35,658 nt of DNA. Source: Gemmatimonadota bacterium. Its GTDB lineage: Bacteria > Gemmatimonadota > Gemmatimonadetes > Longimicrobiales > Longimicrobiaceae. Shown in pieces: positions 1 to 35,658 of the stretch. Both the position numbers and the translations under genes were made by a program. Location of the stretch: positions 1-35,658 of the forward strand of contig JAIRKD010000071.1 in the NCBI GenBank assembly GCA_031260285.1, in the 5' to 3' direction. The notes beneath the pieces were generated by a model. That model was given only the letters and a program-made list of their open reading frames with translations. It was not told the origin of the DNA and made no database searches. Position 1 is the stretch's first letter, and the number at the start of each line of letters is the position of its first letter.

Positions 1-13
1 GCTCTTCCGATCT
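1..13. other. Illumina TruSeq adapter remnant at contig edge
   Basis: The first 13 bases, GCTCTTCCGATCT, are identical to the 3' end of the Illumina TruSeq adapter. This is best read as untrimmed library sequence at a contig terminus, not genomic DNA. The bases just after it may also be unreliable. Confidence 0.85.
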
Positions 14-239
14 TCCCAGAGCTGCCGGTCTGCGTCCCGGTCCGTGCTGTCGGCGGATTCCGTCAATGGAGTGGGGGCGGTCGGTAAGTAATCAACCCAT
101 CAGAGACAGACGCCAAACTTGAAGCAGATGAGGCATCGCTGCAATATCTCTTCTCGAAGTGGTATGATTCCATGAGGCATTATGCTTTTGGATCAATCCG
201 GAATAGGGGGAGCGGTGACCCTGACGTGTCCTTCGGAGT
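14..239. other. Left-edge region, no supported gene
   Basis: No convincing coding region was found between the adapter remnant and the fecR-like start. The three + strand frames close within the first ~120 bases and none of the short peptides resembles a known C-terminus. FecR-type regulators normally follow an ECF sigma gene, so the tail of one could lie here, but I cannot recognise it. A 9-bp direct repeat and a TATGAT -10-like hexamer at 163-168, without a good -35, lie in the second half. Confidence 0.4.
128..180 (+). repeat. Pair of 9-bp direct repeats, ATGAGGCAT
   Basis: ATGAGGCAT occurs at 128-136 and again at 172-180, a 44-bp offset close to four helical turns, just upstream of the fecR-like gene. 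The spacing would suit an operator, but a 9-mer pair can also occur by chance. Confidence 0.3.
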
Positions 240-1343
240 ATGATCGATAATAACCTGAACGACAACAACAACCTCGACTCCGGGGAAGGGGCCTCCGAAT
301 GGGAGGCTCTCGCCCGGTATCTGAGCGGCGAAAGCACTTCGGCTGAAAGGGCGGAGGTGGAGGCGCAGCTGGCCGTGGATCCTCCCCGGGCACGGCTTGT
401 GGCGGCCCTGGGTCGTGTGCCTGCCGTATCGGGTGTTGCACCTTCTTCGGATGTTGATATTGAAGCCGCTCTGGCCCGGGTCCGGGGCCGGCTGAGGGAA
501 GCTGATGTACGTCCGATCGGAACAGCACGTCGGACCCGGACGGGACGTGGACATGACCCGTTGGAGTCCGCCTGGCGAACCCCTCTGCTTCGGGCGGCAG
601 GGATCGCCGCTCTTGCTGCCGGCGCTGGTGTCGTCTACCTGCGAGGGGCTCGTGACGCCGCACCCGTGGCTGTCGCGGATTCCGGTGAAGTAATGGTTGT
701 CGCCACCGAAACCGCCCGGATTGACTCGCTCTTCCTCTCCGATGGCTCGCGGGTCATCCTCGGACCGGGGAGCACGCTTGCAATCCATCCGGATTTTGGT
801 GGTTCCAGTCGTGAGCTGACCCTCCGCGGAGAGGCGATGTTTGACGTCCTTCACGACGAGGCCCACCCCTTCATCATCCATGTTCCGGGCGGAATTGTAG
901 AGGATCTCGGTACAACTTTCAGTGTAAGGACCGGCGCGGATGAGGCTACCCGGGTGGTCGTCGCGGAAGGCTCGGTGAATCTGCGAAGCGAATCGCGAAC
1001 CGGGGCGGGTGAGGTTGTTCTTCTTCCGGGAGATCGGGGGATACTTCCGCGAGAGGGGGCTCCGACAGCGGAACACGGAAGTACTGTTGATGAGGACTTC
1101 GCCTGGACCCGGGGGATCCTCTCGTTCCGCGACGCCTCGATCGCCGAGGTTGATTCCGAGCTGACCCGCTGGTACGGCTATCACTTCCGGGTTGCTGATC
1201 CGGATCTGGCTGATCGCCGTCTCACCGCGGCGTTTGAGGGGGAATCACCTCCGCAGATCGGTGAGATCATCGCTCTTGCTCTGGGCGGGCGCCTGGAGCT
1301 GCAGGGCGATACAATTGTGATTCTTCCGACGGGACTCCGTTGA
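240..1343 (+). CDS. FecR-family anti-sigma regulator (transmembrane)
   Basis: This 367-residue protein is a FecR-type inner-membrane regulator that would relay a signal from an outer-membrane TonB receptor to a cytoplasmic ECF sigma factor. Residues 1-110 form the cytoplasmic part. One membrane helix lies at about 116-134. A FecR domain (about 160-255, containing the LSDGSRVILGPGSTL and GEAMFDV type motifs) and a C-terminal DUF4974-like segment (about 290-361, starting GILSFRDAS) would be periplasmic. The ATG at 240 is preceded by CGGAG almost without spacing, and no in-frame alternative with a better site was seen. The gene ends in a TTGA overlap with the receptor gene, so the two are translationally coupled. 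The partner sigma factor is not visible and presumably lies left of the window. Family assignment is firm; the inducing substrate is unknown. Confidence 0.9.
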   Translation: MIDNNLNDNNNLDSGEGASEWEALARYLSGESTSAERAEVEAQLAVDPPRARLVAALGRVPAVSGVAPSSDVDIEAALARVRGRLREADVRPIGTARRTRTGRGHDPLESAWRTPLLRAAGIAALAAGAGVVYLRGARDAAPVAVADSGEVMVVATETARIDSLFLSDGSRVILGPGSTLAIHPDFGGSSRELTLRGEAMFDVLHDEAHPFIIHVPGGIVEDLGTTFSVRTGADEATRVVVAEGSVNLRSESRTGAGEVVLLPGDRGILPREGAPTAEHGSTVDEDFAWTRGILSFRDASIAEVDSELTRWYGYHFRVADPDLADRRLTAAFEGESPPQIGEIIALALGGRLELQGDTIVILPTGLR

Positions 1344-3901
1344 CGGAACGCAGTGTCAGGTCGTCTGATATCCTTTCCGCCGCCAGGGCATTTCCCATCG
1401 CTCTGGTGGCGTTTCTGCTGTCGTCCGGAAGTCTGATCGCACAGCCGGTCCCGATCCGGGAGGACTCCCCTTCATCCGTTCATGCCAGGCAGGCTGTCAC
1501 GGAATGGCCGGCTCCTCTCAACCGTATTGTCAGCCTTGATCTGAACGACCGGACCCGGGGTGAGCTGCTGGATGAGCTCACCCGGGATACGGGTATCCGC
1601 TTTTCATACAGTCCCCGGCTGATCGGTGCGGACCGGAAGGTTCACGGTGTGATCCGTTCCCTTCCTCTCGGGGATGCACTTTGCGAGTTGCTTCGGCCAG
1701 ACGTATCGGATTCTGAACCTCTGCCCGAGGTCCTGCCTGCGGTAGCCGCGAGTGATCATGTCGTACTCGCCCCCGTTTCATCGGTCTCGATTCCGGCTTC
1801 GGTGCTTGCCGACTGGACGGTTCCCCTCGCCCCCCTGGTTGTCACCGGCGACCCTGCTCTGTTTGCGGAGCACTTCATGGACGGGTCCATCCAGCGGATT
1901 GATTCGGATCGTATCGAGAGCCTGGGCGGACGTGATCTCGCGGCAATCCTGCGTGCTGTTGTTCCGGGGTTCGGTGGATGGTCATCGTTTCCAGCGGGGA
2001 CAAACAGCTCAACCGGTCTTCGGGGTGCGAGTTCCTTCTCGACATCGGGACCGGTGGTTTATCTGGATGGGATACAGGTTGCTGATCCGCTCATACTCTC
2101 CAGAATCGCTCCGGAAGTGGTCGAAAATATCGAGATTGTAAGGGGCCCCGCCGGAGCTGTTCTTTATGGCGCAAACGCCATGGACGGCGTTATCCGGATC
2201 CGGACGAGAAGGGCTGCTGACCGTTTCTCCCAGGCCAACCTCCAGATGCGTTCAACCGCGGGGATTACGACCGGCAGCCTTACCGCCAGCCGTTCATTGT
2301 CACAGGATCATGCATTGACGGGTTGGCTGGGTTCCTCTGCGCGTTCGGTGGCGTTTGCTCTTTCGGGCGGAACCGGGCGCGGTGCGGATCCCCAGACAGC
2401 CACACACCATTTCTCCTTCACCGGAAATGGCCAGACCGTCAGAGGTCCCCGGAGTCTGGCGGCAACCGCGCGCCTGGGGTATGAAGGCACCACCCGGTAT
2501 GTATCAACGCAGGGTGTTTCTGCTGCCGAGTCTCCATGGCCTGAGAAGATCGCGATATCGGCTTCGGACTTCGCGCTCTCTCAGGAGAAGGGACGCTGGT
2601 CCTGGAAAGCTGATAACCATGCCGTTGTGAACTATACGGTTGGAACAACAGCAACTTTTGCGACTTCCTCCCGCTGGTTACACTCTATCGTTGCGGGGCT
2701 GGATGGATACCGGCGGACCGGCGCTGATGGTTCTCCGGATTCGTCCGGCTCCATGGGCTACGAAGCAGCGGGTGGTACCGGCGACCTTCTCTCCATCCGG
2801 AGCACCTCGGACTTCCGGATGGTTTCTGATGGCGGAGTCGCGGCGGATCTTACCTTTATCGGGGATTATTCGCTGCTGAGGGAGACGGAGACAGTCAGGG
2901 CGACCAGAGGATGGTCGGCGGATTCAGGAGGGCCCCCCACCTTTGAACTGGCCCGTGAGTATGGTTCCCTGGGCTCCGCGTTATACGCAACAGGCAGCTA
3001 TCACGATCGTCTGCGGGTTGATGCCGGTGTTCGTCTTCAGACCAGCCCCGACACTGGCGCGGGAACGGAAGTCCGTGCGCTTCCCGTGCTCAACAGCTCT
3101 TTCAAAATGGGATGGGAAGGGATTGCTGCGACTCTGCACGCGGGGTACGGAAGCGGAATCCGCGCGCCGAATCTGTCTCTCAACGACGCGCTGATAGTGG
3201 GTGTTTCAACGGTTTCTCTCCTCACGGAAACGCAGACCGGTACGGAGGTTGGCGTTGATCTGAGACTGGGGAACAGGCTTTTATTCGGAATCACCCGTTT
3301 TGACCAGCGCGCCTCAAGTCCGATTTCGATCCCTTCCTCGCGCTGGCAGATACTTCCGGTGGCTTCGGAGCTCGTCTCTTCCGGGGAGATGCTGGGCGAG
3401 ATATCGAACCGGGGATGGGAGTTCACCTCTTCCGCCACCGCCGGTCCATTCGCTCTGGACGCCTCACTCTCCACCGTTCAGAGTCTGATTACCCGGCTTC
3501 CTGATAGTTACCGGGGGAACCTTCAGGAGGGGGACCGGATGTACTCCGCTCCCGCGGTAACGGCCGGAGTCGGCGGTTCCTGGATGGCGTCCCGGGGTTC
3601 CCTTTCACTTACTGCTTCCCGGGCATGGAACTGGGTCGGCGTGAACAGCGCGCAATATGCCTCCGGCGCGCAGATGTCCGGGGAAAGCATGGGCCCGGTC
3701 TCTTCTGATGGACTGCGGGAAGGATGGAGCATCTACGACGGAGCACCCCGCATCTCCGCCAGCGGCTCCTTCCTCATCCACCCGGATCTGAGCCTTCTCC
3801 TCGGGGTGGACAACCTCTGGGGAGACCAGCGCGGCGAGCCGGATCCGTTGGTGACGGTGCCCGGCCGAAGCTTTTCCGTGGGGCTGCGGGCGAGTTTCTG
3901 A
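1340..3901 (+). CDS. TonB-dependent receptor with STN signalling domain
   Basis: This 853-residue outer-membrane receptor is of the signal-transducing kind. It has a signal peptide (1 to about 34, hydrophobic core around FPIALVAFLL), an STN (secretin/TonB short N-terminal) domain at about 63-120, a TonB-box-like stretch LAPLVVTG at 163-170, a plug at about 180-292 and a beta-barrel to the end. The last residue is Phe, as expected for BAM-dependent barrel insertion. The TTG start overlaps the fecR stop (TTGA), and the next Met is at residue 180, so TTG is the only sensible start. STN plus FecR is the classic cell-surface-signalling pair, known for siderophore uptake in proteobacteria and for glycans in Bacteroidetes. 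The substrate cannot be told from sequence. Confidence 0.92.
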   Translation: MTERSVRSSDILSAARAFPIALVAFLLSSGSLIAQPVPIREDSPSSVHARQAVTEWPAPLNRIVSLDLNDRTRGELLDELTRDTGIRFSYSPRLIGADRKVHGVIRSLPLGDALCELLRPDVSDSEPLPEVLPAVAASDHVVLAPVSSVSIPASVLADWTVPLAPLVVTGDPALFAEHFMDGSIQRIDSDRIESLGGRDLAAILRAVVPGFGGWSSFPAGTNSSTGLRGASSFSTSGPVVYLDGIQVADPLILSRIAPEVVENIEIVRGPAGAVLYGANAMDGVIRIRTRRAADRFSQANLQMRSTAGITTGSLTASRSLSQDHALTGWLGSSARSVAFALSGGTGRGADPQTATHHFSFTGNGQTVRGPRSLAATARLGYEGTTRYVSTQGVSAAESPWPEKIAISASDFALSQEKGRWSWKADNHAVVNYTVGTTATFATSSRWLHSIVAGLDGYRRTGADGSPDSSGSMGYEAAGGTGDLLSIRSTSDFRMVSDGGVAADLTFIGDYSLLRETETVRATRGWSADSGGPPTFELAREYGSLGSALYATGSYHDRLRVDAGVRLQTSPDTGAGTEVRALPVLNSSFKMGWEGIAATLHAGYGSGIRAPNLSLNDALIVGVSTVSLLTETQTGTEVGVDLRLGNRLLFGITRFDQRASSPISIPSSRWQILPVASELVSSGEMLGEISNRGWEFTSSATAGPFALDASLSTVQSLITRLPDSYRGNLQEGDRMYSAPAVTAGVGGSWMASRGSLSLTASRAWNWVGVNSAQYASGAQMSGESMGPVSSDGLREGWSIYDGAPRISASGSFLIHPDLSLLLGVDNLWGDQRGEPDPLVTVPGRSFSVGLRASF

Positions 3902-4098
3902 GTTCGTTCCCTGGACTTCATGAATAAATCGGAACTTCTTCAAGGGTGCAGGATTACTCAACAGGCGGGGTTTCAGTGTCTGCGCGTGTTTCCTAAATGC
4001 GATCCGGGCATTATTCTTTGAAGGATTGCCACGAAGCCACGACTGCAACCACTTGTTCTCGTCGGAGTTCCTCCGTTTCACCCATACCGATCAAGCTG

Positions 4099-6036
4099 AT
4101 GATCCTCTCGACACGTCGCATTGTGGGGTGCCTTGTGGTGCTCGCCGCGGCCGGATGCGCGAGCGCTCAACAACCCTCAGCCTCATCCGCGGTAGCTCCC
4201 GCGGGAGATGTGGAGTGGCGCGCATATGGCCGGGAGTCGGGCTCCCAATACTCTCCTCTTTCGCAGATTGACGCTTCCAATGTCTCCCGTCTCAAGGTGG
4301 CATGGGAGTGGGAAGCCTCGGATGTTCTCGGCGAAGAGAACGAATTCCGGAACCAGAGCACGCCGCTCATGGTCAACGGAGTTCTCTACTTCTCCGCCGG
4401 AACAGATCGCGTTGTTATCGCGGCGGACGCAAAGACGGGGCGTACGAAGTGGACCTACCGTCTTGAGGACGAGCGGAATGGTCGGGCTCCGCGCGCCAAC
4501 TCGGGCCGGGGTGTTTCCTACTGGGAGAGCGGCAGCGATCGCCGGATCATTGTTGTGACTCCGGGCTTCCGGGTTGTGGCCCTCAACGCCGAGACGGGTC
4601 AGCCGGTGCCGACCTTTGGTCGTAACGGGGTTGTTGATCTGAAGGAGATCCATGGGGTCGCCGAGAACGCCGTGATCGGTGCTTCGTCGCCGCCGGCGAT
4701 CTACGAAGATGTGATCGCCATCGGGCCGGCACTCGCGGTTGGTCTTGCTCCTCCCTCGCGCAATAACGTTGTCGGGGCTGTGGTCGCTCTGGACGCCCGG
4801 ACCGGTGCCGTCCGGTGGCGATTCAACACGGTTCCCCGTGAAGGGGAGTTCGGGGTTGAGACCTGGAAGGACGACTCCTGGACGTACACGGGTAATGCGG
4901 GTGTCTGGGCTCCCATCACGGTGGACAAGGCGCGCGGCATCATGTACCTCCCCGTAGAGGGCGCCACCGGCGACTACTACGGCGGCCATCGTCCGGGTGA
5001 CAACCTCTTCGCCACAACCATTGTGGCCGTCAACGCCCTGACCGGAGAGCGGATCTGGCACTTCCAGACGATTCACCACGATATCTTCGACTGGGATAAC
5101 CCCACCGCTCCGATTCTGGCCGATGTGAATGTGAACGGGACCACCCGTCCGGTGATCGTCCAGCTCACGAAGCAGGCGTTTGCGTACGTTCTGGATCGCG
5201 TCACGGGTGAGCCCATCTGGCCGATTGTGGAGCGTCCGGTTCCAACGACAGAAACCCCGGGCGAAGCTGCTTCCCCGACCCAGCCGATTCCGACCCGTCC
5301 GGCTCCGTACGATCGCCAGGGCGTGACAGTTGAAGATCTGATCGACTTCACTCCGTCGCTCCGCGCGGAGGCTGTTGAAGCGATCAAGCCCTTCCGCCTC
5401 GGGCCGGTTTTCTCCCCCGCCTCACTTCGTGATGCCGCGGACGGGACGCAGGGAACGCTGACGCTCCCGGGAACGCTTGGTGGTACCAACTGGGAAGGCG
5501 GCGCTGTTGACTCGGAGACCGGCATTCTGTACGTCGGTTCGCACACCAGCCCGGCGGTGCTCTCGCTTCTCCCGGGCGGTGAACGCAGCGACATGAACTA
5601 CATCATGTCCAGCGGTCGCGTCCCTCAGATCCAGGGGCTTCCGCTCATCAAGCCGCCGTATAGCCGTGTCACGGCGATTGATCTCAAGACGGGTGACCAC
5701 GCCTGGATGATTGCGGCTGGTGACACACCGGACGAGATCAAGAACAACCCGGCACTTGCCGGCGTAAACGTCCCGCGTACCGGTACGCCGGGAGCCCGCC
5801 CACTGCTCATGGTGACAAAGTCGCTTGTCTTCGAGGGTGAAGGGCAGGGTGGAGGATCATACCTTCACGCGCTCAACAAGAGCACGGGTGAGATTGTGTT
5901 CAGCTACCCGCTGGATGCCTCTGTCTCCAGCATACCGATGACCTATTCGGTGGATGGAAAGCAGTATATCACCTTCTGGATCGGCGACGCCGGTACGCGT
6001 GTTCGCTCGCGCCTGGTAACACTCGCGCTGCCATAA
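4099..6036 (+). CDS. Secreted PQQ-dependent (quinoprotein) dehydrogenase
   Basis: This 645-residue protein of the PQQ-dependent alcohol/glucose dehydrogenase family has eight-bladed propeller-type repeats. Diagnostic segments are the N-terminal WRAYGRESGSQYSPLSQI, the GVWAPITVD blade, the HHDIFDWDN segment (about 326-334) typical of the membrane glucose dehydrogenase branch, and the C-terminal MTYSVDGKQYITFWIG. It would oxidise an alcohol or aldose in the periplasm and pass electrons to the respiratory chain. The open frame extends upstream to 3997, but the extra residues do not look coding. The ATG at 4099 gives a proper export signal whose LAAAGC end may be a lipobox (Cys20), with ASA/QQ as an alternative signal peptidase I site. 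There is no CXXCH haem motif, so an external electron acceptor is needed. No PQQ synthesis genes lie in the window. Confidence 0.88.
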   Translation: MILSTRRIVGCLVVLAAAGCASAQQPSASSAVAPAGDVEWRAYGRESGSQYSPLSQIDASNVSRLKVAWEWEASDVLGEENEFRNQSTPLMVNGVLYFSAGTDRVVIAADAKTGRTKWTYRLEDERNGRAPRANSGRGVSYWESGSDRRIIVVTPGFRVVALNAETGQPVPTFGRNGVVDLKEIHGVAENAVIGASSPPAIYEDVIAIGPALAVGLAPPSRNNVVGAVVALDARTGAVRWRFNTVPREGEFGVETWKDDSWTYTGNAGVWAPITVDKARGIMYLPVEGATGDYYGGHRPGDNLFATTIVAVNALTGERIWHFQTIHHDIFDWDNPTAPILADVNVNGTTRPVIVQLTKQAFAYVLDRVTGEPIWPIVERPVPTTETPGEAASPTQPIPTRPAPYDRQGVTVEDLIDFTPSLRAEAVEAIKPFRLGPVFSPASLRDAADGTQGTLTLPGTLGGTNWEGGAVDSETGILYVGSHTSPAVLSLLPGGERSDMNYIMSSGRVPQIQGLPLIKPPYSRVTAIDLKTGDHAWMIAAGDTPDEIKNNPALAGVNVPRTGTPGARPLLMVTKSLVFEGEGQGGGSYLHALNKSTGEIVFSYPLDASVSSIPMTYSVDGKQYITFWIGDAGTRVRSRLVTLALP

Positions 6037-6076
6037 ACGGAGCAGCTTCCGAGTGATCCCTGAGTGGATCCTCTGA

Positions 6077-6118
6077 CGAAGGCCCCGGTGTGAATGGCGC
6101 ACCGGGGCCTTCGTTTTT
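6077..6118 (+). terminator. Strong Rho-independent terminator after the quinoprotein gene
   Basis: A perfect 14-bp stem (CGAAGGCCCCGGTG at 6077-6090 with its complement at 6100-6113) and a 9-nt loop are followed at once by TTTTT. It lies 40 bases past the quinoprotein stop and separates that gene from glyA. Confidence 0.93.
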
Positions 6119-6171
6119 GTGTATGAACCTCTGTCATGTGACTCCAGCATCCGTTTTTGTCGTTCTGCCAC

Positions 6172-6200
6172 TCGACATACAAGCGTTGCAGGAGTACCAT
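6172..6200 (+). promoter_or_regulatory. Candidate sigma-70-type promoter for glyA
   Basis: TCGACA (6172-6177, 5 of 6 to the -35 consensus) and TACCAT (6195-6200, 4 of 6 to the -10) are separated by 17 bases. The pair lies downstream of the terminator and about 50 bases before the glyA start. Consensus in this organism is unknown, so this is tentative. Confidence 0.35.
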
Positions 6201-6252
6201 ATGTTCTTCCAGAAACGTTTCTGAAGATTTGAACCTCGCTCCCTTCGAACTC

Positions 6253-7494
6253 ATGCAATCGCTGAACGATACAGATCCGGAGATCCAGCGTCTGATTCTC
6301 GCGGAGGCCGATCGTCAGGCCAGCCAGCTTGAGATGATTGCCTCGGAGAACTTCGTTTCGCCCGCCGTTATGCAGGCGATGGGAAGTGTTCTCACCAATA
6401 AATACGCGGAAGGCGTCCCCGGTCGGCGGTACTACGGTGGATGCGAGATCGTGGATGAGGTTGAACGGCTTGCCCGGCAGCGGCTGCTCTCCCTCTTCGG
6501 AGCGGACCATGCCAACGTGCAGCCTCACTCGGGTGCGCAGGCCAACATGGCGGCCTACTTCGCTCTCCTTGAGCCGGGCGACACCCTTCTGGGAATGAAC
6601 CTGTCCGAGGGTGGACACCTCACTCACGGGTCGCCGGTCAACTTCAGCGGCCGCCTTTACAAGGTGGTTCCCTACGGCGTACGCCCGGATACCCACCGGA
6701 TCGATTACGATTCGCTCCGGGCGCTGGCGCTGGAACACCGCCCCAGGGTGATCGTTGCGGGAGGTAGTGCCTATCCGCGGACGATCGACTTTGAAGCGTT
6801 CAGCCAGATCGCCCGGGAGTCCGGTGCCCGGCTTGTGGTTGATATGGCCCATATCGCGGGTCTCGTGGCGGCGGGCGATCATCCCAGCCCTGTGCCATGG
6901 GCGGACATTGTCACCTCGACAACACACAAGACGCTTCGCGGGCCACGTGGCGGCCTGATCCTCGCCCGTGAGGAGCACGCAAAGGCGATCGACAAGCAGG
7001 TCTTCCCGGGAGTCCAGGGCGGGCCGCTGATGCACGTGATCGCCGCCAAGGCGGTTTCCTTCCATGAGGCGCTGCAGCCTGATTTCAAGCGCTACTCCGC
7101 GAACGTCATCGCAAACGCCCGGGTGCTGGCGGAGTCACTGCTTGAAAGAAACTTCACGCTTATCTCGGGTGGTACTGACAACCATCTCCTTCTCCTTGAT
7201 CTCCGGAACAAGAAGATCACGGGGAAGGACGGTGAAAAGGCCCTTGAGCGGGCGGGTATCACGGCCAACAAGAATACTGTTCCGGGAGAGACGGAGTCGC
7301 CCTTTGTGACATCGGGGATCCGGCTCGGCACGCCAGCGCTCACCACCCGCGGGCTTGGTGAGGCGGAAATGCGTGAGATCGCCCGGCTGATCGATACGGC
7401 AATCACCGGTGCGAATGATGAAGCGGTGCTCAACCGTGTTCGCGGAGAAGTCGCGGAGATCTGCAGCCGCTTTCCGCTTTACGGGAGACCGTAA
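6253..7494 (+). CDS. glyA: Serine hydroxymethyltransferase
   Basis: GlyA is a cytoplasmic PLP enzyme that interconverts serine and glycine while loading one-carbon units on tetrahydrofolate. The 413-residue length matches the bacterial family (about 415). Visible hallmarks are the N-terminal [31 protein letters not shown], the [10 protein letters not shown] segment, and the PLP-lysine motif [12 protein letters not shown] with Lys226. The frame is open back to 6157, but residues before [12 protein letters not shown] do not resemble the family, so the ATG at 6253 is chosen even though its Shine-Dalgarno is weak. A terminator upstream and a 130-base gap downstream suggest it is transcribed on its own. 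Confidence 0.97.
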
Positions 7495-7506
7495 CGGACT
7501 TCATGT

Positions 7507-7546
7507 GGAGGAGGCGGGTTCCCGTTTTACGGGTTCCTCCTCCTCC
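7507..7546 (+). terminator. Imperfect hairpin after glyA
   Basis: GGAGGAGG (7507-7514) can pair with CCTCCTCC (within 7536-7546), and an inner CCCGT/ACGGG stem sits between them. There is no T-run behind it, so it is only a weak terminator candidate. Confidence 0.4.
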
Positions 7547-7628
7547 GCTGTTGTTCAGGCTCATCCATTCTCCCGGCACTCTGAATCATTGAATAACCAC
7601 GCGTATCCCGCGTTGGAGAGGTGTGTTG

Positions 7629-9020
7629 ATGAAGAAGGCGTATATCGAGACGTACGGCTGTCAGATGAACGTCAGCGACTCTGAACTGATGCACGGGATT
7701 CTCGCGGAGAACGGGTATTCAGCTGCTGAAGCGCCGGAGGATGCTGATGTGATTCTCGTCAACACATGCGCGATCCGGGAGCACGCGGAGCAGAGAGTCA
7801 TCGGGCGGGTGGGGCAGCTTCAGCAGTACAGGCGTCCGGGTGTGGTGATCGGGGTTACAGGTTGCATGGCCCAACGACTTGGGCCGGACCTCCTGAACCG
7901 GGCGGGCGGAGTTGATCTTGTCATGGGTCCGGACGCATACCGGACGCTTCCGGAAGCACTCTCCGCCATCACCGGAAAAGCTCCGCAGCCTCCCCGCGAG
8001 ACGGGCCGGCTGCCGATTCCGGGCGCCACGGGTGCGGGGATGACGGGTGGTGGGGGTCTGGCCGTTCTGAACTTCGACCCTTTCGAGAATTACGAGGGGA
8101 TTGCTCCACGCCGTACTTCAGCTGTATCAGCCTGGGTTCCGGTGCAGCGCGGGTGCAACTACCGGTGTACCTACTGCATCGTCCCGTATGTCCGGGGTGA
8201 CGAGAAGAACCGCCGGCCGGAGGAGATCCTCGCGGAGGTCGCCTCTCTTGTTGAAGCAGGGGTGCCGGAGATTGTCCTGCTTGGTCAGACAGTCAACTCC
8301 TGGGAGCACGAGGACTGGAACTTTCCCCGGCTTCTCCGGGAGGTTGCGCGTACAGCCGGAGTCCGGCGGGTACGGTTCACCTCCCCGCACCCGAACGACT
8401 TCACCCGGGAGCTGGTTGAGGTGATGGCCTCGGAACCGACCGTCTGCAAACAGCTTCATCTGCCCGTTCAGTCGGGCCACGATCGTACACTGAAGCGGAT
8501 GCTCCGTCGCTATTCAACAGAGCAATATCTGGAGAAGATCAGCTGGGTGCGCGAGGCGATTCCCGATATCGTTCTCTCGACGGATGTGATTGTTGCCTTT
8601 CCGGGAGAGACCGATGCGGAGTATGAGGCCACGCTGGATCTGATGCGGGCGGTCCGGTTTGATGATGCATATCTCTACCGTTACTCGCCGCGGGAGGGAA
8701 CGCCCGCGACCCGGCTTCCTGAAGACCAACGGATTCCCGACGCTGTCGCGCAGGAGCGGCTGGAACGTCTGATCGACCTCCATCGCGTCATTCAGATGGA
8801 GATCAATACCGCCGAGGTCGGTCGCGTTGAGGAAGTCCTCGTCGAAAAAGAGGCAAAACGGGGTGGCCTCCAGGGGAAGACGGAAGGGAACAAGGTTGTG
8901 GTGTTTGACGGAGATCCGGGGCTGATCGGTCGTTTTGTAAACGTCCGCCTCACCTCCACCTCCGGGTCGACATTCGCCGGTGAGCTCACCGACGAAGAAC
9001 CGCTTCAGCGCGTTGCATAG
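7629..9020 (+). CDS. miaB: tRNA-2-methylthio-N6-dimethylallyladenosine synthase MiaB
   Basis: MiaB is a radical-SAM methylthiotransferase that converts i6A37 to ms2i6A37 in tRNAs reading UNN codons. The 463-residue protein has the N-terminal UPF0004 domain with cluster cysteines at Cys11 (YGCQMN), Cys47 (NTCAIREHAE) and Cys79 (GCMAQ). The radical-SAM motif RGCNYRCTYC gives Cys176, Cys180 and Cys183, and a C-terminal TRAM domain covers about the last 65 residues. GGAGAGG at 7615-7621 is 7 bases from the ATG at 7629, which decides this start over the in-frame GTG at 7623. The CAIREHAE signature separates MiaB from RimO and MtaB. The LapA-like gene begins 11 bases after the stop. Confidence 0.96.
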   Translation: MKKAYIETYGCQMNVSDSELMHGILAENGYSAAEAPEDADVILVNTCAIREHAEQRVIGRVGQLQQYRRPGVVIGVTGCMAQRLGPDLLNRAGGVDLVMGPDAYRTLPEALSAITGKAPQPPRETGRLPIPGATGAGMTGGGGLAVLNFDPFENYEGIAPRRTSAVSAWVPVQRGCNYRCTYCIVPYVRGDEKNRRPEEILAEVASLVEAGVPEIVLLGQTVNSWEHEDWNFPRLLREVARTAGVRRVRFTSPHPNDFTRELVEVMASEPTVCKQLHLPVQSGHDRTLKRMLRRYSTEQYLEKISWVREAIPDIVLSTDVIVAFPGETDAEYEATLDLMRAVRFDDAYLYRYSPREGTPATRLPEDQRIPDAVAQERLERLIDLHRVIQMEINTAEVGRVEEVLVEKEAKRGGLQGKTEGNKVVVFDGDPGLIGRFVNVRLTSTSGSTFAGELTDEEPLQRVA

Positions 9021-9031
9021 CGACGTCCGGA

Positions 9032-9409
9032 GTGCCCGCACCTCCCGCTCCCGGGGGAGCTGTGTCGCTGCTTGAAAGCTCCCGGCTGCGGTGGGGGATG
9101 GTTGTCTGCCTGATTGGCGCAGCCGCTTTTTTCTCCTTCCGCAATTCTTCCGAGCGGGTGGTGCTGGACGTTGGATTCACCGTCCTCTACAGACTTTCTC
9201 TGGTGGGGCTGGTATTCGGTTCGTTCCTCCTCGGAATGATTACGATGTTCCTTTTCGGCTTTGCCTGGGACCGAAAAATCCAGAGGGCCCTGAGAGTTCA
9301 GATGCCTGGCCTCCGGAAAGAGAGTCTGGTCACACCCGTGCAGCCCCGTACTTCTGATGAAGCGGGTGTGCTGTCAGAGGAATCAACTCATACCCGCGGT
9401 TCTCCATGA
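9032..9409 (+). CDS. LapA-like (DUF1049) small inner-membrane protein
   Basis: This protein of up to 125 residues has two membrane helices, at about 22-36 and 54-78. Between them is a short extracytoplasmic stretch (NSSERVVLDVGFTVLY) and after them a basic cytoplasmic start DRKIQRALR. The pattern resembles the LapA/DUF1049 family (lipopolysaccharide assembly factor A domain). The role here is unknown; family members are tied to envelope biogenesis. The start is uncertain: GTG at 9032 (used here), GTG at 9062 behind GGGGGAG, or ATG at 9098 are all in frame. The stop overlaps the comEC start as ATGA, so the protein is translationally coupled to ComEC. Family match is moderate. Confidence 0.7.
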   Translation: MPAPPAPGGAVSLLESSRLRWGMVVCLIGAAAFFSFRNSSERVVLDVGFTVLYRLSLVGLVFGSFLLGMITMFLFGFAWDRKIQRALRVQMPGLRKESLVTPVQPRTSDEAGVLSEESTHTRGSP

Positions 9410-11775
9410 TGGAAATCCGGCGTCCACTTGTTGTGGCGCTGTTTGCTTTTCTGGCTGGCCTCCTGCCCGCGCTTCGCTTCTCTCCCTCCCCACTCCTCAT
9501 CGCTGTTGCCTTCCTGGCTGTGACGCTGGCGTTATCAGTCGCATTCTCCCGTCACCTGGCGTTTACGGATACACGATACGGTTTCCTTCTTCGGGAGCTG
9601 TTTCTTCTGCAGTTTGTGGCGCTGGGCGCTTTTGCGGGAGCGTTGGGAAGCGCTGACGCCGCGACAGACTGTCGCGCACTGCTGAAAGACGGGCAGCGGC
9701 TCGAAGTGCGCGGTGTTGTCGGGGCGGCGCATCGGGAGAATGCGGTTCAGGAAAAGGCTCCGCTCCTGCCGCTGGAGGCCGTGATCGGCGGTTCAGCGGG
9801 CGGGAAAAACGCCTGCACCGGAGAAATCCGCTTTCGGGTTCCGCCCGGAACCCACGACATGCCGGTGGGTTCACGAATTGTTGCTTCCGGCGTCTGGAGG
9901 GCTTTCTCCGGGCCGGATACCAGCTCCGGCTGGCCACGCGATCCCCGTTTTTACGGTTTCTTCCTTCCCTCATCCATCGTGCCTGATGCTTCGCCTTCCA
10001 TTTCACCCTCACTCTGGCTGACTCTCCGGAATCAGACGGTTCTCCGGATTGAACGGATCTTCCCCGACCAGACAGCGCTTGTCGAGGCGCTGCTCCTGGG
10101 CCGCCGGGAGTACGTCGATCCGGATATCATCAACCGGTATACCAGATCAGGCCTTACGCATCTGCTTGCCATTTCCGGCTCACATGTGGCGCTCATCGCG
10201 GGAGCGCTTCTTCTCCTGGGTTCAGCGCTCCGGCTTCCAAGACGGTGGGTCGTTCTCTCAACCGTTATCGTTACCTGGATCTACCTCTTCGTGATCGGAA
10301 TGCCTCCTTCCGCTGTCCGGTCGGGGGTCATGCTTTCGCTTGCTCTGCTTGCTGTGCTTCTCCAGCGGCCTTCAGCAACAAGCGCGATTGTTGCCGCGGC
10401 GGCGTTTGTCATTCTCGCCTTTTCGCCGCTCGCCATCCTTGATCCGGGTTTCCAGCTTTCCTTCGCGGGGGTTCTGGGGCTCGTCTATCTTCGCGGGCCG
10501 ATTCTCCGGCTTACGCCGGAAATCATGAGGCGTCATGAAGTCGCGAGATGGCTTACGGACGCCTGCGTGATGGGGATCGGAGCGTTTATCGTCACCGCGC
10601 CGATTGTCGCGCACCACTTCGGGACAATCGCACCGATCTCGATCCTCGCCGGTATTCCTGCGATCCCTCTGACCAGTCTGGCTCTTATCGGAGTTTCCAT
10701 GGCGCTGGCGGTGGATCCGGTCCTTCCCCTGGTTGCCCGATGGATTGCGGCTGGTACCACGGTCTGCCTGAAGCTGCTGGACCGGATCGCGGATATCGCG
10801 GCGAACATCCCGTACGGGAACGGAGCTGTTGCCTCTCCTCCCTGGTGGACATGGTCGATCGCGGTGATGGTGGGCCTTCTCAGCGTGTATCTCGTTCGCC
10901 CACGCTCAACCAGAGCCCGCTGGCTGATCGGCTCCGGCGCGGTGATTGCAGCGGCCCTTCTCCGGCCTCTTTTCCTGAATGCCGGCGAGCATGGAGGAAT
11001 GGAGGTTCACTTCATTGATGTCGGTCAGGGTGAAGCGATCGCCATACGCACCCCGGCGGGTCGCTGGGTTCTTGTTGATGCCGGTCCTGCCTCTGGCGGC
11101 TTTGATGCCGGTGAGCGGCGGGTGCTTCCTTTCCTTCGTGCTCATGGCGCGCGCCGCATCGAGGCGTTTGTGCTTACCCATCCGGATCTGGACCATATCG
11201 GTGGAGCGCGGGCGGTCCTTGAAGGACTACCCGTACTGAATGTCTTCGAACCGGGACAGGCTGTCGGCAAGGAATCGTATCTCGATCTCCTGCAGGCGGT
11301 TGATCTTCATCAGACAAACTGGCGGGCGGCGCGGGCCGGCCGTTCTCTGGAACTGGATGGTGTGCGGATTGACTTCCTCTGGCCCGACCCGGATGTGGTT
11401 GACGCCTTTGCCGACGCGAACCAGATTAGTGCTGTAATGAGACTTACATTCGGCGACTTCATCCTTCTCCTTACAGGAGACGCCGGTACCGACGTCGAGC
11501 AGCTGCTTGCTCGAAGGCACGGGGAGCTGTTGCGGTCCGATATCCTCAAGCTGGGTCATCACGGTAGCAGTACATCGTCCGATTCTGTTTTTCTTGATCA
11601 GGTCAGCCCCGGGCTGGCGGTTGTTTCCGCCGGTCGTCGCAACCGTTACGGTCACCCGCACCAGAGTGTGATGGATCAGCTTTCCGCGCGGGGCATACCC
11701 GTTGCCCGGACGGATGAGGATGGTACGGTCTCCCTCCATATTCCGGAGGGCGGTCTGACGTGGGACCGGAGGTAG
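9406..11775 (+). CDS. comEC: DNA internalization/competence protein ComEC/Rec2
   Basis: ComEC forms the inner-membrane channel that takes single-stranded DNA into the cytoplasm during natural transformation. This 789-residue protein is full length. It has an N-terminal membrane pair with a DUF4131-like soluble segment (to about 220), the Competence domain of many helices (about 220-510, with the LTHLLAISGSHVALIAG signature), and a C-terminal metallo-beta-lactamase-fold domain from about 533. The latter holds IDVGQGEAI, THPDLDHIGG (about 589), LTGDAG and LGHHGSSTS (about 714), so its metal site looks intact. An ATG at 9406 overlaps the upstream stop; a second ATG at 9409 follows directly. Other competence genes are not in the window. 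Confidence 0.95.
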   Translation: MMEIRRPLVVALFAFLAGLLPALRFSPSPLLIAVAFLAVTLALSVAFSRHLAFTDTRYGFLLRELFLLQFVALGAFAGALGSADAATDCRALLKDGQRLEVRGVVGAAHRENAVQEKAPLLPLEAVIGGSAGGKNACTGEIRFRVPPGTHDMPVGSRIVASGVWRAFSGPDTSSGWPRDPRFYGFFLPSSIVPDASPSISPSLWLTLRNQTVLRIERIFPDQTALVEALLLGRREYVDPDIINRYTRSGLTHLLAISGSHVALIAGALLLLGSALRLPRRWVVLSTVIVTWIYLFVIGMPPSAVRSGVMLSLALLAVLLQRPSATSAIVAAAAFVILAFSPLAILDPGFQLSFAGVLGLVYLRGPILRLTPEIMRRHEVARWLTDACVMGIGAFIVTAPIVAHHFGTIAPISILAGIPAIPLTSLALIGVSMALAVDPVLPLVARWIAAGTTVCLKLLDRIADIAANIPYGNGAVASPPWWTWSIAVMVGLLSVYLVRPRSTRARWLIGSGAVIAAALLRPLFLNAGEHGGMEVHFIDVGQGEAIAIRTPAGRWVLVDAGPASGGFDAGERRVLPFLRAHGARRIEAFVLTHPDLDHIGGARAVLEGLPVLNVFEPGQAVGKESYLDLLQAVDLHQTNWRAARAGRSLELDGVRIDFLWPDPDVVDAFADANQISAVMRLTFGDFILLLTGDAGTDVEQLLARRHGELLRSDILKLGHHGSSTSSDSVFLDQVSPGLAVVSAGRRNRYGHPHQSVMDQLSARGIPVARTDEDGTVSLHIPEGGLTWDRR

Positions 11776-11856
11776 CGGATGGGATCCACGCCGAGGCTGG
11801 TCGTGAGGCTCAACTCCGGGGAAGGGGACCGGAGGACTCCCTGTCGCGTGATGTCA

Positions 11857-11862
11857 TATAAC
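11857..11862 (+). promoter_or_regulatory. Candidate -10 element for fbp
   Basis: TATAAC at 11857-11862 matches the -10 consensus at 5 of 6 positions, but no good -35 is seen 16-18 bases upstream. If real, transcription would start near 11869 and run straight into the hairpin at 11875-11905. Confidence 0.25.
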
Positions 11863-11874
11863 GATTCTTCTCGC

Positions 11875-11919
11875 GAGGTGGAGTCCTGTGTGACCACTCC
11901 ACCTCCTTCCATTTTGTTT
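11875..11919 (+). terminator. Terminator-like hairpin between comEC and fbp
   Basis: A perfect 10-bp stem, GAGGTGGAGT (11875-11884) with ACTCCACCTC (11896-11905), has an 11-nt loop and a T-rich tail reading CTTCCATTTTGTTTC. It can end comEC transcripts. It also sits only about 20 bases before the fbp ribosome binding site, so it may act as a leader hairpin. Confidence 0.65.
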
Positions 11920-11942
11920 CTTCATAAAGGGAGATGCCCGAG

Positions 11943-12971
11943 ATGGACAGGTCCGTTGTAACGATCGGCCGCCACATCATGGACGCCGAGCGACTGTATC
12001 CGGAGGCAACCGGCGCGCTCAGTACGATCCTCTATGAACTGGCTCTGGCCGCCAAGCTGATCGGGCGTGAGGTACGCAGGGCGGGCCTCGTCGATATCAT
12101 CGGGCAGACGGGCCATGTCAACGTCCACGGCGAGCGTGTCCGGAAGCTCGATGAGTACGCGGACGACGTCATCTTCCGTGCGCTCGACCACTGCGGCCAC
12201 CTCTGTGTGATGGCCTCGGAGGAGGAGGAGGATATCCGCCTGATCCCCGAGAAGTTCGAGTGCGGGAACTATGTGCTCACCTACGATCCGCTTGATGGTT
12301 CGTCGAATATCGACGCGAATATCTCGGTCGGGACGATCTTCTCGATCCACCACAAGGTTTCCAAAGGCCCGCGCGGCTCGATCGAGGATGCACTTCAGCC
12401 GGGGTACCGGCAGGTCGCCGCAGGCTATGTGATGTACGGCTCGTCGACGATGCTGGTCTACACGACCGGTCGCGGCGTTCATGGCTTTACACTTGACCCG
12501 TCAATCGGCGAGTTCATCCTCTCTCACCCCTGGATGAGAATCCCGGCGGCGGGTCAGCGGATCTACAGTGTGAACGAGGGGAACTTCAGCTACTGGTCGC
12601 CGGGTCTGCAGCGGCTGGTGGAGCGCCTCAAGGGGATCGACGGTTCAAACGAGAAGCCGCACAGCGCGCGCTACGTCGGTTCGATGGTCGCCGACGTTCA
12701 CCGGACGCTGCTCTACGGCGGGCTCTTCATGTATCCGGGGGATGTGCACCACCCGCGCGGCAAGCTGCGGCTCCTCTATGAGGCTGCCCCGATGGCGATG
12801 ATTATCAACGGCGCCGGAGGCCGTGCGACCGATGGTTACCGTGATATCCTCAGCATCCAGCCGACGGAGCTTCACGAGACGACGCCGCTTTACCTCGGCT
12901 CACCGGCGTATATGGATCTTGTGGATGAGTTCGTCGGTGCGGACCCGGAGCCGCTGGTAGCGACGGCGTAA
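11943..12971 (+). CDS. fbp: Fructose-1,6-bisphosphatase class 1
   Basis: This metal-dependent phosphatase makes fructose-6-phosphate in gluconeogenesis. The 342-residue protein carries the class I signature YDPLDGSSNIDANISVGTIF (from residue 114), the acidic MASEEEEDI metal-site segment, the PGDVHHPRGKLRLLYEAAPM substrate-site region and the GAGGRATDG end motif. AAAGGGAG at 11926-11933 lies 9 bases before the ATG at 11943, so this start is preferred over the ATG at 11934, which would abut the site. The gene stands alone between hairpins and converges on the SusC-like gene. With ppdK nearby it suggests a strong gluconeogenic capacity. Confidence 0.95.
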   Translation: MDRSVVTIGRHIMDAERLYPEATGALSTILYELALAAKLIGREVRRAGLVDIIGQTGHVNVHGERVRKLDEYADDVIFRALDHCGHLCVMASEEEEDIRLIPEKFECGNYVLTYDPLDGSSNIDANISVGTIFSIHHKVSKGPRGSIEDALQPGYRQVAAGYVMYGSSTMLVYTTGRGVHGFTLDPSIGEFILSHPWMRIPAAGQRIYSVNEGNFSYWSPGLQRLVERLKGIDGSNEKPHSARYVGSMVADVHRTLLYGGLFMYPGDVHHPRGKLRLLYEAAPMAMIINGAGGRATDGYRDILSIQPTELHETTPLYLGSPAYMDLVDEFVGADPEPLVATA

Positions 12972-13005
12972 CAGGGAGGGACAAACGACGGGGGCGGGCT
13001 GCCAG

Positions 13006-13050
13006 AAAGTCAAACGGGGATGCCGGAACGGCGCCCCCGTTTGACTTTTA
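13006..13050. terminator. Bidirectional terminator between convergent fbp and SusC-like gene
   Basis: A perfect 14-bp stem pairs AAAGTCAAACGGGG (13006-13019) with its complement at 13035-13048. An inner GCCG/CGGC stem fills the loop. The arms end in A and T runs, so it can work for transcripts from both sides. Confidence 0.85.
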
Positions 13051-13080
13051 TGATCCCTTATTCTGGTGTTTTCCCCGCGC

Positions 13081-16000
13081 CTAGAACGTCAGTGTGGCAT
13101 TCATCGTCCAGTTCCGCGAGAGCGGATAATCACTGATCCCGGCGGCATTTTCTCGGGTGTTGAGGTTTACTGCCTGCTCGGGGTCACCACCGCTGTAGCC
13201 GGTGATTGTGAACAGGTTGCGCCCGGTCACTCCGAGTTGCAGCCCCTCTGCCCCCAGCCGCCCAAGCCCCAACCTAGCGAGTTGCGACTGGTCCAGGGTG
13301 TACGATACCGAGGCGCTGCGGAATTTGATGTAATCCCCCCGCTCAACGGTATAGTCACTGATACCCGCTCCAGCCACCTCCCTGTAGTAGCCGACTGGCT
13401 TCTTCAGGCGGTCAGGCTTCCCGAACTGATCCATCTTTCCGTAGTTCCATGAGACAGCGGGCCCAGAGGTCATCGACCGTGCAGCCTGGTTATTCACCAC
13501 AAAGCCAAAGGCGGAATGCAGGTGCGCGCTGAAGTTGAAGCCGCCGTACCGCACGTCATGGATCCAGCCGATGTTGGTGGCAAGGCTCTGCCCGAGCAGG
13601 TGAGGTACTGCGGCGCCGAATCCTTCCTCCTCGAAGATCGGAATCCCCCAGTCATAGACTCTGCCGCCGATGGCACCCACAGTCCCCCAGGTTCCGGGGA
13701 CGACCCTGCCGTTGACCATCCCCTCATCCCAGTTGTGCCCGGTCCCTACCCAGACGAGAAGCCCCTCGTCGTTCACCTGAAACTCATTTGTTCGGTTCTC
13801 TGCCACGACCGATCCGCCCAAGTGGGTCGCGAGGTCACCCACCGACTTGAGAGTACGATAGCCGTAGACGCCGTAGGTTGGTTCTCCCGCGCAGCTTCTG
13901 CGGTACAGCACGTCGCAAGGGACAAACCATTCGTCAATCGTTGACCGGGAGCGGTCTGCGATGATGGTGCTGTTCCAGCCGATCCTGGGCGACTGGATGA
14001 TCCTGCCCTCCACTGTGAATTCCGTTGTATGGCCAACCACAGCTCCGGCATTTGTGATCCCGGTGTAGTAACCCATGAAGCTGGGGAATAGTACAGAAAT
14101 GATCTGGTCTGTCGTTCTCTGCCAGGCGTGGGTGAGTGTGAGGCCAAAACGCTCGAAAATAATCGCGTTCAGGGAGGCCTCAGTCTCGGTTGTATGCGAG
14201 GGGCGAAGGTCGGGGTTCAAGTACGGCGGCAATGCTGGCAGTCCCTCAGTGCCGAACTGAAGGAGCCCGTCCCGTCGGATTCGTTCAGGGACACTCCCGA
14301 CTGTTCCGCGAGCAAGGCTGAGCTTGAACTCACTCACATGCGGAAGATTGAACCATTCTTCTTCACTCATCCGCCATGCCCCTGCGGCACGGTAATAGTT
14401 CTGCCAGCGCGATTCCGATCCAGGCAGGGAGATGCCATCCCGGCGACCGAGCAGGTTCACGGCGAATCTGCCACGGTAATCGAGACCGAGATCGAAGAGG
14501 TAGCCAATCGACCTTGTCTCGTCCTCCTCCATCCAGAGAGTCCCCGTTTCGGCCAATTGTGAAGCGTCAGAAATCCCGGAAGCGGGAACAATACGGCTTA
14601 TGCTTCTGATGAAGAATCGCTCTCCGGAAGTGCGGAAAGCAGCGCGAGCACCCAGGGGTCCAAAATTCCGCCGGAGTGAAAGCTGTGCCTCAGCGTTGTA
14701 TCCCCTGGACAACATCCCGGTATTGGTGGCCTCGCCGGGATGTATGTCGGGGTCAAGGGGAGCCGCAGGAGTAAATGTCCAACGATCGCTTTCTCTCCGG
14801 TCAAAGCCCAATACGCCGCTCGCTGTCAGCCAGGGAGCCGGGGACCAGGAGTAGTTCGCGCCGAGCAGGCTCTGCATCGCATCGCCCTTATCTCGATACG
14901 CCTCCTGCATCCAGAGCGGATTCTCATAATCGCTCTGCGGGAACTGCGCCCAGGTGAACTGGCCGCCGGGGTCTCTCGTCAGGAGGTTTACATCGCGCGG
15001 CGTAAGCCGCACATCTCCCCAGAAGTCGGCAGGGAAGAGCCTCTGACGCTCGTTCGTCGCATGGCTCATGGAAACCCCCAGACTCATCGTCTCCATGAAC
15101 CGATGGTCCAGATTGAGCCGGGCGGCATTCCGGCGGTAGCCATCATTCCCCCTCACCGTACCCTCCTCCCTCTGGCGGCTGAGGCTGACGGCGAAGTTTG
15201 TGTTCAGCCTGTTCTGCGAAACCGAGAAGTTGTGGGTCTGGGAAAGGCCGCTCTGTGATACTGCCTCGAGGTTATTGTAGATCGGGTCCGGGTACTTGTT
15301 ATCCATGAACAGCAGGGACGGGTTGAAGCTCTCGAATTCGCGCTCGGAACCGGGGACAGGATCTCCGGATGAATCCGCGTATGACCTCCCATCGGCGGTT
15401 ATCCGGAACGCATGATGGCTCGCCGGATCATCCTGCAGGAGTGCCTTCGAGCGACCGATCTCCGAGCGCATCGAGAAGCGGGTCGTTCCCTGAGGGAGAC
15501 TCAATCCGCGCTTTGTGGTGATGGAGATCACCCCCGAGCCCGCCTGTGAACCGTAGATGGAGGCTGCCGCCGCGCCGCGGAGGATCTCCATGCTTGCGAT
15601 ATCCTCCTGCGGGATGTCCTGCGCGGCGTTGGCGTCGCCCAGGATCACGCCGTCCACCACAATCAGCGGCGGGCTGTTGCTGCCAATGGTGGGCGTCCGC
15701 AGCATGATCGTCACTCCCGAGCCGGGCTCTCCGCTCTGCCGGGTCATCTGCACTCCTGCGACACGCCCCTGAAGGCTCTGCAAGGGGTTGCTCATGACCG
15801 GCATCTCCTCAAAGGGAACTCTGGCTATCGTGATCGGCGAGAGAAGGCCTTCGGTCGGATCGATAAGCCCCGTTGAGACAATCTCCTGCAGTGCGAACGC
15901 AGATGACTCCATGCGCAGGGTGACAGAAGCGGTGCCGGATGCACGGACGATGATCCCTGTCTGCGTAAACTCCTGATAGCCGGGGTGCCGGATAATGATT

Positions 16001-16263
16001 GTGTAGCTTCCCTCCGGAAGATCAGTCAGGGTGAAACTGCCTGTCTCGCCCGTGAGCGTGTTACGGGAGATCTCCCGGAGAGAGAGCTGTACAGCAGGAA
16101 TCGGCTGGCCGTTTCGCGAGTCGACTACACTTCCGGAGATCGATCCGGCCTGGGCAAGCCCTCTGGCAGGCAGCATCGTCACCGCCATAGCTGCGGCGAG
16201 TAGCAGAATCCCGCTCGCTCTCGATAGGATCGATTTGCGATGAAGCAAGTGCGCTTTGTTCAT
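13081..16263 (-). CDS. SusC/RagA-type TonB-dependent outer-membrane receptor
   Basis: This 1060-residue receptor for TonB-driven uptake has a signal peptide (1 to about 38, ending ARGLAQ), a carboxypeptidase-regulatory-like beta-sandwich domain (about 41-120, starting GSISGSVVDSRNGQPIP), a TonB-box-like LQEIVSTG (125-132), a plug (about 145-253) and a barrel ending in Phe. The plug carries the SusC/RagA-type features PLQSLQGRVAGVQ, VDGVI and EILRGAAAASIYGSQAGSGVI. The frame is open to 16464, but the Met at 16263 gives the export signal. The Shine-Dalgarno is weak. No SusD-like lipoprotein gene flanks it: downstream is the convergent fbp, upstream is ppdK behind a terminator. Substrate is unknown; oligosaccharides and peptides are both possible for the family. 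Confidence 0.93.
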   Translation of the reverse strand: MNKAHLLHRKSILSRASGILLLAAAMAVTMLPARGLAQAGSISGSVVDSRNGQPIPAVQLSLREISRNTLTGETGSFTLTDLPEGSYTIIIRHPGYQEFTQTGIIVRASGTASVTLRMESSAFALQEIVSTGLIDPTEGLLSPITIARVPFEEMPVMSNPLQSLQGRVAGVQMTRQSGEPGSGVTIMLRTPTIGSNSPPLIVVDGVILGDANAAQDIPQEDIASMEILRGAAAASIYGSQAGSGVISITTKRGLSLPQGTTRFSMRSEIGRSKALLQDDPASHHAFRITADGRSYADSSGDPVPGSEREFESFNPSLLFMDNKYPDPIYNNLEAVSQSGLSQTHNFSVSQNRLNTNFAVSLSRQREEGTVRGNDGYRRNAARLNLDHRFMETMSLGVSMSHATNERQRLFPADFWGDVRLTPRDVNLLTRDPGGQFTWAQFPQSDYENPLWMQEAYRDKGDAMQSLLGANYSWSPAPWLTASGVLGFDRRESDRWTFTPAAPLDPDIHPGEATNTGMLSRGYNAEAQLSLRRNFGPLGARAAFRTSGERFFIRSISRIVPASGISDASQLAETGTLWMEEDETRSIGYLFDLGLDYRGRFAVNLLGRRDGISLPGSESRWQNYYRAAGAWRMSEEEWFNLPHVSEFKLSLARGTVGSVPERIRRDGLLQFGTEGLPALPPYLNPDLRPSHTTETEASLNAIIFERFGLTLTHAWQRTTDQIISVLFPSFMGYYTGITNAGAVVGHTTEFTVEGRIIQSPRIGWNSTIIADRSRSTIDEWFVPCDVLYRRSCAGEPTYGVYGYRTLKSVGDLATHLGGSVVAENRTNEFQVNDEGLLVWVGTGHNWDEGMVNGRVVPGTWGTVGAIGGRVYDWGIPIFEEEGFGAAVPHLLGQSLATNIGWIHDVRYGGFNFSAHLHSAFGFVVNNQAARSMTSGPAVSWNYGKMDQFGKPDRLKKPVGYYREVAGAGISDYTVERGDYIKFRSASVSYTLDQSQLARLGLGRLGAEGLQLGVTGRNLFTITGYSGGDPEQAVNLNTRENAAGISDYPLSRNWTMNATLTF

Positions 16264-16430
16264 GAACAGAGCTCTGTGGACAGGGTGGTCCCTGAACGCA
16301 ATCGTCTCGGGATCGGGGGAGTACTGTGACGCAGTTCTGCTTTGAAACTGCTGTGTTGTGAAACTACTGGCTGTAAAAGCTGTTGAAGCGGCCGGACGGG
16401 AGCTCGGGACTGGGGACTTCTGCGGCTTTG

Positions 16431-16476
16431 AAAACCGACGACCCCAACCTGGTGACAGCGCCACCAGGTTGGGGTC
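16431..16476 (-). terminator. Rho-independent terminator after ppdK
   Basis: A perfect 15-bp stem (GACCCCAACCTGGTG at 16440-16454 with 16462-16476) has a 7-nt loop. Read on the minus strand it is followed a few bases later by TTTT (16434-16431), 17 bases beyond the ppdK stop. Confidence 0.85.
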
Positions 16477-16492
16477 GGAATCGTTGCGGGCG

Positions 16493-19180
<2,688 letters not shown>

Positions 19181-19333
19181 CGTATTCTCCCTTGCCTGTT
19201 GTGACCGGTTTGCCGGCCGTGCTCCCCATGACGACAATGATCGCCAGCTGATCCGCTGTATCCACCTGAACCACCGGCGGTTCCATCTTCCCGACCGCCC
19301 TCTCCGCCTGCCCGATCTTCCTTGTCTTCCCGG

Positions 19334-20962
19334 CTATGCGTCATCCATGAATGGATAACGATACGACGTCGGCGGGTGAAACGTTTCCTTGATCACCCGC
19401 GGACTGATCCACCGCTGGAGGTTCAGGATCGACCCCGCCTTGTCGTTTGTCCCGCTCTTCCGTGCTCCACCGAAGGGCTGTTCACCCACCACAGCGCCTG
19501 TCGGCTTGTCGTTGATATAGAAGTTTCCTGCGGTGTTCCTGAGTACTTCTCCCGCCTGCAGGATCGCCGCCCGGCTGGTTGCGAATACGCCCCCGGTCAG
19601 ACCGTAAGGCGTTGACCGGTCGATCAGATGCAGTACTTCCTCCCACTCCCTGTCCGGGTACACATACACCGTCACAACCGGCCCGAAGATCTCTTCCCGC
19701 ATCAGCCGGTGTGACGGATTCGACACCTTGATGAGGGTCGGATCGATGAAGAAACCCTCCCCGTCATCGTATGTACCGCCGGCCAGAATTTCGGCTTCAT
19801 CCGATTGCCGGGCGTCTTCAATATAGCTGACAATGTTATCGAATGAACTCCGGTCGATCACGGCGCCCATGAAATTACGGAAATCCTCGGGATCTCCCAC
19901 CCTGATTTCCGCGATCATCTCCAGAGTCCGGTCGCGGATCTCCGGCCAGAGTGAATCGGGGATGAAGATCCGGGATGCGGCGCTGCATTTCTGTCCCTGA
20001 TACTCAAAACCGCCGCGTACGATCGCTACGGATACCGCCACGGGGTCCGCACTCGGGTGGGCGAGGATGAAATCCTTGCCGCCGGTCTCTCCGACAAGTC
20101 GCGGATAGCTCCGGTACCCGTCGATCCGGTCGGACACTTCACCCCAGATCCGCTCAAAGACAGAGGTCGATCCTGTGTAATGAATACCGGCGAGATCCGG
20201 ACTCGATAGCAGGGTCTCTGTGATTTCTGAAGCGGTTCCCGGGATGAAGCTGATCACGCCCGGCGGCAGACCCGCCGCTTCAAGCAGCTTCAGGATATGG
20301 TAGCCGCTGAAGACTGCCTTGTCGGAGGGCTTCCAGATCACCACGTTCCCGAGCATGGCCGGGGCGGTGGGCAGGTTTCCCGCGATGGCGGTGAAGTTGA
20401 AGGGCGTGACCGCGTAGACAAACCCTTCCAGCGGACGGTGGTCGAAGCGGTTCCAGGTTCCGGGCGCGGACCTCGGCTGCTCGGCGAAGATCCGCTGCGC
20501 GAAGTGGGCGTTGTAACGCCAGAAATCAATCAGTTCGCAGGCGCTGTCGATCTCCGCCTGGTGCGCGGTTTTGCTCTGGCCGAGCATGGTGGCCGCGTTC
20601 AGTATGGGTCTCCAGCTGTTCGCGAGGAGATCGGCTGCACGGAGGAAGACCGCGACACGGTCTTCCCACCGCCATGACGCCCATTCCCGTGATGCTTCCT
20701 TTGCGGCCTGAACCGCCTGGAGTACTTCCGCGGTGCCGGCTTTATGCCAGGTCGCCAGGGGAACAGTATGGTTGTGCGGCATGATCGACTTACGGAGCTC
20801 ACCGGTCCGGATCTCACGACCACCCACAACCACGGGGATCTCGGCCTGCTCACCACGGAGCTTCCCGATCCCCGCTTTTAATTCCTGACGCTCCCGACTT
20901 CCTGGCGCGTAATCAAGAACTTTCTCATTACGCGGCTCGGGGGCATTCGGGATGCTGCTCAT
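19334..20962 (-). CDS. pruA: L-glutamate gamma-semialdehyde (1-pyrroline-5-carboxylate) dehydrogenase
   Basis: This NAD-dependent aldehyde dehydrogenase performs the last step of proline and arginine breakdown to glutamate. The 543-residue stand-alone form resembles the ALDH4A1-like (eukaryotic-type) P5C dehydrogenase rather than the domain fused to proline dehydrogenase in PutA. Features are the N-terminal NEKVLDYAPGS, the SACELIDFWRYN segment, VTPFNFTAIAGNLPTAPAM, the catalytic base Glu292 in LVGETGGKDF, the nucleophile Cys326 in YQGQKCSAASR, and FGGARKSGTNDKAG near the end. GGAGGGAGG lies about 8 bases before the ATG at 20962, so the longer frame is rejected. No proline dehydrogenase gene is in the window. 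ppdK follows downstream and could be co-transcribed. Confidence 0.95.
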   Translation of the reverse strand: MSSIPNAPEPRNEKVLDYAPGSRERQELKAGIGKLRGEQAEIPVVVGGREIRTGELRKSIMPHNHTVPLATWHKAGTAEVLQAVQAAKEASREWASWRWEDRVAVFLRAADLLANSWRPILNAATMLGQSKTAHQAEIDSACELIDFWRYNAHFAQRIFAEQPRSAPGTWNRFDHRPLEGFVYAVTPFNFTAIAGNLPTAPAMLGNVVIWKPSDKAVFSGYHILKLLEAAGLPPGVISFIPGTASEITETLLSSPDLAGIHYTGSTSVFERIWGEVSDRIDGYRSYPRLVGETGGKDFILAHPSADPVAVSVAIVRGGFEYQGQKCSAASRIFIPDSLWPEIRDRTLEMIAEIRVGDPEDFRNFMGAVIDRSSFDNIVSYIEDARQSDEAEILAGGTYDDGEGFFIDPTLIKVSNPSHRLMREEIFGPVVTVYVYPDREWEEVLHLIDRSTPYGLTGGVFATSRAAILQAGEVLRNTAGNFYINDKPTGAVVGEQPFGGARKSGTNDKAGSILNLQRWISPRVIKETFHPPTSYRYPFMDDA

Positions 20963-21328
20963 TTTACTACGCCTCCCTCCAATTGGAAATGGAATTCTAC
21001 TGCTCCGGGGGCCCATCTCGCCAGTATATTTCCCGTACTTCTTCTGCTTTTCCGGGCGATTTCAAAGGGTGAGCCGGAGACTGTGCCGCTTCTCCGGCAG
21101 ATCTTCCGGTATCATCCGTGGATTCTGTTGCGCTCCGGACCGGGTATCTCTCCGCAAGTCAGGCCCGGGAAAGGGCTTTACGGAACCGGCTACCACCCAT
21201 GCAAAGGGCACGGTTACAGGGTATGCGGGGTAGCAGAAGGAACGCACGCTCTGCTTGACCGTCGCCTGGCGCGCGGGTACATTCCGCCCCTTGGGACATT
21301 GACTCACGTCCAACCGATATTACCGGAG
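20963..21328. other. Divergent intergenic region between pruA and nfu-like gene
   Basis: About 366 bases with no supported gene; the open frame that spans part of it is the upstream extension of the nfu-like frame and does not look coding. It holds the pruA ribosome binding site, a minus-strand TATACT (-10-like, at 21023-21028) without a clear -35, and the promoter candidate for the nfu-like gene. Confidence 0.5.
21255..21283 (+). promoter_or_regulatory. Candidate sigma-70-type promoter for nfu/mrp
   Basis: TTGACC (21255-21260, 5 of 6) and TACATT (21278-21283, 4 of 6) are separated by exactly 17 bases. Initiation near 21290 would give a leader of about 39 bases before the ATG at 21329. Confidence 0.45.
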
Positions 21329-21556
21329 ATGACGATCTCAGAGCGGATCGAAAGTGCCCTTGAAACGATCCGACCGGCGCTCCGGATAGATGATGGCGAC
21401 GTGGAGTTTGTCGGCTTCAGTGATACGGACGGGGTAGCGCAGATCCGGTTCACCGGTGCCTGTGGCGGTTGTCCCATTTCATCGCTGACCAAGCATGGAA
21501 TCGAGCGTCGGGTCAGAGCCGCGGTTCCCGAGGTCATGGAGGTTGCGGTCGTCTGA
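21329..21556 (+). CDS. NifU C-terminal (Nfu) domain Fe-S scaffold protein
   Basis: This 75-residue single-domain protein matches the Nfu fold that assembles or carries [4Fe-4S] clusters between two monomers. The body reads IESALETIRPALRIDDGDVEFVGF, split here by position at residues 6-29, and the cluster motif is CGGCP (CXXC) followed by SSLTKHGIERRVRAAVPEV. The frame continues upstream to 21083, but only the last 75 codons are family-like. The ATG at 21329 is directly preceded by CGGAG, an unusually tight spacing. The next gene is mrp, another Fe-S carrier, and the two probably serve one Fe-S delivery pathway, for example to MiaB and to respiratory enzymes. Confidence 0.85.
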   Translation: MTISERIESALETIRPALRIDDGDVEFVGFSDTDGVAQIRFTGACGGCPISSLTKHGIERRVRAAVPEVMEVAVV

Positions 21557-21615
21557 CGTTTTCCGGGTTGTATGGTGCGAGGTCGACGGTTCGACCCCAC
21601 TGGATTTTTCTGATG

Positions 21616-21643
21616 ACCGGCGCTCTGAGGGGCGTCGGTTTTT
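21616..21643 (+). terminator. Terminator/attenuator hairpin between nfu-like gene and mrp
   Basis: ACCGGCGCTC (21616-21625) pairs with GGGCGTCGGT (21630-21639), including two G-T pairs and a 4-nt loop. It is followed by a T-run at 21639-21643. The mrp Shine-Dalgarno AGGAG (21649-21653) begins only six bases later, so the hairpin may modulate mrp expression rather than simply end nfu. Confidence 0.65.
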
Positions 21644-21662
21644 CTTATAGGAGCCTCTGTTG

Positions 21663-22790
21663 ATGGATCGGTCCCCCAACCAGCTCCTCCGCCGGGTCGC
21701 TGCCGCTCTTGCGGGTGTGATCGCCCCGGATGGTGAGGACGTGGTCTCCACGGGTCGTGTCAGGAATCTGGAGGTTGATGAGGACGGGGTGGTGCGCTTC
21801 CGCTTCGTCCTGCAAGCCGCGGACCCGGGGCCTCTGGTGCGACAGGCGCGGGCCGTCGCGGAAGGGGTTGAGGGGGTCACCAAGGTCCGGATTGATGTGA
21901 AGCTGCCAGCGGCGCAGGGCCAGACAGGGCAGGGATCGGGCTCCGTACCAACCAATGCCCGCCCGAACCGCGGGACGCCGTTCGGTCCGGGGAATGTGCC
22001 CGCGCCGAAGCCGGATCCATCGGTTCTTCCGGGGGTCCGCAGGATTATCGCGGTGAGCTCCGGAAAGGGTGGGGTGGGGAAGAGCACCGTTGCAGTGAAT
22101 CTGGCCGCCGGGCTTGCGGCTTCGGGTCTGCGCGTCGGCCTGATGGACGCGGATATCTACGGGCCGAACGTTCCCATGATGATCGGCGATCAGCAGCGCC
22201 CGAAGGTCAATGGTGAGATGCTGGTGCCGCCTGTGGCGTACGGAGTCAGGCTGATGAGCCTGGGGCTCCTGCTGGACGAGGGTCAGGCCGCAATCATGCG
22301 CGGGCCGATGATCGCGGGGATTCTGAAGCAGTTCGTCAATCAGGTTGAATGGGGTGAACTGGATTATCTCGTGGTTGACCTTCCCCCCGGAACCGGTGAC
22401 GCTCAGCTCTCGCTTGTGCAGACCGTTCGGGTGGACGGGGTGGTGATGGTTACAACCCCGCAGGATGTTTCGACCAGTGATGTCCGCAGGGCGATCAGCA
22501 TGTTTGAGCGGGTGGAGACTCCGGTTCTGGGGCTGGTTGAGAACATGAGCGGCTTTACCTGTCCCTGCTGCGGAACAGTCTATGACCTGTTCGGCTCCGG
22601 TGGGGGGGATAAGCTCTCGGCGGACACCGGGCTTCCGCTGCTTGGCCGGGTGCCGCTGGAACCCGCGGTCCGCGAGGGTGGAGATTCGGGCTCGCCGATT
22701 GTGCTTTCAGCGCCGGAGTCGCCGTCGGGAACGGCGCTCAGGGGTGTAGTTCAGGCGGTCCGGAAGACGCTGGGTGACCAGGATGCGTAA
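21663..22790 (+). CDS. mrp: Mrp/ApbC/NBP35-type iron-sulfur cluster carrier ATPase
   Basis: This 375-residue P-loop ATPase carries [4Fe-4S] clusters to apoproteins. An N-terminal DUF59/MIP18-like domain (about 6-82) is joined by a Pro/Gly/Asn-rich linker (about 83-124) to the ATPase. The deviant Walker A is SSGKGGVGKST (132-142), followed by MDADIYGPN, DLPPGTGD and the cluster-binding CPCC (Cys300 and Cys303) in SGFTCPCCG. The ATG at 21663 lies 9 bases after AGGAG and is chosen over the TTG one codon earlier. Its pairing with the nfu-like gene supports a role in Fe-S maturation. Confidence 0.94.
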   Translation: MDRSPNQLLRRVAAALAGVIAPDGEDVVSTGRVRNLEVDEDGVVRFRFVLQAADPGPLVRQARAVAEGVEGVTKVRIDVKLPAAQGQTGQGSGSVPTNARPNRGTPFGPGNVPAPKPDPSVLPGVRRIIAVSSGKGGVGKSTVAVNLAAGLAASGLRVGLMDADIYGPNVPMMIGDQQRPKVNGEMLVPPVAYGVRLMSLGLLLDEGQAAIMRGPMIAGILKQFVNQVEWGELDYLVVDLPPGTGDAQLSLVQTVRVDGVVMVTTPQDVSTSDVRRAISMFERVETPVLGLVENMSGFTCPCCGTVYDLFGSGGGDKLSADTGLPLLGRVPLEPAVREGGDSGSPIVLSAPESPSGTALRGVVQAVRKTLGDQDA

Positions 22791-22822
22791 TGAGGGATTC
22801 AGGAAACCGTGATTCCGTCAAA

Positions 22823-22858
22823 GATAAAGGGGCGAACTGACTGGTTCGCCCCTTTATC
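22823..22858. terminator. Bidirectional terminator after mrp
   Basis: A perfect 15-bp stem, GATAAAGGGGCGAAC (22823-22837) with its complement at 22844-22858, has a 6-nt loop. The A/T-rich stem ends suit termination from mrp and, on the minus strand, from the envelope operon. No separate T-run is present on the + side. Confidence 0.75.
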
Positions 22859-22959
22859 ATATCCCGCTATGTTCTGCTGCCTCATCTCCGTCTTCGGCGC
22901 TGCCGTGTGCGTAACTCCGGCCTTTCCCTACAACCTCTTCGTCCCGGGCGGCAGCCTGC

Positions 22960-23193
22960 TCAGCTGTCCAGCCATTTCTGGTCAGCCGCTGAAATCCGCC
23001 GGCGGTTGCGCGATCTGTCGATCAGCTTGAGAACAAACCAGCCGATCAGCAGGACAGGAGCGACCTTGAAGAGGAGGAACCCGACAAGGCCGAAGGTGAT
23101 GGACAGCACCGCGCCCGCAATCGCGAGCACCACGCTGATGGCGACCAGGCCGATCATCCCCGCGACCAGAATCGCGATAAGAGTTCCGAGCAT
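22960..23193 (-). CDS. Small two-helix membrane protein, unknown function
   Basis: This 77-residue protein has two hydrophobic helices covering roughly residues 3-30 and 34-56, then a basic cytoplasmic-type tail (KLIDRSRNRRR) ending WLDS. I do not recognise a family. The frame is open to 23304, but GGAGG lies 9 bases before the ATG at 23193 and the earlier residues are not membrane-like. It sits 98 bases downstream of the toastrack gene on the same strand, as the probable last member of the envelope-stress operon, and is followed by a bidirectional terminator. Confidence 0.65.
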   Translation of the reverse strand: MLGTLIAILVAGMIGLVAISVVLAIAGAVLSITFGLVGFLLFKVAPVLLIGWFVLKLIDRSRNRRRISAADQKWLDS

Positions 23194-23291
23194 CTGAGGG
23201 TACCTCCGGATTGAATTTACGCCGGGCAGAAACCGGTCATCCTGATGATACAAAATGATACGAAAAATGTGCTCCGGGGTTTCGTCTGCTG

Positions 23292-24194
23292 CTATTCGAT
23301 CCACTCAACCGTCACAGATCCGAGAGCTGCGCTCAGATCAATCGTGAGCTGTGTTGAGGTGGTGTTCCAGTTGGCACTGAAGTAACTGTTGTCCTTCTGC
23401 TCCATCTCCGGCGCCGAGAAGCTCGAAAGGACAGAGCTCCGGTGGATCTGCACACCCAGAGCCCGAGGCAGGCGGATGGTTACGGATCCCACACCCATCT
23501 CGATGGAGGCGTTGGCGTTCTGAACCCAGTCACCTCCGAAGTCCAGAACCGTTGAGCCCATTCCACCTTTGAAACGGATCATCCGGGCGCGGGCGTTTCC
23601 CAGATTGTGGACGGTCAGCTCCGCCGCCCCGGCCGTGATACGGACAGCCTCCGCCATCAACGGGTTGGCGGATCCGAAAGAAACGGTTGTCTCGCTTGCG
23701 CCCGTCGAAAGAGAGAGGTTCCGGAGCGACAGCCCTCCCAGCTCGATATCCGCCCGGCCCAGGCCGAATTTCAGATCCAGATCGAGAGGGACGGTTCTTG
23801 TCAGGGCAATGAGGGCGGATGACCCCTCCCGCGAGTTCCGGCGTTCGCGGTCGCGTACGGAAGGCACACCGAGGTGCAGGGTTCCGAGTTCCTCGCTGAA
23901 ACGGATGACCGGCTCAATCACGCGCTGGTCGTACGTCAGCTCCATCCGGTAGAGCGTGGGTGCCTCCGCCGGCCTCAACTGGAGCCTTCCCCCTCCGAAC
24001 TCAACCGTTACATCAAGCGGCCGGTCGCTCCAGAGCTGGCGCTCCGAGGTCAGCAGGTGACGGTTCTGCGCCTCGAGTGTGCGGGTGACGGGAGTACCGG
24101 TAATCAATAACCCGCAGAGAATGACTGCCGTCCTCACCAGCGTTGAGAGTGTGATCCGGAAGCTGCCGCCCGCCGAAACACACGGATCAGACAT
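23292..24194 (-). CDS. Toastrack-domain (DUF2154/LiaF-like) exported protein
   Basis: This 300-residue protein has an N-terminal hydrophobic segment (about 19-40) that should act as signal or anchor. A long repetitive beta-rich region follows with the character of toastrack/LiaF-type domains: alternating short strands such as LDLDLKFGLGRADIELGGL, TTVSFGSAN and ASIEMGVGSVTIRLPR. Such domains are linked to cell-envelope stress systems (LiaF, PspC-linked proteins). GGAGG is 6 bases before the ATG at 24194, which decides this start over ATG 24200. It overlaps the stop of the bactofilin-like gene by 8 bases. The exact domain match should be confirmed by profile search. Confidence 0.75.
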   Translation of the reverse strand: MSDPCVSAGGSFRITLSTLVRTAVILCGLLITGTPVTRTLEAQNRHLLTSERQLWSDRPLDVTVEFGGGRLQLRPAEAPTLYRMELTYDQRVIEPVIRFSEELGTLHLGVPSVRDRERRNSREGSSALIALTRTVPLDLDLKFGLGRADIELGGLSLRNLSLSTGASETTVSFGSANPLMAEAVRITAGAAELTVHNLGNARARMIRFKGGMGSTVLDFGGDWVQNANASIEMGVGSVTIRLPRALGVQIHRSSVLSSFSAPEMEQKDNSYFSANWNTTSTQLTIDLSAALGSVTVEWIE

Positions 24195-25317
24195 CCTCAT
24201 CCTCCAGGAGAGGATCGATGAAGAAAGATGGATCATCAAAGCTTCCGGCGTTCCCGGCGGGCCTGGCATGGCTGGCGCGCAGTCCGCCCCGGGCGAGGAT
24301 GGTCGCGCCAAGCCCTACCGCGGTTGCCACCAGGATCGCGAAGATGGTCACCACACGGAGCAGCAACCCGATCACACTCAGGAACCCCGTCATGGAGATC
24401 AGGTGTGAGACAATCAGCGGCACGATCAGGACGCCGGTCCCCAGGAAGAGGTATGAGTAGGAGTTCCGCTGCCGGATGTTCCGGTTCTGCTCCGCGGTCC
24501 GTTCCCCGATTGCGTGGGCGGAAGCCAGAAGGCCGAAGATCAGCCCTCCGAAAATGACCAGCGGGTAGAGGGGGATGGCCACAAGCAGCAGCGGGATTCC
24601 CACAATTGAAACCGCCAGCGTAACAATCAGTACGACAAAGACGGGCAGGATCAGGAAAACAGCGGCGAAACCCGTTGCGGCGGCTTTTACCGTGGAGGCA
24701 CGGATGGTGTCACTTACGGCTTCCAGCTGAGGTCTCGCATAGAACACGAGAGAGGCGCCGATCCCCATGAGTACAAGCCCGAAGGCCAGCGTTGAAAGAA
24801 TTCCAACACGGTGACGCTGAAAGCCGCTCTCGCGGTCTTCGCGAGGGCTGCGTGCTTCACGTCCGGTGAGTCCTTCCGTATTCATACCGGCGGAGACGGA
24901 TCCTGCCGCAGCTTCTGAGCTGCTGATCGAGAGCATTTCGCCCCGTACACGGCCCCCTTCATTCACAATCCGACCGTTGGTGACGAGTGCATCACCCAGT
25001 ACAACTCCTGTCTTCTCCAGGACGAGATCACCGTTGAAGACCGCAGCATCACCCTTTACCTCACCGCCGATCCGCAGGTCACCGCCAACCACCACAATCC
25101 CGTCCACAGTTGTTCCGGCTTCAACCGTGTGGTTGCCGGTTACGGATAGGGCCGGGAGGGTCTTTCTGACGCGGGCTTCTGTCGGAGCGGAAACGGCATC
25201 CGACCTGGTCGCCTCAGGGGTGGCCTGACCGGCAAGCGAGAGAGGGAAGGTGCTGATTGCCAGATACGCCGGAATCAGCCACCAGCGGGTATGCCGCGAG
25301 CCGGGCTCAGTTCGCAT
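24187..25317 (-). CDS. Bactofilin-like repeat protein with C-terminal membrane domain
   Basis: This 376-residue protein has a signal-type segment (12-30). Next comes a glycine-spaced beta-repeat region (about 60-130; TTVDGIVVVGGDLRIGGEVKGD and similar steps) like the right-handed beta-helix of polymer-forming bactofilins. A charged linker (about 145-170) follows, then about five membrane helices (roughly 171-193, 212-238, 240-268, 287-307, 311-345) and an acidic tail ending DEDV. The beta-repeat part would lie outside the cytoplasm, unlike classic cytoplasmic bactofilins. It overlaps the anti-sigma gene by 11 bases and the toastrack gene by 8, so the three are coupled. Function unknown; context suggests sensing or stabilising the envelope. 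Confidence 0.75.
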   Translation of the reverse strand: MRTEPGSRHTRWWLIPAYLAISTFPLSLAGQATPEATRSDAVSAPTEARVRKTLPALSVTGNHTVEAGTTVDGIVVVGGDLRIGGEVKGDAAVFNGDLVLEKTGVVLGDALVTNGRIVNEGGRVRGEMLSISSSEAAAGSVSAGMNTEGLTGREARSPREDRESGFQRHRVGILSTLAFGLVLMGIGASLVFYARPQLEAVSDTIRASTVKAAATGFAAVFLILPVFVVLIVTLAVSIVGIPLLLVAIPLYPLVIFGGLIFGLLASAHAIGERTAEQNRNIRQRNSYSYLFLGTGVLIVPLIVSHLISMTGFLSVIGLLLRVVTIFAILVATAVGLGATILARGGLRASHARPAGNAGSFDDPSFFIDPLLEDEDV

Positions 25318-25969
25318 AGGTCACTCTTCCGGACCAGGATGATCGGGTCAGTCTGATGAGGCCCCAGAGAGAGAGCGGCATGCCGAGGGTGAAAACCAGA
25401 GCAGCCGCGGCAAGCGCAACCGGGGGAATTGTCTCGAATGCGGAGTATGCCGTCGTCAGAGCGTTCCGGACTTCCGGGCTGTTCAGCTGGTTGATCAACC
25501 AGCCCAGCGCTCCCTCGTTAACCACCTGAACCCGGGGGAGGAGCCACTCCCAGAGCACCGCCGGTGTGGCAAGGGGCTGACTGAAGATGAGGCCTGCAAC
25601 CACCATCAGGGCAACGGCGGGGGCGGAGATTGTGGCGCCGAGCACCGCCCACCCGCTTCGGGAAGCGAGGAGCTGACCAAATGAGCTCCCGCGGGCGGGC
25701 ACTGCCTGTTGAGAGAGGTCCACCCGCGCCATGACCGCGTCCGCAAACCGCGCCGAAGGGGCGAACCGGGGCAGCTGATCAAGCGCCGTCATGAGCTTCC
25801 GGGTGTGATCCACCTCCTGAGTGCATCGCTGGCAGCGGCTCACATGCTCCCGGACCTTCCGCGTCTCCATGCCCGGGAGTTGATCCTCGGCAAACTGTTC
25901 GAGGATCGGTGGGATCGGGTGTGCGGGCTTCCCGGACGGTTGATCGTTCCTGATATCGCGATGGTTCAT
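25307..25969 (-). CDS. Zinc-finger (ZAS/zf-HC2) anti-sigma factor with two membrane helices
   Basis: This 220-residue protein is the probable inhibitor of the ECF sigma encoded just upstream. The N-terminal anti-sigma domain holds the HXXXCXXC zinc motif HVSRCQRC (His42, Cys46, Cys49). Two hydrophobic segments lie at about 108-130 and 183-206, with about 50 residues (including a Leu/Asn-rich stretch) between them on the outer side, so both ends should be cytoplasmic. Most ZAS anti-sigmas have zero or one helix. The start at 25969 lies 33 bases after the sigma stop. It overlaps the next gene by 11 bases. Confidence 0.87.
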   Translation of the reverse strand: MNHRDIRNDQPSGKPAHPIPPILEQFAEDQLPGMETRKVREHVSRCQRCTQEVDHTRKLMTALDQLPRFAPSARFADAVMARVDLSQQAVPARGSSFGQLLASRSGWAVLGATISAPAVALMVVAGLIFSQPLATPAVLWEWLLPRVQVVNEGALGWLINQLNSPEVRNALTTAYSAFETIPPVALAAAALVFTLGMPLSLWGLIRLTRSSWSGRVTYAN

Positions 25970-26002
25970 AGCCGGAACTACGATGTACGGGTGGGAGGAG
26001 TT

Positions 26003-26608
26003 TCACATCCCGACGCGCAGGTGAGCCAGCAGCTGCTTCAGCTCGTTCCTCGCGCGGTGGAGATGGGTTTTTATCGTTCCCAGCGGCATGCCCATGATCC
26101 CGGCAATTTCCTCGTACGGGCGGCCTTCGACGTGACGCAGGAGAATGGCGGTCTGGTACTCGGGGCGCAGCATTCCGATTGCGCGCTCAAGTTCCTCCCC
26201 GAGTTCCCGGGCCAGCAGCTGCTCTTCGGGGTTTTCATCCCCGGAGGCAACGGTGATCCGTGACGCGGCGATCTCGTCTTCACTTGTCGCTTTGCGCGAG
26301 CCGTCCAGGGAGATCGTCCGGAGCTGCCGCTTGCGGAGAGTATCAATCGCCAGGTTGCTGCCGATCTTGAAGACCCAGCTGGAGAATTTGAACTTCGGGT
26401 TATACCGGTCGAGATGATTGAAGACCTTTACGAAGGTCTCCTGGGCCAGATCCTCCGCCAGCTCCCGATCCCGAACCATACGATAGATGAGCGAGAACAC
26501 CGGCCGCTGGTAGCGGTTCAGGAGCTCCCGACACGCCCGCTCGGAACCCGCCTGAGCAAACGCGATCAGTTCATGATCGGTTGAATGGATCAGATCCAGG
26601 GTATTCAA
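26003..26608 (-). CDS. ECF (RpoE-like) RNA polymerase sigma factor
   Basis: This 201-residue extracytoplasmic-function sigma factor has region 2 at about 23-95 (LAEDLAQETFVKVFNHL, then SSWVFKIGSNLAIDTLRKR) and region 4 at about 143-195 (LRPEYQTAILLRHVEG, YEEIAGIMGMPLGTIKTHLHRAR). It should direct the operon that starts with itself and continues into the anti-sigma, bactofilin-like and toastrack genes. The start is TTG: the codon just before it is a TGA stop and no ATG lies early in the frame. GGGG lies about 8 bases upstream. The acidic-basic linker between regions 2 and 4 is about 45 residues. Confidence 0.94.
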   Translation of the reverse strand: MNTLDLIHSTDHELIAFAQAGSERACRELLNRYQRPVFSLIYRMVRDRELAEDLAQETFVKVFNHLDRYNPKFKFSSWVFKIGSNLAIDTLRKRQLRTISLDGSRKATSEDEIAASRITVASGDENPEEQLLARELGEELERAIGMLRPEYQTAILLRHVEGRPYEEIAGIMGMPLGTIKTHLHRARNELKQLLAHLRVGM

Positions 26609-26974
26609 TCAGAATCCCCGCGACCCCGATGCCGGCCGGGTCCGACAGCGGCCCGGATGGTAGTTGTCCGGGTCATGAATCGCCGGATGGAAGCTGGTAA
26701 TGACAGCGGTCATATATCTCGGGTAATCATAACGTTGATCCGGGCACCGGAGTTTCATGCTGACGCAGCTGCTGGTTCCGGAGTCCGCCTGTCCGGCTGT
26801 TGATTCCCGGTCTTCCGGTGTTCTCCATGACTCCTTCCGGTATTCATCCAGCTCTCTTCAGGTGATGGCTGCACAGCTTCCCTTCGCCGTCACACGGCTC
26901 TCCGTGGATGGCGAACAACGATCCGGCGGGCTACCTTCCAGCCTCACTCGCACTGGTACACCGGGACAGGACGA
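26609..26974. other. Divergent intergenic region between ECF sigma and ubiE
   Basis: About 366 bases without a supported gene. It should carry the promoters of the sigma operon (-) and the quinone operon (+). The only A+T-rich patch is about 26709-26733. On the minus strand GGAACC occurs at about 26773-26778 and could be an ECF -35, but I find no convincing matching -10. No strong hairpin was seen. Confidence 0.45.
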
Positions 26975-27706
26975 ATGGCGAAGGCCCCCTCCACCGTACT
27001 ACCTGCGGACGCCGAAAAGGCGGCGCATGTCAAACGGATGTTCGAGTCGATCGCGCCAAGGTACGATCTGCTCAACCATGTTCTTTCGCTGAATATCGAC
27101 CGGAGCTGGCGCCGTGTGGCGGTGAACCTGCTCGGCTGGGAGCGCCAGCCGGACGGGCTCTTCCTGGACAACTGCGCGGGCACGCTGGACCTGTCCGTGG
27201 AACTCGCTCACCGCCCCGGGTTCTCGGGGACGGTTATCGGGAGTGATTTTACTTTCGGAATGCTGGCCGCGGGTGAGGAAAAGCGTCAGAAGCTGCGGAT
27301 CGAGCCGGTGTGCGCGGATGCGCTGGCGCTTCCCTATGCTGACCAGTCGTTTGATGGCGCCACCGTTGGCTTCGGAGTGCGCAACCTGGCGGATCTGGAT
27401 GCCGGTCTGCGGGAGATGGCCCGCGTACTGAAGCCGGGTGCAAAGCTGGTGGTGCTGGAGTTCACCACGCCGCACTGGCAGCCCTTCCGCGCGATCTATT
27501 TCTTCTACTTCCTGCGGATCCTTCCCCTCATCGGGCGTCTCATATCGAGCCATGGTTCCGCGTACAGCTACCTTCCGGAATCGGTGCTCCGGTTCCCGGA
27601 ACCGCCGGAGCTGGCCACAAAGATGTCAGACGCGGGATTTGAGGATGTGAAGTGGAAGCGGCTGAGTGGCGGGATCGCAGCACTGCACGTAGGAGTCCGT
27701 CGGTGA
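26975..27706 (+). CDS. ubiE: Demethylmenaquinone/ubiquinone methyltransferase UbiE/MenG
   Basis: This 243-residue class I SAM-dependent C-methyltransferase carries out the last step of menaquinone synthesis. Family marks are MFESIAPRYDLLNHVLSLNIDRSWR (residues 22-46 region), the SAM motif around 63-72, the VGFGVRNLADLDAGLREMARVLKPG block and VVLEFTTP. Motif I reads LDNCAGTLDLS rather than the common DxxGGTGD, with Leu in place of the last glycine. The ATG at 26975 follows GGACAGGA. The gene ends in a GTGA overlap with the next gene. Because ubiD, ubiA and ubiX follow in order, a quinone role is well supported; menaquinone is the likely product. Confidence 0.93.
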   Translation: MAKAPSTVLPADAEKAAHVKRMFESIAPRYDLLNHVLSLNIDRSWRRVAVNLLGWERQPDGLFLDNCAGTLDLSVELAHRPGFSGTVIGSDFTFGMLAAGEEKRQKLRIEPVCADALALPYADQSFDGATVGFGVRNLADLDAGLREMARVLKPGAKLVVLEFTTPHWQPFRAIYFFYFLRILPLIGRLISSHGSAYSYLPESVLRFPEPPELATKMSDAGFEDVKWKRLSGGIAALHVGVRR

Positions 27707-27975
27707 TTCTTCCACTTCTGATGGATATGCTGGTACTCGCGTTCATCGCGTGCTGCCTTGCCTCGGCCGCTCTTCAGCTGGTTGCCTGGCTTCGACATTC
27801 AAAACAGGACGGGCCAACCGGTTTCCGTGCGCTCTGGAAGCCGGAGGAGCGCTTCGACGAGATCGGTGTCCGCCAGATCGGGCTGGCCCGGCGGCTCCTC
27901 TTTGTCGGTGGCGTCGCCTACCTCTCGTACGGATTCTTCATGCTCGCGATCATGATTTCGCGGAACCTCTCCTGA
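27703..27975 (+). CDS. Small membrane protein in quinone operon, unknown function
   Basis: This 90-residue protein starts at a GTG that overlaps the ubiE stop (GTGA), with AGGAG 7 bases upstream at 27691-27695. It has two hydrophobic helices, about residues 3-25 and 62-85. The cytoplasmic or periplasmic loop between them contains LWKPEERFDEIGVRQIGLARR. I recognise no family. Its tight coupling to ubiE, and to ubiD 9 bases downstream, suggests a part in quinone synthesis, for example membrane recruitment of soluble enzymes, but that is inference. Confidence 0.75.
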   Translation: MILPLLMDMLVLAFIACCLASAALQLVAWLRHSKQDGPTGFRALWKPEERFDEIGVRQIGLARRLLFVGGVAYLSYGFFMLAIMISRNLS

Positions 27976-27984
27976 CGCTGGATA

Positions 27985-29487
27985 ATGGCGGAAACCAGGG
28001 TTTTTGATAACCTCCGGGAGTTCATCGACCACCTCGACGCGACGGGTGAGCTCGTACGTGTCCGGCGGCCTGTGGCGCTGGATCTGGAGATGGCTGAAAT
28101 CGCGGACCGGACGATGAAGCTTCCGGGCGGCGGACCCGCTCTCCTTTTTGAGCAGCCGGTGCTTCCTGACGGGAGCCGGAGCCCGATTCCTGTTGCGATC
28201 AATGTATTCGGTTCCTGGCGCCGGATGTCGGCTGCGCTGGGCGTTGAGCGGCTGGAGGAGCATGGCGAGCGGATTGCGGAGCTGCTCAAGCCCGATGTCC
28301 CCAAGGGGCTCTGGGCCAAGGTGCAGATGCTGCCCCGGCTTGCCGAGCTGACCAGGGTGCCGCCGCGACGCTATCGCGGGACGCCGCCCTGTCAGGAGGT
28401 TGTGTACCGGGAGGGTGAATTTGATCTGACCAGTCTCCTTCCGGTGCTGCGGACCTGGCCGCAGGATGGCGGTCCGTTCATCACCATGCCGCTGGTGATG
28501 ACCCGCGACCCCGAAGGTGGCCCCCAGAACGTCGGGATGTACCGGATGCAGGTGTTCGGTCCGGATACCACGGGCATGCACTGGCAGCGGCACAAGGGCG
28601 GCGCGGCACACTTCCGGGCATGGAAGGAAAGCGGGAAGGGGAGGATGCCGGTTGTTGTGGCTCTCGGAGGTGATCCGGCGACGATGTATACGCCAACCGC
28701 TCCGCTTCCCCCGGGGATCAGCGAGTTCCTGTTCGGCGGCTTCCTCCGGCGGAAACCTGTTCAGGTTGCAACGGCGCTTACTGCGGATCTGGACGTTCCC
28801 GCGGAGGCGGAGATCATCCTGGAAGGTTACGTCGATACCGACGAGCCGTATGCCGTGGAAGGTCCCTTTGGTGACCACACCGGCTTCTATACGCTGGAGG
28901 ATCCGTATCCGGTCTTCCATGTCACAACCGTGACAATGCGCAGGAATCCGATCTATCCCGCCACCCTTGTCGGACGTCCTCCGGTGGAGGATGTGTATCT
29001 CGGTGGTGCGACGGAGCGGGTTTTCCTTCCGCTTGCCCGGCTTACGATGCCCGAAATTGTGGACTATCATATGCCGCCGGAAGGGGTCTTCCACAACCTC
29101 GTGTTTGTATCGATCCGGAAGGAGTATCCCGGTCACGCCTTCAAGGTGATGAACGGCCTCTGGGGGATGGGGCTGATGTCACTCGCGAAGGTGATTGTGG
29201 TGGTGGACGACTGTGTTGACGTCCAGAATGTCCAGGAAGCCTGGTGGTACGCGCTGGGGAATATCGACCCGGAGCGGGACACGCGCTTCACCATGGGTCC
29301 GGTGGACGATCTGGATCACGCATCGCGCAGCCCCTCGTTCGGAAGCAAGATGGGGATCGACGGAACACGGAAATGGCCGGAGGAAGGGTTCACTCGCCGC
29401 TGGCCGGATCTGATAGAGATGGATGCGGAGGTGAAGGCAAAGGTTGCGTCGTACTGGGATGAACTGGGAATCCGTCCGTTGGGTTGA
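27985..29487 (+). CDS. ubiD: UbiD-family prenyl-FMN-dependent decarboxylase
   Basis: This 500-residue (de)carboxylase uses prenylated FMN made by UbiX, encoded two genes downstream. In quinone synthesis it removes the carboxylate from the prenylated aromatic precursor; in the futalosine route the equivalent is MqnL. UbiD-type marks are the cofactor/metal region around RMQVFGPDTTGMHWQRHKG and the active-site block with Glu280 (ILEGYVD) and Glu292 (EGPFGDHTGFY). The C-terminal region has KMGIDGTRKWPEEG. The length suits the family (about 490). The ATG follows the upstream gene by 9 bases and its Shine-Dalgarno is poor, so re-initiation is possible. The stop overlaps a TTG that could begin ubiA. 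Confidence 0.94.
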   Translation: MAETRVFDNLREFIDHLDATGELVRVRRPVALDLEMAEIADRTMKLPGGGPALLFEQPVLPDGSRSPIPVAINVFGSWRRMSAALGVERLEEHGERIAELLKPDVPKGLWAKVQMLPRLAELTRVPPRRYRGTPPCQEVVYREGEFDLTSLLPVLRTWPQDGGPFITMPLVMTRDPEGGPQNVGMYRMQVFGPDTTGMHWQRHKGGAAHFRAWKESGKGRMPVVVALGGDPATMYTPTAPLPPGISEFLFGGFLRRKPVQVATALTADLDVPAEAEIILEGYVDTDEPYAVEGPFGDHTGFYTLEDPYPVFHVTTVTMRRNPIYPATLVGRPPVEDVYLGGATERVFLPLARLTMPEIVDYHMPPEGVFHNLVFVSIRKEYPGHAFKVMNGLWGMGLMSLAKVIVVVDDCVDVQNVQEAWWYALGNIDPERDTRFTMGPVDDLDHASRSPSFGSKMGIDGTRKWPEEGFTRRWPDLIEMDAEVKAKVASYWDELGIRPLG

Positions 29488-29549
29488 ATCCGCGGTTCGA
29501 GGGGGTGGACTGTCCGGAGCGGGCATCAGAATCCAGGGAGATGACGGGT

Positions 29550-30458
29550 ATGGCACATCAGGAACTGCTGGAAGGACAGACGCTGCGGGGGGGCGGGCGA
29601 CTGGTGGATTATTCGAATCTGGTCAAGCTGCCACATACCGTTTTTGCTCTGCCCTTTGCGATTGTCGGGGCCACTCTGGCGTCGTATGTCGCTCCCATCT
29701 CACTGGAGTCGATTGTCTGGATTCTGCTGGCCTTCACCAGTGCGCGGTTCGCAGCGATGGGGTTCAACCGGGTTGTTGATCGTTCGATTGATGCCCGGAA
29801 CCCCCGGACCCGGAACCGGGAGATTCCCGCCGGAAAGCTGACGGTGCGGGAGGCGGTCATTTCCATTCTGGCCGCCAGCGCGCTCTTCCTGGTCAGTGCC
29901 GGCATGCTCAACCGCATCTGTCTGGTGCTGGCGCCGTTTGCGCTTGGCTGGGTGTTCCTCTACTCCTACACAAAACGGTTCACCCGCTGGTCTCACCTGG
30001 TGCTTGGTTTTGCGCTCGCGATTGCTCCGGCGGGGGCGTACATGGCGGTGGCGGGCGGATGGAGTGATCCGCCGACGGCGCTTCTGGCGCTTGCCGGTGC
30101 CGTGATCTGCTGGGTTGCGGGGTTCGACGTACTCTATTCGCTCCAGGATGAGGGCTTCGACCGCGCCCAGGGTCTGCATTCCCTGCCCGTCGCCCTCGGC
30201 GCAAAGGGAGCGATCCGGCTTTCCCGGGTGCTTCACGTTCTCTGCGTTCTGCTCTTCGCCGCCTCGGGACTCCTCTTCGTCGGTGCCACCGGAATCTATC
30301 TGGCGGGGGTGGTGATGATCGCGGCGATGCTCACCTACGAGCAGAGCCTCGTTCGGGTAGACGATCTCTCCCGGATTGATGCGGCGTTTTTCAACATCAA
30401 TGGTGTGATCTCGCTCGTGTTCTGCACGGCCGTGATTGTCGAGCGATTCCTGGCGTGA
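29550..30458 (+). CDS. ubiA: UbiA-family prenyltransferase (MqnP/MenA/UbiA-type)
   Basis: This integral-membrane prenyltransferase attaches the polyprenyl tail to the aromatic quinone precursor. The 302-residue protein has about eight helices and both aspartate-rich motifs: NRVVDRSID (Asp77 and Asp81) and YSLQDEGFD (Asp200 and Asp204). AGGGAG at 29535-29540 lies 9 bases before the ATG at 29550, which is preferred. ATG at 29541 abuts the site, and a TTG at 29484 overlaps the ubiD stop as TTGA; either is possible. The stop overlaps ubiX as GTGA. With UbiD, UbiX and UbiE beside it, and no Men genes, the futalosine-pathway enzyme MqnP is the likeliest equivalent. Confidence 0.93.
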   Translation: MAHQELLEGQTLRGGGRLVDYSNLVKLPHTVFALPFAIVGATLASYVAPISLESIVWILLAFTSARFAAMGFNRVVDRSIDARNPRTRNREIPAGKLTVREAVISILAASALFLVSAGMLNRICLVLAPFALGWVFLYSYTKRFTRWSHLVLGFALAIAPAGAYMAVAGGWSDPPTALLALAGAVICWVAGFDVLYSLQDEGFDRAQGLHSLPVALGAKGAIRLSRVLHVLCVLLFAASGLLFVGATGIYLAGVVMIAAMLTYEQSLVRVDDLSRIDAAFFNINGVISLVFCTAVIVERFLA

Positions 30459-31081
30459 GCAGCAGAGAGAGCCGGCGGGCTTCCGCTCCGGTTACGCTGG
30501 GGATCACCGGGGCTTCGGGTGCTCCGTATGCGGTTCGCCTCCTTCGCTGGCTCAACGAGGCCGGCGTTCCCGTGCGGCTCATCATCTCGGCCTACGGCCT
30601 CCGCCTGCTTGCGGAGGAGGCAGGGATCGACGGGGTGTCGGGACTGCGCGCGGCAACCGGCGACTGGAGTCGGGTAGAACTCTTCGAGAGCGGTGATCGC
30701 GGTGCAACTCCCGCGTCGGGGTCCGCCCCTTCGCGCGGGATGGTGATCTGTCCATGCTCGATGGGAACGCTGGGGTCCATTGCCGCGGGGACTTCCCGCA
30801 ACCTGATTGAACGCGCCGCTGATGTCGCACTGAAGGAGAGGACCCCTCTGATCCTTGTTCCGCGGGAAACACCCCTCTCCCTGATCCACCTCGAAAACAT
30901 GGTCCGTCTCACCCGGGCAGGAGCCACGATTCTTCCGGCTTCACCCGGCTTTTATCATCATCCTCAATCGATTGAAGACCTCGTGGATTTTGTCGCGCTG
31001 CGGGTTCTTGATCACCTCGGCGTTGATGTGGACGGGCCCCGATGGAGCAGTGGTGGCGCCTCTGCTTTTGAGGAATCCTGA
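30455..31081 (+). CDS. ubiX: Flavin prenyltransferase UbiX
   Basis: UbiX makes prenyl-FMN from FMN and dimethylallyl phosphate, the cofactor of UbiD. The 208-residue flavoprotein has the N-terminal GITGASGAPYAVRLL, then CPCSMGTLGSIAAGTSRNLIER spanning residues about 100-121, and LVPRETPLSLIHLENM. Residues 1-12 and a short insertion around DRGATPASGSAPSRG are extra relative to E. coli UbiX. The GTG start overlaps the ubiA stop (GTGA), so the two are coupled. It is the last clear gene of the quinone operon. Confidence 0.94.
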   Translation: MSSRESRRASAPVTLGITGASGAPYAVRLLRWLNEAGVPVRLIISAYGLRLLAEEAGIDGVSGLRAATGDWSRVELFESGDRGATPASGSAPSRGMVICPCSMGTLGSIAAGTSRNLIERAADVALKERTPLILVPRETPLSLIHLENMVRLTRAGATILPASPGFYHHPQSIEDLVDFVALRVLDHLGVDVDGPRWSSGGASAFEES

Positions 31082-31169
31082 TCCGAAGCCCCTGGAGGCG
31101 GCTGTCTCTCTTTCCGTTATTTCTGCTCCCGCCTGATCCGCTGCCCCCCTGAATATTTCCGCTTTTACG

Positions 31170-31643
31170 ATGCTGATCGGCCTTATCTCGGATACACATG
31201 GCCTGCTGCGGAATGAAGTGTTCACGGTCTTTGAGGGTGTGGACCATATCCTTCATGCCGGCGATGTGGGGAATGAGGAGATCCTGATCGAGCTGGCGGC
31301 AATCGCTCCGGTCACCGCGGTGTGGGGGAATACAGACGGGTTTGCGCTCCGGTCACAACTTCCGGAGGTAGCAACGCTGGAGCTGGCGGGGTGGAGCATC
31401 ACGGTTGTCCATGGTCATATGCAGGCCGCGGCCCGGGCGGAACGGATGGCTCTGGAGTTCCAGACGGATCTGGTGGTCTTCGGCCATTCGCACACTCCTG
31501 AAGTTGTGCGTGTGGGTTCCGTTCTGGCGGTGAACCCCGGAAGCGCGGGTCCCCCGCGTTTCCGTCAGCCGGTCGCCGTCGCGCTTGCCACTCTTGAAAC
31601 CACCGGGATCTCGACCCGGAGAGTTGATCTGGTTCCGCGATGA
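31170..31643 (+). CDS. YfcE/MJ0936-family metallophosphoesterase
   Basis: This 157-residue cytoplasmic phosphodiesterase has all expected metal motifs: SDTHG (Asp8, His10), HAGDVG, WGNTDG, VHGH and GHSHTPEV. Members hydrolyse phosphodiesters such as bis-pNPP in vitro, and natural substrates are mostly unknown. No clear Shine-Dalgarno precedes the ATG at 31170. The gene lies 88 bases after ubiX and could be read through from it. It converges with the lipoprotein phosphoesterase, leaving only 9 bases between stops. Confidence 0.9.
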   Translation: MLIGLISDTHGLLRNEVFTVFEGVDHILHAGDVGNEEILIELAAIAPVTAVWGNTDGFALRSQLPEVATLELAGWSITVVHGHMQAAARAERMALEFQTDLVVFGHSHTPEVVRVGSVLAVNPGSAGPPRFRQPVAVALATLETTGISTRRVDLVPR

Positions 31644-31652
31644 CCGGCTGTG

Positions 31653-32774
31653 TCAGGGCGCACCCGGGGGTTTGGATCCGCTGACCTCTGTCGCGGGAAT
31701 GACTTTTGTGGTGGTGTCGGTTACCGACTGATAGATGTTGAGGAGCGAGTCGATGGCTGCTGGCTCACCCGTCGGAAGTGCGGCGCCCGTACCGGCAGAT
31801 CCTCCCAGCGGCACAATGGTCAGCAGGGTCACTTCCGGCGCCGCACCGTAACGCAGCGGGATGAAGCCGTATCCGACGCCGCAGGTGACAAGCACCGTGC
31901 TTCCCATGACCCGGAAGAGCCTGTCCAGACCCTCCACATGAGCGTTCGGGAAGACATCCCCCTGGAGCCAGGAGAGCCGCGGAGTGCCGGGCACCTCCAG
32001 ATCTCCGCAGAACACGCCTCCGCTTACCGTGATCGGATACCGGTTCCGGGGTGAGCGCGTCGCCATCGCGGGCAGGTGAGACATCAGGATCGGCGTACGT
32101 CCCCGTTCACCCGCGGCGGAAATGATGTACTTCTGCTCCTCCCACCCCTTCCGGATGATGGCTGGATCCAGCCCGGCGATCCGGATGGATGCATCTCCCC
32201 GCTGAAGCGAGACGGATTCATTCGAAAGAACGCGTACCCCGGCCGCCTTGAGCACCTGTCGGATCGCTGCTTCCACGGAGTCCGTGCGGATATCATGATC
32301 CCCCAGAACTGCCAGAGTCTCATGCCCTTTCAGAGGTGCGAGCACCTGCTGGAGTGCCGCAAGCTGATCACCCTGGTCGATGTAGTCACCCACCAGCAGA
32401 ATCACATCCGGCTCCGCATCCACCGCCGCCTGGACGGCCGCGGCGGCTACCTCCTGATTTCCCTCCCAGAGCCCGAGGTGCATGTCCGAGAGAATCGCGA
32501 AGCGGGCTCCTGACCACTCCAGGGGAAGACCGGGGACCTCAAGCTCGTAGCGCTGGAGAGAGATATTCCGGGCCGGGGAAACGCCGTACAGCTCATCAGG
32601 TCTGATTGAATCAAGCGGGTTGGTGCTCTCCGGCGGGGAAGCCGAGACCGGGGTCTCGGACGGCGCGGCCTCGGACCCACACCCGGTGATGGCAAGCATC
32701 AGGGTGAAGATTATCGGTAACCAGCGAACTGCTCTGGCTGGTACAAAAGCGGGCCGGTTTTCATGAGGCTGCAT
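31653..32774 (-). CDS. Lipoprotein of the YkuE-like metallophosphoesterase family, degenerate metal site
   Basis: This 373-residue protein has an export signal with a good lipobox, LAITGC (Cys32), and a Ser/Pro-rich spacer to about 60. A calcineurin-like phosphoesterase domain begins near residue 90. Motifs SDMHL (Asp97, His99) and VGDYID (Asp130) are intact. The usual GNHD is GDHD (158-161), and the usual GHTHGGQ is replaced by GGVFCGD (252-258), so metal ligands are missing. The ATG at 32774 is chosen; an in-frame TTG at 32792 would add six residues. YkuE-like relatives act at the cell surface, on lipid or nucleotide phosphates. This copy may be a pseudoenzyme or use a changed metal site. 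Confidence 0.8.
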   Translation of the reverse strand: MQPHENRPAFVPARAVRWLPIIFTLMLAITGCGSEAAPSETPVSASPPESTNPLDSIRPDELYGVSPARNISLQRYELEVPGLPLEWSGARFAILSDMHLGLWEGNQEVAAAAVQAAVDAEPDVILLVGDYIDQGDQLAALQQVLAPLKGHETLAVLGDHDIRTDSVEAAIRQVLKAAGVRVLSNESVSLQRGDASIRIAGLDPAIIRKGWEEQKYIISAAGERGRTPILMSHLPAMATRSPRNRYPITVSGGVFCGDLEVPGTPRLSWLQGDVFPNAHVEGLDRLFRVMGSTVLVTCGVGYGFIPLRYGAAPEVTLLTIVPLGGSAGTGAALPTGEPAAIDSLLNIYQSVTDTTTKVIPATEVSGSKPPGAP

Positions 32775-33116
32775 ACTCCCCGAAAGGCGCAACCATTATG
32801 CCGACAGAGGGGAGAGGGAGCCATCTTCCGGAGTGCCCGCACGGAGGGAATCTGCTCTCCCCCGGACATTCCGGTTCCCCCCTCCGGAACGTCTGCACAG
32901 AGAGAATCCTGTGTTCGGAGGAGTGGAACGACAGTTTATCGCGTCCGGAACACCTGTACGGGGGAAAGCCCCACCATGGTCACGTGACTTCCGCTTGCCC
33001 GGGACTGCCTGCACTGATACTGCTGACGACAGCAGCACCATTCGGTCACCTGACCGCTACGCAGGGGACATCTGCTAACCGTACCGTCGGTACCCGCATC
33101 GCTGAGCACCTGACCG
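32775..33116. other. Non-coding stretch between two minus-strand genes
   Basis: About 342 bases with no supported gene. It contains the first copy of a 19-bp direct repeat, a GTCACGTGAC palindrome at about 32980 and a GTACCGTCGGTAC inverted repeat at about 33081-33093. The part next to the UvrC-like stop looks like sequence related to that gene's own 3' end. Promoter signals for the lipoprotein gene are not obvious. Confidence 0.5.
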
Positions 33117-33125
33117 CTACGCAGG
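33047..33125. repeat. 19-bp direct repeat spaced 60 bp, across a stop codon
   Basis: CACCTGACCGCTACGCAGG is present at 33047-33065 and 33107-33125, exactly 60 bases apart, with weaker similarity continuing rightwards. The second copy covers the TAG stop (33117-33119, minus strand) of the UvrC-like gene, so the first copy looks like a duplicated gene end. Confidence 0.85.
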
Positions 33126-34256
33126 AGGCATTCTGTCCATCTGTTTCCGCAACGGGAGCCTCTCCAGCTGGTCGGGCGGAACAGCCCGCTCCAACTGGTC
33201 GGGTCGGACCCGGAACCAGTGAGTGACAAGCAGAATCTGCTCCAGCTGATCCGATGAGGTCGTTTCCTTCCGGACTTCAGACTGTCTGAGCAGAGGGGCA
33301 AAAGACTCGATCAACCGCCTCCGCTGGGTGGGCGTACCTGGCGCCGGAGACACGGCGAGCACCGATCCTGCCCGGATCACATAGACACGATGGTCTCCCT
33401 CATGGCCCGGAACCGGGTACAGGAAGGTGAGGCGTTCCACCACCTCCCGCATCCGGAGAAACTCGGCCCGCAGGACAAGCAGCCGTTCAATCCTGTCACG
33501 GAGCCGGGCGGCGTGCTCAAACTCCATGCGCAGGGATGCGTCCTCCATACGCGCCGTCAGCTCCTGAACCGGACCATCCCCATCCCCAGTGAGAAACTGC
33601 CAGGCCTGTTCAATCCGGCGCGTATAAACCGATTCGGAGCACCCGCCGGCGCACGGGGCAAGGCAGCGGCCGAGCTCAGGCCTCGCGCAGAGCGGAATCA
33701 TCCTGCTCCCGAAACCACTCCCCGACTCCTTTCCCCAGAGATCCTCCTGGTCGGAGAACCGGATCGGGACGCCCGGACCGCAGTCGCGCAGCTGGAGCAC
33801 ATCATTCAGCTCCCGGACCGCCTCCGCGATCCTCTGCCCTCCGCGGAAGGGCCCATAACAGACACCCGGGCTGCCGTTTATCCTGCGGACAACATCAAGC
33901 GCGGGAGCGGCTCCCGGAGTCAGCTTGAGGAAAGAGAAGAGACCATCCCACTTCCGGTGGACGTTGTACGGCGGCCTGAACTTCCGGATCAGCTCCAGCT
34001 CCCTCAGCAGGGAGGCAAATTCACTGGGCGTGTACTCCCATTCCACACTCCGGGCCTCCCGGATGATCCGCCAGGCTTTTTCCCCCGATCTGGCCCGCGG
34101 ATACCCCATCAGCCGGGTGCGCAGACGTTTTGACTTCCCGACGTACAGAATCAATCCCGAAGGCGCGATCATCCGGTACACACCCGGACAGTTCTTCGCG
34201 CCGGCCCGGATGGACTCCCGGATCGAATCCAGATGCGGTCCGGAGGTGGTGGTCAC
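33117..34256 (-). CDS. UvrC/Cho-like GIY-YIG nuclease without RNase H domain
   Basis: This 379-residue protein corresponds to the N-terminal half of UvrC, like Cho, and would make the 3' incision in nucleotide excision repair. The GIY-YIG domain has GVYRM (25-29), LYVGKSKRLRTRL (37-49) and the catalytic-type Glu in ELELIRKFRPPYNVH. Cysteines 159, 190, 198 and 202 match the UvrC [4Fe-4S] set, with CX7CX3C preserved, but about 19 extra residues lie between the first two. A UVR motif follows (about 229-262). No C-terminal RNase H/HhH part is present. The tail carries three DQLE(Q/R) repeats. The start is GTG, with a poor Shine-Dalgarno; no earlier Met candidate fits. Confidence 0.87.
   Translation of the reverse strand: MTTTSGPHLDSIRESIRAGAKNCPGVYRMIAPSGLILYVGKSKRLRTRLMGYPRARSGEKAWRIIREARSVEWEYTPSEFASLLRELELIRKFRPPYNVHRKWDGLFSFLKLTPGAAPALDVVRRINGSPGVCYGPFRGGQRIAEAVRELNDVLQLRDCGPGVPIRFSDQEDLWGKESGSGFGSRMIPLCARPELGRCLAPCAGGCSESVYTRRIEQAWQFLTGDGDGPVQELTARMEDASLRMEFEHAARLRDRIERLLVLRAEFLRMREVVERLTFLYPVPGHEGDHRVYVIRAGSVLAVSPAPGTPTQRRRLIESFAPLLRQSEVRKETTSSDQLEQILLVTHWFRVRPDQLERAVPPDQLERLPLRKQMDRMPPA
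33159..33251 (-). repeat. Three DQLE(Q/R)-encoding repeats in the UvrC-like C-terminus
   Basis: Related 15-mers at 33237-33251, 33186-33200 and 33159-33173 each encode Asp-Gln-Leu-Glu-Gln/Arg. The last two are 27 bases apart in a near-tandem arrangement (PDQLERAVPPDQLERLP). Confidence 0.75.
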
Positions 34257-34505
34257 AAAAAACAGACTACAAAGGTGAAGAAAAACCGAACATCAGGAAG
34301 TGTACAGCCTGGGAGAAGAGGAGGCAATACAAGAGCGGCCAACTGTGTCCGGGACGATCAGATCCGTCCGGTCCAGTCTCCGGACTAATCAGAAACGCGA
34401 CTGCTGGAGCGGTGAAAAGGAGAATGGAAGACCAGAGAGATGGATGACAGACGGGAGCTCTTTCCGTTCATCATTGAGGAAATCAGGCGGGATCTTCTGC
34501 TTCCT

Positions 34506-35318
34506 CTATTTCTGACAATGCGGGCAGTAGAAGGTTGAACGGCCGCTCTGAACAATCCGTTTGATGGGCGTTCCGCAGACCACACACGGCTGTCCTTCGC
34601 GATCGTACACCCGGAGCCGCCGGGAGAACTCTCCTTTTTCTCCCCGGGCATCCCGGTAATCGAGGAGAGTGGTGCCACGGAATTCAATAGCCTCCCTCAA
34701 CACCTCCCGAACCGCTGTCGCGAGTGCATCCGCCCGTTTTTTTGTGAGGCGACCCGCTGCGACAAGCGGAGAGATTCCGGCGCGGAAGAGGGCTTCGCTG
34801 GCGTAGATATTCCCCACGCCCACAATGTGTTTCTGATCCATCAGCCAGGGTTTGACGGCCACACGTCGCTTGCGGGAAAGCCGGAAGACGGTATCCCCCG
34901 TGAACCCGTCGGAAAGCGGTTCCACCCCCATCTTCTCCGAGCGCTGATTCCAGTCATCACGCGCAAGAACCTCCAGATGCCCGAAGCGTCGGACATCCTG
35001 ATAGGTGATCCTGCGGTGATCGGTAAGCTCAAAGCTTACACCCAGGTAGGGCGGATCTTCCGCGTCCCGGTCCAGAACGGTGACCCGTCCGGTCATCCCG
35101 AGGTTGATCACAAGCCGATCTTCACCCAGATCAAACACAATATTCTTCGCGCGACGGGTCACCCCGCCAACGGTGCACCCCTCAATCCGTTTTTTGAATT
35201 CCGCGGGTGAACCCGAAATCAGATCCGGACGGACAACGGTTACCTGACGAATCTCTGCGCGCTTCAGCTGCTTCTGAAGGTCGCGCACAATGGTTTCGAC
35301 TTCAGGTAATTCCGGCAT
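34506..35318 (-). CDS. mutM: Formamidopyrimidine-DNA glycosylase (Fpg)
   Basis: MutM excises 8-oxoguanine and formamidopyrimidines and then cleaves the abasic site. The 270-residue protein begins MPELPEVETIVRDL, giving the catalytic Pro2 and Glu3 after Met removal. It has the RRAKNIVFDL lysine segment, a helix-two-turn-helix with the QKHIVGVGNIYASEALF block, and a C-terminal zinc finger (Cys245, Cys248, Cys265, Cys268). It starts 15 bases after the purD stop, so the two are likely co-transcribed. The UvrC-like repair gene lies 249 bases further downstream on the same strand. Confidence 0.97.
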   Translation of the reverse strand: MPELPEVETIVRDLQKQLKRAEIRQVTVVRPDLISGSPAEFKKRIEGCTVGGVTRRAKNIVFDLGEDRLVINLGMTGRVTVLDRDAEDPPYLGVSFELTDHRRITYQDVRRFGHLEVLARDDWNQRSEKMGVEPLSDGFTGDTVFRLSRKRRVAVKPWLMDQKHIVGVGNIYASEALFRAGISPLVAAGRLTKKRADALATAVREVLREAIEFRGTTLLDYRDARGEKGEFSRRLRVYDREGQPCVVCGTPIKRIVQSGRSTFYCPHCQK

Positions 35319-35333
35319 CCGTCCGGTCCCGCG

Positions 35334-35658
35334 TCAGTGAGTGGAAGTGCTGTTCAACCGCTGGATCTCCCGCCAGCCGATATCGCGGCGGAAGCTCTGT
35401 CCCTCGAAGCGGATGGCCTCAACCGCCCGGCGGCTGCGCTCAGCGGCTTCCCGTGTGTTCTTCCCAACGGCAGTGACCGCCAGCACCCGTCCACCGGAGG
35501 TTACCAGCTCCCCATTGCTGAACCGGGTTCCGGCGTGGAAGACAATGACATCCGGATCCTCCAGAAGCCCCGCCGGAATATGGATCGCCTTTCCGGTCTG
35601 GTAGTCTCCCGGGTACCCTCCGGAGGCCATCACCGTTGTGACGGCAGCGCCCTCCCGG
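35334..35658 (-). CDS. purD: Phosphoribosylamine--glycine ligase, C-terminal part (cut by window edge)
   Basis: The C-terminal ~107 residues of PurD (GAR synthetase), an ATP-grasp enzyme of purine synthesis, are present; the gene runs off the right edge and its start is not visible. The segment VTTVMASGGYPGDYQTGKAI, followed by VIVFHAGT, GGRVLAVTAVGKNTREA and a final IGWREIQRL-type end, matches the GARS C-terminal domain. The stop lies 15 bases before mutM. Confidence 0.93.
   Translation of the reverse strand, partial: REGAAVTTVMASGGYPGDYQTGKAIHIPAGLLEDPDVIVFHAGTRFSNGELVTSGGRVLAVTAVGKNTREAAERSRRAVEAIRFEGQSFRRDIGWREIQRLNSTSTH

Follow-up and report, generated by a model that had tools for sequence, protein, structure and literature searches.

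A predicted SigW/PSP-like sigma factor module with a new membrane component in the phylum Gemmatimonadota

In B. subtilis, SigW controls pspA-ydjGHI, yvlABCD, which includes the toastrack protein YvlB, and yknWXYZ (PMC3498285). YvlB was found to interact with PspA and LiaH (PMC9239133). A survey of PSP systems described toastrack operons that include a linked sigma factor and have ties to membrane-stress regulators and PspA; it regards the toastrack as intracellular, and its main text names neither bactofilin nor Gemmatimonadota (PMC11237479). Work on the PSP response comes mostly from a few model lineages. Here, we analysed a 35,658-nucleotide contig of a Gemmatimonadota bacterium (JAIRKD010000071.1; hereafter, the window) together with its relatives, and we predict from sequence that the window carries a genuine SigW/PSP-like sigma module that spans the phylum and includes a new membrane component. 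This provides predictions of the sigma factor, its promoter and a large part of the regulon in the PSP/SigW-like response of an entire, mostly uncultured phylum, with an uncharacterised five-helix membrane family at the core of that predicted response. The sigma factor, the promoter motif and PspA are testable in a heterologous host.

The locus resembles the SigW/RsiW regulon of B. subtilis (PMC3498285) in that SigW is the closest NCBIfam model of its sigma factor, its promoter motif is similar to the SigW consensus, and the SigW regulon holds pspA, the toastrack operon yvlABCD and the yknWXYZ exporter. It differs in that the toastrack lies inside the sigma operon, a five-helix hybrid protein is added, the anti-sigma factor has two helices, and a conserved promoter separates sigma from anti-sigma. 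A toastrack tied to a sigma factor and PspA is shared with the toastrack-centred PSP-like systems, whose toastrack is intracellular (PMC11237479), whereas the free-standing toastrack described here has a signal peptide. Bactofilins (PF04519) are the best profile and PDB match of the short beta repeat, which is of the right type; unlike in bactofilins, the repeat follows a signal peptide, covers ∼75 aa, scores under the cut-off, is fused to five membrane helices and is replaceable. With LiaF and VraT, the locus shares a LiaF-like C-terminal domain and the envelope-stress setting, but it has neither a fused membrane domain on the toastrack nor a two-component system in the operon. The original prediction had suggested an undescribed system; the functional logic is known in kind, whereas three features are new within the open-licence literature searched: the layout of the operon, the link between sigma, promoter and PspA across the phylum, and the five-helix protein.

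Five open reading frames, all on the minus strand, were confirmed between positions 26608 and 22960 of the window, and the five same-direction genes with 8- and 11-base overlaps that had been predicted were recovered. The first gene (26003..26608) encodes an ECF sigma factor of 201 aa with a TTG start. It is followed by a membrane anti-sigma factor (25307..25969) with an N-terminal HxxxCxxC zinc domain and two hydrophobic segments. The hybrid gene (24187..25317; 376 aa) overlaps the anti-sigma gene by 11 bases and the toastrack gene by 8 bases, the latter (23292..24194) running from an ATG at 24194 to 23292 and encoding a free-standing exported LiaF-C/DUF2154-like protein with a signal peptide. 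The last gene (22960..23193) encodes a small two-helix membrane protein with a C-terminal AADxKWL motif, which occurs in only part of the phylum; its Pfam and NCBIfam matches were dismissed as noise. A perfect 15-bp inverted repeat (22823..22858) between this gene and a convergent Mrp-like gene likely ends transcription in both directions, and it was not flagged in a terminator scan of the window region. No sigma-70 promoter was found in the same region. The reading as a five-gene operon stood in part: the five genes form a syntenic, predicted sigma-controlled module, but an internal promoter-like motif splits sigma from the other four.

In the profile search, the sigma protein matched Sigma70_r2 (E 3.8e-19) and Sigma70_r4_2 (E 1.9e-18), which places regions 2 and 4 of an ECF sigma factor within a protein of ∼200 aa and bears out the ECF call. 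It also matched the NCBIfam SigW model at 2.5e-45, yet under the equivalog cut-off of that model. The anti-sigma protein matched Pfam zf-HC2 (E 0.0076) and an NCBIfam anti-sigma model (E 4e-11), both times under the cut-off, so that the zf-HC2 profile proposed as a check did find the protein, but at a sub-threshold score. The predicted two-helix zinc anti-sigma was confirmed by the HxxxCxxC motif, present in 20/21 anti-sigma sequences, and by two hydrophobic segments in most of them; the N-terminal zinc domain and a gene that adjoins sigma in nearly all loci are those of a ZAS-type factor. In one relative (L042), the anti-sigma no longer has the HxxxCxxC zinc ligands, and the operon is kept.

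The SigW consensus is TGAAAC-N16-CGTA. A motif of the form GAAAC-N16..18-CGT[AT] was found in the sigma/anti-sigma junction of 77 of the best 80 loci (0.27 expected by shuffling) and upstream of sigma in 27 of them (0.19 expected). These 80 loci, nearly all labelled Gemmatimonadota, were the best from a scan of the genome collection in which the sigma alignment served as the query, the five-helix domain being short of conserved stretches. Both sites are present in the window on the minus strand: the junction site TGAAAC-N17-CGTA (25979..26005) and a weaker promoter-like site, TGAAAC-N17-CGTT (26731..26757), upstream of sigma. The -35 element sits on the sigma TGA stop codon in many junction sites, including that of the window. 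Because the motif is conserved in the junction, sigma is predicted to direct the synthesis of both its anti-sigma and the envelope proteins, most likely by driving the anti-sigma/bactofilin/toastrack unit from the junction site. A further TGAAAC-N17-CGTT match was observed at 3208-3182 of the window, minus strand.

In 14 genomes with sigma, a strict form of the motif, GAAACC-N16-CGTAG, picked after the operon sites had been seen, occurred at 129 sites and its reversed pattern at 7. In seven genomes that lack a sigma ortholog, with a paralog at about 1e-42 to 1e-45 as the best match or no match at all, the counts were 4 and 7, respectively. The contrast in enrichment between the two sets was significant (Fisher p 4e-6), and the enrichment was seen again in 41 close relatives. 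The genes downstream of 95 motif sites form recurring families, namely PspA, HlyD/MacA adaptors, ADOP/MacB permeases (named by eye), sigma, anti-sigma, M48 protease and YggT. When the search was started from pspA, 20/30 orthologs had the motif within 1 kb upstream, against 0 for the reversed motif and 0 for the opposite strand, while 10/30 pspA loci had no motif. In the window genome, the motif is followed by a small membrane/coiled-coil ORF, with pspA (PspA_IM30, E 2.2e-45) coming after it. A looser form of the site lies upstream of yidC. PspA is therefore present and, as judged from the motif, co-regulated, as in a PSP response. The promoter motif shared by pspA and exporter genes supports the predicted envelope-stress role under sigma control.

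The five-helix domain was identified in 206/249 phylum genomes sampled (194/227 good ones) and in 94/112 genera, nearly always as a single copy. The gene order was the same in 20/20 sampled relative loci, with hybrid and anti-sigma in all and the toastrack next in 19, the exception being L032; the neighbourhood thus holds together, and its members are not scattered in relatives, the outcome that would have refuted the original prediction. The sigma search gave no separate sigma ORF for L034, but further searches located the gene at the corresponding position in the genome of this locus, G056. Among the 56 named loci that have at least 3.8 kb of downstream DNA, anti-sigma was present in 55, the hybrid in 54, the toastrack in 39 and the small protein in 18. 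The ubiE gene adjoins the operon in 77 of the best 80 loci, normally divergent beside sigma. G029, a relative from the same genus as the window genome, carries the operon, and no plasmid relatives were found. As gene order and the ubiE neighbour are conserved, the genes appear to form a core locus passed on by vertical inheritance.

The hybrid combines a signal peptide, as judged from its sequence, with a beta-solenoid (aa 57-131), a disordered linker and five long helices (aa 165-341); solenoid and helices were mostly modelled by AlphaFold2 at pLDDT >90. Against Pfam Bactofilin (PF04519), the whole protein scored 19.8 bits (E 9e-4) and its beta domain alone 23.5 bits, both short of the curated cut-off of 27.9 that would place the window hybrid among the bactofilins. 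Across the family, 13/15 isolated beta domains matched PF04519 (best E 2.7e-7), and the best PDB match of the beta domain is bactofilin 6ria (E 0.006). The predicted bactofilin-like beta-repeat fused to about five helices was therefore upheld by family profile matches and confident helices, with the window protein itself remaining below the cut-off. No second bactofilin-family match was obtained in the window genome at E 0.001. Bactofilins are cytoplasmic and polymer-forming; the signal peptide argues for export of the beta domain, and signal peptides support the idea of exported beta-rich proteins in the module. The topology is based on signal peptides and a reading of charges, of which the positively charged residues preceding helix 1 are at odds with the positive-inside rule if the N-terminus is exported.

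The beta domain was found in 55/76 relatives, a few of the others being hybrids shortened by contig or frame errors. A coiled coil stands in for it in L036, L039, L043, L045, L051-L055 and L119, two hybrid-family members match Pfam Trimer_CC, and other relatives have hardly any ectodomain. The five-helix domain remains constant where the beta domain is swapped or lost, and it has no convincing match in Pfam or PDB. With the hybrid as query, Foldseek had no hits at E 0.001; the weaker ones listed were judged meaningless. As far as these comparisons go, the beta domain is dispensable. Because beta domain and coiled coil interchange while the five-helix domain stays, the ectodomain is best read as an oligomerising scaffold. 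Most hybrid families (e.g. L033, L043, L050) have an extra N-terminal domain of ∼130 aa (DGxVxVDGxxxGxY...AWRxLL) before the beta domain or coiled coil, which is absent from the window hybrid and its nearest relatives.

The toastrack call survived both profile search (LiaF-like_C, E 2.9e-6) and comparison with 4qrk, a solved toast-rack structure (profile E 1.4e-27; Foldseek E 2.9e-14), and LiaF-like_C was matched by 18/20 toastrack members. Many relatives without the toastrack retain the rest of the operon. Gemmatimonadaceae loci including L073, L076, L086 and L091 have the hybrid gene and no toastrack; in L086, an Mrp-like ATPase gene comes next on the opposite strand.

Gene order, the promoter motif and its dependence on the presence of sigma, the signal peptides and the domain swap are read from sequence; the activation signal, the contact of sigma with its promoter, the clustering and the effector roles are inferred. 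The locus probably serves as a module for envelope-stress homeostasis in Gemmatimonadota under the control of an ECF sigma factor, with the hybrid and the toastrack as stress-induced effectors. The membrane-anchored zinc anti-sigma would hold the SigW-like sigma until envelope damage frees it, a step suggested by the family. Freed sigma would then use the promoter that begins at the sigma stop codon to transcribe the anti-sigma gene, as negative feedback, and the genes of the hybrid, the toastrack and the small protein. Elsewhere in the genome, it would transcribe pspA, MacA-type exporters, the M48 protease and others. The five-helix domain may be the working part of the hybrid, clustered by the exported beta-solenoid or coiled coil, and the toastrack may be a soluble periplasmic partner; both proteins most likely act as stress-induced envelope effectors.

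It is also quite possible, if somewhat short of probable, that the hybrid and toastrack are co-sensors that attach to the membrane part of the anti-sigma and determine how stable it is, much as LiaF acts on LiaRS. The three proteins belong to one predicted sigma-dependent unit and the toastrack is LiaF-like. Moreover, one clade (L109, L118/G027, G004, G048) has lost the hybrid and toastrack genes, its anti-sigma has shrunk to an 81-aa zinc domain without helices, and sigma and the junction site are retained. The tree makes this co-loss a single event and rules out several independent ones; it therefore hints at, but does not prove, a joint function of the hybrid or toastrack with the membrane part of the anti-sigma. 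Many relatives without a toastrack have a full anti-sigma. A broader reading is tentative and rather unlikely: that the five-helix protein is a new membrane-stress component which combines a membrane domain without known relatives, and an interchangeable exported scaffold that clusters it, with a role as co-sensor of the two-helix anti-sigma, and which links this anti-sigma to PspA via the exported toastrack.

The original prediction regarded the surface beta-solenoids themselves as sensing or patching the envelope. The beta domain does follow a signal peptide, is confidently modelled and occurs in most relatives; its replacement by a coiled coil or its loss where the five-helix domain is kept, along with the many loci without a toastrack, leaves this role unsupported and distinctly unlikely. 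That the locus is a bactofilin-type cell-shape module which is merely sigma-regulated is highly improbable: although bactofilin is its closest match, the beta domain follows a signal peptide, is short, scores under the Pfam cut-off and is often absent, and the genes found to share the motif were pspA and exporter genes rather than cell-wall genes. The motif could also belong to another ECF factor, which would leave the operon unrelated to pspA: ECF factors can have similar -35 elements, and the sigma-promoter link is predicted from sequence. This appears very unlikely because the enrichment is gone in genomes without sigma, even though a related ECF factor is retained in most of these.

In several genomes, a CesT/YbjN-like gene separates the motif from pspA; in others, this position is taken by a small TM/coiled-coil gene, in a PspB-like layout (L160, L214, L221, L231, L254). 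ADOP/MacB-type permease genes were repeatedly found downstream of the motif (L205, L209, L215, L244, L246, L247), with several such sites per genome in G049, G055, G056 and G088. At one site (L186; G000:C55), the motif is followed by a repetitive coiled-coil protein with an apolipoprotein-like repeat and then by a class C beta-lactamase-like gene.
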